The notes under the pieces were generated by a model. It was given only the letters and a program-made list of their open reading frames with translations. It ran no database searches and was not told the DNA's origin. A stretch of 64,000 nucleotides of DNA from Dehalococcoides mccartyi (lineage in GTDB: Bacteria; Chloroflexota; Dehalococcoidia; Dehalococcoidales; Dehalococcoidaceae), in NCBI RefSeq assembly GCF_001889305.1, contig NZ_CP013074.1, positions 682,001 through 746,000 of the forward strand. Direction: 5' to 3'. Position numbers and translations under genes: made by a program. Shown here piece by piece: positions 1 to 64,000 of the stretch (within the stretch, counting starts at the first letter, position 1; each line of letters begins with the position of its first letter).

Positions 1-386
1 TGCCAATCTACGAATATTCATGTTCAAAGTGCAATAAAGTCTTTGAACTTATGAGACCGCGGAGTGAGTCCAGCTTGTCAGCCACTTGCCCTGTTTGTAA
101 TGCGGAATCTCCCCGCATTGTTTCAGATTTTACCCATGGCGTAGCTTTTTCCAAAGATGCACCTGAATCCCGCAAGGATTCTGCCAATGAAAAAATGTGG
201 ATTTCTCAGCAAAAAGTCGAAGAAAATAAAATCAAAAATCCTGACCCCCTAAAGAAATGGCGTGAAGAACGCGAAAAGTCCTGTGGAAAAGGACCTGAAG
301 CATGGGTGGAATATGCCAAACAGGAAGAAGCTAAAGTACAGAAAGTTAAAGATTACGGTACCGGATTTACCGGCCGCGAAGTATAA
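1..386 (+). CDS. FmdB-family zinc ribbon protein (start cut by window edge)
   Basis: Reading frame is open from the first base; the A of an ATG would lie one base before the window, giving a protein that begins MPIYEYSCSKC and runs about 128 residues. Two CxxC pairs (CSKC near residue 8 and CPVC near residue 33) form the zinc ribbon typical of the FmdB/regulatory zinc ribbon family. The C-terminal two thirds is charged, Lys/Glu rich and has no recognisable domain. The family is small and its biochemical role is poorly defined; a regulatory role is only the family name. tRNA-Met follows 16 bases after the stop, so the two may share a transcript. An internal ATG at 51 would lose the first CxxC and is rejected as the start. 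Confidence 0.85.
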   Translation, partial: PIYEYSCSKCNKVFELMRPRSESSLSATCPVCNAESPRIVSDFTHGVAFSKDAPESRKDSANEKMWISQQKVEENKIKNPDPLKKWREEREKSCGKGPEAWVEYAKQEEAKVQKVKDYGTGFTGREV

Positions 387-402
387 AACAGTTTTATCCT
401 GA

Positions 403-477
403 GGGCTCGTAGCTCAGGGGCAGAGCGGGCGGCTCATAACCGCTTGGTCGTAGGTTCGAAACCTACCGAGCCCACCA
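403..477 (+). tRNA. tRNA-Met (CAU)
   Basis: Cloverleaf with acceptor GGGCTCG paired to CGAGCCC, D-arm AGCTCAGGGGCAGAGC, anticodon stem-loop with loop CTCATAA (anticodon CAT), T-loop GGTTCGAAACC and encoded CCA. The first base pair is G-C, so it is not a typical initiator with a mismatched C1-A72. It could be elongator Met or an Ile tRNA whose CAU is modified to lysidine; sequence alone does not decide. Confidence 0.93.
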
Positions 478-490
478 TATATAGATAGTA

Positions 491-518
491 AGAGGGGGAG
501 TTTCAAAACTCCCCCTCT
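491..518. terminator. Rho-independent terminator between tRNA-Met and the SDR gene
   Basis: Perfect hairpin with arms AGAGGGGGAGTTT and AAACTCCCCCTCT around a short loop, followed by TTTATTT on the plus strand and preceded by T-rich complement on the minus strand. Lies between convergent tRNA-Met (+) and the SDR gene (-), so it can serve both. Confidence 0.85.
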
Positions 519-542
519 TTATTTGATAATTTACTTCCAGGG

Positions 543-1340
543 TTAAACCAGCAGAGCTCCGCCGTCAGCTATAATAACACTTCCCACCATATAATCTGCC
601 GCCGCACTTGCCAGGAAAAGGACTACTTTTCCAATGTCATCCGGTTCACCCATCCGTTTGAGCGGCAGTTTTGCCACAAATGATTTAGATAACTCCATCA
701 ACTGTTCGGCTGACATATTTCCGCTTGGCATTAAAGCGGCTGCACCGGGGGTGTTTATACCGCCAGGTGCAACGGCATTCACCAGTATGCCATGAGGTGC
801 CCATTCCTGAGCCATAGCTTTGGTAAGCATAACTACCCCGCCCTTGGATGCGTCATAATGCGCTAAATTACCGGTAGGGCGGAAGCCATCTATAGATGCA
901 ATGTTTATTATCTTACCGCCGTGTTTCGCCGCTATCATGGCCTTAGCGGCTGCCTGTGAGAAGAACATAAGCCCCTTAAGATTTATACCAAGAGTTTTAT
1001 CCCACATGGCCTCGGTCATATCTATGGCAGGCATAAAGCGGTAAATACCGGCATTATTCACCATAATATCCAGATCACCAAATTCCTTCAGGGTGGTATC
1101 TATAACTTTTTGAGCGTCACTGATGTTGCTTACATCAGCCTGAACTGCTGCAGCTTTGCCGCCCATAGACTGAATTTCAGCTGCTGTTTTCTGAGCCACT
1201 TCAAGGTTCAGGTCCGGAATCATTATACTGGCACCTGCTTCGGCCAAACGCATGGAAATACCTTTCCCAATACCCATTGCACCACCGGTTACGATAGCAA
1301 CTTTGCCTTTTAGGTCAAATAACTCGGCTACGGTCATCAT
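543..1340 (-). CDS. Short-chain dehydrogenase/reductase (SDR), NAD-type
   Basis: A 265-residue classical SDR. Visible motifs: nucleotide-binding TGGAMGIG near residue 18, an acidic residue at the end of beta-2 (MIPDLN) that usually favours NAD(H) over NADP(H), NNAG near residue 95, and the catalytic Ser/Tyr/Lys set in IASIDG and YDASK. Family members oxidise or reduce alcohol/ketone groups (sugar, sorbitol or 3-oxoacyl substrates); nothing here fixes the substrate. Start ATG at 1340 has AGGAGG seven bases upstream; a second ATG follows directly. Monocistronic, convergent with tRNA-Met and divergent from hflX. Confidence 0.88.
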   Translation of the reverse strand: MMTVAELFDLKGKVAIVTGGAMGIGKGISMRLAEAGASIMIPDLNLEVAQKTAAEIQSMGGKAAAVQADVSNISDAQKVIDTTLKEFGDLDIMVNNAGIYRFMPAIDMTEAMWDKTLGINLKGLMFFSQAAAKAMIAAKHGGKIINIASIDGFRPTGNLAHYDASKGGVVMLTKAMAQEWAPHGILVNAVAPGGINTPGAAALMPSGNMSAEQLMELSKSFVAKLPLKRMGEPDDIGKVVLFLASAAADYMVGSVIIADGGALLV

Positions 1341-1453
1341 GGTCTCTCCTCCTAACAGTATTAATCCATTGGTACTAGCCCTTGTTTATTTTGATTTATC
1401 AGATGGGTGTGTGTCAATACGTCATTCAACTTAATTATGGGGACAATATGGTA

Positions 1454-1459
1454 TATAAT
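1454..1459 (+). promoter_or_regulatory. Candidate -10 box for hflX
   Basis: Perfect TATAAT, 27 bases before the hflX ATG in the divergent SDR/hflX gap. No good -35 hexamer at 16-18 bp spacing is visible (TTAATT is the nearest), so this is a weak call. Confidence 0.4.
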
Positions 1460-1486
1460 AGATAAATACGTATACACTTTACATAA

Positions 1487-2698
1487 ATGGAGGGTGTCAT
1501 TAATAAAACAGTTGTAAATAATGTGATAATCCAGCCGGAAAGAGCTGTCTTAGCGGCTGTAGATACCAATAATAACTCAAATTGGGCTATAGAAGACTCG
1601 CTTGATGAATTATCCCAGCTGGTGCTTACTGCTGGTGCAGCGGTAGTAGGCCGTATAATTCAGAAGCTTCATGCACCAGCCCGCAATTCATACTTGGGAA
1701 AAGGTAAGCTGGATGAGCTTGTGGGGATGAAAAAAGAGCTTAACTATAATCTGGTCATTTTTGATGATGAGCTTTCACCTATTCAGCAGAGACTATTGGA
1801 GGAAGCGCTGGGCGTAAAGGTAATAGATAGGGTGGCACTTATACTGGATATATTTGCCAAACATGCTAATACCCGTGAAGGCCAGCTTCAGGTTGAACTG
1901 GCACAGATGCAGTATTTGTTGCCAAGACTAGCAGGTCAGTGGAGTCATCTTGAAAGATTGGGTGGTGGAATAGGAACTAGAGGGCCGGGTGAATCCCAGC
2001 TTGAAACAGATAAACGCATAATTCGCACTAAAATACGCAGTTTGCAGGATCATCTGGACGAAGTGACAACTCACCGTGATTTGTACCGTGAAAGAAGGCG
2101 TATGCGGGGTGTGCCGGTGGTTTCATTGGTTGGCTATACCAATAGCGGGAAAAGCAGCCTCTTAAATGCGGTTGCCAAAACAGATGTATTAGCTGAAAAC
2201 AAACTTTTTGCTACCCTTGATCCGACTACCAGGAGGTTGTATATAAACGGGCTGGGAAATGTACTCTTGACTGATACAGTGGGTTTTATACGCAAATTAC
2301 CTCCTGCTATCGTAAAAGCTTTCCGGGCTACACTTGAAGAAATAAATCAAGCTGATTTATTGGTGCATGTAGTTGACATAACTGCGAAGAATGCTGTTGA
2401 GCAGTGTCAAACAGTGGAAAAGATACTGGCCGATATGGGTGTGGCTGATAAACCCCGTCTGACAGTTATGAATAAGATAGACCTGAAGCTGGATGGCGGA
2501 CGTAATTGGACTGAAGATGAAGCCTTGAATTTACTGAAAGCAGAGTGTCCGGTGGCGGAAAATACGGTGCTTATCTCAGCCGCAAAACGCTGGGGCTTGA
2601 TGGAATTTACCCGCATGCTGAAAGAAAAACTGCTTGGTATTGGTTTTAATCCAGGGTATGCGGTTTATGATGAAATTGGGGGAAAGAAAGAGCGGTAA
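1487..2698 (+). CDS. hflX: HflX-family ribosome-associated GTPase
   Basis: A 403-residue GTPase. The N-terminal HflX domain (about 20-190) contains the glycine-rich RGPGESQLE signature; the GTPase domain follows with G1 GYTNSGKSS, G3 DTVGF and G4 NKID. HflX binds the 50S subunit and splits or rescues stalled ribosomes, notably under heat stress. The start needs care: ATG at 1487 has no upstream Shine-Dalgarno, while GGAGG overlaps codons 1-3, and the next in-frame GTG is at 1523. The HflX core begins well after all of these, so function is not affected. A 70-residue gene follows six bases downstream and is probably cotranscribed. Confidence 0.93.
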   Translation: MEGVINKTVVNNVIIQPERAVLAAVDTNNNSNWAIEDSLDELSQLVLTAGAAVVGRIIQKLHAPARNSYLGKGKLDELVGMKKELNYNLVIFDDELSPIQQRLLEEALGVKVIDRVALILDIFAKHANTREGQLQVELAQMQYLLPRLAGQWSHLERLGGGIGTRGPGESQLETDKRIIRTKIRSLQDHLDEVTTHRDLYRERRRMRGVPVVSLVGYTNSGKSSLLNAVAKTDVLAENKLFATLDPTTRRLYINGLGNVLLTDTVGFIRKLPPAIVKAFRATLEEINQADLLVHVVDITAKNAVEQCQTVEKILADMGVADKPRLTVMNKIDLKLDGGRNWTEDEALNLLKAECPVAENTVLISAAKRWGLMEFTRMLKEKLLGIGFNPGYAVYDEIGGKKER

Positions 2699-2703
2699 TA
2701 TAT

Positions 2704-2916
2704 ATGGAAAAAGAATTGGCTGGCAATATAATGTCATGTTTAGATGAATTGTCAAAAGGCCTTAGCCGTCGTCGGGAATTATTAGCTAAGACAGGCGCTT
2801 GTGAAGATTATTATTTTTATTATGATTTAGCGGCTATTGACGAAGAGGAAAGGAAGGCTTTGAATAAGCTGAATAGCCTGGGTAAGCAGGATGCAACAGA
2901 AAATATCGCTAAATAA
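2704..2916 (+). CDS. Hypothetical 70-residue protein downstream of hflX
   Basis: Begins six bases after the hflX stop, with no room for its own promoter, so it is likely translated from the hflX transcript. The product is acidic to neutral, predicted mainly helical (MEKELAGNIMSCLDELSKGL at the start) with an aromatic stretch YYFYYD near the middle. No domain is recognised. Supported mainly by position, codon usage similar to hflX and a clean ATG start; function unknown. Confidence 0.6.
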   Translation: MEKELAGNIMSCLDELSKGLSRRRELLAKTGACEDYYFYYDLAAIDEEERKALNKLNSLGKQDATENIAK

Positions 2917-3479
2917 ACGTAATAAATTGCAGCCCGCAGAATCCAAATCTAGGGCTTTTTACGGGGTGAGCAATACCAATCCATTAGTTCATCATTGCCC
3001 TTAATTACCCTTTATATAATTAAACGCATTAAGCATACTAATTTGTGCAGATGAAGTTCGTTTTTGCATAATTTTGGATAGGGGGGCATTTAGGATAAGT
3101 TTTTGGGAACGTGCAAATGCCTTCATGGGTTTGCGTTGATCTTCAAACGAAAGTTTGAAATATATTACAACAAATGTCTGGAAGAATATTTCATCTTGAT
3201 ACTCAAGGCAAAACACGTCAAAATTAAGCTTTATAGTGGTTCGCACTATATATGTTATGTAATATGTTAAGCTAAAAATATAACTTAACATAAAAGATGG
3301 CGTAAAAAATAACTAACAAATGTTTTACCGAAAATTAAATTTGCAGCAAGTATGATTTAATATTTGCGCATGCTAAAAATATTTCTGTAGAAATCCTATG
3401 GACTATATGGTTGGCTTGCCGATAAAGATATTGAGATAAATATCCCCTACCAAACATTACGGATTGTCGAAATATGCAA
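2917..3479. other. AT-rich intergenic region
   Basis: About 560 bases between the hflX unit and the dapL terminator, visibly more AT-rich than its surroundings, with many short A/T runs and no tRNA or recognisable RNA motif. It holds one doubtful minus-strand reading frame (3001-3291). It may be a decayed gene or horizontally acquired scrap; nothing specific can be assigned. Confidence 0.5.
3001..3291 (-). CDS. Doubtful hypothetical ORF in the AT-rich region
   Basis: A 96-codon frame rich in Phe, Tyr, Ile and Lys, reflecting local AT content. No domain is recognised, there is no convincing ribosome binding site, and neighbours do not suggest a role. It could be the remnant of a larger gene or pure chance. 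Kept only because the surrounding gap is otherwise empty. Confidence 0.2.
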   Translation of the reverse strand: MLSYIFSLTYYITYIVRTTIKLNFDVFCLEYQDEIFFQTFVVIYFKLSFEDQRKPMKAFARSQKLILNAPLSKIMQKRTSSAQISMLNAFNYIKGN

Positions 3480-3522
3480 AGGGTTCACGCTATGAAATCA
3501 TTTAGATTCCGGCGTGAACCCT
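3480..3522 (-). terminator. Inverted repeat downstream of dapL, probable terminator
   Basis: Perfect 11-bp stem AGGGTTCACGC / GCGTGAACCCT with a 21-base loop, starting about 20 bases after the dapL stop on the minus strand and followed by a weakly T-rich tract. The long loop makes it atypical for a Rho-independent terminator but the position fits the end of the long dxs-dapL run. Confidence 0.55.
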
Positions 3523-3540
3523 AAAACCAGAAATAAAGAC

Positions 3541-4713
3541 TCAACTAAAAGTGTTTCTTTTGTAGCCGGACAATTTGGTGATACCCTTTTCGAGCTGTTC
3601 ATCAGGTACGGTCAAAGATAATCTTATATAGCCTTCGCCGGCAGTCCCATAACCTGTGCCTGGAGTAACGACTACACCGGTTTTATCCAGAAGTTCAGTA
3701 GCAAAGCTGGCGGATGTATAGCCTTCGGGTACCGGTGCCCAGATATATAAACTGGCTTTGGGGGCTGTAACCTCCATGCCTATATTGTGTAGTGCTTTCA
3801 CCAGGCGGTCACGGCGGCGTTGATATACAGCACAATTATGGTTTATGACTTCTTGTGAGCCTTTCAAAGCCGTAATAGCCATCAGCTGGATAGCCTGGGG
3901 TATGCCTGAGTCAAGGTTGGATTTAAAACGTCTTAAAGCGTCTATCATTTTGGCATTACCAACAGCCATACCAATACGCCAGCCGGTCATGTTATAGCTT
4001 TTGGAGAGTGAATGAAACTCAATTCCTACATCTTTAGCACCTTCGGCTTCAAGGAAACTTACAGGCTTGTAGCCGTCAAAAGCTATTTCAGAATAAGGTC
4101 CGTCATGGCAAACTGCCAGATTGTGTTTGGCGGCAAAATCCGCTGCTTTCTTAAAGAAGTCCAAGTCTGCCACTGCACCGGTAGGATTGTTAGGATAGTT
4201 AATCCAGAGTACTTTGGCTTTTAAAAGGATATCTTCCGGTATGGTGTTAAAGTCAGGCAGGAAGTTATTTTCTTTGTTAAGAGGCATATTAAACACATCT
4301 GCACCTGCCAGTTGACTGCAGATGGCATATACAGGATAAGCCGGGTTAGGTACGAGTGCAATATCCCCGGGGTCAAGAAAACACCATGCGGCATGCCCTA
4401 TACCCTCTTTAGAGCCAATTAATGGCAATATTTCGGTGTCAGGGTTTAGTTTTACACCGAACCTTTTTTCATACCACTCTGCCATAGCTTTACGCAGCAC
4501 CGGCATTCCCTCTGTTTCAGGGTAACGGTGGTTAGATGGATCTTCTGCCGCTTTACAAAGCTCTGCCAGAATGTGTTTCGGAGTGGGTAAATCAGGATCG
4601 CCAATAGCAAAACTGATTACTTCCTCTCCTTTGGCGCGTTTCTCAGCTATCTTTTTGCTTATCTGGACAAAAAGATATGGCGGCAGATTTTCAATTCGTT
4701 TAGACAATTTCAT
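3541..4713 (-). CDS. dapL: LL-diaminopimelate aminotransferase
   Basis: A 390-residue class I/II PLP aminotransferase. It converts L-2,3,4,5-tetrahydrodipicolinate to LL-diaminopimelate in one step with glutamate as amino donor, bypassing the acylated DAP routes. Evidence: N-terminal [15 protein letters not shown], substrate region FAIGDPDLPTP, and PLP lysine in SLSKSYNMTGWRIG near residue 235, all typical of DapL. It overlaps dapF by 14 bases, and the pair makes meso-DAP for lysine. If the host lacks peptidoglycan, as known for Dehalococcoides, lysine is the only product. Last gene of the minus-strand run that begins at dxs. Confidence 0.92.
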   Translation of the reverse strand: MKLSKRIENLPPYLFVQISKKIAEKRAKGEEVISFAIGDPDLPTPKHILAELCKAAEDPSNHRYPETEGMPVLRKAMAEWYEKRFGVKLNPDTEILPLIGSKEGIGHAAWCFLDPGDIALVPNPAYPVYAICSQLAGADVFNMPLNKENNFLPDFNTIPEDILLKAKVLWINYPNNPTGAVADLDFFKKAADFAAKHNLAVCHDGPYSEIAFDGYKPVSFLEAEGAKDVGIEFHSLSKSYNMTGWRIGMAVGNAKMIDALRRFKSNLDSGIPQAIQLMAITALKGSQEVINHNCAVYQRRRDRLVKALHNIGMEVTAPKASLYIWAPVPEGYTSASFATELLDKTGVVVTPGTGYGTAGEGYIRLSLTVPDEQLEKGITKLSGYKRNTFS

Positions 4714-5554
4714 CTTTCAACCATTCTCCCGTATATATGATTTCAGCTTTTCCGGTAAGACAGACATCATCATGCCCATCCCATTCAACGCCGAGTGTTC
4801 CGCCCGGCAACTTTATGTAAACAAACTTACCGACATATCCCAGTATCTGCGCAGCAACCGCTACTGCAGAAGCACCGCTGCCGCAACCCAGAGTTTCCCC
4901 TACCCCTCGTTCCCAAACCCGTACTTTTATATGTTCGGTATCAAGGATATTTGCAACTTCGAAATTGGTGCGTTTGGGGAATGCCTTGTGGGTTTCAACC
5001 AATGAGCCCACTTCTCCCAGCGGGAATTCTTCTACCGGTTTAGTGCAAAAATGGATAGCGTGCGGGTTTCCCATGGATACCAGTGAAACCAGTACCCGGC
5101 GGTTATTGATATTTAACGGAAAATCAGAAATAAGTTGTCCGCTGTAGTGTTTAGGGTCTGGTTCAGCGGCAACAGGTATCTGATGGGCTTCAAACATAGG
5201 TTTGCCCATGGTGGTGCGTATGCGTCCATCTTTAAATATTTGAGCATGCCGTATACCGGCTAGAGTCTCAATGCTAAGTTCATCTCTGCTGCCAATCAAT
5301 TTGTTGGCGGCTATATAATGAATAAGACAGCGCAAACCATTACCGCAGATTTCTGCCTCAGAGCCATCCGCATTAAAAATTCGCATGCGGAAATCTGCTT
5401 TTGCTGAAGGCAAAAGCAACATCAGCCCGTCAGCACCGGCACCGAAATGACGGTGGCACATATGGAGTGCCAGTTTTGGCCAATCCCGTTCTTCGCCTTG
5501 CGGGTCTACCAGAACAAAGTCATTGCCAACACTTTGCAGTTTAGTGAATTTCAT
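4700..5554 (-). CDS. dapF: Diaminopimelate epimerase
   Basis: About 284 residues. Interconverts LL- and meso-diaminopimelate by a two-cysteine mechanism. Both active-site cysteines are visible: CGNGLRC around residue 75 and GCGSGAS around residue 220; MGNPHA lies between. The start is taken at ATG 5554 ([13 protein letters not shown]), where the family begins; the frame is open further upstream but that would add nine unrelated residues within miaA. The gene overlaps miaA by 14 bases at its start and dapL by 14 bases at its end, so translation is likely coupled. Confidence 0.92.
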
Positions 5555-6527
5555 ATTTATCCTCCGCAGCCAGAAAATCACGGACCAGCCGGATAATGTT
5601 GTTACTTCGGCTTTCTTCCAGTGTTATCCAGTGTATATCGGCATCTGTCAGACGGAAATAAGTATTTTGCTGGCGGATAAGGCGGTGGGTTTCATATTTC
5701 ATCTGTTCTATTGCCTCTGCCAGGCTGATACCGCCCTCGATATGTTTGGCTATCTGGCGGTAGCCTATGCCCGACATAGACGGTAGATTAGCCTTATATC
5801 CTTTTTCCAGCAAAAAGCGAACTTCCGCTTCCAGACCTTGTTCTAACATTTTTTCTATCCGCAAGTCAACGGTGCGGTAAAGTTCTTCGCGGGGTATATG
5901 TATACCTATTTTAAGTATCCTGTAAGGTGGCGGGTTTTTTGTTTGGAGCTCGGAAAATTTTCCGCCGGTTTTGTAGATAACCTCCAATGCCCGTATAACC
6001 CGGCGGATATTACGTGAGTCTATTTTTGAAGCAGCCTGCGGGTCTTTTTCTTCAAGGTCTGCAAAAAGGGCTTCTCCGCCTTCTTTTTCTGCTTTTTCAA
6101 ATAAAGCGGCACGCAAAGTTTCATCAGGGGCTATTTGGGGAATACTCCAGCCCTCAAGTACTGCCTTCAGGTATTGTCCGCTCCCCCCTACCAGTATCGG
6201 CAAACGGGTTTGGTTATGGAGACTATCTATAGCCTGATAGGCAAGCGTCTGGTATTCTGCCAGATTGAAAGACTGGTCAGGTTGAATGAAACTATAAAGA
6301 AAGTGCGGTATTTCTAACATTTCTGATAGAGTTGGTTTGGCTGTGGCAATATCCATATGGGAATATATCTGGCGGCTATCCGCGTTGATTATGCCGGCGG
6401 GAATTTCCTTTGCCAGTTTCAGCGCCAGAGCGCTTTTCCCTGAGCCGGTGTTGCCCAGAATAACCAGTAAAGGCGCTACAGGCGAATTTGAGGCTTTTGC
6501 ACTGGCGGTATTATCAATTATGCTCAT
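5541..6527 (-). CDS. miaA: tRNA dimethylallyltransferase
   Basis: A 328-residue enzyme that transfers dimethylallyl from DMAPP to N6 of adenosine-37 in tRNAs reading UNN codons. The P-loop GNTGSGKS is near residue 27, followed by INADSRQIY and the catalytic region, and by SGIGYRQ in the C-terminal part. It sits in the same run as dxs, whose pathway supplies the dimethylallyl group. About 20 N-terminal residues precede the core and are low-complexity. Confidence 0.92.
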
Positions 6528-6576
6528 TGGTCTCCCTGCAGGTCTTAAAAAGGGTTTAGGGATGCCTTTTCAGGCT

Positions 6577-7332
6577 TTATTTTGAAATAGCGGCGGCTTG
6601 GCGGCAAATGCTTATAAAAGAATCAGCATTCAATGAAGCTCCGCCTACCAGTGCCCCGTCAATATCTGACTGAGAGAGGAGTTCGGCGGTATTTTTTTCA
6701 TTTACACTGCCTCCATAGAGTATGGAAGCTTTTCGGGCTGCAGTGTTCCCCAGAATTTCACTTAACACCTTACGTATATAACAGATTGCCGCATTGGCTG
6801 CTGAAGCGGTGGCAGCCTTGCCGGTGCCTATAGCCCAAATGGGTTCATAAGCTATTATGATACTGCTCAGGCTAAGCCCATTCAAAGCCTCTTTTAGCTG
6901 AGTTTCCAATACTTGGCGGGTTTGGCCCTTCTCATTTTCTTCGAGTTTTTCACCCACACATACTATCGGAAGTATGCCAGCCTGAATAGCGGCTTTTATT
7001 TTTTGGTTGACAACCTGTCCTGTTTCACCGAAATATTCCCGTCTTTCAGAGTGGCCTATAATCACGTATTGGCAGAGCTCTTTCAGCATCAAGGGGGATA
7101 TTTCACCTGTATATGCCCCTTTTTCTTCGTAGAAAAGGTTTTGGGCACCCAGCTTGATGCTGCTATTTTCTAGTATGGTTTTTATGTGACTCAAGGATAT
7201 AAAAGGCGGGCAGACTATTTTTTCAATGCCGTCTATCGTTTCAAGTTCACCTTTCATGCTTTGTACGAGTATACAAGCTTCGGAAAGAGTGGTATTCATT
7301 TTCCAGTTACCGGCAATAATAATCTGCCTCAT
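6577..7332 (-). CDS. tpiA: Triosephosphate isomerase
   Basis: A 251-residue TIM barrel that interconverts dihydroxyacetone phosphate and glyceraldehyde 3-phosphate. Signatures: NWKMN near residue 10 (catalytic Lys), GHSERR near residue 94 (catalytic His), AYEPIWAIGTG near residue 164 (catalytic Glu) and the phosphate loop YGGSV and GALVGGASL. Starts at ATG 7332, 11 bases after apgM, with AGGAG upstream. Grouped with pgk and apgM as a glycolytic/gluconeogenic block. Confidence 0.95.
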   Translation of the reverse strand: MRQIIIAGNWKMNTTLSEACILVQSMKGELETIDGIEKIVCPPFISLSHIKTILENSSIKLGAQNLFYEEKGAYTGEISPLMLKELCQYVIIGHSERREYFGETGQVVNQKIKAAIQAGILPIVCVGEKLEENEKGQTRQVLETQLKEALNGLSLSSIIIAYEPIWAIGTGKAATASAANAAICYIRKVLSEILGNTAARKASILYGGSVNEKNTAELLSQSDIDGALVGGASLNADSFISICRQAAAISK

Positions 7333-7343
7333 AAAGCTTGCTC

Positions 7344-8549
7344 CTAGGCTCCGAATTTGCCGAGTTTAAGGGCATTAGCCATGGCTAGAGGCATAATATC
7401 CCTGGCAGGTATATGCCCCAGTCCACCCTGCAGACAATCCGTTTCGGAAAACCTGCAAACTTTGTCAGGGCGGCAGTATTTAGAATAAATAAGCACCGGT
7501 ACTTCATGCCAGCTATGCCCCTCTATAACAGCCGGGGTGGAATGGTCACCGCTTACGGCTATTACATCCGGCTGTAAGGCTAGTATTTCAGGCAGTACCT
7601 GATCCAAGTTTTCTAATGCTTTCACTTTGCGTTCAAAGTCACCGTCTTCACCGGCGGCATCTGTGGCTTTCACATGGATAAAGAAAAAGTCGTATTTTTC
7701 AAAGTTTGCTTTGTAAGTGGCTATTTCATCATCTAAGGTTGGGCCTGTGGATAACACATCCATGCCCACTACTTTGGAAAGTCCCCTGTACATAGGGTAA
7801 CTGGCAATAGCGGCCGTCTTAAGCTTATAAATCTCGTTCATAGTGGCGAAGCAGGGTTTTTCTGAAAATCCCCGCAGTAGTATCATATTGGCTGGTGCAT
7901 GGTCTTTGAGTGTTTTAGCTGCAAATTGTAAGAATTGGTTTGCAACTTTTGCCATTAGCCGGGCATTTTCAGATAAGTGTGTAATCTCTTTGGGGGCAGC
8001 CCCCAGTTTTTGGGGATCCGAATCAGTCACCTTTTCAGATAATCCGCTCCCCCTGAATACAACTACCAGACGGTGGTCTTTTACCGGTTTTACAATTACC
8101 TTGACACCCTCAAATTCCTGTCCGTCCAGAAGAGTACAAAGTTTGGCACTGACCGCGCTTGAAACCCGTCCCGCTCTGCGGTCACAAATCAGCCCTTTCT
8201 CATCTACAGTGCAGAAGTTACCGCGTGTTGCCACGTCTCCCAGTTTCAGGTCAAAATCTATTCCCAGTGCTTCCAGCACACCCCGTCCTATAAGGCAATC
8301 AACCGGATCATAGCCAAAGAGTGCCAGATGACCGGGGGCACTGCCGGGGATTATACCGGCTCCAACCGGGTTTGCCATGCCGCAAATGCTTTTACGGGCT
8401 AATTCATCCAAATTAGGTGTTCGGGCTGTCTCAAGTTCGGTCTGCCCGCTTTCAGGGTGAGGTAATCCTCCCAGTCCGTCTATCACCAGCAGTACAATCT
8501 TGCTGGGAGTAGTCTGCGAAAGCTGGCTGACAAGATTTATTTTATTCAT
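7344..8549 (-). CDS. apgM: Cofactor-independent phosphoglycerate mutase, archaeal type (aPGAM)
   Basis: About 401 residues of the alkaline-phosphatase superfamily. Interconverts 3- and 2-phosphoglycerate without 2,3-bisphosphoglycerate. It is the short archaeal form, not the ~510-residue GpmI. Metal-binding starts VLLVIDGLGG and the nucleophile region IPGSAPGHLALFGYDP are visible; later metal ligands lie in SGDHSTPAVIEGHSWHEVP. Start is ATG 8549, which overlaps the pgk stop by 8 bases; an upstream in-frame start at 8561 would only add a few residues inside pgk. Confidence 0.9.
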   Translation of the reverse strand: MNKINLVSQLSQTTPSKIVLLVIDGLGGLPHPESGQTELETARTPNLDELARKSICGMANPVGAGIIPGSAPGHLALFGYDPVDCLIGRGVLEALGIDFDLKLGDVATRGNFCTVDEKGLICDRRAGRVSSAVSAKLCTLLDGQEFEGVKVIVKPVKDHRLVVVFRGSGLSEKVTDSDPQKLGAAPKEITHLSENARLMAKVANQFLQFAAKTLKDHAPANMILLRGFSEKPCFATMNEIYKLKTAAIASYPMYRGLSKVVGMDVLSTGPTLDDEIATYKANFEKYDFFFIHVKATDAAGEDGDFERKVKALENLDQVLPEILALQPDVIAVSGDHSTPAVIEGHSWHEVPVLIYSKYCRPDKVCRFSETDCLQGGLGHIPARDIMPLAMANALKLGKFGA

Positions 8550-9735
8550 TTTTCTTTGCAAGCACCTCTACGCCAGGCAATTTTTCACCGCTAAGAAATT
8601 TGAGTGAAGCTCCGCCTCCGGTAGATACAAAACTCATCTTGCTGGCAATATTCAGTTCGGTCACAATCTCAGCAGTAGAACCGCCACCAATAATGGTAGT
8701 GCCATGGAGACGGGTCATGGTATTGACCATTGCCCGTGTGCCCTCTGAAAATTGAGGTATCTCATAAATCCCCATCGGACCATTCCAAAAGACGGTCTTG
8801 CACTTCTCAAGGTGTTTGGTGAAATGGGTAATGGTAAGAAGGCCGATATCTACAATTTTGGCAGTATGAGGTATATTCTCAACACTCACATTTTCTGCCT
8901 TGGCCTCAGGACCTATTTTATCAAATGTGACCAGCACATCATCCGGCAGGATAATCTTAACATTTTTTGACTTTGCTTTATCAATTAGCATTTTTGCGGT
9001 ATCAAGGCTGTCATCAATGAGTGAATCACCTATCTCCAGCCCTTGAGCCTTCAGAAAAGTGGCTGCCATTCCTCCGCCAATAAGAATAGTATCCACTTTG
9101 TCCATGACGTTTTCCAGCATGCCCACCTTGTCACTTACCTTGGCGCCGCCAAGAAGTATCATAAACGGTCGGGGCGGGTGTTCCAGTACCTTTCCCAGAG
9201 CGTGAAGCTCCTTTTCAAGGAGAAGCCCAGCCACTGCCGGCAGATATTTGGCTACGCCTACAATAGAGGCATGTTTGCGGTGGGCAGTACCAAAAGCATC
9301 GTCCACATATATATCAGCCAGATTTGCCAGTTTTTTGGCAAATACCGGGTCGTTAGCTTCTTCTTCCGGGTGGAAACGCAAGTTTTCCAGCAGCAGCACC
9401 TGGCTGTCTTCCAGAGAGTTAACCTTGGCAATTACTTCGTCTCCGATACAATCAGAAACTGTAAATACTTCTTGCCTGAGTATCTCGGACAGGCGTTTTG
9501 CTACCGGGGCAAGACGCATACTTTCTACTACCTCGCCGTCTGGTCTTCCCAGGTGGCTGCATAAAATAACTTTGGCCTGGTGGTCCAGCAGGTAATCAAT
9601 GGTCGGAATAGCTGCACGTATACGGCTGTCATCATTGATACCGCCAGTCTCTTCATTTATAGGGACGTTAAAGTCCACTCTCACCAGAGCTTTTTTACCA
9701 GAGAAATCTAAATCTCTGATTGTTAAGTTTTCCAT
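8542..9735 (-). CDS. pgk: Phosphoglycerate kinase
   Basis: About 397 residues. Transfers phosphate between 1,3-bisphosphoglycerate and ADP. Evidence: KALVRVDFNVP near residue 13, SHLGRP near residue 57, LLENLRFH, GGAKVSDK near 200 and the nucleotide-binding GGGSTAE near residue 355. Start chosen at ATG 9735 (MENLTIRDLDFSGK) because AGGAG lies just upstream and homologues begin there; the frame extends 12 codons further without support. The gap from dxs is 98 bases. Confidence 0.95.
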   Translation of the reverse strand: MENLTIRDLDFSGKKALVRVDFNVPINEETGGINDDSRIRAAIPTIDYLLDHQAKVILCSHLGRPDGEVVESMRLAPVAKRLSEILRQEVFTVSDCIGDEVIAKVNSLEDSQVLLLENLRFHPEEEANDPVFAKKLANLADIYVDDAFGTAHRKHASIVGVAKYLPAVAGLLLEKELHALGKVLEHPPRPFMILLGGAKVSDKVGMLENVMDKVDTILIGGGMAATFLKAQGLEIGDSLIDDSLDTAKMLIDKAKSKNVKIILPDDVLVTFDKIGPEAKAENVSVENIPHTAKIVDIGLLTITHFTKHLEKCKTVFWNGPMGIYEIPQFSEGTRAMVNTMTRLHGTTIIGGGSTAEIVTELNIASKMSFVSTGGGASLKFLSGEKLPGVEVLAKKNE

Positions 9736-9833
9736 GAACGCTCCTGAAAAGGTCTTATTATTCATAACCAAGCCAAACTTTCTTTAGGCGGCTTCGGGTT
9801 ATACCGGGTAATAATTTTCAGTGGTTGGCTTGT

Positions 9834-11735
9834 CTATGGGCAAAGTATCTGCTGGTGCTTTATTTCACCGGGATTGTCTACCATGGATAATATCTTTTGG
9901 GCTATGCCTTTCCCGTCCAATCCGTATTTGGCACGAAGCAGGCTTTGATTACCGTGTTCCACAAATTTATCAGGTATGGCAATATTGGCAACCTTGATAC
10001 TATTAACCAACCCAGCCTCTGCAAGGATAGTGTTTATTCGGCTCCCCAGGCCTCCGGATATTACATTTTCTTCAACAGTAATAAGGTATTTATGGTTTCT
10101 GGCTATTTTTATAACCAGCTCCTTATCAAGGGGGCTTATATATCGGTTGTTTACCAGTGTGGGCTTGATACTGCTTTCGGCCAGTATTTCCAAGGCTTCT
10201 CTGGAAAATGCGACGCTCTTACCGGTTGCGAGAATGGCTATTTCACTACCGGTGGACAGAACTTCATTTTGACCTATTGGAATATTATGTAAACCATTTT
10301 CCATTTCAACCCCTTCGCCGAATCCTCTGGGGTAGCGGATGGCAAATGGTTTGCCTGAATTTACAGCAGTATATAGCAGGTGTTGTAGATCATTTTCATC
10401 AGATGGAGCGGCTACTATCATATCCGGTATCAAAGACATGAAAGATAAATCAAAAATACCCTGATGGGTTTTTCCATCATCACCCACAATACCTCCCCTA
10501 TCAATCGCAAAGACTACCGGAAGTTTTTGTAAACAGACATCATGTATTATCTGATCAAAACTGCGCTGGAGGAAAGTAGAATAGATAACTACGACCGGTA
10601 TGTAACCTTGGGTAGCCATTCCGGCTGCAAAAGTGACGGCATGCTGCTCGCAAATGCCCACATCAAATACCCTATCAGGAAAGTCTGCAGCAACTTCACC
10701 CAATCCGCAGCCATCAGTCATGGCGGCAGTGATAGCCACTACTTGAGGGTTGTCAGACATGATTTTATGTAATGTCTGACCGAACACCTGGCTATACGAC
10801 TGCCCGTGGCCGCTTTTCAGCCCGCCTGATTTGGGTGAAATACCGTGGTATTTTACGGCATCAGCTTCAGCATCATCGTAGCCTTTGCCTTTTTGGGTAA
10901 TCATGTGGATAAGTACTGGCTGGGATTCAAAATCTTTGGCGCGTTTAAGTGCTGCCTCAAGTTCGCGGATATTATGGCCATCTACCGGCCCAAGGTATAT
11001 AAATCCCAGTTCTTCCCAAAGACTGCCCGGAAGCATGGATTTTTCAAATTTGTGTTTAATGCTTTTGGTAAAAGCCCAAACAGCCTTGCCGAAAGGCATA
11101 TTGGTTATAGTCTGTTTAGCACCCCGCTTGGCGAATTCAAACCGCGGGTCAAAGCGGACATTATTTAAAAATTTAGATAAAGCCCCTGTGGAGGGAGATA
11201 TAGCCATGCCGTTGTCATTAAGAATGACTATAAACTTGGTGTGCAAGTGTCCGGCATTGTTGATAGCTTCAAAGGACATGCCGCCGGAAATAGCTCCATC
11301 TCCGATTACTGAAATGACGCTATAATCTGCTTTAGCCAAATCACGGGCTACAGCCATGCCCAGCCCGGCAGAGATGGAGGTGCTGGCGTGGCCTGCTCCA
11401 AACGGGTCATGCGGGCTTTCATCCCGGCAGGTAAAGCCGGATATCCCCCCATGCTGGCGGAGTGTGGCAAACTGTTCGCGGCGGCCGGTCAAGAGTTTGT
11501 GGGCATATGACTGATGTCCCACGTCCCATATTATTTTATCTTTGGGACTTTCAAAAACGCGATGCAACGCAATAGTAAGCTCAACGACGCCTAAGCTTGA
11601 GGCTAAATGTCCCCCGTTTAAAGTCACCCGGTTTACGAGCTCTTCACGGATTTGGACAGCCAGCTCATTTAGTTCGTCCAGAGTAAGTTTTTTCAGGTCT
11701 GAGGGACTATTTATTGTGTCTAGCAGTTTTGACAT
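9834..11735 (-). CDS. dxs: 1-deoxy-D-xylulose-5-phosphate synthase
   Basis: About 633 residues, TPP-dependent. Condenses pyruvate with glyceraldehyde 3-phosphate, the first step of the MEP isoprenoid pathway. TPP motif GDGAISGG...NDNG near residues 150-180, transketolase core with DRGGIVGDDGKTHQG near residue 420 and a C-terminal domain. NDNGMAIS has Gly where most Dxs carry Glu or Asp. ATG 11735 is preferred as the start: an upstream in-frame TTG at 11777 lies at or before the transcription start predicted from the promoter at 11781-11809. First gene of the minus-strand run. Confidence 0.93.
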   Translation of the reverse strand: MSKLLDTINSPSDLKKLTLDELNELAVQIREELVNRVTLNGGHLASSLGVVELTIALHRVFESPKDKIIWDVGHQSYAHKLLTGRREQFATLRQHGGISGFTCRDESPHDPFGAGHASTSISAGLGMAVARDLAKADYSVISVIGDGAISGGMSFEAINNAGHLHTKFIVILNDNGMAISPSTGALSKFLNNVRFDPRFEFAKRGAKQTITNMPFGKAVWAFTKSIKHKFEKSMLPGSLWEELGFIYLGPVDGHNIRELEAALKRAKDFESQPVLIHMITQKGKGYDDAEADAVKYHGISPKSGGLKSGHGQSYSQVFGQTLHKIMSDNPQVVAITAAMTDGCGLGEVAADFPDRVFDVGICEQHAVTFAAGMATQGYIPVVVIYSTFLQRSFDQIIHDVCLQKLPVVFAIDRGGIVGDDGKTHQGIFDLSFMSLIPDMIVAAPSDENDLQHLLYTAVNSGKPFAIRYPRGFGEGVEMENGLHNIPIGQNEVLSTGSEIAILATGKSVAFSREALEILAESSIKPTLVNNRYISPLDKELVIKIARNHKYLITVEENVISGGLGSRINTILAEAGLVNSIKVANIAIPDKFVEHGNQSLLRAKYGLDGKGIAQKILSMVDNPGEIKHQQILCP

Positions 11736-11780
11736 TTCCAAGTTGTGCGGAATAGAAATTTCCAATCCTGTATTCAAATT

Positions 11781-11809
11781 ATAGTAACAGTTGTGTTCAT
11801 ACTAGTCAA
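11781..11809 (-). promoter_or_regulatory. dxs promoter
   Basis: Reading the minus strand: TTGACT (11809-11804), 17 bases, TACTAT (11786-11781), with TG one base before the -10 (extended -10). Predicted transcription start about 11774, leaving a leader of about 39 bases to ATG 11735. Confidence 0.6.
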
Positions 11810-11832
11810 GCTAGAAAAAGATTGACTAGTAT
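11799..11832. repeat. Perfect 11-bp inverted repeat between divergent dxs and export-gene promoters
   Basis: ATACTAGTCAA at 11799-11809 and its exact reverse complement TTGACTAGTAT at 11822-11832, separated by 12 bases. Each arm contains the -35 hexamer of one of the two divergent promoters, and each also contains the palindrome ACTAGT, so a dimeric regulator bound here could control both directions. Confidence 0.7.
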
Positions 11833-11850
11833 AGTCGTATTTGCTAGAGT
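11822..11850 (+). promoter_or_regulatory. Promoter of the small export gene
   Basis: TTGACT (11822-11827), 17 bases, TAGAGT (11845-11850) with an extended -10 TGC. Predicted transcription start about 11857, roughly 43 bases before the TTG start at 11900. Confidence 0.55.
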
Positions 11851-11899
11851 TTTCGGGACAGTTGGCATATAAAATGCCAAAAGAGGTAATAAAAAGGAC

Positions 11900-12451
11900 T
11901 TGTCGTCAGAATTTTGGATTAATCTGGGCCTGCCGCCGGAGTGGCTGGTTTTTCTGGTATCAGCTCTGCCTGTTTTTGAATTGCGTGGGGCTTTACCACT
12001 GTCTATAAATATTCTCGGTATTCCCTGGTATTGGGCGTATCTGATTGCACTGGCAGGTAATCTGCTGCCTGTGCCATTGATACTGTTTTTACTGGAAAAA
12101 GTGTTAAATGTACTTGAGCATTTCGACTTCATGCGTGGCTTTACCCGATGGATTTATGTTATGGGGCAAAAGAGGAGTGCCACTGTTGAAAAATATAAAC
12201 GTATCGGGCTTATACTGTTAGTTGCAATACCCCTGCCTTTTACTGGAGCGTGGACAGGTTCATTAGTTGCGGTTGTATTGGGTCTTAACCGTAACGAATC
12301 TTTGCTGTATATCAGTTTGGGAGTTGTCGTGGCTGGAGCGATTGTTACTTGCTTATGTTTGTTAGGCTGGGTTGGGGCTATGCTGGCAGGATTGGTACTT
12401 GGAGGTATTGCATTTACCCGTATAATACACTCAAAAAACCAGCTTGTTTAA
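11900..12451 (+). CDS. Small multi-drug export family membrane protein (COG2426 type)
   Basis: A 183-residue integral membrane protein with about five hydrophobic helices. The N-terminal region PVFELRGALPLSI and the later PLPFTGAWTGSLVA are hallmarks of the small multi-drug export protein family, whose transport function is mostly inferred. Starts with TTG at 11900; AAAAGG lies just upstream. It is transcribed away from dxs from a shared promoter region. Its substrate is unknown. tRNA-Arg follows 39 bases later with its own promoter. Confidence 0.8.
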   Translation: MSSEFWINLGLPPEWLVFLVSALPVFELRGALPLSINILGIPWYWAYLIALAGNLLPVPLILFLLEKVLNVLEHFDFMRGFTRWIYVMGQKRSATVEKYKRIGLILLVAIPLPFTGAWTGSLVAVVLGLNRNESLLYISLGVVVAGAIVTCLCLLGWVGAMLAGLVLGGIAFTRIIHSKNQLV

Positions 12452-12452
12452 C

Positions 12453-12482
12453 TTGACCTTAAAAGCTGTAAAATGGTAGCAT
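12453..12482 (+). promoter_or_regulatory. tRNA-Arg promoter
   Basis: TTGACC (12453-12458), 18 bases, TAGCAT (12477-12482), with TG one base before the -10. It overlaps the stop end of the preceding gene and puts transcription start about two bases before the mature tRNA. Confidence 0.55.
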
Positions 12483-12490
12483 TTCATCGT

Positions 12491-12567
12491 GTCCCCGTAG
12501 CTCAGCTGGATAGAGCAACTGCCTTCTAAGTAGTGGGTCGAGAGTTCGAATCTCTCCGGGGACGCCA
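12491..12567 (+). tRNA. tRNA-Arg (UCU)
   Basis: Acceptor GTCCCCG paired with CGGGGAC, D-arm AGCTCAGCTGGATAGAGC, anticodon loop CTTCTAA (anticodon TCT), T-arm GAGAGTTCGAATCTCTC, encoded CCA. Reads AGA and AGG codons. Confidence 0.95.
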
Positions 12568-12659
12568 CTCTATTTTAGATTTTATCTGCCATCTGTAGAA
12601 ATATTTTCATCCTGTTTCAGCGTCATGCATATCAAATAATTATCAGATTTGCGAATATC

Positions 12660-12950
12660 AGACTAATTAAGGGTGTATGAGAGATCTCTTTCCTGCTGTA
12701 CTTGTATGAATAGTTTTAAAGGCGGTTGCTGGCATATCAACAGGTGTGGCATATTAAAACTGTCCCAGGTGACCGAAGCAATGGTGACGGAAACTGACCC
12801 AGATAACCTTAGTAAGTTCTACCACAATACGGAGCTAGGTAATCTAAAGAGCCCTCTCTGAAGATTGTCAAGAAACTGGGTAGGTAGAAACCGAAAGGGA
12901 GCTCCAAGGTTAAAACGTCCCGAATGCATAGGCTACCTGGGGCCGCTGTT
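12660..12950. ncRNA. Structured-looking gene-free region; possible ncRNA or group II intron domain remnant
   Basis: The 380 bases between tRNA-Arg and the HPRT fusion hold no convincing gene. Nested complementary segments are visible on the plus strand: CCCAGGT (near 12763) with ACCTGGG (near 12931), and AACCTT (near 12807) with AAGGTT (near 12906), with GGCGG and CCGCT outside them. Segments such as GTGACGGAAACTG and AAGATTGTCAAGAAACTGGG recall domain I of bacterial group II introns, but no intron-encoded reverse transcriptase or domain V is present. A 60-codon frame at 12673-12861 is Cys-rich and unlikely to be real. Strand and identity are uncertain. Confidence 0.3.
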
Positions 12951-14372
12951 TTATTTGGGTTTAAAATCAGGCGTTTGCTGTATGCCGGGTATGCCTATAA
13001 ATGGCAGATTACGATATTCCTCATGGTAATCCAGTCCGTAACCTACCACAAATTCATCAGGTAGTTCAAAACCTACATAGTCAATCTTTATGTCAATAAG
13101 CCTTCTTACTTTGCGGTCAAGCAGTGTGCATACCTTCAGACTGGCGGGATTTTTAGACCTTAGGTGGTTTAAAAGGTAGTTCAAGGTTATGCCTGTATCT
13201 ACAATATCTTCAACAAGCAGTATGTCTCTGCCTGCTACGTCCAAATCCATATCTTTGGTTATGCGTACCATAGATGTATTGCTTCCGCTATAATAGGATA
13301 TGGTCATAAAATCTATATCCAGAGGAACGGCTATCTGGCGTATCAAGTCAGCCATGAAACAGATAAATCCCCTTTGCACCCCGATAAGTATAGGACGGTT
13401 GTCCGGATAATCATCAGAAATTTGGCGTGCCAGGCTGGCCACTCTTTCAGCGATATCCTGTGCAGTATAAAGTACTCTATCTATTCCGTGAGCTCTGGTC
13501 TGCGCCAATGGACCGCAGCCATACTTGGACAATAGGCGTGCATAATCATTTTTATATAACAAGCTTATTTTTATATCGGGGTAAAGCTCTCTGAGCAGCT
13601 TGAGTTTATGATTTTTGGTAGTGACCAGACTTTGTTTTAGAGTGGTCAGTTCTATATACATGTCCAGCCCTGGAAGATAAAAGTCAGGTGTAAACATTTC
13701 TGTAACCCGTTCCCCTTCCCAGCTAAGCGGGAAAGAGCGGGGTTCGTATATCCATTCTATATTATAAAAATCCAGCAGGCGGGCAAATTCAGTTTCGCTT
13801 TGGTGAGCAAAGGTGATATTTCTGGCAGTTTTCAAGTCTGAAATCGGCATTGGGGTGATTTTGTCCGACGAGGCAGTATTTACCGGCAAGGTGAAAAATG
13901 CCAGTGAAATTATATGTGCCATATTTTCGGCAAAATTTATATCCTGTTGGCTGAATTCGTAAAAATCCTTGCAGTAAAACCTGAGGCTGCCGATCACTTT
14001 TTCCTGCTGGATAATAGGACTGCCCATTATTGAAGAAAAGCCGGCTTTTGAAGCCATTTGCGGAAACTGGATACGGCTGTCATTTTGGGCATCTGTAATA
14101 GCTATGGTTTGAATGTTTACAGTTTCACCCAGGCTGTCTGTGGCTGAAAGAACCCCTTTATGAATGTAAAACTGGGGCAGTCCGAAGGAGATATTGTGGG
14201 AAAGTTTTTGCCCGGCTGTATCAATAAGGAGGAGTGATACAGCGCAATGGCTGGCCCGTGCTGCCAGTCGGACAATCCCTTCCAGCTTTGCTTTAAGTTC
14301 AGCTGGGGTATTCAGGCTCTGGATTGACCGGCTAACGGCCTTGTAAAAAGCCCGCTCTTTGTTCAATACCAT
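12951..14372 (-). CDS. GAF domain / nuclease-fold-like / hypoxanthine phosphoribosyltransferase fusion
   Basis: A 473-residue three-part protein. Residues about 10-165 look like a GAF sensor domain. Residues 190-285 resemble a PD-(D/E)XK-type fold: an early Glu, PD at 229-230 and IEL at 240-242 followed by TTLKQ, but the usual catalytic Lys after E241 is Thr, so catalysis is doubtful. Residues 295-470 are a purine phosphoribosyltransferase with pyrophosphate loop GVQRGF (331-336) and PRPP motif LLVEDIVDTGITL (385-397). It should transfer ribose 5-phosphate to hypoxanthine or guanine, perhaps under GAF control. A separate stand-alone hpt lies at 53071-53619. Start ATG 14372 has AGGAG upstream and a clear promoter. 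Confidence 0.82.
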   Translation of the reverse strand: MVLNKERAFYKAVSRSIQSLNTPAELKAKLEGIVRLAARASHCAVSLLLIDTAGQKLSHNISFGLPQFYIHKGVLSATDSLGETVNIQTIAITDAQNDSRIQFPQMASKAGFSSIMGSPIIQQEKVIGSLRFYCKDFYEFSQQDINFAENMAHIISLAFFTLPVNTASSDKITPMPISDLKTARNITFAHQSETEFARLLDFYNIEWIYEPRSFPLSWEGERVTEMFTPDFYLPGLDMYIELTTLKQSLVTTKNHKLKLLRELYPDIKISLLYKNDYARLLSKYGCGPLAQTRAHGIDRVLYTAQDIAERVASLARQISDDYPDNRPILIGVQRGFICFMADLIRQIAVPLDIDFMTISYYSGSNTSMVRITKDMDLDVAGRDILLVEDIVDTGITLNYLLNHLRSKNPASLKVCTLLDRKVRRLIDIKIDYVGFELPDEFVVGYGLDYHEEYRNLPFIGIPGIQQTPDFKPK

Positions 14373-14386
14373 TCTCTCCTAGCACA

Positions 14387-14415
14387 ATTGTAAAATGGTA
14401 GATTGGGTATGTCAA
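14387..14415 (-). promoter_or_regulatory. Promoter of the GAF-HPRT fusion gene
   Basis: On the minus strand TTGACA (14415-14410), 17 bases, TACAAT (14392-14387): near-consensus. Predicted transcription start is about 8 bases before the ATG, leaving just enough leader for the AGGAG site. Confidence 0.7.
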
Positions 14416-14428
14416 TTTAATAAAATGG

Positions 14429-14454
14429 AAAAACCGCTGCTTTTAGACAGCGGT
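14429..14454 (-). terminator. Terminator of the thrS-infC-rpmI-rplT operon
   Basis: On the minus strand a 7-bp stem ACCGCTG / CAGCGGT is followed immediately by TTTTT, about 26 bases after the rplT stop. Classic Rho-independent form. Confidence 0.8.
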
Positions 14455-14480
14455 CAATTATCCATTTTATGGGTTTAAAT

Positions 14481-14840
14481 CTAGTTGGTTTTAACAGCAG
14501 CGGCTTTGGCTGCCACAGCAGCAAATGCAACGCTGTCAGATACAGCCATATCGGCTAAAACCTTGCGGTTTATATCAATACCGGCAAGCTTGAGGCCTGA
14601 AATAAGCTCACCATAGGTCAGCCCTTCAGCTCTGGCGGCTGCATTGATACGGGTTATCCAAAGCCTGCGCATATCACCTTTGCGTGCGCGCCTGTGGGCA
14701 AAAGCATAGCTCATGGCATGAACCATGGATTCATGTGCCCGCTTAAAAAGCGAATGTCTGGTTGAAGCGTGGCCTTTGGTTAAGGCCAATACCTTCTTAT
14801 GTCTTTTATGTGTGGCTATGCCACCTTTAATACGTGCCAA
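14481..14840 (-). CDS. rplT: Ribosomal protein L20
   Basis: A 119-residue basic 50S protein that binds 23S rRNA early in assembly. Typical L20 sequence: MARIKGG start, [12 protein letters not shown], then [18 protein letters not shown] and [15 protein letters not shown]. The C-terminal tail is Ala-rich and a little extended. Last gene of the infC-rpmI-rplT cluster, 18 bases after rpmI. In other bacteria L20 represses this operon; no leader structure was confirmed here. Confidence 0.97.
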
Positions 14841-14858
14841 TGTAGTACCCCTCCCTAG

Positions 14859-15062
14859 TTAGCTTACACCATATGGAATTAACTTCTGAATACGAGCTCT
14901 GTCCACACCAGCTACCTGAGACATTTCGTCAAACTGACGGCGTACTCTGGCGGATTTATTACGGCGCAGGTGGCTCTTCATGCCTTTGCTGCGCATAATT
15001 TTGCCGGTACCGGTGACATGAAAGCGCTTTACAGCGGTCTTTCTGGTTTTCATTTTAGGCAT
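14859..15062 (-). CDS. rpmI: Ribosomal protein L35
   Basis: A 67-residue, strongly basic 50S protein. The sequence MPKMKTRKTAVKRF followed by TGTGKIMRSKG and HLRRNKSARVRR is diagnostic of L35. Its ATG overlaps the end of infC by 8 bases (ATGCCTAA is read in both frames), which suggests translational coupling with IF3. Confidence 0.97.
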   Translation of the reverse strand: MPKMKTRKTAVKRFHVTGTGKIMRSKGMKSHLRRNKSARVRRQFDEMSQVAGVDRARIQKLIPYGVS

Positions 15063-15612
15063 TAGCAGTTTCCTGTCCTTCCTTTACCTTAGACACTTTG
15101 ATAGCTGCCTTAGGCAAAAGTGTTAAATGCATTCTGGATCCGAGTAATGAAGGTTGCCCTTCTATAGTTGCAATATCAGTTAAAGTATCAGCCATTTTCT
15201 TAAGTAATTTCAAACCCAGCTCAGCATGGGTTATTTCCCGTCCCCGGAACATAACAGTCAGCTTTACTTTGTCTCCGCTTTCAAGTTGCTTGCGGGCAGA
15301 GCGGGCTTTGGCATCAAAATCATGTTCACCAATTTTAGGACGCACACGTATCTCTTTCAACAGGGATATCTTCTGCGTTCTCTTAGCTTCACGGTCCTTC
15401 TTGGTCTGTTCAAAACGGTATTTACCGTAATCCATCAAACGGCACACGGGGGGCACCGCTGTAGGAGCAACTTCAACCAAATCAAGATTGATTTTCCTGG
15501 CCTGTTCACGGGCCTGTAAAATTGGCAAAATGCCTAACTGTTCGCCTTTGTCACCTACAAGGCGACATTCGCGGGCAGTTATTTGATTATTGATGCGAAG
15601 TTCCTTAAATAT
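15055..15612 (-). CDS. infC: Translation initiation factor IF-3, probable ATA start codon
   Basis: IF3 binds the 30S subunit, checks start-codon pairing and prevents premature subunit joining. The N domain reads (I)FKELRINNQITARECRL and the C domain contains KEIRVRPKIGEHDFDAK. No ATG, GTG or TTG lies in frame between the upstream stop TAG (15621-15619) and TTG at 15528, which would delete most of the N domain. The only start fitting the perfect AAGGAGGT (15628-15621), eight bases away, is ATA at 15612, giving 185 residues. Rare start codons such as AUU in E. coli infC underlie IF3 autoregulation, so this fits. thrS lies upstream and rpmI downstream. Confidence 0.88.
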   Translation of the reverse strand: MFKELRINNQITARECRLVGDKGEQLGILPILQAREQARKINLDLVEVAPTAVPPVCRLMDYGKYRFEQTKKDREAKRTQKISLLKEIRVRPKIGEHDFDAKARSARKQLESGDKVKLTVMFRGREITHAELGLKLLKKMADTLTDIATIEGQPSLLGSRMHLTLLPKAAIKVSKVKEGQETANA

Positions 15613-15678
15613 TCCTGGCTACCTCCTTAACGGACACACGTCTATTCTGGCAAAATATACCATAGTTCAGCTAGGTAA

Positions 15679-17427
15679 TCAAATCTCTGTAGACTTGGTT
15701 TTTATTTTATTAAGGAGCATAGATTTAAACTCTGCAAACGGCATTACCTGCTGGCTGCCGATACGACTTCTCAGGGCTATACTCCCGGTTTCAATCTCTT
15801 TGTCTCCAACCACCAGCATGTATGGTATCTTAGCAAGTTGAGCTTGACGGATTTTCTGGTTCATAGTTTCGGAGCGATTATCTACCTCTACCCTAACTTC
15901 TTCTTCCCTTAGTTCACAGGCCAGCTTTTCGGCAAATTCGCTATGCCTATCGGCAATGGGTATTATCATAACCTGCTTCGGTGATAACCAGACAGGGAAA
16001 GCACCACCATATTGTTCGGTTAAACAGGACATAAACCGTTCCATGCTGCCTAGTACTGTGCGGTGCACCATAGCTACTGGCTGGTCCTTGCCGTCCTCCC
16101 CTACCACGCTGACTTCAAAACGTTCGGGCAATTGGAAATCCACTTGAATAGTTGGTCCTTGCCATGCGCGTCCCAAGGCATCTTCAAATTTTATGTCAAT
16201 CTTGGGACCGTAGAAGACACCCTCTCCGGGGTCTACCTGATAAGAAATCCCGTTGGCTTCCAGAGCTTTTGCTAAAATATCAGTGGCATATTCCCATTTA
16301 GCCAGCTCGCCCACATATTTTTCGGGACGAGTTGAAAGCATAACCTTGTATTTGGCAAAGCCGAAGGTGTCAATCATGAATTTTGCCAGATCAAGAACCT
16401 TTACAACTTCTTTTTCCAACTGTTCATATAAACAGAATATATGGGCGTCATCCTGGGTAAAACCGCGTACCCTTGAAAGTCCGTGTAAAACACCTGAGCG
16501 TTCATAACGGTAAACAGTACCCAGTTCAGCCATACGGATAGGCAGTTCTTTGTATGAGCGGGTGCGGTTTTTAAACATGAGGATATGGTAAACACAGTTC
16601 ATTGGCTTAAGTACATACTCTTCGCCGTCAATATCCATAGGGCTATACATATTTTCGCGGTAAAAACCCCAGTGCCCGCTTGTTTTCCAGAGGTCTACTT
16701 TGGCTATGTGGGGGGTATAAACCAGATTATAACCCCGTTTGAGGTGCTCTTTTTTCCAGAATTCTTCAATCAGGTGTCGTATTGTAGCACCGTTTGGCAG
16801 CCAGTTTACCAGACCGCCCCCTATTTCCTGATGTAATGAAAACAGCTCCAGTTCTTTGCCTAGTTTACGGTGATCGCGTTTAGCGGCTTCTTCAATCATA
16901 TTCAAATAGTCTGCCAGAGAGGCTTTATCCAAAAAGGCTGCCCCGTATATACGCTGCAACATGGGGCGTTTTTCGTCACCTCTCCAGTAGGCACCTGCAA
17001 TAGACAAAAGCTTAAAAGCCTTTACCTTGCTGGTGTAGTTGACGTGAGGCCCGCGGCAGAGATCACAAAAGTTACCCTGACGGTAAATACTTACGGTTTC
17101 GTCAGGGATATCATTCAGTAGCTCCAGTTTATACGGCTGGTCGGCAAAAAGTTTTCGGGCTTCATCTTTAGACATTTCTTCACGCCTGAAAGGCAGATTA
17201 GCCTTTACCAGCTGATTCATCCGGGTTTCTATTTCAGGCAGGTCTTCTGGTGTGAGGGTGCGAGGCAGGTCAAAATCATAGTAAAAACCGGTATCAATAG
17301 CCGGCCCTATGCCAAGCTTGGCCTCAGGAAACATGGACAAGACCGCTTCAGCCATAATATGGGCGGCGGAGTGACGCATGATTTCAAGGTCGCTTATGGG
17401 CTTTGCTTCGTCTATTTGGTTGGCCAT
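15679..17427 (-). CDS. thrS: Threonyl-tRNA synthetase, short form without TGS domain
   Basis: About 582 residues. Charges tRNA-Thr. After a short lead MANQIDEAKP it begins directly at the editing domain HSAAHIMAEAV (HxxxH, near residue 20), so the usual ~60-residue N-terminal TGS domain is missing. The class II catalytic core follows with motif 2 RYERSGVLHGLSRVRGF and motif 3 GSMERFM, then the anticodon-binding domain. Start ATG 17427 has AGAGGTG upstream; no in-frame TGS-like sequence exists upstream. Heads thrS-infC-rpmI-rplT; 66 bases separate it from infC. Confidence 0.93.
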   Translation of the reverse strand: MANQIDEAKPISDLEIMRHSAAHIMAEAVLSMFPEAKLGIGPAIDTGFYYDFDLPRTLTPEDLPEIETRMNQLVKANLPFRREEMSKDEARKLFADQPYKLELLNDIPDETVSIYRQGNFCDLCRGPHVNYTSKVKAFKLLSIAGAYWRGDEKRPMLQRIYGAAFLDKASLADYLNMIEEAAKRDHRKLGKELELFSLHQEIGGGLVNWLPNGATIRHLIEEFWKKEHLKRGYNLVYTPHIAKVDLWKTSGHWGFYRENMYSPMDIDGEEYVLKPMNCVYHILMFKNRTRSYKELPIRMAELGTVYRYERSGVLHGLSRVRGFTQDDAHIFCLYEQLEKEVVKVLDLAKFMIDTFGFAKYKVMLSTRPEKYVGELAKWEYATDILAKALEANGISYQVDPGEGVFYGPKIDIKFEDALGRAWQGPTIQVDFQLPERFEVSVVGEDGKDQPVAMVHRTVLGSMERFMSCLTEQYGGAFPVWLSPKQVMIIPIADRHSEFAEKLACELREEEVRVEVDNRSETMNQKIRQAQLAKIPYMLVVGDKEIETGSIALRSRIGSQQVMPFAEFKSMLLNKIKTKSTEI

Positions 17428-17449
17428 AAGATTCACCTCTAATCTAAAT

Positions 17450-17492
17450 AAAAGCCTCTCACCCACCGTTTCCGGTTAATGAGAGGCTTTTT
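17450..17492 (-). terminator. Terminator after the large Ala-rich gene
   Basis: Hairpin with arms AAAAGCCTCTCA and TGAGAGGCTTTT and an inner ACCG/CGGT pair; T-rich on the minus-strand exit side. It sits 60 bases after the end of the 17554-20085 gene and 23 bases before the thrS ATG. It resembles the hairpin at 20123-20160, which follows the paralogue. A role as a thrS attenuator cannot be excluded. Confidence 0.75.
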
Positions 17493-17553
17493 CTCTCTTG
17501 GGTTAGCTTTTGTAACTAATTATACATGGGCTAAGCCAAATTAGGCAATATTA

Positions 17554-20085
17554 TCAGATAAGCGCGCCGAAGGCGGTAGCCAGGAGTACGGCTGCAAAAA
17601 CTATACTTAAGTTTATGATAACCAGGATTGAAATCCACTCCCAGCTGGTAAGGCGTTTAATGACAGCTTTTACCAGAGCTTCCTGAGCTTTACTCATGGC
17701 TTCTTCGGCAGCTAGTTTAGCCGCGTTGGCAATACTCTCTGCTTTGGCACCGGCATCTTCGGCAGCACGGCGGGCTTTTTCAACCTCGGCGGCGGCCTTC
17801 ATCTGGGCATCACGCATCATGGCTTCTGCCTGTGAGCGGGATATCCGGGCAAAGTCTTCAGCTGAACGCTTGGCATCAATACCTACCTGTTCAGCTCTGT
17901 TTATGAGTTCCTGAATAATACTCATTGAAGCATGAATTGCGGCATCTCCGGCCTCGTCGGCCAGTGTAGCCTTCTTGCGGGTTTCTTCCGCTACCTTGAA
18001 TCCTGACTTGGCGGATTCCTTAGCGGCATAACCGGCATCTTCAGCTCGTTTAGCAATATCACCGCTTACTCTGGTTGCGGCTTCAAGGGCTTCATCTCCG
18101 GCTATCTCAGCCAGAGATGATTTGCGGGCAGTTTCCTCTGCCAGTTGCAAAGCTGCTGTAGCTGCCATTTTGGCTTTGCGTCCGGCTTCATCTGCCTTGC
18201 GGGCACTATCAGCATCTTTTCTGGTATTAGCAGCAGTAGTTGCCGTGTTTGCAGCAGCTGTAGCTTCAGTAGCATTATTTCCAGCTTTATTTGCGGCCAG
18301 AATAGTTTTATCAAGGTCTGTCTTGGCGGTTAGAGCAATCTGGCTGGCACGGATGGCAGTTGCCTCGGCAGCCTTTTTATTGGCCAGAGCAGTTTCCTTG
18401 GCAGTTAGTGCTACTTCGTCTGCCCGGTTGGTAGCCTCTTCCGCAGCCAGTTTGGCGGCTTTGGCGGTATCTTCAGCCTTGTAAGCAGCCTCTTCGGCTC
18501 TCAAAGCGGCGGCAGCGGCAGCAGCGGCAGCAGCAGCGGCTGCTTGTTCAGCCCTGCGGGTGGCTTCCTCCGCAGCCAGTTGAGCCTTCTTGGCAGCATC
18601 TTCGGCGGCTTTGGTAGCAGCCTTTACAGCCTCATCAGCTGCCAGTTTGGCAGCCGCTATCGCTTCTTCAGCTTTCTTTGCGGCAGCGGCAGCAGCAGCT
18701 TCGGCTCTCTTGGCAGCTTCATTAGCGGCATTCGTAGCGTTGGCAGCAGCTAGTTTGGCGGCTTCTCCGGCAGTTTTGACAGCTTCCTCGGCTTTTTGGG
18801 TAGCAGCCAAAGCAGCCGCTTCTGCCCGTTTGGCTGCTAAATCAGCAGCTTTTATGGCATCCTCAGCTTTTTGAGTGGAAAGCAAACTGGCGTTTTCAGC
18901 TTTTCTAGATGCTTCGGCGGCAGCAGCTTCAGCTTTGCGGGCAGCATCTTCAGCTACTAAAATAGCTTTTTCAGCTGAAGATTTGGCAGCGGCAACAGCC
19001 GCCTCAGATTTCATCGCCGCAGACATGGCGGCTTCGCTAGCTGTGGCTATAGCCTCAGCGGCAGCTTTTTTGGAAGCCAAAAGGGCTTCTTCTGCTTTTA
19101 AAGCAGCGGCTTTGGCAGCCGCCTCTGCTCTAAGAGCAGCATCGTTAGCGGCTTTTATAGCCTGTTCGGCAGCAGATTTAGCTATAGCACTGGCTTCCTC
19201 TGCTTTCTTGGCAGCGGCTTGAGCAGCTGCGGTAGCCATGGCGGCAGCTTCTTTGGCTGCCAGACTGGCGGCTTCTGCCCTTTTGGCAGCTTCGCTTGCA
19301 GATTTCATAGCATTTTCAGCTGCATTAGTAGCAGCCAAGCTGGCGGCTTCGGCTTTACGGGCAGCTTCTTCAGCTTTGAGTACTGCTTCTCGTGAGGCAT
19401 TGGTAGCTTCTTCGGCGGTTTTTCTGGCTAAAGCAGAGGCTTGTTCGGCTCTGTGAGCAGCATCTTCTGCAGCTCTGGTAGCCAGTTCGGAAGCTTGAAT
19501 AGCTGCGATAGTGGCATCTTGAGCTTCGCGGATAGCTTTTTCAGCTGCCTGGCGGGCATTCTCACCGGCGTCTTCCGCCCTTTGAGCGGCAGACTCAGCT
19601 ACAAGCATGGCATTATCTGCTGCATCACGTGCAGCTTGGCTCGCGGCCTCTGCCCTTCTGGCGGCTTCTTCCGCTACCTTTTTAAAATCTTCAGCAGCCT
19701 TAGCCGCCCCTTTTTCAGCATCTTCGGCCTTACGCGAGGCTAATTCAGCAGCTTTCAGGGCTTCATTGGCGGCGTTGGTGGCTAATTTAGCAGTTTTTTC
19801 GGCTGCAGCAGCAGCTTCGGCAGCAGCTCTGGTTGCGGTTTCGGCCGCTTTTTCACCGGCTAACCGGGCATCTTCAGCCCTTTTTTCAGCCAGATTGGCA
19901 GCTTGAGTAGCACTTTCAGCTGCTTTACCTGCAGTGACAGCCGCTTCTTGTGCCCTGCGGGCAGCTTCAGCAGCAGCGCGTATATTGGCATCCATTTCAT
20001 CCAGGATTTGAGGTAAAGGTTTAGTTAAAATCTTGGGTTGGGCAACAGGTTCATTATTTGAAGAAATGTTTTTCTTTCCTTCCAT
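17554..20085 (-). CDS. Large alanine-rich coiled-coil protein with C-terminal membrane anchor
   Basis: About 843 residues. A short N-terminal segment with PKILTKPLPQILDEMDANIR is followed by some 770 residues of Ala/Glu/Lys/Arg repeats of the kind AEEAARKAEAAS, with Ala at positions expected for a tight alanine coiled coil, and one run of 13 alanines near residue 525. The end (TSWEWISILVIINLSIVFAA) is a single hydrophobic helix with almost nothing after it, so the protein is probably tail-anchored with a long rod in the cytoplasm or outside. Start ATG 20085 has GAGAGG upstream. Paralogue of the next gene. No enzymatic domain; function unknown. Confidence 0.82.
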   Translation of the reverse strand: MEGKKNISSNNEPVAQPKILTKPLPQILDEMDANIRAAAEAARRAQEAAVTAGKAAESATQAANLAEKRAEDARLAGEKAAETATRAAAEAAAAAEKTAKLATNAANEALKAAELASRKAEDAEKGAAKAAEDFKKVAEEAARRAEAASQAARDAADNAMLVAESAAQRAEDAGENARQAAEKAIREAQDATIAAIQASELATRAAEDAAHRAEQASALARKTAEEATNASREAVLKAEEAARKAEAASLAATNAAENAMKSASEAAKRAEAASLAAKEAAAMATAAAQAAAKKAEEASAIAKSAAEQAIKAANDAALRAEAAAKAAALKAEEALLASKKAAAEAIATASEAAMSAAMKSEAAVAAAKSSAEKAILVAEDAARKAEAAAAEASRKAENASLLSTQKAEDAIKAADLAAKRAEAAALAATQKAEEAVKTAGEAAKLAAANATNAANEAAKRAEAAAAAAAKKAEEAIAAAKLAADEAVKAATKAAEDAAKKAQLAAEEATRRAEQAAAAAAAAAAAAALRAEEAAYKAEDTAKAAKLAAEEATNRADEVALTAKETALANKKAAEATAIRASQIALTAKTDLDKTILAANKAGNNATEATAAANTATTAANTRKDADSARKADEAGRKAKMAATAALQLAEETARKSSLAEIAGDEALEAATRVSGDIAKRAEDAGYAAKESAKSGFKVAEETRKKATLADEAGDAAIHASMSIIQELINRAEQVGIDAKRSAEDFARISRSQAEAMMRDAQMKAAAEVEKARRAAEDAGAKAESIANAAKLAAEEAMSKAQEALVKAVIKRLTSWEWISILVIINLSIVFAAVLLATAFGALI

Positions 20086-20122
20086 TTTTAGATTCCTCTC
20101 ACCATTATTAGCCAAAAAACCT

Positions 20123-20160
20123 AAAGCCTCCCAACCGGTTTCAACGGTTGAGAGGCTTTT
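20123..20160 (-). terminator. Terminator after the smaller Ala-rich gene
   Basis: Arms AAAGCCTCCCAACCG and CGGTTGAGAGGCTTT with one mismatch, 66 bases after the stop of the 20226-21632 gene on the minus strand. Sequence similarity to the hairpin at 17450-17492 suggests the gene and its terminator were duplicated together. Confidence 0.75.
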
Positions 20161-20225
20161 GTATCAGGTTTGACCACCACGAAGTCATTATAACATTCGT
20201 TGCGGACCATCAACAAGACATTTTA

Positions 20226-21632
20226 TTAAAGCAAGGCGCCAAGGGCAGTAGCAATAAGGACTGCCGCAAACACTATACTAAGGTTAATCACTACCAGAAT
20301 TACAATCCATTCCCAGCTGGTAAGACGTTTAATGACTGCTTTTACCAGAGCTTCCTCAGCTTTGGCAAGCGCCTCTTCGGCAGCTCTGCGTGCGCTTTGG
20401 GCAACCTCTTCGGCTGTTTGTCTTACCCGTGATACCTCTGCCACAGCTCTATCTGCAGCGGCCCTGGCGGTAGTTTCAGCACCGGTAGCTCGTTCAGCAG
20501 CGGCCTTGGCGGTAGCTTCAGCACCGGTAGCTCGCTCAGCGGCGGATTTGGCGGTAGCTTCAGCTCTGGTGGCTAACTCTTGCAAGATGGACATTGCAGT
20601 CCGGATAGCATCATCGCCGGCTTTGTCTGCAGATGCAGCTTGCTGAGCCATGTTTTCGGCAATTTTAAAGCCACTTGCAGCTGATTCTTTGGCCATTCGG
20701 CCAGCTTCATCAACCGCAGCAGCTAATTTGCCGCTGACTTTAGTGGCAGCTTCTATGGCTTCATCTCCGGCTACATCGGCCATTTCAGCTTTGTGAGCCA
20801 GCTGTTCGGACAAATGTAAAGCAGAGACCGCCATTTCTTTGGCTTTACGCCCTGCATCATCGGCGGCTTTACCTGCTTCGGTAGTTAGTTTGATAGTGGC
20901 TTCTTTGCCGGCGGATTTGGCTGCAGCAACAGCAGCTGCAACTTCAGCGCTGGCTCTTTCAGCCTGTTTAATAAGCCTCTCAAGAGCTTCTTTGGCTGCT
21001 TTGGCAATTTCCTCAGCCCTGATGGCAGTTTGTTCCGCAGCTCTCTGGGCAGCTATAGCTGCTTCTTTTGAAGAACGGGCAACTTCATCAGCTTTTGCCG
21101 TTGCTTCTTCAGCGGCATAGATAGCGGCTCTGGCAGTTTCCTCTGCACGTCTGGCAGCTTCCTCTGCGCGTCTGGCAGCTTCCTCTGCGGCTAAACTGGC
21201 CTGAGCAGCTGCTTCGGCAGCAGAGGCTCTGGCTTTCTCGCTGGCTTCATCGGCAGCTTTTTTGAAGGTTTCGGCGGCTTTTACGGCAGCCTTATCAGCC
21301 TCAACTGAACGCAAAATAGCTTCCTGGGCTTTTGCAGCAGCTTCGGCAGCTTTAGCAACTGCTTCAGCGGCGGCTTTCTTGGCTACTGCAGCGGCATTTT
21401 CACCTGCAAGCCGGGCATCTTCAGCCCGTTTTTCTGCTACCTCAGCGGCACGCATAGAAGTGCTAGCAGATGCGCTTGCCTGTTTTGCTGCTTCCTCTGC
21501 ACGTCTGGCGGCTTCCGCTGCGGCGCGGATATTGGCCTCCATTTCGTCCAGAATAATAGGCAGAGGCTTGGTCATAATCTTGGGACCGGGTTGGTCTACA
21601 TGCTGACCCAGAGCAGGGCTTTTATTCTCCAT
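20226..21632 (-). CDS. Alanine-rich coiled-coil protein with C-terminal membrane anchor (paralogue)
   Basis: About 468 residues, same architecture as its neighbour: N-terminal PKIMTKPLPIILDEMEANIR, an Ala/Glu/Lys/Arg coiled-coil rod, and the C-terminal anchor RLTSWEWIVILVVINLSIVF. The ends of the two proteins match closely while the rods differ in length, pointing to tandem duplication followed by repeat expansion. The rod includes a 14-residue repeat containing AAAERATGAE. ATG 21632 has AGAGG five bases upstream. It could be a structural or cytoskeleton-like rod or a desiccation/LEA-like protein; neither is shown. Confidence 0.82.
   Translation of the reverse strand: MENKSPALGQHVDQPGPKIMTKPLPIILDEMEANIRAAAEAARRAEEAAKQASASASTSMRAAEVAEKRAEDARLAGENAAAVAKKAAAEAVAKAAEAAAKAQEAILRSVEADKAAVKAAETFKKAADEASEKARASAAEAAAQASLAAEEAARRAEEAARRAEETARAAIYAAEEATAKADEVARSSKEAAIAAQRAAEQTAIRAEEIAKAAKEALERLIKQAERASAEVAAAVAAAKSAGKEATIKLTTEAGKAADDAGRKAKEMAVSALHLSEQLAHKAEMADVAGDEAIEAATKVSGKLAAAVDEAGRMAKESAASGFKIAENMAQQAASADKAGDDAIRTAMSILQELATRAEATAKSAAERATGAEATAKAAAERATGAETTARAAADRAVAEVSRVRQTAEEVAQSARRAAEEALAKAEEALVKAVIKRLTSWEWIVILVVINLSIVFAAVLIATALGALL
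20466..20570 (-). repeat. 42-bp tandem repeat inside the Ala-rich gene
   Basis: Two nearly identical 42-base units at 20466-20507 and 20508-20549 plus half of a third, beginning GGCGGTAGCTTCAGCACCGG on the plus strand. Each encodes 14 residues (two heptads), consistent with coiled-coil length change by slippage. Confidence 0.75.
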
Positions 21633-21646
21633 TTCATCCTCTTTCC

Positions 21647-21689
21647 TTGGCCGGCTAGTAGTACCAATGCCACAAATAGCCGTTGCCAA
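21647..21689 (-). promoter_or_regulatory. Inverted repeat in the leader of the Ala-rich gene pair
   Basis: TTGGCCGGCTA at 21647-21657 can pair, with small bulges, with TAGCCGTTGCCAA at 21677-21689. It lies just upstream of the ribosome binding site of the 20226-21632 gene and could be a 5'-UTR structure or an operator. No function is known. Confidence 0.35.
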
Positions 21690-22126
21690 AAACTATATAT
21701 AGCTCTGACAATTAAAACGCACTATTAAACAAGCAAGTACTTATATATCACTCATGTGTAGTCTAATCTATGCTTAGATCAGAGTCAATACGAAAGTATG
21801 AGTGGCCAAGAATATATTATATTATGTAAAGTTAAAAACGGGTTAGATTTGCGGTAGATTTAGAGCAAATGGGTCAATATATCATCACCAAACAAATGAA
21901 AGCAATAAAACTAAGAAAAAATGATAAAGAAGTAAAGATATATAGATATATAATACTGTGCCTGAAGCAACAGCGTTTTGAGGGTAAATGTGAGAAAAGA
22001 GTTTGGTAATATAGTGCCTCAGGTTAAATGATGGTTTTTCTGGCAAGATACGTGGATTATAATAAGGGCGTGTTTGTATCGGTAAACTATAAGCATACCG
22101 GATTAACATTTCAGGTTTGGGTTTCG
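21690..22126. other. Gene-free AT-rich region
   Basis: About 430 bases between the Ala-rich gene leader and tRNA-Leu. Contains TTGTCA and TATATA-like boxes near 21697-21720 (minus strand) that may belong to the Ala-rich gene promoter, but no convincing gene or RNA. A minus-strand frame running through tRNA-Leu is not credible. Confidence 0.5.
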
Positions 22127-22211
22127 TGGTGGGGAAGCGGGGACTCGAACCCCGACGCCTTTCGACACATGATCCTAAGTCATGCCCGTCTGCCAATTCC
22201 GGCACTCCCCC
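22127..22211 (-). tRNA. tRNA-Leu (UAG)
   Basis: On the minus strand: acceptor GGGGGAG paired with CTTCCCC, a long variable arm (TGTCGAAAGGCG region) typical of class II tRNAs, anticodon loop CTTAGGA (anticodon TAG), T-loop GGTTCGAGTCC and encoded CCA. Reads CUN-type leucine codons. Confidence 0.94.
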
Positions 22212-22224
22212 GCTTTGAGAGTAC

Positions 22225-22253
22225 ATATTAACATTTTGGGCTTAGCCTCTCAA
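22225..22253 (-). promoter_or_regulatory. tRNA-Leu promoter
   Basis: Minus strand TTGAGA (22253-22248), 17 bases, TAATAT (22230-22225) preceded by TG (extended -10). Transcription would start about 7 bases before the mature tRNA. Confidence 0.65.
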
Positions 22254-22273
22254 GCTAATAACAGATAATCAGT

Positions 22274-22300
22274 TTGACAAGCCGGTATTTCCATTATAAC
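22274..22300 (+). promoter_or_regulatory. Candidate promoter of the zinc-ribbon gene
   Basis: TTGACA (22274-22279), a short 15-base spacer, TATAAC (22295-22300). Transcription start would be about 22307, only two bases before the ATG at 22309, which suggests a leaderless mRNA. Confidence 0.45.
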
Positions 22301-22308
22301 ATCACTGT

Positions 22309-22677
22309 ATGATTGTGCTATTTGGAAACAAAGCCTACTTCGATATCTTGGGGTACATGGTTACTACCTGCCCCGGTTGCAAGACTACTTCGGTAATGAC
22401 AGTCGAACAGCAGCGCAAAAAACTTACGGTTTATTTTATCCCCACCTTCGATTTTTCCCGCAGGCAATATATGTATTGCGGTCATTGCCATGAGCGGTTT
22501 GAAATTGATAAAAGCCTCCAATCCACAGTGAAAGCCCGCCTGTTGAGCAAAAAACAGATGGAGAACTTAATGCTGAAGCTGGAGATGGAAAACCCCCGCT
22601 ACGAATGTGCCAATTGCGAATCTGGGGTGGAGGCAGGTATGCATTTCTGTCCTCAATGCGGAAATTGTTTGGATTGA
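22309..22677 (+). CDS. Zinc-ribbon protein with two zinc sites
   Basis: A 122-residue protein. The N-terminal part (MIVLFGNKAYFDILG then CPGC and CGHC with FIPTFDF between them) matches the zinc_ribbon_15 pattern, in which two CxxC pairs flank a hydrophobic IPxF segment. A second ribbon, CANC...CPQC, ends the protein. The FGNK stretch belongs to the family, which supports ATG 22309 over the later ATG at 22357. The molecular role is unknown. It lies 10 bases upstream of the PLP homeostasis gene and is probably cotranscribed. Confidence 0.75.
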   Translation: MIVLFGNKAYFDILGYMVTTCPGCKTTSVMTVEQQRKKLTVYFIPTFDFSRRQYMYCGHCHERFEIDKSLQSTVKARLLSKKQMENLMLKLEMENPRYECANCESGVEAGMHFCPQCGNCLD

Positions 22678-22687
22678 GGGTGAACGT

Positions 22688-23350
22688 ATGTACGAAAATA
22701 TTACCCGAAGCGTAAAAGATATTTTGGCTGAATTGCCGCCTGACGTGGTGCTTGAAGCGGCTGTCAAGAAACGCCAGCCGTCTGAAATATTGGCTGCCAT
22801 AGATGCCGGTATAAAGATAATCGGTCATAACTATTTAACCGAGGCTGAAGAAACCTACCCGCTTATCGGAGACAAGGCTGAGTGGCACTTTATAGGGAAG
22901 GTTCAGTCGAATAAATGCAAAAAGATAGTCCGCCGTTTCTCAGTTGTGGAAACAGTGGATAATATTGAAATAGCCTCTGAATTAAATCGGCGGGCAGCTG
23001 AGATTGATAAAATCCTGTCGGTTTTTATTGAGATAAACAGCGGGCGGGAAAAACAAAAGTCAGGGGTATTGCCAGAAGAGACTGTGGAATTGGCCAAACG
23101 TATATCTTGCTTATCAAACCTTAAACTGACGGGGTTGATGACTATGGGGCCGGCACTGGAAGCCCCTGAGGAACTGCGTACCATATTCCGCCTGACCAAA
23201 ATTAAGTTTGATGAGATAGCCGCTATGGGTTTACCAAATACTGAGCTTCAGTTTCTCTCCATGGGTATGTCAGGCTCTTACAAAGTGGCTGTTCAGGAAG
23301 GTGCTAATCTGGTTAGGCTGGGCACCCGCATCTTTGGACCTCGCCCCTAA
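22688..23350 (+). CDS. PLP homeostasis protein, YggS/PROSC family
   Basis: About 220 residues, a single-domain TIM-barrel PLP-binding protein related to alanine racemase. It buffers pyridoxal phosphate and affects amino-acid metabolism rather than catalysing a known reaction. Signatures: LEAAVKKR (PLP lysine region), GHNYLTEAEE (GENY-type motif with His for Glu), HFIGKVQSNK and SMGMSGSY...VRLGTRIFG. GAGGGTG lies before ATG 22688. An earlier in-frame start within the zinc-ribbon gene is not needed. Its stop overlaps the convergent HAD gene by four bases. Confidence 0.88.
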   Translation: MYENITRSVKDILAELPPDVVLEAAVKKRQPSEILAAIDAGIKIIGHNYLTEAEETYPLIGDKAEWHFIGKVQSNKCKKIVRRFSVVETVDNIEIASELNRRAAEIDKILSVFIEINSGREKQKSGVLPEETVELAKRISCLSNLKLTGLMTMGPALEAPEELRTIFRLTKIKFDEIAAMGLPNTELQFLSMGMSGSYKVAVQEGANLVRLGTRIFGPRP

Positions 23351-24006
23351 TGGGGTATTGTTTTCAGACGGGCCACAATATCGTGCAGATCTTGAAATGG
23401 GTAGCAGGGTAAATTGCTCTTTTTGAAACGGTCAAGCAGCATATCTGTGGCAAAGGCATAATCGCAAAGTTTGGCAGGCGGAAAATCCGAAGGGCCATTT
23501 CCTGCATAAATCACCTTATAGTTTTGCGACCGGTAATGGTTAGTGTAGCTTTCCTTAAAACCGTTATCCACCATTTTGCCGTCAGGCCCGTAATAGCGGG
23601 CGTCAAGCCCTTCACTGGTAAAAAGTGTACGGGCGGCATTGATCTCGATATCCTTAAATCCCAGTTCTTCCAGCATGGTATGGATATAAAAATCCAGTCC
23701 GTTACTTACTACTGAAAAACGGATATTTTCCTGCTTGCAGTAGTTGATAAGTTCATGGATGCCTTTTTTGGGTACAGCATTTTCCCGAATAAAATCAACT
23801 AGTGTCTTTTGGTCTTCTTTTACTAGTGCAAAAGCCCGGTAATTGAAATCACCTACGCTTATTTTGCCCTGTTGGTATTCGCGCAAAATGGCACACCAGT
23901 CACCTTGAGCATATTTCTCCAGTATTAAAAAGCTTACGTCTCCTTCAGTAAGGGTGCCGTCAAAATCACTCTGGAACATCAGCTTAGGGTTATGAGTAAG
24001 GGGCAT
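23347..24006 (-). CDS. HAD-family phosphatase (phosphoserine phosphatase/MtnX-like)
   Basis: A 219-residue haloacid dehalogenase-superfamily hydrolase of the IB subgroup. The nucleophile motif is DFDGTLT near residue 14, motif II is SVVSNG near residue 98 and the late acidic motif is YAGNGPSDFPPA near residue 165. The layout matches MtnX and phosphoserine phosphatase relatives, so it probably dephosphorylates a small phosphorylated metabolite; the substrate cannot be read from sequence. It follows def by 23 bases and is probably cotranscribed with it. Confidence 0.85.
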   Translation of the reverse strand: MPLTHNPKLMFQSDFDGTLTEGDVSFLILEKYAQGDWCAILREYQQGKISVGDFNYRAFALVKEDQKTLVDFIRENAVPKKGIHELINYCKQENIRFSVVSNGLDFYIHTMLEELGFKDIEINAARTLFTSEGLDARYYGPDGKMVDNGFKESYTNHYRSQNYKVIYAGNGPSDFPPAKLCDYAFATDMLLDRFKKSNLPCYPFQDLHDIVARLKTIPH

Positions 24007-24029
24007 ATATATTTATCCTGTTCGTCTGG

Positions 24030-24533
24030 CTAGTCACGGATTTCTTCGGGCAGTTCATCATCCGCCCCTATCTCGTGCAGCTTTTCTTCACTTTCAAGGT
24101 GGTCTATGTAAAGTATGCCATCCAGATGTTCGGTTTCATGTTCCAGCAACTGGGCGACAATACCGGTTCCTTTTATGCGGCAAGCCTTACCATGGCGGTC
24201 AAGCCCCTTAGCGGTAACAGTTTCGGCTCTGGTAAGTTCACCAAAATACCCCGGAATGGAAAGGCAGCCTTCAGTAACCTGTCTCTGCCCTTCTTTTTTC
24301 ACAATCTCCGGGTTAATAAGTACGGTTGCTTCTTTGGCATCCGGTTCGCGGAAAACTACCAGCCTGAGAGATACGCCCACTTGAGGGGCAGCTAATCCCG
24401 CTCCATCAGCGCTACTCATAGTTTCAATCATATCATCAATGAGCATTTGAATTGAGCTGTCAATGGAAGGTACTTTTTTGGCTTTCTTCCGTAAAACCGG
24501 CTCAGGCAGCTCACAGATGCGGCGTATTGCCAT
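24030..24533 (-). CDS. def: Peptide deformylase
   Basis: A 167-residue metalloenzyme that removes the formyl group from nascent N-terminal methionine. All three motifs are present: [10 protein letters not shown] (near residue 44), EGCLSIPG (near 90, metal Cys) and HETEHLDG (near 131, HExxH). Starts at ATG 24533 with GGAG upstream. First gene of a two-gene minus-strand unit with the HAD phosphatase, divergent from tRNA-Pro. Confidence 0.95.
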
Positions 24534-24617
24534 GGAATTTTTCTCCGTTTGCGAATTAGTTTATAAAATTACACTATAACTATAGCATATTTAGCTTTGG
24601 CGGACAAAAATTCAGAC

Positions 24618-24646
24618 TTGCTCAAAGTCAAGCACTATGCTACCAT
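24618..24646 (+). promoter_or_regulatory. tRNA-Pro promoter
   Basis: TTGCTC (24618-24623), 17 bases, TACCAT (24641-24646) with TG one base before the -10. Transcription would start about six bases before the tRNA. Confidence 0.55.
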
Positions 24647-24658
24647 ATCTTGCACAGT

Positions 24659-24735
24659 CGGGGTGTAGCGCAGCCTGGTAGCGCACCTGAATGGGGTTCA
24701 GGTGGTCGGAGGTTCAAATCCTCTCACCCCGACCA
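24659..24735 (+). tRNA. tRNA-Pro (GGG)
   Basis: Acceptor CGGGGTG paired with CACCCCG, D-arm AGCGCAGCCTGGTAGCGC, anticodon loop ATGGGGT (anticodon GGG), T-arm GGAGGTTCAAATCCTC, encoded CCA. Reads CCC/CCU. Confidence 0.95.
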
Positions 24736-24749
24736 TTTTCTTTAAACTA

Positions 24750-24776
24750 AAGCCCTCTTTCAAAGAGGGCTTTTTA
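24750..24776. terminator. Terminator between tRNA-Pro and the heliorhodopsin operon
   Basis: Arms AAAGCCCTCTTT and AAAGAGGGCTTT with a minimal loop, followed by TTTATTT. Lies between convergent units and may work in both directions. Confidence 0.85.
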
Positions 24777-24817
24777 TTTATCGGATAAATAAGTTTAGTA
24801 TGTTTATACAGTCTGAG

Positions 24818-25621
24818 TTACGAACCGCCCGCCAGTGCTCCGCCAAATACCTGCCAGGCCAGAGCTGTCTTGGCTGTAAGGCTTAGAAATACGTAAACCC
24901 GCTCGCCAAACAGATAATCCCGCCACTTGCCTGATTTCTTGTATTGCAGCCACATGTTTAGAGCAAAGCTGAAAAAGAAAACGAACAGAGTAGGCAGGAT
25001 GAAATAAACAAATGTGGGTATATTTTCGCTGGCTTGTGATATTGCCCCGAAGAAATAAATACTTATAGCCACCCAAGGTATGAATCCGGCAAAACACCCG
25101 AAAGTGTATGAAAGCCAGTTGGTTTTGGATGTGGTCTGGTTATGAAGCTCCATCATCAGGCCAAACAGATTCATAGCAGCATTTGCCCCAAAAATAGCAA
25201 TTAAAGTTGCTACATCATATATACCGCTGAGCATAGCAATCAGGACAATCATTATAGATGAACTTAAAGCATACTCGTACCAGCGGGCGTAGTTAATCCC
25301 TTTTGATAAATTAGTTTTGTACCATTCAAATATACCTGGTAAAGACAGCAAGAAATGGGCTGTGGCTGAAAGCAATAGGAAGATGGCAACCATAGGGCCT
25401 ACTGGCAGGTCAAATAGTACTTCGGGTGGTTTAAAAGTAATCCCGCCGGGGCCGCCGCCGATAAAGTTGGTGGTAACCGGAAGCGAGAAACTGTTGCTGA
25501 GGAATAAGATAAGTATTGATTGGGCTAAATGGAAACTGCCCATGACAAGGTTATAAACCCGCAGTTTCCTAAACGCTTGTGGCTGATTCAGCTCAGGCTG
25601 TTTTACTTTTTTGTTAGCCAT
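24818..25621 (-). CDS. Heliorhodopsin-type seven-helix membrane protein
   Basis: A 267-residue protein with seven hydrophobic helices. In the last helix K251 lies in SLTAKTALAWQ, the retinal Schiff-base lysine of heliorhodopsins; E116 in ARWYEYALSSS is the expected counterion; H31 and H89 match the conserved inner histidines. Spacing E116 to K251 and H31 to E116 agrees within one residue with that known for the heliorhodopsin 48C12 (His23, His80, Glu107, Lys241). Heliorhodopsins bind retinal with inverted topology and are proposed sensors or enzyme regulators. Start ATG 25621 has GGGAGG just upstream. Last gene of a three-gene operon. No retinal synthesis gene is in the window. Confidence 0.9.
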   Translation of the reverse strand: MANKKVKQPELNQPQAFRKLRVYNLVMGSFHLAQSILILFLSNSFSLPVTTNFIGGGPGGITFKPPEVLFDLPVGPMVAIFLLLSATAHFLLSLPGIFEWYKTNLSKGINYARWYEYALSSSIMIVLIAMLSGIYDVATLIAIFGANAAMNLFGLMMELHNQTTSKTNWLSYTFGCFAGFIPWVAISIYFFGAISQASENIPTFVYFILPTLFVFFFSFALNMWLQYKKSGKWRDYLFGERVYVFLSLTAKTALAWQVFGGALAGGS

Positions 25622-25673
25622 ATTACCTCCCGTCACCATTTACAGGTAAAAACAGGTAAACTCTCAAAAAAAG

Positions 25674-26075
25674 TTACAGGCTGTACAGAATGCCGCCTGT
25701 CAGTCCGGCGGCAGCACCCAGGAAAACCCCCCAGCCCATATCTACCAAAGCCATCTTCAGGCTGAAACTATTTAAAGTGGAATAATTGGTCAGGTCATGA
25801 ATACCGTAAGTGATAAATCCGAAAAGACCACCGTAAGCCAGAGCGGCAAAAATATTATCTCCGGCTAGCGGCAAAGCCATAGCTACTATACCTAAACTTA
25901 TAAGCAGGTAGACCAGTATTGCCGATGGCCAGTCCGGTGACATACTCCCTCCGCTCCAGCGGGCAATCGGAGAAAGTTCGGTAACGTAAAATTTTTTGGC
26001 AATCAAGCCAATCCAGACGATATCCAGAACAAAGATAAGCACCAATACTATAAGGTAGACCAGTATACCGCTCAT
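25674..26075 (-). CDS. DUF2177-family membrane protein
   Basis: A 133-residue protein with four hydrophobic helices. The pattern LDIVWIGLIAKKFY at the start and YGIHDLTNYSTL...DMGWG later is that of DUF2177 membrane proteins of unknown function. Its ATG overlaps the stop of the upstream hydrolase by four bases (ATGA), and the heliorhodopsin starts 52 bases after its stop, so the three are cotranscribed. A partner role for the heliorhodopsin is possible but only inferred from position. Confidence 0.8.
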   Translation of the reverse strand: MSGILVYLIVLVLIFVLDIVWIGLIAKKFYVTELSPIARWSGGSMSPDWPSAILVYLLISLGIVAMALPLAGDNIFAALAYGGLFGFITYGIHDLTNYSTLNSFSLKMALVDMGWGVFLGAAAGLTGGILYSL

Positions 26076-26743
26076 CTTTCCTCCTTAGGCGTTCTTTCCA
26101 TGTATTCTATAAACCAGCCACCTGCCAGTTCAGCCACTTTCTCCAGCGCCCCCGGCTCTTCAAAAAGGTGGCCGGCTCCGGGTAGTATGCAAAGATGATT
26201 GAGGGCGCGCATTTGCTTTTGAGCTTGGGTATTAAGCTTTAATACTTGGGAGTCATTTTCACCGACTATAAATAAAGTTGGAGATTCCACCATTGGCAGC
26301 AGTTCTCTGGCAAGGTCAGGCCGCCCTCCTCTAGATACAACCGCCTTTATCTGCCCGGGCAGTAGCGAAGAAGCATAAAGCGCGGCGGCAGCCCCGGTGC
26401 TTGCCCCGAAATAACCTAACGGCAGGTTTTTGGTTTCTTCTTTGGTTTTCAGCATTTCAGTTACTTTAATAACTCTGTCTGCCAGAAAACGGAAATTGTA
26501 GCGGGTATTGGCTATTAGAATATCTACCATATCTTCTTGGGGTGTCAGCAAATCAAATAGAAAGGTAGCTAATCCATAACTATTTAGCTGGTGGGCAACC
26601 TGACGGTTGCGGGGACTCTGGCGGTTTGAGCCTGAGCCATGTACAAATATCACTAGCCCTATGGGTTCCGGCGGTATAGCCAGCTCACCGGGCAATTTGG
26701 TAGTGCCTATCACAACATTTATAGTTTTTTCGTATATCTGCAT
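26072..26743 (-). CDS. Alpha/beta hydrolase, dienelactone hydrolase-like
   Basis: A 223-residue alpha/beta-hydrolase. The oxyanion region VIFVHGSGSNRQSP is near residue 35; the nucleophile elbow is GASTG (GxSxG) near residue 114; candidate acid and His are in VGENDSQ and GAGHLFEE. The family hydrolyses esters or lactones; the substrate is unknown. It has no signal peptide, so it is cytoplasmic. First gene of the hydrolase-DUF2177-heliorhodopsin operon, with its own promoter at 26760-26788 and AGGA as ribosome binding site. Confidence 0.85.
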   Translation of the reverse strand: MQIYEKTINVVIGTTKLPGELAIPPEPIGLVIFVHGSGSNRQSPRNRQVAHQLNSYGLATFLFDLLTPQEDMVDILIANTRYNFRFLADRVIKVTEMLKTKEETKNLPLGYFGASTGAAAALYASSLLPGQIKAVVSRGGRPDLARELLPMVESPTLFIVGENDSQVLKLNTQAQKQMRALNHLCILPGAGHLFEEPGALEKVAELAGGWFIEYMERTPKEER

Positions 26744-26759
26744 AAAAATTCCTGGCTAT

Positions 26760-26788
26760 AGTATAGGATATTACTTTACCAAAGTCAT
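26760..26788 (-). promoter_or_regulatory. Promoter of the heliorhodopsin operon
   Basis: Minus strand ATGACT (26788-26783), 17 bases, TATACT (26765-26760). Transcription start is predicted about 10 bases before the ATG of the hydrolase, leaving a short leader with CCAGGA. Confidence 0.55.
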
Positions 26789-26955
26789 TATAAATAAAGC
26801 AAAATTATTAAACTAAATTTAAAAATAGGTGTTTTCCCATAGGGCAAATAAGTACTAATACGCATTATTTTTGATGGTCAATTATTGTAACCTTCTAACA
26901 CGGACAGACTCTTTTCCCTGCTGTATTTGAGTTAAGAAATATGGAGGAGGCCGAA

Positions 26956-27120
26956 ATGAAAGTCACAATAAACGCCTGCCCCAAGTGCAAAAAGGAACGG
27001 GTTATTCGGATAGAAGATGAAAATAACCTCTATGAGTATCGGGAGCGATATGTACATCAGGACTGCACCAAGTGTGTAGCCAAAGAAATGGAATCTAAAG
27101 CAGTAGGTGCTTCGGCCTGA
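26956..27120 (+). CDS. Small 54-residue zinc-binding protein
   Basis: Begins at ATG 26956 with GGAGGAGG directly upstream; an ATG at 26941 is in frame but would overlap that ribosome site. The product carries CPKC near residue 8 and CTKC near residue 37, a likely single zinc site, and is otherwise charged. It is followed by a strong terminator, which supports a real gene. No family is recognised beyond a generic zinc ribbon. Confidence 0.65.
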   Translation: MKVTINACPKCKKERVIRIEDENNLYEYRERYVHQDCTKCVAKEMESKAVGASA

Positions 27121-27140
27121 CTCCAATATCACTTAATAAT

Positions 27141-27170
27141 AAAGCCCCCGGCTTTAAGCCGGGGGCTTTT
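27141..27170. terminator. Bidirectional terminator before hppA
   Basis: Arms AAAGCCCCCGGCTT and AAGCCGGGGGCTTT with virtually no loop, with A/T tracts on both sides. It separates the convergent small zinc protein and the pyrophosphatase gene. Confidence 0.9.
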
Positions 27171-27190
27171 GATTTTATCTGCTTGCGTTA

Positions 27191-29317
27191 CTAGATAAAA
27201 AGAGGAGCAAGTACCAGAGTAATGGTAGAAAGCAACTTTATCAGTACGTGGATTGACGGACCGGCAGTGTCCTTGAAGGGGTCACCTACTGTATCACCCA
27301 CCACAGTTGCGGCATGAGTAACAGTATGTTTCATGACAGGACTGCCATCTTTTTCCAGCATTTCGCCTGTTTCAATGTATTTTTTGGCATTATCCCAGGC
27401 ACCGCCTGCGTTATTCAGATAGGCGGCCATCATGATACCGCCGATAGTACCTACCATCAGGAATCCGGCGATGGCCATTGCGGAATCATATCCGGTTACT
27501 CTAAGGAAAATACCCAGAATAATGGGGGAAAGTACGGGCAGCAGGCCGGGGAAAATCATTTCGCGCAGACCGGCGGCAGCGGTTATATCTACTGCACGAG
27601 CATAATCCGGGCGTGAAGTTCCGGCTAGAATACCGGGGTCGGCCTTAAACTGGCGGCGTACTTCTTCAATAATCTTGGAAGCAGTTTTACCCACAGCTTT
27701 GATAGCTACGGCGGAGAAGAAGAATACCAGGGCAACAGCCAGCAAACCGCCTACGAATACTTCAATTCGTGAAAGGTCTACCGCCATCATTTCGGTTTCA
27801 CCGCGAAGGAAGGCAACCCGCTCCAGATAAGCCTCAAAGAGCAGGAAAGCAGCCAGACCGGCAGAAGCCAGGGCATACCCCTTGGTCAAAGCCTTGGTGG
27901 TATTACCAACGGCATCCAGATGGTCAGTAATTTTTCTTACTTTGCCGCCTACTCCGGCCATTTCAATAACGCCGTTTGCATTATCGGTAATGGGGCCGAA
28001 AGTATCCATGGCAAGAATGAAGGGGCAGGTCATAAGCATACCCATGGTAGCGGCAGCAGTACCGAAAACAGCACCGCCAGCGATACCGGTTTGTCCGCCC
28101 ATCCAGTAAGAAAGCAGCAGGGCGGCACCAATAGTAATAGCGGTAGGCATGGCGGTTTCAAGACCGACAGCCGTACCGGAAACTATATTGGTAGCCGGAC
28201 CGGTGCGTGAGGCATTGGCAATTTCCTTAACGGGGTTATAACGGAATTCAGTGTAGTATTGAGTTATGAAAACCATGGCTACACTGGTAAGAATACCAAT
28301 GACGCCTGCACCAAACAGCCACAGGTCACCGCCAATAGTCTGATTAGCTATAAAGATACCTATTATAGATAAACCTACAGCTGTAAAGTAGCCGCGGTTA
28401 AGGGCATTCATGGGGCTTTCGTTATCCTTACCGCGTACGAACATAATACCTATGATTGAGGCCAATATGCCGAAGGCACGGACAACCAGCGGGAAGAGTA
28501 CCCAGGCAGCATTTCCAGTAGCCAGATAAAGGGTAATACCCAGTATCATAGCACCTATATTTTCGGCAGCAGTAGATTCAAATAAATCAGCACCGCGGCC
28601 GGCGCAGTCACCTACGTTATCACCCACCAGGTCAGCGATAACAGCGGCATTGCGGGGATCATCTTCAGGGATACCGGCTTCAACTTTACCCACCAGGTCA
28701 GCACCCATGTCAGCGGCTTTGGTATAAATACCGCCGCCCAGCTGGGCAAACAGAGCCACAAAACTGGCACCGAAACCGAAACCGATAATAAGATGGGGAG
28801 TTACTTCGGGATTGCCTCCGTACATGTAATAGATGCCGGCGACACCAAGCAGACTTAGAGCGACAATGAGGAAACCGGAAACAGCACCGCCTCTAATAGC
28901 TACTGTAACAGCTTCAGAGAGGCCACCTTTTGCGGCAGCAGCGGCACATCTGAGGTTTGATTTAACCGAGATGTACATGCCGATAATGCCAGAGATACCG
29001 GAGCATAGAGCACCTGCCATGAAGGCAAGAGCAGTCCGCCAGGCGATACCAAAACCGGTTATGCCATAGGCTTCCAGTCCGCGTTCGCCACCTAGCAAAC
29101 CAACCACTGCACCCACAGCTACTGCAGCCACGATGGCCAGAATAGCGATGGTGCGATACTGCCGCCTCAAGAAAGCTACAGCGCCTTCAAGAATACGGCC
29201 GGCAATATCCTGCATAGCCGGGGTACCGGAATCACGACGCATAACATCGCGAATCAGGTAGAGGGCAAATAGCACGGCAATAAGCCCTGCTGTCCACACC
29301 AACCAGGATAGATCCAC
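27191..29317 (-). CDS. hppA: Membrane-bound pyrophosphatase, K+-independent H+-pumping type
   Basis: A 708-residue integral membrane protein with about 16 helices that couples pyrophosphate hydrolysis to ion transport across the cytoplasmic membrane. Catalytic motifs: YTKAADMGADLVGKVE, EDDPRNAAVIADLVGDNVGD and, near the C-terminus, DTVGDPFKDTAGPS. The potassium-dependence position reads GNTTKA; Lys there is the known mark of K+-independent, H+-pumping enzymes. GTG start at 29317 with GGGAG upstream and a near-consensus promoter. Its paralogue at 43954-45993 has Ala at the same position. Confidence 0.94.
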   Translation of the reverse strand: MDLSWLVWTAGLIAVLFALYLIRDVMRRDSGTPAMQDIAGRILEGAVAFLRRQYRTIAILAIVAAVAVGAVVGLLGGERGLEAYGITGFGIAWRTALAFMAGALCSGISGIIGMYISVKSNLRCAAAAAKGGLSEAVTVAIRGGAVSGFLIVALSLLGVAGIYYMYGGNPEVTPHLIIGFGFGASFVALFAQLGGGIYTKAADMGADLVGKVEAGIPEDDPRNAAVIADLVGDNVGDCAGRGADLFESTAAENIGAMILGITLYLATGNAAWVLFPLVVRAFGILASIIGIMFVRGKDNESPMNALNRGYFTAVGLSIIGIFIANQTIGGDLWLFGAGVIGILTSVAMVFITQYYTEFRYNPVKEIANASRTGPATNIVSGTAVGLETAMPTAITIGAALLLSYWMGGQTGIAGGAVFGTAAATMGMLMTCPFILAMDTFGPITDNANGVIEMAGVGGKVRKITDHLDAVGNTTKALTKGYALASAGLAAFLLFEAYLERVAFLRGETEMMAVDLSRIEVFVGGLLAVALVFFFSAVAIKAVGKTASKIIEEVRRQFKADPGILAGTSRPDYARAVDITAAAGLREMIFPGLLPVLSPIILGIFLRVTGYDSAMAIAGFLMVGTIGGIMMAAYLNNAGGAWDNAKKYIETGEMLEKDGSPVMKHTVTHAATVVGDTVGDPFKDTAGPSIHVLIKLLSTITLVLAPLFI

Positions 29318-29362
29318 AGTCTTCTCCCTTCTTTTTTTAGTCTTCTATTTTTAAACGCCGTA

Positions 29363-29391
29363 AGTATAAGTTATAAGTGCATTTTCGTCAA
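29363..29391 (-). promoter_or_regulatory. Promoter of the first pyrophosphatase gene
   Basis: Minus strand TTGACG (29391-29386), 17 bases, TATACT (29368-29363). Leader of about 40 bases to the GTG start. Confidence 0.7.
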
Positions 29392-29442
29392 ACATGCAAG
29401 TACCTTTGGAATAAGTGATATATATCAAACGGACATGGGGCT

Positions 29443-29471
29443 TTGCAAAGCTGACTGTATTCTGATATAAA
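29443..29471 (+). promoter_or_regulatory. Promoter of the 76-residue membrane protein gene
   Basis: TTGCAA (29443-29448), 17 bases, TATAAA (29466-29471), with TGA before the -10. Leader of about 13 bases containing AGGAGA. Confidence 0.6.
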
Positions 29472-29490
29472 TACCCCCTAGGAGACAATT

Positions 29491-29721
29491 ATGGGGATTA
29501 CCAGTTTTGTAATAGGCCTTTTCAGTTTGGCCGGTATGGGAGTGGGTTTGATTCCTTTGCTGGGCACGATTAATTTTTTTAATTTCTTCTTTGCACTTAT
29601 CGGTTTGGGATTGGGTATCGGCGGTATGCTGCGTTCCCCCCGCCACCGTCTCAGTTTGGCAGGGATTGCTCTTTGCGGATTATCTTTGGTGCTGGGTTTT
29701 GTAAAATACATCTTAGGTTAA
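29491..29721 (+). CDS. Small DUF4190-like membrane protein
   Basis: A 76-residue protein with two or three hydrophobic helices rich in Gly and Leu and a short basic loop (RSPRHR) between them. The repeated small-residue pattern is like DUF4190 proteins. ATG 29491 follows AGGAGA; a promoter and a downstream terminator bracket the gene, so it is a single-gene unit. Function unknown. Confidence 0.7.
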   Translation: MGITSFVIGLFSLAGMGVGLIPLLGTINFFNFFFALIGLGLGIGGMLRSPRHRLSLAGIALCGLSLVLGFVKYILG

Positions 29722-29738
29722 TATTTCCTGTCTCAAAT

Positions 29739-29768
29739 AAAAAAGCCAGACTTAAGTCTGGCTTTTTT
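29739..29768. terminator. Bidirectional terminator
   Basis: Arms AAAAAGCCAGACTT and AAGTCTGGCTTTTT form a perfect palindrome-like hairpin with T runs on both strands, between convergent small membrane protein genes. Confidence 0.88.
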
Positions 29769-29787
29769 ATTTGTTGGTTTATTTAAA

Positions 29788-30117
29788 TTATTTATTTGCC
29801 CAGCGCTCGGCTATATCCCCTGCAATGGGCAATTTGTATTTGAACCCTTGTGCCGCCTTTACTATCAGAACTACCCACAATATGAATGAAAGAACACTTA
29901 TAACCCAGCTGATAAATACCCCCAGCACAGGTATTATGGTAAAAACCAAACCGATTATCTGAAGTGAACCGAAAACCACCAGTGACTGATAGGCATGGAA
30001 GCGGACAAATTTATTATCTTTCTCAAGAATCAGGAATATAATAGCGGAAATCCAGGCAAGTACGTAACAAAGTAATCCGGCAACATTTTCCTGCAAACCG
30101 GTAGAGGTTCTGGTCAT
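29788..30117 (-). CDS. DUF4870-family membrane protein
   Basis: A 109-residue protein with three hydrophobic helices. The sequence NVAGLLCYVLAW, then FVRFHAYQSLV and a third helix followed by a short basic tail, matches DUF4870 (Tic20-like) membrane proteins, whose role is unknown. ATG 30117 is preceded by GGAG. It follows the site-2 protease gene by 73 bases on the same strand and may be cotranscribed. Confidence 0.82.
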   Translation of the reverse strand: MTRTSTGLQENVAGLLCYVLAWISAIIFLILEKDNKFVRFHAYQSLVVFGSLQIIGLVFTIIPVLGVFISWVISVLSFILWVVLIVKAAQGFKYKLPIAGDIAERWANK

Positions 30118-30190
30118 TAGTATCTCCTTTAATAATCTAGTTTAAGGCTATATTATTTTAAACTTGGCGTCAATATATCCGAATATATTT

Positions 30191-31333
30191 TTATTGTTTT
30201 ACATCCGGATGCTTGGTTTCCATTTCCTGCCGCATTTGCAGGTATTCTATCAGGCTGGTACGGGAAATAATGCCTACCAGTTTGCCATCTGATAAAACCG
30301 GCAGCTGGTTAATATCTTTGGACTGCAGTATATTTATCACATTGCCAAGATGTTCTTCAGGGTTCACCGTCTTAAGTTTTTCAAAAGGGGTCATTACCTG
30401 CCGTACTGATGTCTGGCCAAGTTTATCTGTCGGTATTTTTTTAATATCACTCAGGCTTATAAGGCCTGTAAGCTGCCCATTCTCAAATACAGGGAGCGCC
30501 CTTTGGTTAAGCGGCAATATATATTCGTGAAGTGTCTGATAGAGTGTTTTATCCGGGTCAATAGTTTTAAATTCACGCCGCATCACTCTGCTTACGTTTA
30601 CTGCGCTGAGTATTTCCGAAATAACTGTTTGCTGGTATGATCCTTGAGCCGTTGTAGCCATAAACCAGCCTATAAGTGCCAGCCAGAGACCGCTTATACC
30701 TATGCCCAGGAAAGCGGCGGTAATACCTCCAAAGATTAGCAGGTAAGCAAAGACCAGCCCTACTCTAGCTGAAATGAGAGTGGCTTTTCTGAGATTCTTT
30801 AAGGTATTCCAAATAATAGCTCTGAGTATCCGCCCCCCGTCCAGAGGGAAACCGGGGGTAAGATTGAAAATGGCCAGCATGGCGTTTATCTGGGCTAGAT
30901 ATAAAAATACTCCGCTTGTCAGAGTAATATTGAGAGCGGCGAAGACAGACTGAAATAGCCAGAATACCAGTGCCAGTATAATGCTGACTGCCGGACCGGA
31001 GATAGCTATACGGAATTCGGCTCCGGGATTATCCGGTTCTTTGGTCAGGTTTGAAACCCCGCCAAAAATAAACAAAACTATGCTTTTAACCGGTATGCCC
31101 TGTCTTATGGCTATCACAGAGTGCCCCAGTTCATGGGCTAAAACCGAGCCGAAAAGGAGCAGGCAGCTTAGAACCCCCAATGCCCAACCGGTAAACAGGC
31201 TTATTTGGTTATCTATTGCAGGATAATAAGCCACAGCCAAAGACCAGCTTAGCAGAGCGAAGATAATGAGCCACGAAGCATGAATGCCTATTTCTATGCC
31301 TAGAATCCGCCCAAGCTTGAAAGAGGATTTCAT
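30191..31333 (-). CDS. Site-2 protease (M50) with C-terminal CBS pair
   Basis: A 380-residue intramembrane zinc metalloprotease. Six hydrophobic helices in the first 220 residues carry AHELGHSV (HExxH, near residue 66) and LDGGRILRA with a preceding FNLTPGFP, completing the metal site. Residues about 245-375 form two CBS domains, which usually bind adenine nucleotides. Such proteins cleave membrane-embedded substrates, often anti-sigma factors; the substrate here is unknown. It follows the GreA fusion by 29 bases. A second copy of the same architecture is at 34418-35533. Confidence 0.9.
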   Translation of the reverse strand: MKSSFKLGRILGIEIGIHASWLIIFALLSWSLAVAYYPAIDNQISLFTGWALGVLSCLLLFGSVLAHELGHSVIAIRQGIPVKSIVLFIFGGVSNLTKEPDNPGAEFRIAISGPAVSIILALVFWLFQSVFAALNITLTSGVFLYLAQINAMLAIFNLTPGFPLDGGRILRAIIWNTLKNLRKATLISARVGLVFAYLLIFGGITAAFLGIGISGLWLALIGWFMATTAQGSYQQTVISEILSAVNVSRVMRREFKTIDPDKTLYQTLHEYILPLNQRALPVFENGQLTGLISLSDIKKIPTDKLGQTSVRQVMTPFEKLKTVNPEEHLGNVINILQSKDINQLPVLSDGKLVGIISRTSLIEYLQMRQEMETKHPDVKQ

Positions 31334-31362
31334 GGTCTCCCTCCAGCAGCTGTAAGGAGTTA

Positions 31363-32160
31363 TTAAAAGCTTATATCTTCTATTATATACTGTAAAGTAC
31401 CGGAGGGTACTTCTATTTCTACTTTATCGCCCTTACACCGGTTAAAAAGAGCCTTGCCAATGGGTGATGAGGCAGATATTTTGCCCTTTAGGGGTTCTAT
31501 TTCTTTAGGGCTCACCAAAGTATAAACGCACTGGTCCCCGTTTTTCAGGTCACGGAGTTTTACGGTATTGCCCATATTTACTTTGGATGTGTTATTATCG
31601 GTATATTCGCTGACTTCGGCATATTTTAGTTCGTGTTCTATTTCTTTTATGCGCCCTTCAATCTGGCCGCGTTGTTCCTTGGCGGCGTGGTAAGGGGCAT
31701 TTTCACGCATATCTTTATCCATGGCAGCCAAACGCATTTCTTCAATAACTTCAATCCGTTTGCCTTTCAGGGTGCTCAGTTCATCTTCCAGTTTTTTATA
31801 ACCGCTTGCGGTCATAGGTATCTTTTCAACGGCAGTTTGGCTGGTGCGGGCAGCAGATTTTCGTGAAGCCAGCTTTTTAATCTTGATATGTGAAGAAAGA
31901 TTGTAATCCACCCAACCCTGTTCATTCAGGTATGTCAGGAAAGCCCGTACAGACTGTAGTTTGACGGATACTTCCTTGTCAGAAGAAGAGATGCATTCCG
32001 GGTAGCGGGATACCTCAATGGCAGTCATACGGCAAACAAGCTTGTCCTTTCCGCACCAGCGGGTAAAATGGACCAGCGAATTCTGGTGAATTTTCTTATT
32101 GCTGTTATCGTTAAGATATTGATTTAATGCTTCGTCAAGGTTAATGCCGCTGTTTTGCAT
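31363..32160 (-). CDS. GreA-type transcript cleavage factor fused to a tyrosine-recombinase-like N-terminal domain
   Basis: A 265-residue protein. Residues about 115-265 are a complete GreA: coiled coil MTASGYKKLEDEL...DMRENAPYHAAKEQ with the acidic tip D150/E153, then the C-terminal FKBP-like domain ending SSPIGKALFNRCKGDKVEI. GreA inserts the coil into RNA polymerase to rescue backtracked complexes. Residues 1-100 instead resemble the SAM-like core-binding domain of XerC/D recombinases: SLVHFTRW, MTAIEVSRY, SVRAFLTYLNEQGWV. No catalytic recombinase domain follows. The combination suggests a DNA-binding GreA; that is inference. Lies between the flavoprotein and the site-2 protease in one operon. 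Confidence 0.85.
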   Translation of the reverse strand: MQNSGINLDEALNQYLNDNSNKKIHQNSLVHFTRWCGKDKLVCRMTAIEVSRYPECISSSDKEVSVKLQSVRAFLTYLNEQGWVDYNLSSHIKIKKLASRKSAARTSQTAVEKIPMTASGYKKLEDELSTLKGKRIEVIEEMRLAAMDKDMRENAPYHAAKEQRGQIEGRIKEIEHELKYAEVSEYTDNNTSKVNMGNTVKLRDLKNGDQCVYTLVSPKEIEPLKGKISASSPIGKALFNRCKGDKVEIEVPSGTLQYIIEDISF

Positions 32161-32207
32161 AAAAATTCTGATTGACTCCGATTTTCTTTTTTAGCTGCGG
32201 ATAAGAT

Positions 32208-33329
32208 CTAGCGGGTTTTTAAGAGGTGGGCAAATGCTTTGCCATGCCAGTCAAACCCCAGGTGACTCTTTGCAGCCATCTTCTCAATCATACCATTTGC
32301 GGCACACTTTTTAAAAATTTGTTCCAGCAGGCGGTCATCAAGCCCCGCGTATATCCTGCTGAGGAGTTTGCCAATGTATAGCTCTGATCCTATAAGAGCT
32401 TTCCAGCTTTTTTCATATTCGGCCATATCTGCTTTGGAAAGTTTATTGGTTTTTATTTTTTTATCCAGACAAGCCACCGCCAAATCAGCACACAGCAAAC
32501 CGAAGTATATCCCTCCCCCAGTGGTTGGTTTTAACTGACCGGCAAAATCACCCACCGCCAGTACTCTATCTCCGAAACTGGCGGAAAGATTGCCTGCCGG
32601 AATCGGGCGGCAGGCATATTTTATATTTCTATCGGGTATCAGCCCTTGTTTGTATATAGTATTATGTAAAATACTCCAGCATTCATTTGGGTTTTTACGG
32701 GTCAACAACCCCATTTTAGCTGCATGATCATTTATGGGACTGAGCCAACCGAAATATCCCTGAGATATAGCTTTACCGGTAAAGAGTGACAATGCGGTTG
32801 GTATGGAGGTGTCAACTTCCCCCTGCAAGCCGAAGGCAAAGTGCTTTATTTCTCCTAGTCCGGCTGCCCAGCTGAGTTCAGTATTATATCCTGCGGCCAG
32901 AACAGCGGCTTTGGCAAAGAAAGTTTGCCCTCCTTTGGTGGTTATGCAGATACCATTACCTGTGTTTTCAAGGCCGTTTACCTGGCAGCCGAAATTTATC
33001 TGCACCCCGCAGTTTACGGCCTGTTTTAGTAAACCAGCCTGAAATCCGCCCCTATCCAGCATTATGGCCTGGGGTGTATTCCGCTTAAGCAGTAACTTTC
33101 GCCCGTAAGGTGAATATACGGTAGCTTCCGAAAATATATTTTGTACGTGTTCGGCCTCAAAGCCATATTTTGCGGCACACTCTGTGCTGATTAAACCCGT
33201 ACAGCAAATTTGTTTTACCATCTCCGGCCTTTTTTCCAGCAGCCTTACTTCGTAGCCGCGCTGAGCCAGACACTTGGCGGTGTATATTCCTACCGGCCCC
33301 GCCCCTATTACCAATATATCCGTATTCAT
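32208..33329 (-). CDS. FAD-dependent oxidoreductase, geranylgeranyl reductase family
   Basis: About 373 residues. FAD-binding motif GAGPVGIYTAKCLAQRG near residue 8, and the second flavin motif DRVLAVGDFAGQLKPTTGGGI near residue 275, with the PTTGGG stretch shared with geranylgeranyl reductases and digeranylgeranylglycerophospholipid reductases. These reduce isoprenoid double bonds in lipids or quinone side chains. In a bacterium this may act on polyprenols or quinones; the substrate is unknown. Start is ATG 33329 (MNTDILVIGAG); upstream in-frame codons are not supported. Confidence 0.84.
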   Translation of the reverse strand: MNTDILVIGAGPVGIYTAKCLAQRGYEVRLLEKRPEMVKQICCTGLISTECAAKYGFEAEHVQNIFSEATVYSPYGRKLLLKRNTPQAIMLDRGGFQAGLLKQAVNCGVQINFGCQVNGLENTGNGICITTKGGQTFFAKAAVLAAGYNTELSWAAGLGEIKHFAFGLQGEVDTSIPTALSLFTGKAISQGYFGWLSPINDHAAKMGLLTRKNPNECWSILHNTIYKQGLIPDRNIKYACRPIPAGNLSASFGDRVLAVGDFAGQLKPTTGGGIYFGLLCADLAVACLDKKIKTNKLSKADMAEYEKSWKALIGSELYIGKLLSRIYAGLDDRLLEQIFKKCAANGMIEKMAAKSHLGFDWHGKAFAHLLKTR

Positions 33330-33459
33330 AAAATATATTATCCGTTTTTCAGGTAAAAAAGACAATTGGCAATAATAACACAAAAGAGTATTGTGCTAAA
33401 TCTAAAATAACGTTATAATAAAGGACAAAAGTATAAAATTATGCTTGACAGAGGGGTAT

Positions 33460-33696
33460 ATGATAGTAACCGTAACCAGTGTGGTTATTGCTACTGCAAC
33501 AGGTACGGCGGCAGTTATAGGTGGTGTTTCGCTGGCCTCTCTGATAGCTTTTTTGATTGCCCGGGAGATGGCACTGGCCAGAAAATCCGCTTTTTCCATA
33601 AGGGTAGCCCGCTACCTGGGAATCAGTATTTTCCCCTTGTTTCTGGTGATGGGTGTTATTGTGATTTCCCGTATAATGGAAACGCTAGCCCAGTAA
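33460..33696 (+). CDS. Small two-helix membrane protein
   Basis: A 78-residue protein starting at ATG 33460 with AGAGGGG upstream; an in-frame TTG at 33445 is less likely. Two hydrophobic segments (about 1-30 and 52-72) flank a basic amphipathic stretch, RKSAFSIRVARYLG. No family is recognised. It is divergent from the flavoprotein and its end overlaps the convergent CPBP gene by 12 bases. Confidence 0.6.
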   Translation: MIVTVTSVVIATATGTAAVIGGVSLASLIAFLIAREMALARKSAFSIRVARYLGISIFPLFLVMGVIVISRIMETLAQ

Positions 33697-34425
33697 CAGC
33701 GGCGCTACCGCAAAGAGTATAGTATTTGTTATTCCGTGTGCCAGGGTAACTCCCAGTATAGAGCCTGTCTTTTTGACCAGATAACCGAATATGAGTGCCA
33801 CTCCGAAGACAAAAACGATATCAGTTATGGAAAGAAACCCAATATGGAGTATGGCAAATATTAGGCTGATGTAGATTATTCCCCTTGCCTCGAATGAATC
33901 CAGTGCTGCTTTCTGTAAAACTCCTCTGAATATAAGTTCCTCAACAAATCCGGTTGTGATTAGCAGTATCAGACCGGGCAATACCAGGCTGCTCCAGCTT
34001 AAGGTTTCTATGATGGCTTCAGGTTTTAAAATAGCGTATTCGGCAAAACCCAGCCCTATTCCTGTAAGGCCTATCAGTATCTGTATCGGTATTTTCCCCC
34101 AGTTGAGGCCTATATCTTTAAAATTGTATTCAAGTGTTCTGGCTACTATAACAGTTCCAATCAGCAAAGGCAGGTAGATAACGGGATACCACCATATCTG
34201 GGGAATATCAGAAAGGGGCATAGCCAGGCTGATTATGCGTATCAAGGCTACCAATGAAAGTGACAGAATAAGCCGGTCAGGATGAAAGCGGTTGGTTTTG
34301 GCAACCCGAAAGATGATGCTGAATAAAAGTAATATATATATGCCAAGCCCGAAAAGCGGTTGGCAGGCTACAGTGACAATTTCAGCTGCGGTGATTATCA
34401 GCAGGTAAACCAAGGCACTAAGCAT
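33685..34425 (-). CDS. CPBP-family intramembrane metalloprotease
   Basis: A 246-residue membrane protein with about eight helices. Catalytic signature EELIFRG (EExxxR) near residue 165, then FAILHIGF and LAHGITN, the conserved His motifs of the CAAX-protease/bacteriocin-processing family. These cleave membrane-bound peptides or prenylated proteins; the substrate is unknown. Start ATG 34425 overlaps the end of the site-2 protease by 8 bases, so the two proteases are translated together. Confidence 0.87.
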   Translation of the reverse strand: MLSALVYLLIITAAEIVTVACQPLFGLGIYILLLFSIIFRVAKTNRFHPDRLILSLSLVALIRIISLAMPLSDIPQIWWYPVIYLPLLIGTVIVARTLEYNFKDIGLNWGKIPIQILIGLTGIGLGFAEYAILKPEAIIETLSWSSLVLPGLILLITTGFVEELIFRGVLQKAALDSFEARGIIYISLIFAILHIGFLSITDIVFVFGVALIFGYLVKKTGSILGVTLAHGITNTILFAVAPLLLG

Positions 34426-35533
34426 CCGTAATGCCTTTTACCGGTAATTTATTCATATAGGCTATCAGGCTGTCCAGAGTTATAAAGCCGGATTGGATAT
34501 TTTTACCTTCCAACCTGACTATCTCTATCTTGTCCTCATTCATGCGGCGGGCAATATCCAGAGCATTTTCCTCCGGCGGTATGACTGGTATTTGGCTGAC
34601 AGGAGTATACAGTTCAGCTAAGGGCTTGGATTTAAGATTGTCCGCATTTTTCAGGTTGTGCCGGTTTATTATACCTGCCAGCCCGTTTTCATCTTCAACC
34701 AGTATATATGCCCCGTTTGGTGTTTGGGTCAGATAATCTCCGAAAATCTGGGTGGATTTAGCTTTGGGTATATTAAAGTCAATTACTTCCATAGGTGTGA
34801 CTCTTTTTAACACCTGCTGCAGGGTATACTGGCGGAAACTGGTTCGGGCGGTATCAGATAAATACCAGCCTAGCAATCCCAGCCAGACGCCGGACAACCA
34901 GTCTTGGGTGCGTATCACGATAAATATTCCGGCCGCTATAAAAAAATAACCGAATATCTGGCCTGCTATGGTTGAAATGCGGGTGGATTTGGTCAGGTCT
35001 TTGGTTTGCTGCCAGAAGGCTGCCCGGAGAATGCGCCCTCCATCCAGGGGGAAGCCGGGAATCAGGTTAAATACCGCCAGTATCAGGTTAATCTGAGCCA
35101 GCCAGTAGTTCATTACGGCCAGTTCAGGGCTTTGTCCGTTAAGGTTTATATACAGAACATAAAATATTCCTGCCAGTCCCAAACTTGAGGCCGGTCCGGC
35201 CAGTGCCATTTTAAATTCGCTTCCGGCGGTTTCTGCTTCTTCACTCATATTAGCAGCCCCGCCGAAAATAAAAAGGGTGATGCTTTTTACTTTCATACCG
35301 TTAGCTCTGCCGATTAGGCTGTGAGCAAGTTCATGGACGATTACCGATGCAAAAAACAGCAGGCTGGTAGTAATTCCCATAATCCAGAGCTTGAGATCGT
35401 CGGCATTATCCAAGGTGTCAGGAAATACCTGGGTAGCCAGAAAAACGGATACCAGCCCGAATATGATAAACCAGCCGTAATGAAGGCGGAACTGGATGCC
35501 GAAAAGCTTGCCTATATTTATGCCCTGTTCCAT
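34418..35533 (-). CDS. Second site-2 protease (M50) with CBS-like C-terminus
   Basis: About 371 residues, the same layout as the gene at 30191-31333: HExxH in VHELAHSL near residue 65, FNLIPGFPLDGGRILRA near residue 150, and a C-terminal region with two CBS-like units. Identity between the copies is visible through the membrane half but low in the CBS part. Start ATG 35533 (MEQGINIGKLFGIQ) is used; four upstream codons are possible. It follows thiC by 35 bases and overlaps the CPBP gene, so thiC, this gene and CPBP may share a transcript. Confidence 0.88.
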   Translation of the reverse strand: MEQGINIGKLFGIQFRLHYGWFIIFGLVSVFLATQVFPDTLDNADDLKLWIMGITTSLLFFASVIVHELAHSLIGRANGMKVKSITLFIFGGAANMSEEAETAGSEFKMALAGPASSLGLAGIFYVLYINLNGQSPELAVMNYWLAQINLILAVFNLIPGFPLDGGRILRAAFWQQTKDLTKSTRISTIAGQIFGYFFIAAGIFIVIRTQDWLSGVWLGLLGWYLSDTARTSFRQYTLQQVLKRVTPMEVIDFNIPKAKSTQIFGDYLTQTPNGAYILVEDENGLAGIINRHNLKNADNLKSKPLAELYTPVSQIPVIPPEENALDIARRMNEDKIEIVRLEGKNIQSGFITLDSLIAYMNKLPVKGITDA

Positions 35534-35568
35534 ATCACCTGACAATCTTTAAAAAAATATATCTTATG

Positions 35569-36864
35569 CTAGCACCGCGAGACGGAAACGCCAAGATGTT
35601 TTTCAGCCAGTTCCATGGCGCAGAAGTCCCCGCACATGCTGCAGGCTTTACCTTTGGTTTTAAAGCGGTCACGTGTAAACCTGGCATGTTCCGGGTCAAG
35701 TGAAAGATTAAGCTGACTTTCCCAGTCTAATTTCTTACGGGCAATGGCCATCTGCCGGTCACGTTCTGCTGCCCCGTTTACCCCCTTTACAATATCAGCG
35801 GCATGGGCGGCAATGCGTGAGGCAATCACACCGTCTCTTACGTCGGTAACATCCGGCAGAGACAGGTGCTCAGCTGGGGTAACGTAACACAGGAAATCAG
35901 CACCGGCAGCTGCTGCAATTGCCCCGCCGATAGCTCCGGTAATATGGTCATAGCCGGGGGCAATATCGGTCACCAGCGGGCCAAGCACATAAAAGGGGGC
36001 GTCTTCACAGACGGATTTCTGCAGGTGTATATTGGCCTCTATCTGGTTCAAAGGCACATGCCCGGGACCCTCCACCATTACCTGCACTTCGGCGTCTCTG
36101 GCTCTTTTTACCAGTTCACCCAGCACCAGCAGTTCAGCTACCTGGGCGCGGTCTGTTGCATCTGCAATACAGCCGGGGCGCAGCCCGTCTCCCAGGCTCA
36201 AAGTAACATCATATTCGCGGCAGATATCCAGCAGGCGGTCAAAATATTCATAAAGCGGGTTTTCTGCCTGGTGGAATACCATCCAGCCGGCGGTAAAAGT
36301 ACCCCCGCGGGAAACTATATCGGTAAGCCTGCCTTGCCCTTTGAATGTATCTATGACCTGGCGGGTAACCCCGCAGTGTACAGTTACAAAATCAACCCCC
36401 TCTTTGGCCTGGGATTCTATTGCACCAAACAGATCGTCAGATGTCATCTTTACCATAGCACCGTAACGGTCTTTAGCTTCCACAGCTGCCTGATAGACAG
36501 GCACAGTCCCCAGCGGAAGGCAGGTATTTTTCAGTATAGCCTGGCGGACTGAATTTATCTTGGGGCCGGTGGAGAGGTCCATTATGGTATCGGCACCTGC
36601 CATTTCGGCCATTTTCAGTTTTTCAATTTCACTTGCCACCGAACCAAAGTCTGTGGAAGTGCCGATATTGGCATTTACCTTGGTGGAAAGTCCCTTGCCT
36701 ATACCGCACAGCTTCAGATTGTTATGGAGTTTGTTGGCAGGTATTACAATATTACCGTCAGCTACGCCTTGGCAGATAAACTCCGGCGGTAGTCCTTCAA
36801 TCTTGGCTACGGCTTCCATTTCGGGAGTGATAATGCCTCTTCGGGCTTGCTTGAGTTGGGTCAT
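35569..36864 (-). CDS. thiC: Phosphomethylpyrimidine synthase
   Basis: About 431 residues. Radical SAM-type enzyme that rearranges 5-aminoimidazole ribotide into HMP-phosphate, the pyrimidine half of thiamine. The C-terminal cluster motif CSMCGDFC binds the [4Fe-4S] cluster; [14 protein letters not shown] and [16 protein letters not shown] are family hallmarks. ATG 36864 begins [16 protein letters not shown]; the longer frame runs into the riboswitch and is rejected. Controlled by the TPP riboswitch at 36930-37008. ThiD2-ThiE lies at 42245-43303. Confidence 0.94.
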
Positions 36865-36929
36865 GATTTTCCCCTGAAAATAAATTAACCAAGGCAAAGC
36901 GTTAACTTTAGACCCTGGTCTCAAAGTTC

Positions 36930-37008
36930 GCTTCCCTACGCTCGTATTATCGAGGTCAGGTTTTAGGGTTGGCTATGTGCCTCTCAGCCTTGAGCACCCC
37001 TAGCGAGT
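36930..37008 (-). promoter_or_regulatory. TPP riboswitch upstream of thiC
   Basis: On the minus strand the THI-box is clear: P1 arm CTAGGGGTGCTC, the conserved GCTGAGAGG, ACCCTAAAACCTGA, then CTCGATAATACGAGCG and TAGGGAA closing P1. It lies 65 bases before the thiC ATG and should reduce thiC expression when thiamine pyrophosphate is abundant. Confidence 0.93.
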
Positions 37009-37091
37009 TTATGTAAATAAATGATAACACGATTAATTTGTTAAATGCAAAAATAGAGCCTGAAATTTGCCTTTATGATATATTACTATGC

Positions 37092-37799
37092 ATGAATGAA
37101 TTTATTTGCGGGTTGTCATCTTTGGGCATCACTTTGAGTTTTGTCCAGTTTGAGCAGTTTGAAACGTACTACCATGAACTGGTGGACTATAATAGCCGGG
37201 TTAATTTGACGGCTATTACAGAATATAAAGATGTCCAGGTAAAACACTTTTTAGATTCTGTTTCACTAGTATTGGCCGGAATCAAGGGTGACGAAAAAAT
37301 TTTGGATGTGGGCAGCGGAGCCGGTTTTCCCGGTCTGCCACTAAAGATACTTTTTTCTGATATACAGCTTGGTTTACTGGAAGCTACTCAGAAAAAGGCC
37401 CGTTTTTTAAGTGAAATTACTGCCAAACTGGGTTTAACCGGTGTTGAAATAATATCCCAAAGGGCAGAAGATGCGGCTCAAAACCCCCTCTATCGCCAGA
37501 AATACACTCTGGTTACATCAAGGGCAGTGGCAGATATGGCAACTTTGGCTGAGCTGACTCTGCCGTTTTGTGCTCTAGGCGGGCGGGTTATTGCCCCTAA
37601 AAAAGGTGACATTGAAGAAGAGATGGATAGGGCTAATACCGCTGTTAAAAAGATGGGCGGGCGGGTGTTTGAAGTGATAAAGATTGCATTGCCGGGCCTT
37701 GAAGATGGCCGCAAACTGGTGGTGCTGGAAAAAATTTCAAACACCCCGGCTTTGTATCCCCGCCGTGCGGGAATACCGGCTAAAACCCCCTTGATTTAG
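37092..37799 (+). CDS. rsmG: 16S rRNA (guanine527-N7)-methyltransferase
   Basis: About 235 residues. SAM-dependent methyltransferase that modifies G527 of 16S rRNA. Motif [15 protein letters not shown] near residue 75, preceded by NLTAI and VKHFLDS, and TSRAVADM near residue 140 are diagnostic of RsmG. Start taken at ATG 37092 (MNEFICGL); there is no clear Shine-Dalgarno, and upstream starts add residues outside the family. Divergent from thiC. Confidence 0.92.
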
Positions 37800-37845
37800 C
37801 TTGTTTGGGGTATAATATAAATAGTAAAATGTAAACGGATAATTC

Positions 37846-37971
37846 ATGGCAAAAACTCTCAAAGGGAGACTGGGGAAAAACCGGTTCTCAAAAAATATCT
37901 ATCTAGATGATGCCCCAAAGGGGTGTAAAGCGGATAGATACCAATATACTTATCTACCGTACGGTTGGTAA
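37846..37971 (+). CDS. Possible 41-residue small protein
   Basis: ATG 37846 to TAA 37971 between rsmG and the R3H ATPase gene. The product [14 protein letters not shown]... is basic and ends in an aromatic YLPYGW. A TATAAT at 37811-37816 lies upstream, but a -35 at good spacing and a strong ribosome site are missing. The frame overlaps the untranslated leader of the next gene and may be chance. Confidence 0.25.
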
Positions 37972-37990
37972 AAAGATTACGGAGGCAGAT

Positions 37991-39520
37991 ATGCCTGAAC
38001 TTTTAACTGATGACCTTAATGCTTTGCTGGAGGTATTGCCTCCCAATATACGCCAGCCGCTTACAAACCCTGCCAACAGAGAAAATCTGATAGAGATTGT
38101 TATGGATTTGGGCCGTAACCCCGAGGCCCGTTTTCCTGACCGTGAAATTATACTGTCTAATCGGGATGTCACCCAGAAAGATATAGATTATGTTTCCTCC
38201 CGCATAGGTGATTTCGGTGATGACAACCGGGCAGGTATTGAACGTACTTTACATCGTATTTCCGCTATACGTAACCGCAAAGGCAAAATAGTAGGCCTAA
38301 CACTTCGGGTAGGACGGGCGGTTTTTGGTACTATCAAAATTATTCAGGACCTTATCCAGTCAGGACAGAGCGTGCTTATGCTGGGGCGGCCGGGTGTAGG
38401 CAAAACCACCATGCTAAGGGAAGTAGCCAGAGTGTTGGCGGGTGATCTTAAAAAACGGGTGGTTATAGTGGATACTTCCAATGAAATTGCAGGTGATGGG
38501 GATATCCCCCACCCCGCAATTGGCCATGCCCGCCGCATGCAGGTTCGCACGCCTGATATGCAGCACGCTGTTATGATAGAGGCAGTTGAAAACCATATGC
38601 CGCAGGTGATTGTAATAGATGAAATAGGCACGGAACTGGAAGCCCTGGCCGCCCGCACCATTGCTGAGCGGGGTGTCCAGCTGGTAGGTACAGCTCACGG
38701 CAATGTGCTGGATAACCTGATGCTTAATCCCACCTTAAGTGACCTTATCGGCGGTATACAGTCTGTTACTCTGGGTGATGAAGAAGCCCGCAGACGGGGC
38801 ACTCAGAAAACTATACTGGAACGGCGCGCCCCGCCCACTTTTCAGGTGATTGTGGAAATACAGGAGCGCAATAAAGTGGCTGTCCACCCGGATGTGGGTG
38901 CGGCGGTAGACTCTATTTTACGGGGTGTGTCCCCTTCGTCTGAAATCCGCTACCTTGATGAAAATGGCGAAGTTGTTATCAGCAAGCAGCAGCCCAGCGA
39001 AGAAAAAGTTAAAGCGGCCGCCGAGAGTTTGCCTTTGCCAAAGGGCAAGGAACTGCCGGTTATGTATCTTTTCGGGGTGAACCGCAGCCGTATGGAAGAA
39101 ATTGCCCGGGAAATGCATCTGGATATCAAGCTGGCCGAACGCCCGGAACAGGCACAGCTGATGGTTACTTCGCGGAATTATTACCGCCGCAAACCCCAAA
39201 GAGTGCGTGATGCCGAAAATATGAATATACCTATATATGTATTAAAGAGCCATACGCCGGGTCAGTTCCACCAGCTTCTGGCTACCCTTAGCGGCAGGGA
39301 TGTGGCTTTTACAGCGGATAAGCCGCCTGAAATAGATTTAGCTATACATGAAGCCGAAGAAGCAATAGCCCAGGTTAAGAGTTCCCATATACCGGTAGAG
39401 CTTAGCCCGCAGGGTGCTTATATAAGGCGCTTTCAGCACATAATAGCTGAAAAAGAGCATCTTTCTTCCCATAGTTTGGGCAAAGAGCCGCACCGCCGGG
39501 TAAGAATATCAAGGGGTTAA
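37991..39520 (+). CDS. AAA/RecA-like ATPase with R3H single-strand nucleic-acid-binding domain
   Basis: About 509 residues. Related to sporulation protein SpoIIIAA and the cyanobacterial/plastid Ycf45. Walker [10 protein letters not shown] near residue 134 and Walker [11 protein letters not shown] near residue 210; the extreme C-terminus has an R3H signature in [13 protein letters not shown]. It probably uses ATP on single-stranded nucleic acid; the cellular role is unknown. GGAGG precedes ATG 37991, which decides this start over one at 37907. Followed four bases later by tmk. Confidence 0.87.
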
Positions 39521-39523
39521 AAT

Positions 39524-40147
39524 ATGTCTTTGTTTATAACATTTGAGGGCGGCGAAGGCTGCGGCAAAAGCACCCAGTCCAAAGCCTTGTACAGGTATCT
39601 GAAAAAACTGGGGCTGGGGTGTGTGCTTACTCACGAACCCGGCGGTACCCGCTCAGGTGATAAAATAACCCGTTTGCTGAAGTGGTCTAAAGAAGAAAAC
39701 ATTTCCCCGCTTACGGAATTGCTTCTTTTCAATGCCTCGCGGTCTATCCTTATAGACAATGTGATTAAACCGGCCTTGCAGGACGGCAATATAGTTATAT
39801 GTGACCGTTATACAGATTCCACCTTGGCATACCAGTGGTACGGGCGGGGGCTTGAGCTGGATACGGTAAAATGTATAAACAATCTGGCAAGCGGTGGTCT
39901 GGTACCTGATTTAACCATCTGGCTGGATATGGATGACAAAGCCGCTCTCCTTCGCAAAGGAAAGTTGCCGCCTGACCGCTTTGAAAGTGAAAATAACGGC
40001 TTCCACCAAAGGGTTCGTGACGGTTTCGGGGTTATTGCCGCTGCCGAACCAAACAGGTTTCTGAAACTGGATGCTTCACTGCCCCAGTCAGAGCTTGCCA
40101 GATGTATCAGGCAAAGGGTTAACGTTCTTTTGAAGCTGCCGCAATGA
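39524..40147 (+). CDS. tmk: Thymidylate kinase
   Basis: A 207-residue P-loop kinase that phosphorylates dTMP to dTDP. P-loop [11 protein letters not shown] at residue 5-15, THEPGGT at 35, the DRY motif [12 protein letters not shown] near 95. The order rsmG, R3H ATPase, tmk, mnmA suggests one long housekeeping operon; the stop overlaps mnmA by four bases. Confidence 0.95.
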
Positions 40148-41217
40148 ATGATAATCCTGGACTGATAATGGTAGCTATGAGCGGCGGGGTGGATTCCTCG
40201 GTTGCGGCCATGCTCCTGCTTGAACAGGGATACGATGTAGCCGGGGTCAGCCTGCAACTCAAGTCCAATAATGAACCTTACGGCAACGGCTATAACCTGA
40301 AACTTATTAACCGGGCGCGTGAAGTGGCGGCCGCTCTGAATATCCCCCATTATGTGGTTGATTTGAGTGATATTTTTTCCCAAAGGGTTATTGCAGATTT
40401 CTGCCAGCAGTATTCGCAGGGGCGTACTCCGAACCCCTGTATTCGTTGTAATTATTATGTAAAGATAGGCGCTTTGCTTGATAAAATACCTGATTTCAAT
40501 GCCGGTTATTTAGCTACCGGACATTATGCCCGTGTCCTTTCAGATGGAAACGGCACTCACCTTCTAAAAGGGGCCGATGAGAAAAAAGACCAGTCATATT
40601 TTTTATACACCCTGCCGCCCGAATCACTGTCCCGTCTTATGTTCCCACTTGGCAAAAGGTACAAAAAGGATATTATCCGTTTAGCGGCTAAGATGAAACT
40701 GCCCGTTTCCCAAAAGGAAAGCCAGGACGTGTGCTTTATACCTGACGGTGATTACAAGTCTTTTCTGTCCACCCGTATGGGATTTACCCCCGGCAAAATT
40801 CTGGATAAAACCGGCAAAATACTGGGCGAACATCAGGGACTACCTCTTTATACCATAGGTCAGAGACAGGGACTGGGCTTGGCTTCAAATGAAAAGCTTT
40901 TTGTATCTGATATGAACCCGGAGGCCAATACCATTACGGTTGCCAGCCATGACCAGCTTTACACCAGCCGCATATTGCTGAGCAACTTCATCTGGCGGGA
41001 AAGCAGTATTTCCATAGATACCCCTGGTATGATAGTCAAAGTCCGCTACAAAGCCGCACCTGCTGAGGTGAAAAAGATATCCCAAACAGGTGATTTTCAT
41101 TTACTCGAACTGGCAACCCCTGTTTGGGCAGCTACCCCTGGTCAGGCAGCCGTTATTTATCTGGGTGATACGGTACTTGGCGGGGGTATTATTGAACACG
41201 GCGGGGATGCCGCCTGA
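40144..41217 (+). CDS. mnmA: tRNA-specific 2-thiouridylase
   Basis: A 357-residue ATP-pyrophosphatase that installs the 2-thio group of s2U34 in Lys, Glu and Gln tRNAs. PP-loop [11 protein letters not shown] near residue 12; the two catalytic cysteines are in NPCIRCN near residue 98 and [10 protein letters not shown] near residue 195; [10 protein letters not shown] follows. Overlaps tmk (ATGA-type) and rnhB, so coupled translation is likely. Confidence 0.95.
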
Positions 41218-41854
41218 TATGCCTGCCGCTATCTGCCCCGGTTGGGCTGAGGAAAAACAGCTCTGGAAGCAGGGTTTTTCATCAATTGCCGGTTTAGACG
41301 AAGCCGGCAGAGGATGTCTGGCCGGACCAGTGGTAGCCGGAGCGGTCATCATGCCGCCCCGGCTAAAGGGCGAATGGGTGGCTATGGTGCGTGACAGCAA
41401 GGTGCTTACCCCCGAAAAACGCGAATACCTTTACTGCCATATTGTTTCCATGGCAATAAGTTTCGGGGTGGGTGTAGTGGATAACACCCAGATTGACTGT
41501 CTGGGGATTGCCCCCGCTACCAGACTTGCCATGAAACAGGCGGTGGAACATTTGGATTGTCGGCCTGATTATTTGCTGGTGGATTACCTGAAACTGCCGG
41601 ATATTCCCCTGCCCCAAAAGGGCATTGTGGACGGCGATGCCCTTTGCTTCAGTATTGCCTGTGCTTCCATTATTGCCAAGGTCAGCCGTGACCGGCTGAT
41701 GTGCGAGCTTGATGCTACCTATCCCGGGTACCACCTTGCCAAACACAAGGGTTACGGTACTGCGCTTCATATGGAGTGCATTTCCCAAAAAGGTATCTCC
41801 CCCATCCACCGCCGCACTTTTGCCCCTTTAAAGAGTATGTTTGATGTCATATAA
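41207..41854 (+). CDS. rnhB: Ribonuclease HII
   Basis: About 215 residues. Cleaves RNA in RNA-DNA hybrids and single misincorporated ribonucleotides. Active-site motif [18 protein letters not shown] near residue 29, later [21 protein letters not shown], and HKGYGT; these are the family hallmarks. ATG 41207 has GGCGGGG upstream and overlaps mnmA by 11 bases; a frame extending to 41090 lies within mnmA. ATG 41219 is an alternative start. Confidence 0.93.
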
Positions 41855-42209
41855 GCGTAAAGCAACAGGTAAACTGGGTGAGGAACTGGCAGCAGAGTAC
41901 CTGATAACTTTGGGCTATCGCATTATCCAGACCAACTGCCGCCTGCCTGAGGGTGAAATTGATATAGTGGGGCAGGATGGTGAGTGTCTGGCATTTATTG
42001 AGGTGCGTACCAAACGCCGCTTGGAATACGGTTTGCCTGCTGAATCTGTTACCCTGCGTAAAAAAGCCCATCTTATTGCCAGTGCCGAAAGCTATATGCA
42101 AAAATACCATCTGGAACACCTGCCCTGCCGGATAGACTTCGTTTCAGTAGACCTCAGCCAGCCTGAACCTAAACTGGAACTGATTAAAAATGCACTGGGC
42201 GAAGAATGA
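41844..42209 (+). CDS. YraN-family (UPF0102) endonuclease-like protein
   Basis: A 121-residue protein of the restriction-endonuclease fold. Shows [12 protein letters not shown], then [22 protein letters not shown], the D...ExK-type layout of UPF0102, and ends DFVSVDL. It nearly always lies next to rnhB, as here (11-base overlap), and has been linked to DNA handling but its function is not settled. Confidence 0.88.
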
Positions 42210-42244
42210 AGACGACAGATATGGGTTTATGTTAAAATCTTGCC

Positions 42245-43303
42245 GTGGATAATCTTGAAAAACTGTGGCGGATAGTTGATGTTAACCAGAACCGCTTAAG
42301 TGAAGGGTTGCGGGTACTGGAAGAGATTGCCCGTTTATACCTTGAAGATGAAAAGCTTAATTCACGTTTCAAAAACCTGCGTCACTCACTTACTTTGCAG
42401 GATATTGCTTCCAATTCCCGTCTGTTATTTTCCCGCCAGGCTGATACTGATATCGGCGCTCAGTTAGAAACAGCTGACCAGTCCGAACCTGAAACCTTAT
42501 TTTCGCTTGTAAGTGCCAATGCCAAGCGGGCAGAACAATCCCTGCGGGTTTTGGAAGAGTTTGCCGGTTTACCTGAGACGGGTCTTGATGCCGCTCTCTA
42601 CAGCCGCGGGCGTTTTGAACTTTATACCCTTGAAAAAGACCTGGCGGCCAGGCTTTTGCATAAAAACCGCCGGGATATGATAAAGGGGTTGTATGTGGCT
42701 ATAGATGCAGATTATCTGGCCGGGCGGGATATACCCGCAGTTACCAGAGAAGTGCTTGAGGGCGGTTGCCGCCTTATCCAGCTTAGGGCTAAAACGGCCT
42801 CTACCCGAAAGTTTCTGGCACTGGCCGTAAGCTTGAAGGAAATTTGCCTTGCATACGGTGCGCTTTTTATTGTAAATGACCGCATGGATATTGCCCTGGC
42901 CTGCGGTGCGGATGGGCTTCATCTGGGGCAGATAGATATGCCGCTTTCGCAAGCCCGCCATTTTATGCCGCCGGATAGCATTATAGGTATTTCTACGGAT
43001 ACGCCCGAACAAGCTGTTTCAGCTCAAAATGAAGGGGCTGACTATGTGGCGGCCGGGGCGGTTTTCCCCACCCAAACTAAACAAGATGTCCTTTTCGGCG
43101 GCCTTTCAGGTTTACAGGCCATTCACCAAGTGGTAAAAATACCTCTGGTGGCTATTGGCGGCATAAACAAGTCGAATTTTTATGAAGCCATGCAGGCAGG
43201 TGCGGGCAGTCTCTGCCTGATAAGTGCGGTCTTAGGTGCGCCTGATATTAAAAAGGCTACTTCAGAATTTATAACCCTTATGGAGGCAGCAAAAATTGAC
43301 TAG
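42245..43303 (+). CDS. thiE: ThiD2-ThiE fusion: HMP-P kinase-like domain and thiamine-phosphate synthase
   Basis: A 352-residue two-domain protein. Residues 1-140, with RIVDVNQNRLSEGLRVLEE and ANAKRAEQSLRVLEEF, form a ThiD2 domain, an alternative HMP-phosphate kinase. Residues 150-350 are ThiE, which joins HMP-PP and thiazole phosphate: QLRAKTAS near residue 180, VNDRMDIALACGADGLHLGQ near 218, and VAIGGINKSNF near 300. Starts with GTG 42245 with a weak ribosome site. With thiC it supplies most of the thiamine pathway seen here. Overlaps the translin-like gene by 8 bases. Confidence 0.9.
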   Translation: MDNLEKLWRIVDVNQNRLSEGLRVLEEIARLYLEDEKLNSRFKNLRHSLTLQDIASNSRLLFSRQADTDIGAQLETADQSEPETLFSLVSANAKRAEQSLRVLEEFAGLPETGLDAALYSRGRFELYTLEKDLAARLLHKNRRDMIKGLYVAIDADYLAGRDIPAVTREVLEGGCRLIQLRAKTASTRKFLALAVSLKEICLAYGALFIVNDRMDIALACGADGLHLGQIDMPLSQARHFMPPDSIIGISTDTPEQAVSAQNEGADYVAAGAVFPTQTKQDVLFGGLSGLQAIHQVVKIPLVAIGGINKSNFYEAMQAGAGSLCLISAVLGAPDIKKATSEFITLMEAAKID

Positions 43304-43949
43304 CATCAGTCTCAAAATGGAACAGATATCTGACAGCATACGGGAAAACTTTAAAACCCGTGATGCCGCCCGTGAAAAATCCCTGCCTGTCAGCCGGGAA
43401 GCTATCCGCTACTGCAGTCTGGCTATCAGGGCGGTTCACCGCCAGGAACTGGCACAGGCAAGGGAAATGCTGGTTTTGGCCAAAGCTCTTATTAAGGAGG
43501 CCGGGCAGGCTATAGACGCATGCGGGGAGTTGTCCAACACCGCGTTTTTCCTTGATGCCCAAAAAGAATACGCCGAAGCCAATACCGTACTGGCTCTGGT
43601 GGATGGCAAGGATATGCCCTCACCACAGGAACTGGAAGTGGACAATGCCGCCTATTTAAATGGTATTGGCGAAGCGGCAGGTGAACTGAGGCGTTATATA
43701 CTGGATGGCCTGAGAAAGGGCGAAGATACCCGTGGCGAAGAGCTGCTTCAGGCTATGGATGATATCTACGAAGTATTGGTTACCATGGATTTCCCGGATG
43801 CCATTACCGGCGGGCTTCGCCGGACTACAGATATGGTTCGGGGTGTACTGGAACGCACCCGAAGTGATTTAACGTTATATATACAGCAAAAGGGGCTTGA
43901 GCAAAAGCTGGAAGATTTCCAGTCAAAATTGACCCGGAAAGGGGAGTAA
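43296..43949 (+). CDS. Translin-family protein
   Basis: A 217-residue, almost wholly helical protein of the translin/TRAX type. Family features: REAIRYCSLAIRAVHRQE near residue 35, a conserved EYAEA near residue 90, VDNAAYLNGIGEAAGELRR near residue 115 and TRSDLTLYIQQ near residue 190. Eukaryotic translin-TRAX processes small RNAs and tRNA; archaeal and bacterial homologues are poorly studied. Start is TTG 43296 with GGAGG eight bases upstream; ATG 43317 is an alternative. Sits between thiD2-thiE and the second pyrophosphatase. Confidence 0.85.
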   Translation: MTSISLKMEQISDSIRENFKTRDAAREKSLPVSREAIRYCSLAIRAVHRQELAQAREMLVLAKALIKEAGQAIDACGELSNTAFFLDAQKEYAEANTVLALVDGKDMPSPQELEVDNAAYLNGIGEAAGELRRYILDGLRKGEDTRGEELLQAMDDIYEVLVTMDFPDAITGGLRRTTDMVRGVLERTRSDLTLYIQQKGLEQKLEDFQSKLTRKGE

Positions 43950-43953
43950 TTTA

Positions 43954-45993
43954 GTGTCTATCTGGATTGCATTGGTTGTCGGTTTAGCGGGTCTGGCGGT
44001 TGCCGGGCTGCTGGCCAGATTTGTCCTACGGCAAGATGAGGGCACACCTAAGGTAAGGGAAATTGCATCTGCCATTAGGGAAGGTGCAATGGCCTTTATT
44101 ACCCGTGAATACACGGTGATGGCTATCTTCGTAGCAGTAGTGACTGTCATACTGGCATTTTTGCCCTCACTGGGTTGGCCGGTATCGGTTTCGTTCCTGT
44201 TTGGTGCGTTATGCTCGGGGCTTGCGGGTTTTATAGGTATGAGTATAGCCGTCAAGGCTAACTCACGCACTACTACCGCTGCCAGCCACAGCCTTAATCA
44301 GGGATTGAAGCTTTCCTTCAGAGCCGGTTCGGTTATGGGTATGTGTGTGGTTGGCATAGGCATTATCGGCCTTTCAATAATGTACTTTGCCTTTGGCAGT
44401 GACGTGGACTTCATTAAGATTTTGCCTGGATACGGTTTTGGTGCTTCCTCTGTAGCTATCTTTGCCAGGGTGGGCGGCGGTATTTTTACCAAGGCGGCTG
44501 ATACTGGTGCGGATATTGTGGGCAAGGTAGAAAAAGGTATCCCCGAAGATGACCCCCGCAATGCAGCGGTAGTGGCAGACTTTGTGGGTGATAATGTGGG
44601 TGATGTGGCCGGTATGGGGGCTGACCTTTTTGAATCTTATGTAGATTCCATTATAGCCACCATGGCCTTGGCTACTGTTGGTGCCTTCTCAATGAAACTG
44701 GGCTATTCGCTTGTCCCGTCTGAGGAAGCGGCTTTCTTCCTGCCCATGCTGGTTGCGGCCGGGGGTATACTGGCCTCGGTTATAGGTATCTTTTTAGTAC
44801 GTACCGGGGAAAAACTCCAGATGAAGGCCCTGCTGGCAGCTTTACGCAAGGGTACTCTGGCAGCCGCCTTTTTATCGGCGGTATTCTCTTTCCTGGCTGT
44901 CTGGTATCTTCAAGCAGATTTGGGTCTCTTTGTTGCCATTCTGGCCGGTCTGGTGGCGGGTGTGCTTATCGGTGAAAGCACCAACTACTTTACTTCTTAC
45001 GTCTATAAACCTACTTTGGGTATAGCGGCATCTTGCCAGACGGGCGCGGCTACCAATATTATCTCAGGTTTCTCAGTAGGTCTTTTGAGTGTAGTACCGC
45101 CTATCGTTTTGGTGGTAGCGGCTATTGTGATTTCCTATGCTTTCGGTGATGTTTATGGCGTGGCCCTAGCGGGCGTGGGTATGCTGGCTACTCTGGGTAT
45201 ACAAGATGCCACTGATGCTTACGGTCCGGTAGCGGATAATGCTGGCGGTATTGCCGAAATGTCAGGTTTATCCAAGGAAGTACGCGAGCGGACGGATGCG
45301 CTTGATTCTCTGGGCAATACCACTGCCGCTATAGGCAAAGGGTTTGCCATAGGTTCTGCCGGGCTTACTTCACTGGCTCTTTTGCTTTCTTACACCCAGG
45401 CGGTTGGTATAACCGCTTCGCAGGTAAGCCTGCTGGATGTTAAGGTGCTGGCCGGGCTTTTGTTGGGTGTTATGATGCCGGCTGTTTTCTGTTCACTTAC
45501 TTTAAAAGCGGTGGGTGTGACCAGTTTTTCCATTGTGAACGAAGTGCGGCGTCAGTTTAAAGAGATTGCCGGCATAATGGACGGCACTGCCAAGCCCGAA
45601 TACGGCAAATGTGTAGATATCTGCACCCGTGACTCCATTAAGCAGATGATTTTACCCGGTATTATCACGGTAGTTTCAACGGTAATAGTCGGCTGGCTGC
45701 TGGGTTCGGTTGCCGTGGTGGGTTTCCTGGCCGGTATCATACTGTGCGGGTTTATACTGGCAGTCACTTTTGCCAATGCCGGCGGTGCCTGGGACAACGC
45801 CAAGAAATGGGTTGAAACCGGGGCTTACGGCGGCAAAGGTTCGGATGCCCATAAAGCGGCAGTGGTGGGTGATACGGTGGGAGACCCCATGAAGGATACC
45901 GCCGGACCGTCACTTAATATTATGATTAAGCTGGTTGCCATTATTGCCTTGGTTATGGCACCTATACTGGCTAATTTTAGCGGTATAATTTAA
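43954..45993 (+). CDS. Membrane-bound pyrophosphatase, K+-dependent type
   Basis: A 679-residue paralogue of the enzyme at 27191-29317, with the same catalytic blocks FTKAADTGADIVGKVE, EDDPRNAAVVADFVGDNVGD and DTVGDPMKDTAGPS. The position that sets potassium dependence reads GNTTAA; Ala marks the K+-dependent branch, which includes both H+ and Na+ pumps. The inner-helix segment DLFESYVDS differs from DLFESTAAEN of the first pump, so ion specificity may differ. GTG start with GGGGAG upstream, five bases after the translin-like gene; probably the last gene of the operon. Confidence 0.93.
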   Translation: MSIWIALVVGLAGLAVAGLLARFVLRQDEGTPKVREIASAIREGAMAFITREYTVMAIFVAVVTVILAFLPSLGWPVSVSFLFGALCSGLAGFIGMSIAVKANSRTTTAASHSLNQGLKLSFRAGSVMGMCVVGIGIIGLSIMYFAFGSDVDFIKILPGYGFGASSVAIFARVGGGIFTKAADTGADIVGKVEKGIPEDDPRNAAVVADFVGDNVGDVAGMGADLFESYVDSIIATMALATVGAFSMKLGYSLVPSEEAAFFLPMLVAAGGILASVIGIFLVRTGEKLQMKALLAALRKGTLAAAFLSAVFSFLAVWYLQADLGLFVAILAGLVAGVLIGESTNYFTSYVYKPTLGIAASCQTGAATNIISGFSVGLLSVVPPIVLVVAAIVISYAFGDVYGVALAGVGMLATLGIQDATDAYGPVADNAGGIAEMSGLSKEVRERTDALDSLGNTTAAIGKGFAIGSAGLTSLALLLSYTQAVGITASQVSLLDVKVLAGLLLGVMMPAVFCSLTLKAVGVTSFSIVNEVRRQFKEIAGIMDGTAKPEYGKCVDICTRDSIKQMILPGIITVVSTVIVGWLLGSVAVVGFLAGIILCGFILAVTFANAGGAWDNAKKWVETGAYGGKGSDAHKAAVVGDTVGDPMKDTAGPSLNIMIKLVAIIALVMAPILANFSGII

Positions 45994-46005
45994 GGCTATA
46001 TAAAG

Positions 46006-46623
46006 CTAAATAAACGGGTTGCCGGCCTTTTCTTTGCCAATGGTTGTTTCCCGGCCGTGTCCAGGGAAGACAAGGGTTTCAGGGGGAAGGCTGAGCAGCC
46101 TGTTTATTATATTCTGCCGCAAGGCTTCGGTATCACTTTCCTCAAAATCTGACCGCCCTATGCCGGAGTTAAAAAGGGTATCCCCGCTGAACAAATAACC
46201 CGGCGTGTACAAACAGATACCGCCTGGTGTATGTCCAGGTGTAGAAATAACCGAAAACCTGGTTTTGCCCAGTTCCAGCGTACTGCCTTCATCAAGCGGA
46301 ATATCCGGCACAAGGTTTGGCAGCGCGGGCATTCCCAGGTAACTTACCAGCTCAATATTTTCACTTAAGCTGGCATCCGAAAGGTTAAAACAAAGTTTGG
46401 CTTCGGGGTAAAGTTTCCGGACATATTCCAGCCCTGCCAGGTGGTCAAGATGCCCATGGGTAAGTACGATATATTTTACATTCAGCCGGTATTCGGTCAC
46501 TGTGTCGGGTATGGAGCTTGATATAGCAGCCGGGTCTATGATAAGCCCCTCACGGCTTTCTTCATCACCCAGTATATAGCAGTTTGTGCCCAGTAAACCT
46601 AAACGGAGTTTGCGGTTAAGCAT
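46006..46623 (-). CDS. Metallo-beta-lactamase-fold hydrolase (glyoxalase II-like)
   Basis: About 205 residues. Zn-binding motif THGHLDHLAG (HxHxDH) near residue 56, then STPGHTPGG, FSGDTLF and a final FPGHGRETTIGKEK give all metal ligands. It resembles the hydroxyacylglutathione hydrolase-like group, but with no glutathione evident the natural substrate is unknown. ATG 46623 has GAGG upstream. Convergent with the pyrophosphatase, divergent from the next gene. Confidence 0.87.
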   Translation of the reverse strand: MLNRKLRLGLLGTNCYILGDEESREGLIIDPAAISSSIPDTVTEYRLNVKYIVLTHGHLDHLAGLEYVRKLYPEAKLCFNLSDASLSENIELVSYLGMPALPNLVPDIPLDEGSTLELGKTRFSVISTPGHTPGGICLYTPGYLFSGDTLFNSGIGRSDFEESDTEALRQNIINRLLSLPPETLVFPGHGRETTIGKEKAGNPFI

Positions 46624-46729
46624 GTTTGTATAAGCCTCAAGGATAATATTTTGGCACATTCTAGCACTAAAGCTGGTATCCGCCAAAATATTTTTGACTT
46701 ATTTGCCCAAAGCTGATAACTTTTTATTC

Positions 46730-47275
46730 ATGAGTATAGATAATCAACCGAATATGCCTGCCGCTTCATTCAGCTTCCGTCCGGCTTATTTCATGGCACC
46801 ACTGGTGGTGCTGGTTATATCGCTTATCCTTACTGCTATTTATTATGGCCGTTTGCCGGTAGAGGTAGCGTACCGTTTCAGTATTGACGGCGCACCGGTT
46901 ACCTATATAAATGCTGGGCTGATAACCGGCATGCTGGTTGGAGTGCAGGTTTTAGTGGTACTTTTGGCTTTTGGCTTGGCGTTTTTCCTGCCGCGGCTCA
47001 GCTTTTTTAAAACCAACCAGACGGATTTCTGGGTGAAACCGGGAACTTTGCTTGGCTTTATGGGCAATATCATGGCTGTGCCCCAGCTGATACTGGCATA
47101 TGCTTTGCTAGACGTATTTGTTTATAATGTTAATCAAACTCACCTGTTGCCCCTGTGGCTGTTTGCCATTATCCTTATTGTTATAGCGGCCATTGTTATA
47201 GGGATTTTTGCCATTCCGGTATTTGTCAGGGCTTATAAAACTTTTAACGGCCCGAGTGCAAGCAAAAAGGAGTAA
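46730..47275 (+). CDS. DUF1648-like membrane protein
   Basis: A 181-residue protein with four hydrophobic helices. Between helices 1 and 2 lies LPVEVAYRFSIDGAPVTY, the DUF1648 pattern (LP..V...F...G) found in SdpI-like immunity proteins and other membrane proteins. The remainder is not recognised. ATG 46730 is used; a frame open to 46694 has no better start. It ends six bases before glyS. Confidence 0.72.
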   Translation: MSIDNQPNMPAASFSFRPAYFMAPLVVLVISLILTAIYYGRLPVEVAYRFSIDGAPVTYINAGLITGMLVGVQVLVVLLAFGLAFFLPRLSFFKTNQTDFWVKPGTLLGFMGNIMAVPQLILAYALLDVFVYNVNQTHLLPLWLFAIILIVIAAIVIGIFAIPVFVRAYKTFNGPSASKKE

Positions 47276-47281
47276 TTGACC

Positions 47282-48613
47282 TTGTCTGAAAATGTTTCTC
47301 AGCCTGTTTCCATGGATAAAATAGTTTCTCTGGCCCGCCGCCGGGGCTTTATATTTCCCAGCAGTGAAATCTATGGCGGCCTGAATAGTTGCTGGGACTA
47401 CGGCCCGCTGGGCGTAGAGCTGAAACGCAATGTTAAAGAAGCCTGGTGGCGGTATATGGTACGTGACCGGGATGACGTGGTGGGTTTGGATGCCAGTATC
47501 ATCATGCATCCCCGCGTTTGGGAAGCCAGCGGTCATGTGGCCGGGTTTTCCGACCCCATGGTGGATTGCAAAAATTGCAAAATGCGCTGGCGTCCCACAG
47601 ACCTTGCCGAACCCAAATGCCCGGCCTGCGGCGGTGAGCTTACCGAATCCCGCCAGTTTAACCTCATGTTTAAAACCTTTATGGGTCCGGTTGAAGAGGC
47701 GGCCAATATTGTCTACCTGCGGCCGGAAACCGCTCAGGGCATATTTGTAAATTTTGAAAACGTTTTAAATACCACCCGCAAAAAGCTGCCCTTCGGTATT
47801 GCCCAGATAGGTAAATCGTTCCGCAACGAAATTACTACCGGTAACTTTATTTTCCGCTCACGCGAGTTTGAGCAGATGGAATTGGAGTATTTTGTAAAAC
47901 CGGGTGCGGATGATGCCTGCTTGGAGGAATGGACTCAGTACCGCCTGAATTGGTATAAAAATTTGGGTATGAATCCTGAAAACCTTAGGCTTCGGGCTCA
48001 CCGCTCTGACGAACTGGCCCATTATGCCAAGGGTTGTTATGACGTGGAATACAATTTCCCCATGGGCTGGAGTGAGCTTGAAGGTATAGCCAACAGGCGT
48101 GATTTTGACCTTACCCAGCACTCCAAATACAGCGGCAAGGCACTGGAGTATTTTGATGAAGAAACCAAAGAACACTTTATACCTTATGTAATAGAACCCT
48201 CAGCCGGGGTTGAACGCTCTACTCTGGCTTTCCTGATTGATGCTTATGCCGAAGAACCAGACAAGGACGAAATACGGACTGTTTTGCACCTGCACCCGGC
48301 ACTTGCCCCGTACAAGATAGCTGTATTGCCTCTTTCCAAAAAAGAAATACTGTCTGATTATGCCCGCAAGATTTATGCTGACCTTAGAAAATGCTGGATG
48401 GTAGCTTACGATGACTCACAGAGTATCGGCCGCCGTTACCGCCGTCAGGACGAAATAGGTACACCCTACTGCGTTACGGTGGATTTCCAGTCTCTGGAAG
48501 ACGGCATGGTAACCATACGTGACAGGGACAGCATGGACCAAATACGGGTAAAAGTATCCGAACTTAGCTGCATTCTGGCTGCCAAACTTTCGGGTGAGCC
48601 GTTTAACAGCTGA
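47282..48613 (+). CDS. glyS: Glycyl-tRNA synthetase, alpha2 type
   Basis: About 443 residues. Charges tRNA-Gly; single-chain dimeric form. Class II features: [18 protein letters not shown] near residue 30, zinc-ribbon CKNCKMRW and CPACGG near residues 94-117, RPETAQGIF, and motif 3 region [13 protein letters not shown]. Probable start TTG 47282 with AAGGAG nine bases upstream; TTG 47276 is too close and ATG 47312 too late. Followed by sbcD 13 bases later. Confidence 0.94.
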
Positions 48614-48626
48614 TTTGGAGGCGAAA

Positions 48627-49874
48627 TTGAAAATCCTCCACTTTGCAGACCTTCATATAGGGGTGGAGAATTATGGCCGTTTTGACAGTGCAACCGGGCT
48701 TTCATCCCGGTTGGCTGATTTTTTAGCTGCCTTTGACTGTTTGGTGGCTTATGCCATTGAGAACAAAGTGGATTTGGTGGTTTTCAGCGGTGATGCTTAC
48801 AAAAGCCGTGACCCTTCCCAGACCCAGCAGCGGGAGTTCGCCCGCCGGATAAGTACCCTGGCAAATAGTGGCATACAGGTGTTTCTGCTGGTGGGAAACC
48901 ATGACCTGCCGAATGCCACCGGCAGGGCTACCACAACCGAAATATTTGATACGCTTAATATTGCCAATGTGCATGTTTCCGCCAAGGCGGAAGTGCGGCT
49001 GATAAATACCCACAGCGGCCCTATTCAGGTAGCTTCCCTGCCATGGTTACGCCGTTCTTCTGTTCTTTCGGTATCAAACCAGAAAGAAGAAAAAAGCCTG
49101 AGCATTGAGGAACTGAACCGGAGAGTAGAACATTATCTAGCCGGTATTATAGAAAATCTGGCAGGCCAGCTTGATAAAAATATCCCCGCCATCCTTTCCG
49201 CCCATCTTTCGGTCAATACCGCCAAACTCGGCTCCGAGCGGAATATCTCAATAGGTCACGAGCCTACAGTTATGTTAAGTAATATCACCAATCCTGCTTT
49301 TGATTATATTGCCCTGGGGCATATCCATAAGCAGCAGGTATTGTCTTCTTCACCTCCGGTAGTATACCCAGGCAGTCTGGAAAGGCTGGATTTCGGTGAG
49401 GAAAAAGATGATAAAGGTTTTTATCTGGTAGAAATAGATCCCCTCAGCCGCAAAACTGAATTTGAGTTTATAAAACTGGAAGGCCGCCGTTTTCTGACTA
49501 TAGAGCATACTGTGACGACAGACAGCCTTGACCCGACTCAGGAAGTAATAAATATATTACAATCACGTCAGCAGGAAATAAAAGATGCAATAGTCCGCCT
49601 GAAGCTGGAGCTGCCGGCAGAGATTGGCGGGCAACTGTGGGATAATGATATACGGGAAGCTTTGCGTGAGGCTCACAATTTTACTGTTTCCAAAAATTTC
49701 ACCCGCTCAAGCCGCCAAAGAGAGGGCGGTTTCAAAGCGGAGGGACTTGACCCTGTTCAGGCTTTGGAACATTATCTGGATGCCAGGCAGACTTCGGCAC
49801 AGGAGAAAAAGACCCTGCTGGAATATGGGCGCAAGCTGTATGCTTCACTGGATAACAAGCTTACAAAGGTTTAA
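48627..49874 (+). CDS. sbcD: SbcD-like DNA repair exonuclease subunit
   Basis: About 415 residues, a metallophosphoesterase of the Mre11/SbcD family. Motifs FADLHIG (residue 6), FSGDAYKSRDP (near 53), LVGNHDLP (near 92), AHLSV (near 190) and ALGHIHKQ (near 230) supply the di-metal site. SbcD normally works with the ATPase SbcC at DNA ends and hairpins, but no sbcC is adjacent. TTG start at 48627 with GGAGG upstream; the family begins there (KILHFADLHIG). Confidence 0.9.
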   Translation: MKILHFADLHIGVENYGRFDSATGLSSRLADFLAAFDCLVAYAIENKVDLVVFSGDAYKSRDPSQTQQREFARRISTLANSGIQVFLLVGNHDLPNATGRATTTEIFDTLNIANVHVSAKAEVRLINTHSGPIQVASLPWLRRSSVLSVSNQKEEKSLSIEELNRRVEHYLAGIIENLAGQLDKNIPAILSAHLSVNTAKLGSERNISIGHEPTVMLSNITNPAFDYIALGHIHKQQVLSSSPPVVYPGSLERLDFGEEKDDKGFYLVEIDPLSRKTEFEFIKLEGRRFLTIEHTVTTDSLDPTQEVINILQSRQQEIKDAIVRLKLELPAEIGGQLWDNDIREALREAHNFTVSKNFTRSSRQREGGFKAEGLDPVQALEHYLDARQTSAQEKKTLLEYGRKLYASLDNKLTKV

Positions 49875-49895
49875 TACCCATTTAAAGGAATTTTA

Positions 49896-50645
49896 ATGTC
49901 ATATAATGCATCTTCAGGTACTCCGCTGGTGAAAGTTTTAGTGGAAGCCAGGCTTGGTTCACGCCGCAAAATGGCGGAGGCTATTAAACAAGGTCTGGTT
50001 ACCCTGAACGGACAGAAAGCGGAATCTTACTCCCAGCCGGTAAATACCCAGAAGGACAAGATAACCTTTGGGGGCAAACCTGTTGAACTTAGTCGTATCC
50101 GCCGCATATACCTTATGTTAAATAAACCGCCTGAAATAGTCTCTACCACCATTGATGAACTGGGTCGTAAAACTGTGATGGATTTGATCCCCCGCCGTTA
50201 TGAGGGGGCAGGGCTTTTTCCTGTGGGCAGGCTGGACGAGGCTACTACAGGACTGCTATTGCTTACCAATGACGGTGAACTGACTAACCGCCTTACCCAC
50301 CCCAGCTATCAAATAGAAAAAGAATATCTGATATCCATTGATGCCGCACTTACCCAGGCAGATAAAGAAAGTCTGGAAAAAGGCATGCTGCTGGATGACG
50401 GGCTGACCTCACCTGCCCGCTTAAGCCGGGTTACAGATGAACCGCCGTATAACTACAAACTGATAATACACGAAGGTAAAAAACGGATAGTAAGGCGTAT
50501 GTTTGCCCATTTGGGATACCAGATAAAGGCTCTGAAGCGCAGCCGTATAGCCACACTGCGTTTGGGCAAACTGGAAGAGGGTAAAACCCGTGAGCTTACT
50601 CCGGGAGAAATAGCCGCCTTAAAGCGCATTACCCGCCTTAAATAA
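49896..50645 (+). CDS. RsuA/RluB-family pseudouridine synthase
   Basis: A 249-residue enzyme. N-terminal S4 domain (ARLGSRRKMAEAIKQGLV) followed by the catalytic domain with GRLDEATTGLLLLTNDG (catalytic Asp) near residue 110 and HEGKKRIVRRMFAHLGY near residue 190. It converts uridine to pseudouridine in rRNA; whether 16S or 23S is not clear from sequence. Overlaps the convergent phosphoribosyltransferase by 8 bases. Confidence 0.92.
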   Translation: MSYNASSGTPLVKVLVEARLGSRRKMAEAIKQGLVTLNGQKAESYSQPVNTQKDKITFGGKPVELSRIRRIYLMLNKPPEIVSTTIDELGRKTVMDLIPRRYEGAGLFPVGRLDEATTGLLLLTNDGELTNRLTHPSYQIEKEYLISIDAALTQADKESLEKGMLLDDGLTSPARLSRVTDEPPYNYKLIIHEGKKRIVRRMFAHLGYQIKALKRSRIATLRLGKLEEGKTRELTPGEIAALKRITRLK

Positions 50646-51372
50646 GGGGTTTACGCCGCATGGTCATGCTGGGCGGAGGCAAGTTTTCAGGGCGGAGATT
50701 TAAGTTTTGGCGGCGCATCTGCCAGTCTTTAAATACCTTTAACCCTTGTTCATCATCCAGTACATTCCAATACCGATAGTAATCTGATACGTAAAACTTG
50801 GGCATAAACCCGTCAGCTACGGTAATTACTTCGTCGGCTGCCTTTTCCACCAGTTTACGGGCAGTAGCTGAAGCAGCGGGTACGGCGGCAACTATTCTGG
50901 CCGGTTTTTTACGCCTTACAGATTCTATTGCCGCCAGCATGGTATAACCTGAGGCAAGTCCGTCATCAATGATAATAGCTGTCCGCCCGTTCAGTATGGA
51001 AAGTGTGCGGTGTCCCCTGTACAGCAGGCTTCTCTGCTGGACTTCAGCCCTTACTTTGTTGACCGTATAATGTATTTGCTGTTCGGTCATCTTTAGGTAA
51101 TTTACCACTTCGTGGTTAAGCATCACCGCTCCGTCATCTGCCACTGCCCCGAAGCCTCCTTCCGGCCTTAACGGTATGGGCAGTTTACGGGAAATAATCA
51201 TATCCATATCGGCATCCAGTGCCAAAGCCACCTGGGTAGCAATGGGTATACCGCCGTTAGGGATAGCCAGCACTATGGCAGATTTGTCCTTGTATTGGGT
51301 CAGTTTTTCAGCCAGCTGCCTGCCTGCATCAAATCTGTTTTCAAATATGGGCGATACCAGTGGTCTGTGCAT
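50638..51372 (-). CDS. Phosphoribosyltransferase-family protein (COG1926-like)
   Basis: About 244 residues. Type I phosphoribosyltransferase fold with PRPP loop IIIDDGLASGYTM near residue 130, preceded by AIPNGGIPIA. These proteins are related to purine salvage enzymes but the acceptor is unknown. ATG 51372 is chosen because GGAG is five bases away; ATG 51375 overlaps the ade stop as ATGA. Third gene of an operon with hpt and ade, which points to nucleobase metabolism. Confidence 0.82.
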   Translation of the reverse strand: MHRPLVSPIFENRFDAGRQLAEKLTQYKDKSAIVLAIPNGGIPIATQVALALDADMDMIISRKLPIPLRPEGGFGAVADDGAVMLNHEVVNYLKMTEQQIHYTVNKVRAEVQQRSLLYRGHRTLSILNGRTAIIIDDGLASGYTMLAAIESVRRKKPARIVAAVPAASATARKLVEKAADEVITVADGFMPKFYVSDYYRYWNVLDDEQGLKVFKDWQMRRQNLNLRPENLPPPSMTMRRKPLI

Positions 51373-53087
51373 CATGTCTCCTGCGGAATAAGTTTAAAAG
51401 CGTTTACATCTACCAGCCCCAAATCAGTCAGGCGCAGTTCGGGTATAACAGGCAGTGCCATAAATGATAAAGTGGCAAAGGGGGCGCTTAATTTACAGCC
51501 CAGTCCGGCTACCTGTTTATTTATTTCTTCCAGTGCGTCTACCACTTTTTCAAGCGGCTGGGTGGAAAGCAGCCCGGCTACCGGCAATGGCACCGAAGCA
51601 CTTACCTTACCGTTCACCACCAGGGCAATGCCTCCGTTTAGCCTTTCCAGTTCCTTTACGGCAGTGTATATATCGGCATCATTTGTGCCTACGGCTACTA
51701 CATTATGCGAATCATGGGCGACAGATGAAGCTATAGCCCCTTTTGTAATTCCAAACCCCTTTATCAGTCCCCGTCCTATATTGCCGCTTTGGCAGTGTCT
51801 TTCCAATACCACTATTTTTAGCAAATCCTGTTCAATATCTGGCGTGATAACCCCGTTTTCAGCGGGTATTTTCAGATTTAACCTGCGGGTTACAATCTGC
51901 CCGGGTATTACCTCTATGACAGGCATTTGCGTACTGCTGCCTTTAAGCGCCAGGTCTTTCATGTCAAAAGGTTTTATGTTCATACTGCTCAGGAGTGATT
52001 TGGGGACGTGGCTTTGGGATTTAAATAACGCCTGCCCCTTTTCCGCTACCAGTTCACCTGTGTGAAAGACCATATCTATATCCAGCTGATTTAGGTTTTG
52101 GCAGACTATCATATTGGCCAGATATCCGGGTGCAATTGCCCCGTGACCCTGCAGGCAGAAGTATTCGGCGGTGTTTATACTGGCCAGCTGGATAGCCCTT
52201 ACGGGGTCAAGTCCCAGCTTTATGGCTTTGCGCACTACTGCGTCAATATCCCCGTCCCTTTGCAAATCAGCACAGCTTCGGTCATCTACCACAAAAATAC
52301 AGCGCTTATAAGTTTTATCAGTTACCAGCGGCAGAAGCTCTGTCAGGTTTTTCTCCGAAGAACCTTCGCGTATCATTATGTACATGCCGCGGGCCAGTTT
52401 TTCTTTGGCTTCGTCAAGGTGGATACACTCATGGTCAGAGTGTATACCGGCGGAAATATAGGCATTTAAATCCTTGCCCGAAAGACCCGGAGCGTGGCCG
52501 TCCAGCACTTTACCCGAAGCGGCTTTAATCTTGTCAAGTACCGAAGGGACACCGAACAGTACCCCGGGAAAATTCATCATTTCTCCCAGTCCGGTTACGT
52601 TTGGAAGACACAGCAGCTCCGTCACATCTTTAGAGTTTATTTCAGCTCCGGCAGTTTCCAGATGGGTGGCAGGTACGCAGGAAGGGACTTGTAAAAAAAT
52701 GTTTAAAGGTAAATCGGCTGAAGCACTCAAGACATAATCAATGCCCTCTTTGCCGCAGACATTACTTATCTCGTGCAGGTCGGTTATCAGGGCGGAAGTA
52801 CCATGGGCAACTACTGCTCTGGCGTATTGGGAAATATCCAGCATGGAGCTTTCCACATGGGTATGCCCGTTGATAAGTCCGGGGAGAAGATATGCCCCTT
52901 TAAGGTCAATCACCCGGTTACCCAGTGTGTAGTTCCCTACACCGGCTATTTGGCCGCCAAACACAGCTACATTTGCCGGTTCTATTTCAGCGTTAAATAC
53001 GTTTACTACTTTGGCATTTAAAAGCACCAAATCGGCTTTGGCTTCCCCTCTGGCAACTTTTATCAGCTGACTAAGGTTTGTCTGCAT
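51372..53087 (-). CDS. ade: Adenine deaminase
   Basis: About 571 residues, amidohydrolase superfamily, converting adenine to hypoxanthine and ammonia. Metal site GHTHVESSM near residue 73, HEIS near 105, and HSDHE and DDRS in the central part; the C-terminal half is the Ade-specific domain. ATG 53087 with GAGG upstream overlaps the end of hpt by 17 bases. Hypoxanthine is then the substrate of the adjacent Hpt, so the two form a salvage route. Confidence 0.93.
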   Translation of the reverse strand: MQTNLSQLIKVARGEAKADLVLLNAKVVNVFNAEIEPANVAVFGGQIAGVGNYTLGNRVIDLKGAYLLPGLINGHTHVESSMLDISQYARAVVAHGTSALITDLHEISNVCGKEGIDYVLSASADLPLNIFLQVPSCVPATHLETAGAEINSKDVTELLCLPNVTGLGEMMNFPGVLFGVPSVLDKIKAASGKVLDGHAPGLSGKDLNAYISAGIHSDHECIHLDEAKEKLARGMYIMIREGSSEKNLTELLPLVTDKTYKRCIFVVDDRSCADLQRDGDIDAVVRKAIKLGLDPVRAIQLASINTAEYFCLQGHGAIAPGYLANMIVCQNLNQLDIDMVFHTGELVAEKGQALFKSQSHVPKSLLSSMNIKPFDMKDLALKGSSTQMPVIEVIPGQIVTRRLNLKIPAENGVITPDIEQDLLKIVVLERHCQSGNIGRGLIKGFGITKGAIASSVAHDSHNVVAVGTNDADIYTAVKELERLNGGIALVVNGKVSASVPLPVAGLLSTQPLEKVVDALEEINKQVAGLGCKLSAPFATLSFMALPVIPELRLTDLGLVDVNAFKLIPQET

Positions 53088-53619
53088 CCGGTTGTTCCTC
53101 CAGAGCAAATATTTCAGGTAACTGGCGGTGGCATTCGCCCCTGTCCAGTCCGTAACCTACCAGAAATTTATCAGCTACTTCGCAGCCCAGATAGTCTATT
53201 TCTACCGGGCAGATTCTGCGGCTGGGTTTACTGAGCAGGGCACACAGCTTTACCGAGTTTGCTTTACGCCTTTTCAGATACTTTAAAAGGTAAGAAATAG
53301 TTAACCCCGAATCAACAATATCTTCCACTACCAGTACGTCTTTGCCGGTAATATCCCGCTTCAGGGGGCGGGTCAGGCGTAATTTGCCGCTGCTTTGGGT
53401 ATTTTGACCGTAACTGGCCAGCCCTACAAATTCCAGTTCAACAGGCATATTAAGGCGGCGTATCAGGTCAGCCATAAAAATAAATGACCCCTTTAGCACG
53501 CCTATGACTATCAGTGGTTTATCCTTGTAGCTGCGGTTGATTTCAGCGGCCAAACGTTCAAGATAAACTTCAATATCAGCCTTGGAAATAAAAAGCGAAA
53601 GATTCATCCTGTTCATCAT
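53071..53619 (-). CDS. hpt: Hypoxanthine phosphoribosyltransferase
   Basis: About 182 residues, stand-alone. Pyrophosphate loop VLKGSFIFMADLIRR and PRPP motif VLVVEDIVDSGLTISYLLKYL are clear; the C-terminal DKFLVGYGLD is typical. Salvages hypoxanthine and guanine. Three possible ATGs (53619, 53616, 53607) lie close together; the promoter puts the transcript start within about three bases of the first, so the mRNA may be leaderless. First gene of hpt-ade-PRT. Compare the fused copy at 12951-14372. Confidence 0.93.
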   Translation of the reverse strand: MMNRMNLSLFISKADIEVYLERLAAEINRSYKDKPLIVIGVLKGSFIFMADLIRRLNMPVELEFVGLASYGQNTQSSGKLRLTRPLKRDITGKDVLVVEDIVDSGLTISYLLKYLKRRKANSVKLCALLSKPSRRICPVEIDYLGCEVADKFLVGYGLDRGECHRQLPEIFALEEQPDADKP

Positions 53620-53628
53620 CTGGTTGTG

Positions 53629-53657
53629 ATTATAGCCTGCAAATCTCCACCTGTCTA
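53629..53657 (-). promoter_or_regulatory. hpt operon promoter
   Basis: Minus strand TAGACA (53657-53652), 17 bases, TATAAT (53634-53629): near-perfect. Transcription start about 53622. Confidence 0.75.
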
Positions 53658-53901
53658 GAAAGCAGGTTATTATTACTTGTATCAGGTGTTTATTATTTAG
53701 ATCTAACCTTGTGGGGCAAAATACGTTATAGGAAAAGATGACTTGGATTGTTTTAGGGAGGTGTTTAAGGAGTAATTATCCGGGGCAGCGGGATTTCCAA
53801 ACTTTAGTTCTGTAAATATAAACTGTAAAGCTAAATGGTATGCTTCGGGGAAAAAGAGTGTTATAATTTGCCAACTAAAATTGATAGATAACGAGGATTT
53901 T

Positions 53902-54564
53902 ATGAAGTGTCTTAATTGTTCCCGTGATTTTGATGATAATCTGGTAGAATCCGGTTTGCTGTTTTGCCCTTTCTGCGGGGTCGGCCAGCCAAGAGGTTCC
54001 CAAAATCCTGACATAAACAATATGACTTTTTGCAGCTGCGGCCAGGGTATCGTGGGAAAAGTGAACTATTGCCCCGGCTGCGGGCAGATGTTAAACCCTG
54101 ACGCCCCTCCGCTTGAGCACAGCGGCCGTCTTTACAAGAATACGCCCCGTCGTGAATCGTCTGACAAATTGCCGCCGGCGGTTCAGCCAACCTCTGAAGA
54201 TAACGAATATGAAAATGATGAAGAGTTTGAGTCTGCCGATAAACCACGGGCTTATCGGGATGAGGAAGAGACGCCTCTTCCTGCAAGACATGGAAGACAA
54301 GCCTATCCCTATTATGACCAGTATGAAGAACGGCCTCGCAGCCGCATGTCCCGCCGTTATTCTGCAAATGATGATTACTTTGAAGATGAAGAACCTCGCT
54401 ACCGCAATCCCCGCCGCCCTGCCAGAGCCTACCGCGAAGAACGCAGTTACCGCCCTAACCGTCGGAATGATGTAATGCCGTTATTGGTGGTGCTTTTGAT
54501 TGCCGGTGTAGGCGTACTGGGTTATGGCATTTATCTTCTGATTCAAAATTTTATCGGCAGTTAA
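53902..54564 (+). CDS. Double zinc-ribbon protein with charged linker and C-terminal membrane helix
   Basis: About 220 residues. Cys pairs CLNC/CPFC (residues 3-26) and CSCG/CPGC (about 43-60) form two zinc ribbons. An acidic then Arg/Tyr-rich low-complexity linker (EDEEPRYRNPRRPARAYREE) follows, and the protein ends in one hydrophobic helix, LLVVLLIAGVGVLGYGIYLL. The cytoplasmic ribbons thus appear tethered to the membrane. Function unknown. ATG 53902 follows GAGG; a TATAAT at 53862 is a possible -10. Confidence 0.78.
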   Translation: MKCLNCSRDFDDNLVESGLLFCPFCGVGQPRGSQNPDINNMTFCSCGQGIVGKVNYCPGCGQMLNPDAPPLEHSGRLYKNTPRRESSDKLPPAVQPTSEDNEYENDEEFESADKPRAYRDEEETPLPARHGRQAYPYYDQYEERPRSRMSRRYSANDDYFEDEEPRYRNPRRPARAYREERSYRPNRRNDVMPLLVVLLIAGVGVLGYGIYLLIQNFIGS

Positions 54565-54662
54565 CCCATCTTCCTTAATCTAGCCTTAATATTGCTGCTG
54601 TATAGTTAGTGCACGTGCAGTCTTGATTATGCCTTTTCACTGCAGACAGAGAAAGGAAACAG

Positions 54663-55580
54663 ATGGTTATTCAAGTGCAAAATCTGGTAAAAGTCTACGG
54701 CCCTATACGGGCAGTAGATGGTATCAGTTTTGAGGTCAAAAAAGGTGAAGTCTTCGGTATGCTGGGTCCGAACGGTGCCGGTAAGACTACCACAACCGAA
54801 ATTATTGAAGGTTTGCGTGATGCCGATTCCGGCAATATCACTGTGATGGGTATGGATGTACGCAAACAACGTGAACAGATTAAACAGCTTATCGGCATCC
54901 AGCTTCAGGCTCCGGCTCTTTTGCCGCTGTTAAATGTAGAAGAAATATTAAAACTTTTCACCTCTTTCTACCGTAATTCTCTGCCGGTTGATAAACTATT
55001 GGAAATGGTAGCGCTGACCGAAAGCCGCAAGGTACTTTCTAAGAATCTCTCCGGCGGTCAGCAGCAGCGCTTATCGGTAGCTATGGCTATGGTCAATAAC
55101 CCGGAGATTACCTTTCTGGACGAACCCACCACCGGGCTTGACCCTCAGGCCAGACGGGGTTTGTGGTCGGTTATTGAAGAGCTGCGCGCACAGGGTAAAA
55201 CAGTCTTCCTCACCACCCATTATATGGACGAAGCAGAACGGCTTTGTGACCGGATTGCGGTAGTAGACCATGGCAAGATTATTGCTTTGGATACACCTAA
55301 AAAACTTATCTCAGGCAACTTTAAAGAAAGCGCCATTGAGTTTGAAATGGAACCTGTGCCCTCCGGTGAACTTCTGGGGTCTTTTCCGTGTGTGACCAGT
55401 GCTTCGGTAGAAGGTTTTGAGGTGATTTTATATTCGGCTGATGTCCCGAAAACTATGGGCGCCATACTGGATTATGCGGAGAAAAACAAGGGCAATACCG
55501 AACTGCGTAATCTGCATGTCCGCCAGGCCACCCTGGAAGACGTATTCTTGAAACTGACCGGCAGGAAGATAAGAGAATGA
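54663..55580 (+). CDS. ABC transporter ATP-binding protein
   Basis: A 305-residue ABC-2-type ATPase. Walker A GPNGAGKTT near residue 38, signature LSGGQQQRL near 135, Walker B FLDEPTTGLDP near 158, and a C-terminal tail of the drug-exporter type. It energises the adjacent permease, whose start overlaps this stop by four bases. ATG 54663 follows GAAAGGA. Exported substrate unknown. Confidence 0.93.
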   Translation: MVIQVQNLVKVYGPIRAVDGISFEVKKGEVFGMLGPNGAGKTTTTEIIEGLRDADSGNITVMGMDVRKQREQIKQLIGIQLQAPALLPLLNVEEILKLFTSFYRNSLPVDKLLEMVALTESRKVLSKNLSGGQQQRLSVAMAMVNNPEITFLDEPTTGLDPQARRGLWSVIEELRAQGKTVFLTTHYMDEAERLCDRIAVVDHGKIIALDTPKKLISGNFKESAIEFEMEPVPSGELLGSFPCVTSASVEGFEVILYSADVPKTMGAILDYAEKNKGNTELRNLHVRQATLEDVFLKLTGRKIRE

Positions 55581-56659
55581 ACTCATTTTTAAATATGCTA
55601 AATGCCAATTTCAAGCAATTTCTCCGGGACAAGACTGCTTTGTTTTTTACCCTGGCTTTCCCGGTACTCTTTATCATTATGTTCGGGTTGGTTTTCAGCG
55701 GTACAGACAAGATTAATTATGATGTTGCCCTGGTAAACGAAGACGATTCGCAGATAAGTCAGGGTATAGTTCAGGCTTTCAGTCAGGTAAGCATATTTTC
55801 AGTCCAAGATAACCCGCGGGATGAAAGTCTGCAGCTTCTTGCAGACGGTAAACTCAAGGCGGTTATAATATTGCCTGAGGGTTTGGGGCAGGCGGCTCTG
55901 TCCGGGCAAACTACCGATGTGCAGGTCTATTATGATGGTTCTCAAACCAGCGTAAATCAGATTGTTTTGCCGGTGGTCAAGGAGATACTTCAGAGTATAA
56001 ACCGTGAGATAACCCAGACTCCTGTTTTGTTTCAGATAACCGAAGAGACTATCCAAACCAAAGATATGAGCATGATGAGTTTCTTTATCCCCGGTGTGCT
56101 GGCCATGTCTATCATGTTCCTGGGAATTTATTCGGCTATGCCGCTTATTCAGCAGCGGGAAAAGAAGATTTTGAAACGGTTGGGTGCTTCCCCTATTTCT
56201 CGCTCCACTATTATATTCAGCCAGGTGGTGCTCAGGCTGGGGCTGGCTGTGCTTCAGACCGTTATCATTATAGTCATCGGGCAGCTTATGTTCGGCGTTG
56301 AGATTTTAGGCAACTGGTGGCTGCTGTTAGGGCTGGTGATGCTGGGAACGCTGTCATTTATCAGTTTGGGGTTTCTGGTCGCTTCACTGGCCAAGACCGA
56401 AGAGGGTGCTATGCCCATTGTGCAGCTTATTCAGTTCCCCATGATGTTCCTTTCCGGCATTTTCTTTCCGCTGGAATATATGCCGGATTTCATGCGCCCG
56501 GTGGTAAATGCTTTACCGCTGACCTATTTGGGTGATGCCTTTAGACAGGTAATGGTAGATGGAGCTCCCGCTTTCCCGCTGGGGGTTGATTTGCTGGTAG
56601 TCACAGGCTGGCTGGTAGTCTGTATGGCTATCTCAGTCCGCTTTTTCCGCTGGGAATGA
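55577..56659 (+). CDS. ABC-2 type transporter permease
   Basis: A 360-residue membrane protein with one N-terminal helix (FFTLAFPVLFIIMFG), a soluble loop of about 140 residues, then five helices ending in the membrane, matching ABC-2 exporters of the YhgE/linear natProduct type. MSMMSFFIPGVLAMSIMF starts the second membrane block. Works with the overlapping ATP-binding gene; substrate unknown. A terminator follows directly. Confidence 0.9.
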   Translation: MNSFLNMLNANFKQFLRDKTALFFTLAFPVLFIIMFGLVFSGTDKINYDVALVNEDDSQISQGIVQAFSQVSIFSVQDNPRDESLQLLADGKLKAVIILPEGLGQAALSGQTTDVQVYYDGSQTSVNQIVLPVVKEILQSINREITQTPVLFQITEETIQTKDMSMMSFFIPGVLAMSIMFLGIYSAMPLIQQREKKILKRLGASPISRSTIIFSQVVLRLGLAVLQTVIIIVIGQLMFGVEILGNWWLLLGLVMLGTLSFISLGFLVASLAKTEEGAMPIVQLIQFPMMFLSGIFFPLEYMPDFMRPVVNALPLTYLGDAFRQVMVDGAPAFPLGVDLLVVTGWLVVCMAISVRFFRWE

Positions 56660-56683
56660 CCAGTTTTTGCGAATAATAAAACT

Positions 56684-56711
56684 AAAGGCCGGGAATTAAA
56701 CCCGGCCTTTG
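56684..56711. terminator. Terminator after the ABC transporter genes
   Basis: Arms AAAGGCCGGG and CCCGGCCTTT with loop AATTAAA, followed by GTTATTT; lies between the convergent ABC operon and queA. Confidence 0.85.
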
Positions 56712-56739
56712 TTATTTATGGGTAGTTTTGGGGGGTGTT

Positions 56740-57771
56740 TTATAAAACCAGCATGGCATCACCAAAACTGTAAAAACGGTAATGCTCATGTATAGCTTTT
56801 TCATAAGCTTTTTTTAGAAATGGCCAGCCGGCAAAAGCGGCTGTCAGCATAAGGGGGGTGGAACGGGGCAGATGAAAGTTCGTAATAAAACAGTCAACCA
56901 CTCTAAATTTATACCCGGGCAAGATAAATAAATCCGCCCAGCCCGAATATGGTTCAATAATCCCGTTCTGACTTAGACTGGAAGCCTGCTCCACCAGTCT
57001 GGTGGCCGAAGTACCCACACAAAATACCCGTTTGCCGTTTGCCTTGGCCTGGCAGATAGTCGCGGCAGTTTCCGCACTTAGTATTCCGTATTCGCGGTGG
57101 ATTATATGGTCATTTGGGTCTTCCTCTTTCACAGGTCGGAAGGTATCTAGTCCTATATGCAGAGTTACATAGGTGCAGATTACGCCTATCTCGCTCAAAC
57201 ATTTTAACAAATCTGTGGTGAAATGAAGCCCTGCGGTGGGGGCAGCTACACTGCCGTTAGTCAGTGCGTAAACTGTCTGGTAGCGTTCCGGGTCTGAAAC
57301 TGGCGTGTGAATATATGGCGGCAAGGGTACTTCGCCCAGTTTCATAAGGTGTGTTTCATCTGAAAAACGCAGAAGTTTTATGCCGTCATCTTTATCTGCC
57401 AGCACTTCCGCTTGGGTAGACGTTTCTTCACCGTGCTGATGTATATCAATAATTGTTCCGGGTTTGGTGCGTTTGCCGGGTTTTAAAAGGGCTTCCCAGC
57501 AATTATCCCCGTCACGTTTCAACAGAAGTATCTCAATCTTAGCGGCAGTATCCCGTTTGATTCCCTTTATGCGGGCTGGCAGTACCCTGCTGTTATTCAT
57601 TACCAGCACATCTCCCGGTTTGAAGTACTCGGTTATCTCCCCAAAGATACGGCTGGTAAGTTCTCCTCTTTGGCGGTTTAAAACAAGTAAACGCGAACTG
57701 TCACGCGGTTCTGCAGGTTTCTGGGCAATATATTCCTGCGGCAGGTTGTAATCAAAATCGCTGGTTTTCAT
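56740..57771 (-). CDS. queA: S-adenosylmethionine:tRNA ribosyltransferase-isomerase
   Basis: A 343-residue enzyme that transfers and isomerises the ribosyl part of SAM onto preQ1-tRNA to form epoxyqueuosine. Typical features: start [33 protein letters not shown] near 55, APTAGLHFT near 180 and [17 protein letters not shown] near 295. ATG 57771. Monocistronic and divergent from surE. Confidence 0.94.
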
Positions 57772-57892
57772 GAATCCTCAAATATATATATACGGCGAGA
57801 GCCTGTTTTAACTACTTGTAAGTATATCTGGCAGAGATTGTTTAATCAATTTTAGGTAAACGAAACTTTCTTTGAGGATAGGTCATGCAGGT

Positions 57893-57921
57893 TTGCCCGG
57901 TTTTTAAGGGTATGCTAAACT
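57893..57921 (+). promoter_or_regulatory. Candidate surE promoter
   Basis: TTGCCC (57893-57898), 17 bases, TAAACT (57916-57921). The predicted start of transcription (about 57928) is only a few bases before ATG 57932, and there is no ribosome binding site between, which suggests a leaderless mRNA. Confidence 0.4.
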
Positions 57922-57931
57922 CATCTTTGTT

Positions 57932-58729
57932 ATGAGAATACTTGTAAGCAATGATGACGGTATTTATTCATCAGGCCTGTGGGCTTTGGTGAAGCGGCTT
58001 AAAGAAGTTGGCGAAGTGATAGTGGTAGCGCCTGACCGTGAGCAGAGTGCTACCGGTACTCAGGTAACCCTGCGCCAACCCCTCAGAGTACAGAAAACCC
58101 ACCCGCTTATTTCGGGGATTGAGGCCTATTCGGTAGAGGGCAGCCCCTGTGACTGTGTAATATTGGGTCTGGCCAAACTGATAGCCGAACCGGTGGATTT
58201 AGTGGTTTCAGGTATAAATCATGGCTTGAATCTGGGAGATGATGTGCTTATTTCAGGTACAGTAGGTGCTGCCCTGCAGGGTTATTTGCGTAGTATACCT
58301 TCCATAGCTATCTCTATACCCGTTACTACTGAGGAACCTGCAAATTTGGATAGTGCCGCCTGTATTACCATGGAAGTAGCGCGCAGGATAAAAAATGGAG
58401 ATATTGCAAGGAATTCTTTTCTGAATATAAATATTCCAGACCTGCCTCTTTCACGCATAAATGAATTACGGGTTACTCCGCTTGCGCATAAAACCCATAT
58501 AGAAACAGTTGAAGAGGGACATGACGGCAGGAAACGGTATTTCTGGCTCAGACGCCGCCAGTTAAGCCTCGCAGATAATCAGAAAACTGATATCTGGGCT
58601 ATAGAGAACGGGTATATTTCTATAAGCGCTTTGCACGAAAGACTTTTTCAACAGCCCTCTTTTACCCTTGAGGATGCCGAGACCAGCGGAATACTTAAAG
58701 CCGCTAAAGATTGCCAGGAGAGAGTTTAG
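57932..58729 (+). CDS. surE: 5'-nucleotidase SurE
   Basis: A 265-residue metal-dependent nucleotidase/phosphatase. N-terminal MRILVSNDDGIYSSGLWAL holds the DD metal motif, VAPDREQSATG follows, and SGINHGLNLGDDVLISGTVGAA is the diagnostic loop. It dephosphorylates nucleoside 5'- and 3'-monophosphates. The C-terminal part is slightly extended. Divergent from queA, single gene. Confidence 0.93.
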   Translation: MRILVSNDDGIYSSGLWALVKRLKEVGEVIVVAPDREQSATGTQVTLRQPLRVQKTHPLISGIEAYSVEGSPCDCVILGLAKLIAEPVDLVVSGINHGLNLGDDVLISGTVGAALQGYLRSIPSIAISIPVTTEEPANLDSAACITMEVARRIKNGDIARNSFLNINIPDLPLSRINELRVTPLAHKTHIETVEEGHDGRKRYFWLRRRQLSLADNQKTDIWAIENGYISISALHERLFQQPSFTLEDAETSGILKAAKDCQERV

Positions 58730-58798
58730 GTTTATATATTCTTCATTATGCCTGGTAGGTTCTTCAGCCGTTATCAGATGCCTCAAATACTCTTTCGC

Positions 58799-58827
58799 TT
58801 GACCGGATATGCCATGTGGTATATCAT
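58799..58827 (+). promoter_or_regulatory. Promoter of the OB-fold protein gene
   Basis: TTGACC (58799-58804), 17 bases, TATCAT (58822-58827); transcription start near 58834, 28 bases before ATG 58862. Confidence 0.6.
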
Positions 58828-58861
58828 TTTAGGGTAACATTTTGAAAACTGGGGTACGGAT

Positions 58862-59416
58862 ATGAATAAAACTTCGAACGGCAAGTTTTTACGGGGTGTA
58901 ATGCTTTCTTCGCCTGTGCTTGTGATTGCGGCTGTAAGCATAATATTTTCAATCTCTGTCGCTCTGGAAGGCAAAATAGACAGTTCTCCTACCGGAAATA
59001 CTGATAGCACTGATCAGGTTACCAACCCTATTACTGATAATTCAACTGATGCTACGGTTGACCTGACAATAACAGCTGAGACATTGTATTCCCATTATGT
59101 AGATCCCGGTGAAACCAATCCTGACCAGTATTATAAGAGCAAAAATATAAAAGTCACAGGCAAAGTGGCAGGTTTTGTTTACGGAACCACTGCTAATAGT
59201 TGCTGGATATCCCTTAAGACTGATCAGAGTAACGGGGCAAATGTAGTTTGTTACTTTGGGAATTATGTGATTAAACCGGGTGCGGATATTTCAATCGGTA
59301 TGGATATTGAAATTACCGGAACATGTATGGGTTTAACAAATGGCAGGATTACGCTTATTAACTCATTCACTGAGGATGTCCAATTGATACCTTATGATCA
59401 TAATCTGGAAGCTTAA
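58862..59416 (+). CDS. Membrane-anchored tRNA_anti-like OB-fold protein
   Basis: A 184-residue protein. An N-terminal hydrophobic helix (VMLSSPVLVIAAVSIIFSIS) acts as signal anchor, followed by a Thr/Asp/Ser-rich linker. Residues 70-180 carry ITAETLYSHYV...YYKSKNIKVTGKVAGF, the pattern of the tRNA_anti-like OB-fold family, which despite its name has no shown tRNA role in such proteins. Probably faces outside the membrane. Has its own promoter; function unknown. Confidence 0.72.
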   Translation: MNKTSNGKFLRGVMLSSPVLVIAAVSIIFSISVALEGKIDSSPTGNTDSTDQVTNPITDNSTDATVDLTITAETLYSHYVDPGETNPDQYYKSKNIKVTGKVAGFVYGTTANSCWISLKTDQSNGANVVCYFGNYVIKPGADISIGMDIEITGTCMGLTNGRITLINSFTEDVQLIPYDHNLEA

Positions 59417-59525
59417 TAGCCTATATGCCACTGACCATAAACGGCAGTGAGCCTTTAAAACTTCAAATTAAATATATCCCCGCTTGGATCGCAAAACGGC
59501 CGAGACGGTAAATAAAAAAATTTTT

Positions 59526-59559
59526 AGATGCCTTCTTCGGTCTGCCGGGGAGGGCATCT
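59526..59559. promoter_or_regulatory. Hairpin directly before the pantothenate cluster
   Basis: Arms AGATGCC and GGCATCT, with inner TCGG/CCG pairing, ending seven bases before ATG 59566. On the minus strand it would be followed by a T-rich tract like a terminator, but no minus-strand gene ends here. It may end the OB-fold transcript imperfectly or act as a leader structure of the pan operon. Confidence 0.4.
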
Positions 59560-59565
59560 ATCATT

Positions 59566-60438
59566 ATGGGAGAAGTACTTGTGCAGAATATAGGTTTTAT
59601 AGGGGCAGGCAGAGTGGGTAGCACTTTGGCTTTGGGATTATCCCAAAGAGGCTATTTGATTTCGGGCATTGCCAGCCGCACACCTGGACCTGCGGAAAAG
59701 CTTTGCCAGAAACTCTGTGCTGCTAAATTTTGCCTGCAATCGCAGGAAGTGGCTGATACCACTGATATTGTATTTATCACTACCCCGGATGACGCTATTG
59801 CCGAAGTTTGCCGCAGTACTGGCTGGCATCCCGGTAAATATGTAATTCACTGCTCAGGGGCTTATTCGGCTGATTTGTTGCAGTCCGCTAAAGATTTCGG
59901 TGCGTATACGGGAGTATTGCACCCGCTTCAAAGCTTCAATTTGCAGGCAGACCCTGTAAAAAATCTTGAGGGTATTACCTATGCGCTGGAGGGTGATGAC
60001 CAGACTTTGTCTGTGCTTAAGGATATGGTAAAGGCGCTTGGCGGAAAATGGATAGTCCTTAAACCGGCAGATAAGCCAAGTTATCATCTGGCAGCAGTTA
60101 TGGCGTCTAATTATCTGGTCACCCTTATGAAAATGGCTGCTCAGCTTTGGCAGACTTTCGGTGTGCCTGAAGACCGGGCCATTAAAGCCCTGATGCCGCT
60201 GGTGCGCGGCACTCTTTCCAATATAGAAAAAGCTGGTGTAACCGATGCCCTATCCGGACCTATAGACAGAGGAGATTACGGGACGGTTTTAAAACATATG
60301 GCAAATCTTGCAAATACTGCCCCTGAATTACTGCCTGTCTATAAAGAACTAGGCAGGCAGACCGTGAAAATAGCACTTGATAAGGAAAATCCCAATCTGG
60401 CTGGCATAGAAAAAGTATCCGCGATACTGGCAAATTAA
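59566..60438 (+). CDS. DUF2520 Rossmann-fold reductase, candidate ketopantoate reductase
   Basis: About 290 residues. N-terminal NAD(P)-binding Rossmann motif GFIGAGRVGSTLA near residue 10 and ITTPDDAIAEV, then HCSGAYSADLL, GVLHPLQSF and a C-terminal helical domain as in DUF2520 and 6-phosphogluconate dehydrogenase-like proteins. It leads panD, panB and panC but no panE is visible, so reduction of ketopantoate is the likely job; this is inferred from position only. Two starts are possible: ATG 59566, or GTG 59581, which has the better placed GGGAG. Confidence 0.8.
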   Translation: MGEVLVQNIGFIGAGRVGSTLALGLSQRGYLISGIASRTPGPAEKLCQKLCAAKFCLQSQEVADTTDIVFITTPDDAIAEVCRSTGWHPGKYVIHCSGAYSADLLQSAKDFGAYTGVLHPLQSFNLQADPVKNLEGITYALEGDDQTLSVLKDMVKALGGKWIVLKPADKPSYHLAAVMASNYLVTLMKMAAQLWQTFGVPEDRAIKALMPLVRGTLSNIEKAGVTDALSGPIDRGDYGTVLKHMANLANTAPELLPVYKELGRQTVKIALDKENPNLAGIEKVSAILAN

Positions 60439-60451
60439 GGAGACATATACA

Positions 60452-60835
60452 GTGAGAATCATGCTCAAAAGCAAAATCCACCGGGCTACCATTACCGATG
60501 CCTGCATAGATTATGAAGGCAGTATTACCATTGATAAAAACCTTATGCAGGTGGCCAACTTGCTGCCCTATGAACAGGTGCATGTGGTAAATGTAAATAA
60601 CGGAACGCGGCTGGAGACCTATGTTATAGAGGGCCCGGCTGGTAGCGGGCAGATATGTTTAAACGGGGCAGCTGCCCGTATGGGAATGAAGGGTGATAAA
60701 GTAATTATACTGGGCTACAGCCTGATAACTGAAGAAGATACCCTTACCCACCAGCCGAATCTGGTATATGTAGATGGGCTTAACCGCATAACCAAAGTAA
60801 AAAACGGGGTTGCCAGCCAGAATTTAGAGGTATAA
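60452..60835 (+). CDS. panD: Aspartate 1-decarboxylase
   Basis: A 127-residue pyruvoyl enzyme that makes beta-alanine from aspartate. The self-cleavage site GS in YEGSITID lies near residue 24-25; HRATITDA precedes it and NGAAARM (LNGAAAR) follows. GTG 60452 matches the usual family start; ATG 60461 is an alternative. AAGGAG lies upstream. Second gene of the pan cluster. Confidence 0.94.
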   Translation: MRIMLKSKIHRATITDACIDYEGSITIDKNLMQVANLLPYEQVHVVNVNNGTRLETYVIEGPAGSGQICLNGAAARMGMKGDKVIILGYSLITEEDTLTHQPNLVYVDGLNRITKVKNGVASQNLEV

Positions 60836-60837
60836 AT

Positions 60838-61686
60838 ATGCGTACCACTATTAGCCAACTCAAAGAAATGAAACAGAACAAGCAGAAAATAGCGGTGCTG
60901 ACTGCATATGACTATCCCACTGCCCAAATACTGGATAAAGCCGGTATTCCGGCCATACTGGTAGGTGATAGTCTGGGTATGGTGGTACTTGGGTATGATT
61001 CTACAGTAAGCGTTACTATGGACGATATGCTGCACCATTTGAAAGCCGTAGTCAGGGGCAGTCAAAAGGCCATGGTCATAGCAGATATGCCCTTTATGAC
61101 TTATCACTTAAGTCCGGAACAGGCACTCCTGAACGCAGGGCGTTTTATGCAGGAAGGCGGTGCTCAGGCAGTCAAACTGGAAGGCGGGGTAAATGTGGCT
61201 GACAAGGTTAAACGTATAGTTGACTGCGGCATTCCCGTTATGGGGCATATAGGGCTGACTCCCCAGTCCGTTAACCAGCTAAGCGGGTTTAAAGTGCAGG
61301 GGAAAACTCTGACAGCTGCTTTAGCCCTGCTAGAAGATGCCAGGGCTCTGGAAAAAGCTGGGGCTTTTGCTATAGTGCTGGAAACTATGCCGGCTGAGCT
61401 GGCAGCTATGATTACCGCTGCCGTTTCCATACCTACCATAGGCATAGGGGCAGGTGAAAGTTGTGACGGCCAGGTGCAGGTGGTATCCGATATGTTGGGT
61501 ATGTTTACTGATTTTGTACCTAAACATACCAAAAAATATGCTGATTTAAACAGTATTATCTCAAAAGCTGTATCCGAGTATGTCACTGAGGTTGCAAAAG
61601 GTGAATTTCCCACTTTGAAAGAAAGCTTCACCCTTGATAAAAAGGTATTGGAGGAACTGAAAAAGTGCGTATCATCAGAACAGTAG
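60838..61686 (+). CDS. panB: 3-methyl-2-oxobutanoate hydroxymethyltransferase
   Basis: A 282-residue TIM-barrel enzyme that adds a hydroxymethyl group to 2-oxoisovalerate, giving ketopantoate. Motifs [14 protein letters not shown] near residue 20, [13 protein letters not shown] near 40, ADMPFMTY and AVKLEGG, and [14 protein letters not shown]. Its end overlaps panC by 22 bases. Confidence 0.95.
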
Positions 61687-62498
61687 CCGAGATGCAAAAA
61701 CTGCACCGTGAAATCTGCGGGCCGGTTGGCCTGGTGCCGACTATGGGCTATCTGCACGAAGGGCATTTATCACTGATTAGAGCCTCTAAAAAACAGGATA
61801 TAAATACTATAGCTAGTATCTTTGTTAATCCCACCCAGTTCGGGCCGCATGAGGATTTTAAAAAGTACCCTCGTGACGAAAAACGGGATATGGCCATGCT
61901 GGAAAATGCCGATGTGGATTATGTCTTTGCCCCGTCTGTTGAGGAAATGTATCCGTCAGGCTTTGATTCATGGGTAGAGCCGGGTGTTTTACAAGAACGT
62001 CTGGAAGGGGCTGTACGTCCGGGGCATTTCCGCGGGGTGTGCACCGTAGTCGCCAAGCTGTTTACGATAATCCGCCCTGACAGAGCCTATTTCGGACAGA
62101 AAGATTACCAGCAGTACCTAATAATAAAAAAAATGGCCTCAGACCTTAATCTGGACGTATCAGTGGAAATGCTTCCCATAGTGCGTGAGAATGATGGTCT
62201 GGCACTAAGCAGCCGTAACACCTATCTTTCTGCTTCAGAACGGCAGGCGGCTTTGGTGCTTTACCGTTCCCTGCTGACGGCCAAGAGTTTGTTCGATGAA
62301 AAAGAGTACAGTGCAGAGGTTATCCGCAGGAAAATGACTGATATAATCCGGCATGAATCTATGGCTGAAATAGATTATGTCAGTTTGTCAGACCGAGATA
62401 CTCTTTGTGAGATGGATAAAGTATCTGACAATACTATCGCTCTGGTAGCTGCCAGATTTGGTAAAACCCGCCTGATAGACAATATGTTTTTGGCTTAA
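61665..62498 (+). CDS. panC: Pantothenate synthetase
   Basis: A 277-residue ATP-dependent ligase joining pantoate and beta-alanine. [15 protein letters not shown] (HIGH-like) near residue 25, [13 protein letters not shown] near 55, FGQKDYQQ near 145 and [10 protein letters not shown] near 182 are diagnostic. GTG start at 61665 inside panB; the stop overlaps the convergent MFS gene by four bases. Confidence 0.95.
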
Positions 62499-63757
62499 CT
62501 TAACACAGGTGTTTTCGTTGATGGTTCTTTGATAAATACCAGCAAACCAATCACCGCGAGTAAAGCCATTGCCGCCCCGAAGTAAAAGGGTGCTGCCGAA
62601 CCTATAGTGTCCCATAGAATACCCGCAATAAGGCTGGCCGGCAGCAAAGTCAGCCCGACTACACCCTGATACAAGCCATAGGCGGTTCCCCTCTTATCAG
62701 AGGGTATCATATCAGCCACAAAAGCCTTTGCAACTCCCTCCACAATTCCGTAGTATAACCCGTAACAGCCAAATAGTATCCAGATGCCAGTCTGGCTTTG
62801 AGTAACAGCGAAACCCAAATACACCAGCGCGTAAAACAACCAACCCATGGCTATCACTTTCCTCCGCCCTATTTTGTCTGAAAGCATGCCGGCAGGCAGT
62901 GAAACCAGACTGTAAGTTATGTTAAATACTACCAGCATCAGGCTTATTCCCAATACCGAAACACTCATATCCTGTGCGCGCAGAATTACGAAATAATCAC
63001 TGGAATTGCCCAGAGTAAATAAAAACATGACTAATAGAAATAACTTGAAGCGGCTGTCCATGTCTGAAAATAGATGGCGGAAATTGAAGCGAATCCTTTC
63101 ACCTACGGGCTTGGTGGTTTGAGTGCGGCGTTTTTCTTTAACAAATACAGCCAGTACCACCACTGCCAGAAAAGCCGGAATTATGCCCCACCATACCAGT
63201 GTCCTGTATGTTTCCGGTGCCAGTGTCAGGCTGCCGCTTTGGGTGAAATATATGACCGCCGCCGCAATACCCAAACCCAAAGTTGCTCCCAGGCTATCCA
63301 TAGCCTTGTGCAAACCAAAGCTGCGGCCTCGTTCATACACTTCAACCGAATTGGCAATCAAGGCGTCTCTGGGTGAAGATCTGACCCCTTTGCCCACTCT
63401 ATCTGCAAAACGGACACCGGTTACTACTCCCCAGCTGTTTGCCAGAAGCATAAACGGCTTTGAAAGTGCAGAAAATCCGTAACCGAATAGTGCCAGGCTT
63501 TTACAACGGTTAATCTTGTCGCTTAGATATCCGCTAAAAATTTTAAAAATTGCTTCCGTAGAGTCTGAAAGTCCTCCCACAAAACCGATTATGGTGGTAG
63601 TTGCTCCCAGTACGTTAGCCAGAAAAAGAGGTACAAGAGTAAAAATAATCTCACTGGAGATATCGGTAAGAAAACTTACCAGCCCCAGAAAAAATACGTT
63701 AGGTGCGAAACCCATGATTTTTCTTTCAGAAGCCGCAGGGTTTGTTTTTTGTATCAT
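62495..63757 (-). CDS. MFS transporter
   Basis: About 420 residues with 12 hydrophobic helices. The motif between helices 2 and 3 ([24 protein letters not shown]) and the repeat [11 protein letters not shown] near residue 280 are MFS signatures. Substrate unknown; the pairing with a PadR regulator suggests drug or toxic compound export. ATG 63757 overlaps the PadR stop as TAATG, so translation is coupled to the regulator. Confidence 0.88.
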
Positions 63758-64000
63758 TATGCCAGTACCTCGTCTACCAGTTCTCTTATCTGTTTGCGGC
63801 ACTCATTAAGCATTTCAGAGCCTTTGGGGGTGGTTCGGTAATACCGCCGCTGTTTGCCCTGTTCTACTTTTGGGAAACTTTCCAGATAGCCTTCTTCCTG
63901 CAGTCTATGCAGCAGCGGATAGAGGGTGCCGGCAGTAATTGTATAACCATGCCGGCCTAGTTCGCGGGCTATTTCTGCCCCGAATATTGGCTCAGTTTGG
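63757..64000 (-). CDS. PadR-family transcriptional regulator (5' end outside the window)
   Basis: Eighty codons are visible. The winged-helix part reads FGAEIARELGRHG and TAGTLYPLLHRLQEEGYL, then YYRTTPKG, the standard PadR layout. PadR proteins repress efflux or stress genes until a ligand binds. It lies directly upstream of, and overlaps, the MFS gene, its probable target. The N-terminus is cut by the window edge. Confidence 0.88.
   Translation of the reverse strand, partial: QTEPIFGAEIARELGRHGYTITAGTLYPLLHRLQEEGYLESFPKVEQGKQRRYYRTTPKGSEMLNECRKQIRELVDEVLA

Follow-up and report, generated by a model that had tools for sequence, protein, structure and literature searches.

Within the window, a 64,000-nucleotide stretch of the Dehalococcoides mccartyi genome, three genes follow one another on the minus strand in the order hydrolase, DUF2177, heliorhodopsin (HeR), with HeR last (Table 1). 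The frames of hydrolase and DUF2177 overlap by 4 bp and a gap of 52 bp separates DUF2177 from HeR, all on the same strand; the open reading frames (ORFs) were found as the initial annotation had described them in calling the set a tight operon of a hydrolase, DUF2177 and a seven-helix protein, and we treat it as a predicted operon. Promoter-like sites such as the one listed in Table 1 are no commoner in the region than in shuffled sequence. Among solved structures, the nearest to the hydrolase is 2o2g (E 4e-61). The ORFs flanking the operon read, by their motifs, as a peptide deformylase, a phosphatase-like protein, a YggS-like protein and a membrane pyrophosphatase; no sigma/ChrR pair was found among them, and no UfaD/UfaO-like gene (FAD enzyme, DUF1365) is visible in the operon itself.

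Table 1. Features of the heliorhodopsin operon, in coordinates of the window.
Feature	Position	Strand	Details
HeR gene	24818..25621	-	267 aa from the likely start; ORF extends to 25639
Retinal site of HeR			retinal lysine K251, counterion E116, H31, H89, S247xxxK251; numbered from the likely HeR start at 25621
Shine-Dalgarno-like GGGAGGTAAT	25622..25631	-	abuts the HeR ATG at 25621; read from the sequence
DUF2177 membrane protein	25674..26075	-	133 aa; PF09945, 102 bits
Alpha/beta hydrolase, dienelactone-hydrolase type	26072..26743	-	223 aa; GASTG nucleophile motif (GxSxG kept)
Promoter-like ATGACT-17-TATACT	26760..26788	-	just upstream of the operon; weak

The third gene encodes a heliorhodopsin

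The third ORF is a bona fide heliorhodopsin, confirming the identity first proposed for it: a profile search and a structure model, the two analyses named beforehand as able to overturn that proposal, both came out in its favour, as did the alignments to solved structures. The protein matches the Pfam family Heliorhodopsin (PF18761) along the entire profile (1-242 of 242) with 339.3 bits (cut-off 26.7, E 1.4e-101), and the NCBIfam equivalog NF038020 with 344.6 bits (cut-off 100); its best sequence matches in the PDB are TaHeR (6is6, E 8e-79) and 48C12 (E 3e-69). The AlphaFold2 model (pLDDT 88.5) superposes on 7u55 with an rmsd of 1.5 Å (Foldseek; TMt 0.93, E 6e-21), all ten Foldseek matches with E <0.001 are heliorhodopsins, and type-1 rhodopsins lie far behind. 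The 1.52-Mb single-contig genome holds this one copy.

Alignment with 48C12 bears out the heliorhodopsin spacing claimed for K251, E116, H31 and H89, which correspond to its K241, E107, H23 and H80. Numbered along the long ORF (24818-25639), the four residues become K257, E122, H37 and H95; in that numbering S253-K257 aligns with S237 and K241 of 48C12 (the SxxxK motif of helix 7) and E122 with E107 (helix 3). All 51 aligned HeR rows, a few of which are near-duplicates, have the lysine, the glutamate and the SxxxK serine. The lysine-rich N-terminus of the window's protein fits an inverted topology, with the N-terminus in the cytoplasm, and is no proof of it.

In 12 aligned rows, leucine stands in place of the two inner histidines (48C12 H23 and H80), the pair changing together. 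These rows (L007-L010, L045-L049, L052, L054 and L082) belong to HeR clade II, defined below, of the order Dehalococcoidales, and keep the retinal lysine and the counterion.

Host distribution and chromophore supply

The premise that the host is an organohalide respirer holds, since the window genome contains 27 matches to the reductive-dehalogenase family PF13486 and all 11 genomes of its family, the Dehalococcoidaceae, have matches. HeR is present with an intact reading frame in ten of the eleven; in a sample of 393 genomes from the class, 76 have it. A literature search on HeR in Dehalococcoides found nothing, and one on light damage to Dehalococcoides corrinoids found nothing usable.

Some irregular cases deserve mention. 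The sole family genome without HeR, G007, is also without DUF2177. Two full-length HeR genes each occur in G178 and G191, with a third, partial match in G178, and in-frame TAG codons break the HeR matches of G120 and G387, which may be pseudogenes or assembly errors.

Phytoene/squalene synthase (PF00494) catalyses the committed step to carotenoids. It was found in none of the 11 family genomes, with 7 of 14 control genomes positive, and the RPE65-type carotenoid oxygenase was likewise found in none of the 11, with positive controls; Blh (PF15461) gave no match in the family in a search that matched no control genome either and so ran without a positive control. What had been noted for the window, that it contains no carotenoid genes, extends for the searched carotenoid and retinal genes to the whole genome and the family. 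In the class at large, 61 of the 76 HeR genomes are without a PF00494 or RPE65 match (the RPE65 search covered 343 of the 393 genomes), making HeR without recognisable retinal synthesis the rule. Class genomes that do have PF00494 mostly show two matches, often adjacent, a pairing that we take to recall hopanoid HpnC/HpnD rather than carotenoid synthesis.

Since the family yielded neither phytoene synthase nor RPE65 nor Blh, retinal, if there is any, is probably scavenged from neighbours, the plainest reading of these gene inventories. No chromophore source having been found, the cell may contain HeR in its apo form, which counts against the light-dependent role proposed below.

We consider it unlikely that the HeR works independently of the known retinal pathway, whether through an undescribed oxygen-independent route to its chromophore or with a non-retinal ligand at the lysine and signalling in the dark. 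Just as doubtful is the broader proposal that the fold operates in the dark and serves DUF2177 and the hydrolase as a structural or signalling partner, either without retinal or with some other ligand (another aldehyde, for instance, or a lipid). A light-poor habitat, the want of searched retinal and carotenoid genes in the family and in most HeR genomes of the class, and the purifying selection that acts on HeR nonetheless (see below) would all suit such a protein; however, it is difficult to account for an invariant Schiff-base lysine, counterion glutamate and SxxxK serine unless the ligand is of the retinal type, and retinal was present in the rhodopsin-bearing actinobacterium Aurantimicrobium minutum even though it has no known retinal genes (PMC7734400).

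DUF2177 recurs beside heliorhodopsins of two clades

Both neighbours in the operon had been put forward as candidate partners of the HeR. The case for DUF2177 has grown stronger, as it pairs with HeRs of more than one clade and also in a second phylum, whereas the hydrolase was seen next to HeR in no genomes but the three of the window's genus. The family has seven DUF2177 genes, and each of them has HeR within 2 kb, on its own strand. A second genus has the arrangement DUF2177-HeR-DegV-x-DUF1295 in G003 and G009 and HeR-DegV-DUF1295-DUF2177 in G005 and G010, and in G104, from the same order, DUF2177 stands directly upstream of HeR. The HeRs of these genomes separate in a quick tree (SH-aLRT 99) into clade I (the window's genus, G003 and G009) and clade II (G005, G010 and G104), with 47-50% identity between those of G003/G009 and G005/G010; DUF2177 is common to both clades, and the four genomes of the second genus also share DegV and DUF1295. 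The presence of the same partners beside two HeR clades is best explained either by HeR having been swapped while the cassette stayed or by the set having been assembled repeatedly, and under both accounts the association of these partners with deeply split HeRs makes the HeR-DUF2177 link look functional. Class-wide co-occurrence of the two (18 of 34 genomes, Fisher 4e-6), a figure that ignores kinship, is used as support only.

In the DUF2177 tree, the window copy groups with a Legionella plasmid copy (99/98), apart from its family relatives, with long branches involved. Monophyly of all HeR-linked DUF2177 sequences is weakly rejected (p-AU 0.03), with values of 0.09 for the family alone and 0.12 for the clade-I-linked copies; our search for viral relatives of DUF2177 found none.

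Several further neighbourhoods were observed. Outside Chloroflexota, a Candidatus Dojkabacteria contig (L138:1590-2908) carries DUF2177 134 bp upstream of HeR. DegV-family genes recur close to HeR in Chloroflexota (L037, L038, L039, L042, L043, L066, L067 and L131; divergent in L142 and L156), and DegV does not figure in the ten HeR operon groups of PMC11109279. Directly upstream of the HeR of G182 (L072), a 322-aa ORF that ends at the HeR start, with overlapping ends, encodes a MerR regulator with two B12-binding domains; its CarH-like make-up suggests that a cobalamin photoreceptor may share an operon with HeR.

The partner might instead be the hydrolase: HeR could regulate it directly as a soluble enzyme, with DUF2177 a bystander and the process metabolic rather than photo-oxidative. 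We regard this as improbable. Direct regulation of enzymes has precedents, in that HeRs bind and light-regulate their operon partners glutamine synthetase (PMC9529153) and photolyase (PMC9769723) by experiment, and the hydrolase of the window retains its GxSxG motif, overlaps DUF2177 and belongs to a type that PMC11109279 places among HeR operon groups; but its adjacency to HeR is confined to three congeners, while DUF2177 recurs with two HeR clades and in a second phylum.

Selection on the operon

Among the three congeners, dN/dS of HeR is 0.046-0.083 at synonymous divergence of up to about 0.9, and values for DUF2177 and the hydrolase are similar. HeR is under strong purifying selection, and values this low indicate a gene kept by selection. 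A dark anaerobic lifestyle, the failure to find chromophore genes and the HeR-less G007 might be taken to suggest that HeR is left over, without a present role, from an ancestor that lived in the light; given such constraint, pocket residues that do not vary and a frame intact in 10 of 11 genomes, this is very improbable.

DUF2177 in light and singlet-oxygen clusters

Elsewhere, DUF2177 keeps company with genes of the response to light and singlet oxygen. Eight of nine annotated plasmid loci place it with photolyase and/or sigma-ChrR, a CFA synthase-type methyltransferase, DUF1365, an FAD oxidoreductase and DUF1295; the ninth, in Neorhizobium, is the exception. The alphaproteobacterium Caulobacter vibrioides also carries DUF2177. 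In Rhodobacter, the counterparts of the FAD and DUF1365 proteins are UfaD and UfaO, O2-requiring enzymes of furan fatty acid synthesis (PMC7380195). In Chlamydomonas, transcripts of DUF2177, DUF1295 and DUF1365 rise about 8- to 11-fold with singlet oxygen (table values of 3.0-3.5, taken as log2), a SAK1-dependent rise of which hardly any is seen in the sak1 mutant (PMC4067076).

Two genomes of the class connect this setting to HeR. One strand of G011, from the Dehalococcoidia (L071:1542-7660 / L204), reads epimerase-x-DUF2177-SDR-FAD amine oxidase-DUF1365-MFS-HeR, the UfaD-like FAD amine oxidase and UfaO-like DUF1365 accompanying DUF2177-SDR; in G189, HeR lies within about 10 kb of a photolyase and the gene set of G011. 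Within the class, then, a single locus can hold both heliorhodopsin and the photo-oxidative cluster.

Common descent of the window's hydrolase and the hydrolases of alphaproteobacterial ChrR clusters was considered and dropped, no homology being detectable; this parallel is accordingly not used as evidence of common descent.

Proposed role of the operon

The reading we favour, at roughly even chances, is that the operon is a reduced module for membrane protection against light and photo-oxidation, with HeR as its light sensor. The HeR would take up retinal made by other members of the community, or gain it by another route, and would act as light sensor in place of sigma-ChrR; when illuminated, it would alter the activity of the co-encoded DUF2177 membrane protein and of the cytosolic dienelactone-hydrolase-type enzyme, and these two would act on membrane lipids, protecting or remodelling them, once a cell that normally lives in the dark and is sensitive to oxygen is exposed to light. 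We infer retinal binding in vivo, light as the signal, direct contact between the partners and an output in membrane lipids, the putative tie of DUF2177 to lipids coming solely from gene context.

O2-requiring enzymes would be useless in an anaerobe, which fits a pared-down operon. The glutamine synthetase and photolyase precedents (PMC9529153, PMC9769723), in which HeR acts on its operon partner directly and in response to light, suit the module too. Against the module stand the want of any visible sigma-ChrR or UfaD/UfaO-like gene in the operon, our finding no photolyase in the family, and the alphaproteobacterial cluster hydrolases, which are not detectably homologous to that of the window. 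Singlet oxygen, moreover, requires O2, which such anaerobes avoid, and this too weighs against it. HeR-bearing SAR202 isolates, of the same class as the window's host, are inhibited or killed by light (PMC10444878), and an earlier paper proposed that HeR plays a part in oxidative stress caused by light (PMC8612252).

The operon itself is less of an open question than the initial annotation held: a 2024 paper already recognises ten groups of HeR operons, with the alpha/beta hydrolase and DUF2177 among them, and states that these two share an operon (PMC11109279). Three things appear to be new: an organohalide-respiring family in which the searched retinal genes are missing keeps HeR almost throughout, DUF2177 turns up repeatedly next to HeRs from two clades, and DUF2177 forms a bridge to singlet-oxygen clusters, with one locus where both meet. 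The role of heliorhodopsins, which are widespread, is disputed. The Dehalococcoidaceae, a cultivable, dark-living family of small genomes with HeR in nearly every species and none of the searched retinal genes, offer a clean test of where the chromophore comes from and of whether light truly is the signal of HeR, and the repeated pairing with DUF2177 supplies a concrete, testable output for HeR signalling.

Comparison with known systems

The structurally characterized heliorhodopsins 48C12 (6SU3, 6UH3) and TaHeR (6IS6, 7U55) are 46-52% identical to the window's HeR across the whole domain and have in common with it the fold, retinal lysine, counterion, SxxxK motif and inner histidines. Unlike them, it belongs to an organohalide respirer without the searched retinal and carotenoid genes in its genome, and its operon partners differ from the HeR partners tested by experiment. 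The operon groups of PMC11109279, as far as the source was available to us, have the same gene content, hydrolase and DUF2177 with HeR; the same portion is silent on Dehalococcoides, chromophore supply, HeR replacement and the link of DUF2177 to ChrR and photolyase, and its supplementary lists may include the same strains.

The RpoE-ChrR/photolyase/UfaM-UfaD-UfaO clusters of Pseudomonadota contain DUF2177, as the operon does, together with DUF1295, and an alpha/beta hydrolase sometimes adjoins their DUF2177, although its subfamily differs from that of the window's enzyme. Their UfaD and UfaO need O2, and both are missing from the operon (PMC7380195). The sensor in those clusters is sigma-ChrR, whereas the operon of the window has a heliorhodopsin.

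Follow-up and report, generated by a model that had tools for sequence, protein, structure and literature searches.

Why would a factor that rescues RNA polymerase carry part of a recombinase? The question is raised by a gene on the minus strand (31363..32160) of a 64,000-nucleotide stretch of the Dehalococcoides mccartyi genome (hereafter the window, in which all coordinates are given). The gene begins with ATG and encodes a protein of 265 amino acids. Gre factors are commonly regarded as a uniform class built of two domains. A sequence-only reading had taken this product for a full GreA with an acidic tip (D150/E153), preceded by about 100 residues resembling the core-binding domain of XerC/D but lacking the recombinase catalytic domain, and had suggested that such a fusion could tether transcript cleavage to specific DNA, or to sites of recombination or repair. 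Here we describe the architecture, distribution, and likely role of this protein, which is GreA joined to a tyrosine-recombinase core-binding (CB) domain without the catalytic domain.

Domain organization of the fusion protein

All features described here lie on the minus strand. Residues 113-265 together with the stop codon (31363..31824) make up a complete GreA, consisting of the coiled coil and the C-terminal FKBP-like domain. In Pfam searches, residues 114-183 matched GreA_GreB_N (E 1.8e-20) and residues 191-264 matched the GreA_GreB C-terminal family (E 4.6e-23), and the fusion scored above the cut-off of the NCBIfam GreA equivalog NF001263; orthologues with the same architecture further supported the gene as a whole. 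Structural alignment with VIA gave a Z of 17.2 between the GreA part and E. coli GreA (1grj). The tip of the coiled coil, D150-M-R-E153 (31702..31713), contains the catalytic acidic pair, with D150 encoded by GAT at 31711-31713 and E153 by GAA at 31702-31704. These two residues occupy the place of D41/E44 in E. coli and were invariant in 30 homologues. A full GreA and its tip were thus present as the sequence-only reading had described them.

The region in front of GreA, which that reading had treated as one block of up to 110 residues, is recombinase-like as proposed, but its boundaries had to be redrawn: the CB (SAM-like) domain proper covers residues 1-96 (31873..32160) and is followed by a flexible linker at residues 97-112 (31825..31872), which is rich in Lys/Arg across the homologues, as judged by residue frequencies. 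In the AlphaFold model the pLDDT was <50 over residues 97-110 and the full-length pTM was 0.42, so that the relative placement of the CB and GreA halves is not fixed. The integrase catalytic domain (R-K-H-R-H...Tyr) is absent from the 265 amino acids, the remainder of which is GreA; the protein is therefore homologous to one recombinase domain only and is not a recombinase. No effector domain was matched in the 265 residues by Pfam.

The N-terminal domain as a recombinase core-binding domain

When residues 1-114 were compared alone with Pfam, no match above noise was obtained. The 30 homologues gave scattered weak matches to Phage_int_SAM_4/5/1 (best E 0.0055-0.013), on which we did not rely because the unrelated families TcaA_2nd and Psu appeared at similar E values. 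A degenerate-pattern search derived from the N-domain alignment alone found too little conservation. The kinship, although invisible to single-sequence Pfam searches, was clear between profiles: with hhalign, 30 orthologous N-domains aligned to 24 Xer CB domains of the same class over 96 columns with a probability of 96.9% (E 1.9e-10). Controls stayed far lower: at most 3.6% in 200 column-shuffled alignments, 0.2% after reversal of the alignment, and 0.1% when the GreA part was compared with Xer. When the N-domain profile was run over 99 genomes, the fusion ranked first and the weak second matches fell in ORFs some 300-390 aa long; at least five of these coincided with Xer genes that PF02899 had identified independently.

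The predicted structure agreed with the profile comparison. Modelled by AlphaFold with a mean pLDDT of 79, the domain contains four helices, at residues 8-18, 26-36, 47-56, and 64-80, and a Foldseek search with this model returned tyrosine-recombinase domains down to about rank 26. VIA-align gave a Z of 12.6 over 93 residues with 3nrw, a phage integrase N-domain, followed by lambda integrase (Z 11) and XerA (Z 8.1), while the full-length model gave Z values of 12.1 with 3nrw and 9.4 with XerD; 3nrw was also the top match in a sequence search of the PDB (E 0.0017). Because a Z below about 13 between helical domains can reflect a common arrangement, the CB assignment rests on fold and profile together. 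On both counts the resemblance to recombinases seen in the sequence proved genuine.

Distribution, origin, and genomic context

Full-length relatives were present in all 11 genomes of the family. In the class, for which 99 genomes of at least 85% completeness were sampled, the N-domain profile matched in 89, nearly always directly before GreA, and of the Chloroflexota genomes sampled outside the class at least 39 also carried the fusion. Of 80 loci retrieved in a scan of genome contigs, almost all bore the label Dehalococcoidia or Chloroflexi. No relative was found in viral contigs, and comparison of the N-domain with phage records gave a single partial match at chance level. In a maximum-likelihood tree built on the GreA domain alone (121 rows), all 48 fusions were set apart, together with two stand-alone GreAs from genomes G358 and G359, by a branch supported at 96/97. 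This is most simply explained by one fusion event and at least two losses of the CB domain; next to the G358 and G359 genes no trace of it was detected.

The gene is flanked upstream by an FAD-dependent oxidoreductase (32208..33383, 47 bp from the fusion start) and downstream by an M50 site-2-type protease with CBS domains (30191..31333, 29 bp from the stop), both on the minus strand. These neighbours had been recognized correctly but regarded as an unusual setting for greA. The oxidoreductase, however, is a conserved neighbour, lying upstream in 53 of the 80 related loci (directly in 51, mostly within 100 bp); the neighbourhood is normal for the lineage and thus says little about function. 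Local capture of the domain from a neighbouring xer gene, hinted at by xer genes close to the fusion in G263 and G157, was rejected as a general pattern, since no xer gene was found within up to 6 kb of any of the 80 loci. A promoter and terminator scan at the locus gave promoter counts near chance. Further upstream, the window contains a second M50 protease with CBS domains (34418-35545), a paralogue of the first about 3 kb away, and a CAAX-type protease (33685-34425) between the two.

Stand-alone GreA proteins and the catalytic tip

No second GreA N-domain or C-domain was found in the genome (1.52 Mb, one contig), which settles the question, left by the sequence-only reading, of whether a stand-alone greA exists alongside. 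Dehalococcoides and Dehalogenimonas have no full Gre factor other than the fusion, which in the class was the sole GreA_N match in 23 of the 89 N-domain-positive genomes. The D and E of the tip were kept in 128/128 fusions. By contrast, among 55 fusion-bearing class genomes with a stand-alone GreA, none (0/55) kept both catalytic acids in that protein: the tips had become GGTENN, STQNN, GTSQND, and similar, with three retaining D-x-x-D. Such tip-less loci of Dehalococcoidia (for example L150-L162 and L200-L235) keep the Gre fold, and their class-wide product is a possible Gfh1-like competitor. Outside the class, 20 of 21 stand-alone GreAs from fusion-bearing genomes had an altered tip, mostly E to D, a milder change that may not necessarily abolish activity. 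Six stand-alone GreAs sampled from fusion-less Chloroflexota genomes carried D and E in five cases and E and E in one.

Among fusion-less genomes of the class, G358 and G359 carry an intact tip in a domain-less member of the fusion clade and G378 carries one in a divergent protein, the exception being three genomes of family f88 (G306, G350, and G368), in which neither a fusion nor an intact tip was detected. These three have only stand-alone GreAs (L189, L192, and L197) with tips D..D or G..E, and G306 has two greA copies in tandem. As a rule, then, a canonical tip is found in no Gre factor but the fusion. Since the fusion is the sole Gre factor in the family and the only tip-intact one in nearly all relatives examined, it must serve general transcription; judged by this gene content, it is the general (housekeeping) cleavage factor of the lineage and not a site-specific accessory.

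Selective constraint and the translation start

Between this genome and its two congeners, non-synonymous and synonymous changes in residues 1-96 numbered 1 and 27 in one comparison and 7 and 31 in the other, corresponding to dN/dS values of 0.006 and 0.036, while the GreA part gave higher values (0.061 and 0.064; range 0.06-0.09). These values exclude a frameshift join and are a strong argument against the region being untranslated. A frameshift or assembly error that had joined two genes, which would have undone the sequence-only reading, was accordingly rejected: besides the low dN/dS, orthologues in 11/11 family genomes have the two parts in the same frame.

An internal ATG (31813..31815), encoding Met116, is the apparent start in the published numbering of GreA from strain CBDB1. 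This protein (cbdbA743) was reported to be acetylated at K17 (PMC7918482), which equals K132 of the fusion when counted from Met116. Because K17 fits the fusion only if Met116 is residue 1, the CBDB1 gene start appears to be annotated at this internal codon, leaving out the N-domain. The same numbering would suit an active product that is an ordinary 150-aa GreA starting at Met116, the upstream 115 codons being a relic or the source of an occasional long isoform. We consider this very improbable, given the single amino-acid change against 27 synonymous ones between species, the retention of the N-domain across the class, and the lack of Met at that position in most homologues, including Dehalogenimonas. 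That the domain was captured once and has since been carried as a neutral relic without a function of its own is hardly credible: its loss in at least two lineages would fit such a history, but its dN/dS lies well under that of GreA and it persists in 89/99 class genomes.

Proposed role of the core-binding domain

In GreA proteins elsewhere, the coiled coil lies in the secondary channel of RNA polymerase, where the acidic pair makes the polymerase cleave backtracked RNA, and the N-terminus, found at the coiled-coil base, stays outside the channel. By family knowledge, the GreA half of the fusion would likewise bind RNA polymerase and insert its coiled coil into the secondary channel, with D150/E153 inducing the polymerase to cleave backtracked RNA. 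Because the GreA N-terminus lies outside the channel, the CB domain would then hang by its flexible basic linker on the polymerase surface.

The N-domain is basic (pI 9.4), as it is in 28/30 members. Lys or Arg occupied the positions of R34, K67, R72, K93, K95, and K96 in 91-100% of 105 sequences and position 80 in 84% of them, the latter being Glu in the protein studied here. In XerH, helices of the N-terminal domain are inserted into the DNA major groove, and most base-specific contacts come from this domain (PMC5241119). By profile alignment, K67 and R72 fall in the equivalent of the last XerH major-groove helix. We infer that the CB domain would grip nearby duplex DNA, for which downstream DNA is the nearest candidate, with a low sequence preference that follows from service in general transcription. 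Such a grip would hold the factor to the template or the elongation complex and thereby raise its effective concentration at stalled polymerases. We favour, as the probable reading, a GreA that uses its conserved basic CB domain to hold DNA close to RNA polymerase, with low sequence specificity. Xer proteins additionally depend on their catalytic domain, absent here, to grip DNA. Because the helix-B motif of Xer (S..T...Y) is not conserved in the fusion, any DNA contacts would differ from those of Xer. G358 and G359 lost the CB domain yet kept the tip, indicating that the domain is not indispensable everywhere.

The main rival to a DNA tether is docking on protein. The CB fold could be a protein-binding module that docks with another factor or with a surface of RNA polymerase specific to the lineage, leaving DNA untouched and acting on affinity or regulation. 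The very strong constraint alongside a changed helix-B DNA motif would be consistent with this, as would the conserved aromatics W35, Y53, and W83, and the conserved basic residues could equally face acidic surfaces of RNA polymerase instead of DNA. We nevertheless regard protein docking as rather unlikely, since the conserved polar set is mostly Lys/Arg, also in the helix that corresponds to the groove-binding one of Xer, and the domain is basic in nearly all members. Recognition of particular DNA sites (dif-like, repair, or recombination), to which transcript cleavage would be brought, draws on the base-specific contacts of the XerH domain but seems improbable for the only general Gre factor, which has no xer genes as neighbours and lacks the catalytic half required for a complete DNA clamp; the tethering to specific sites suggested from the sequence thus found no support. 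A split Gre system in Chloroflexota is conceivable, and we propose it tentatively: a DNA-anchored active factor needing template contact and a tip-less, Gfh1-like stand-alone competitor.

The fusion is of real interest because it concerns the only intact transcript-cleavage factor of the clade. In a major clade, the one cleavage factor that is as a rule intact has carried a recombinase domain since one ancient fusion; in Dehalococcoides this domain is constrained more tightly than GreA itself, and the stand-alone paralogues are without the catalytic residues. It also opens a direct test of whether DNA contact can control or boost the rescue of backtracked RNA polymerase. We found no description of GreA with CB domains or of such Chloroflexi fusions in the openly accessible literature searched, where absence is no proof. 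Single-sequence Pfam and NCBIfam searches of the protein overlook the domain, and at least one reference annotation (CBDB1) appears to place the gene start beyond it; this may explain why it is seemingly undescribed.

Comparison with known systems

The N-domain of the fusion shares a four-helix fold with the CB domains of Xer proteins and integrases (PF02899, PF13495, PF13102; 3nrw), as well as K/R positions in the last long helix and an N before the basic tail. Unlike XerC/XerD and phage integrases, the fusion has neither the catalytic domain nor the Xer helix-B motif, and it has new conserved motifs, F-V-R-W-Y-G and N-L-x-x-H-L-K-x-K-K. Another Xer sequence joined to a gene-expression factor is chain 14 of PDB 9i5v, named RaiA (401 aa), which comprises a complete Xer-type recombinase (residues 7-301) and then presumably RaiA.

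GreA also stands at the C-terminus of a longer protein in NF004969/PRK06330 ('transcript cleavage factor/unknown domain fusion') and NF011309/PRK14720. These profiles, with lengths of 718 and 906, have different and far longer N-terminal parts and match the fusion over its GreA part only. The Gre domain is likewise reused in the multidomain TPR-GreA/B-C-PIN conflict proteins, but these combine only the GreA/B C-domain with effectors, whereas the fusion contains the whole GreA and has a housekeeping role (PMC8195603). Dehalogenimonas-type genomes (L186:74-2449, G007; also G005:C1:1076496) encode a long helicase-like ORF ending in a GreA/B C-domain, preceded in L186:74-2449 by AAA_11/AAA_12 and an MTES_1575 nuclease domain; the ORF of G007/G005 resembles the conflict proteins reusing GreA/B-C.

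Ordinary GreA (PF03449+PF01272; NF001263; 1GRJ) and the fusion have in common both Gre domains, the coiled coil, and the D..EN tip. The fusion differs in its extra CB domain and linker of about 112 N-terminal residues and in the details of its tip, which reads DKDxREN with a Pro after ENA (ENAPY). Gfh1 has acidic tip residues and is yet inhibitory (PMC4598747); Gfh1 and other cleavage-incompetent Gre paralogues offer a useful yardstick for the stand-alone GreA without a catalytic tip that accompanies the fusion in most of the class, whereas the fusion itself, in contrast to a Gfh1-type anti-cleavage factor, retains the canonical D..EN tip.
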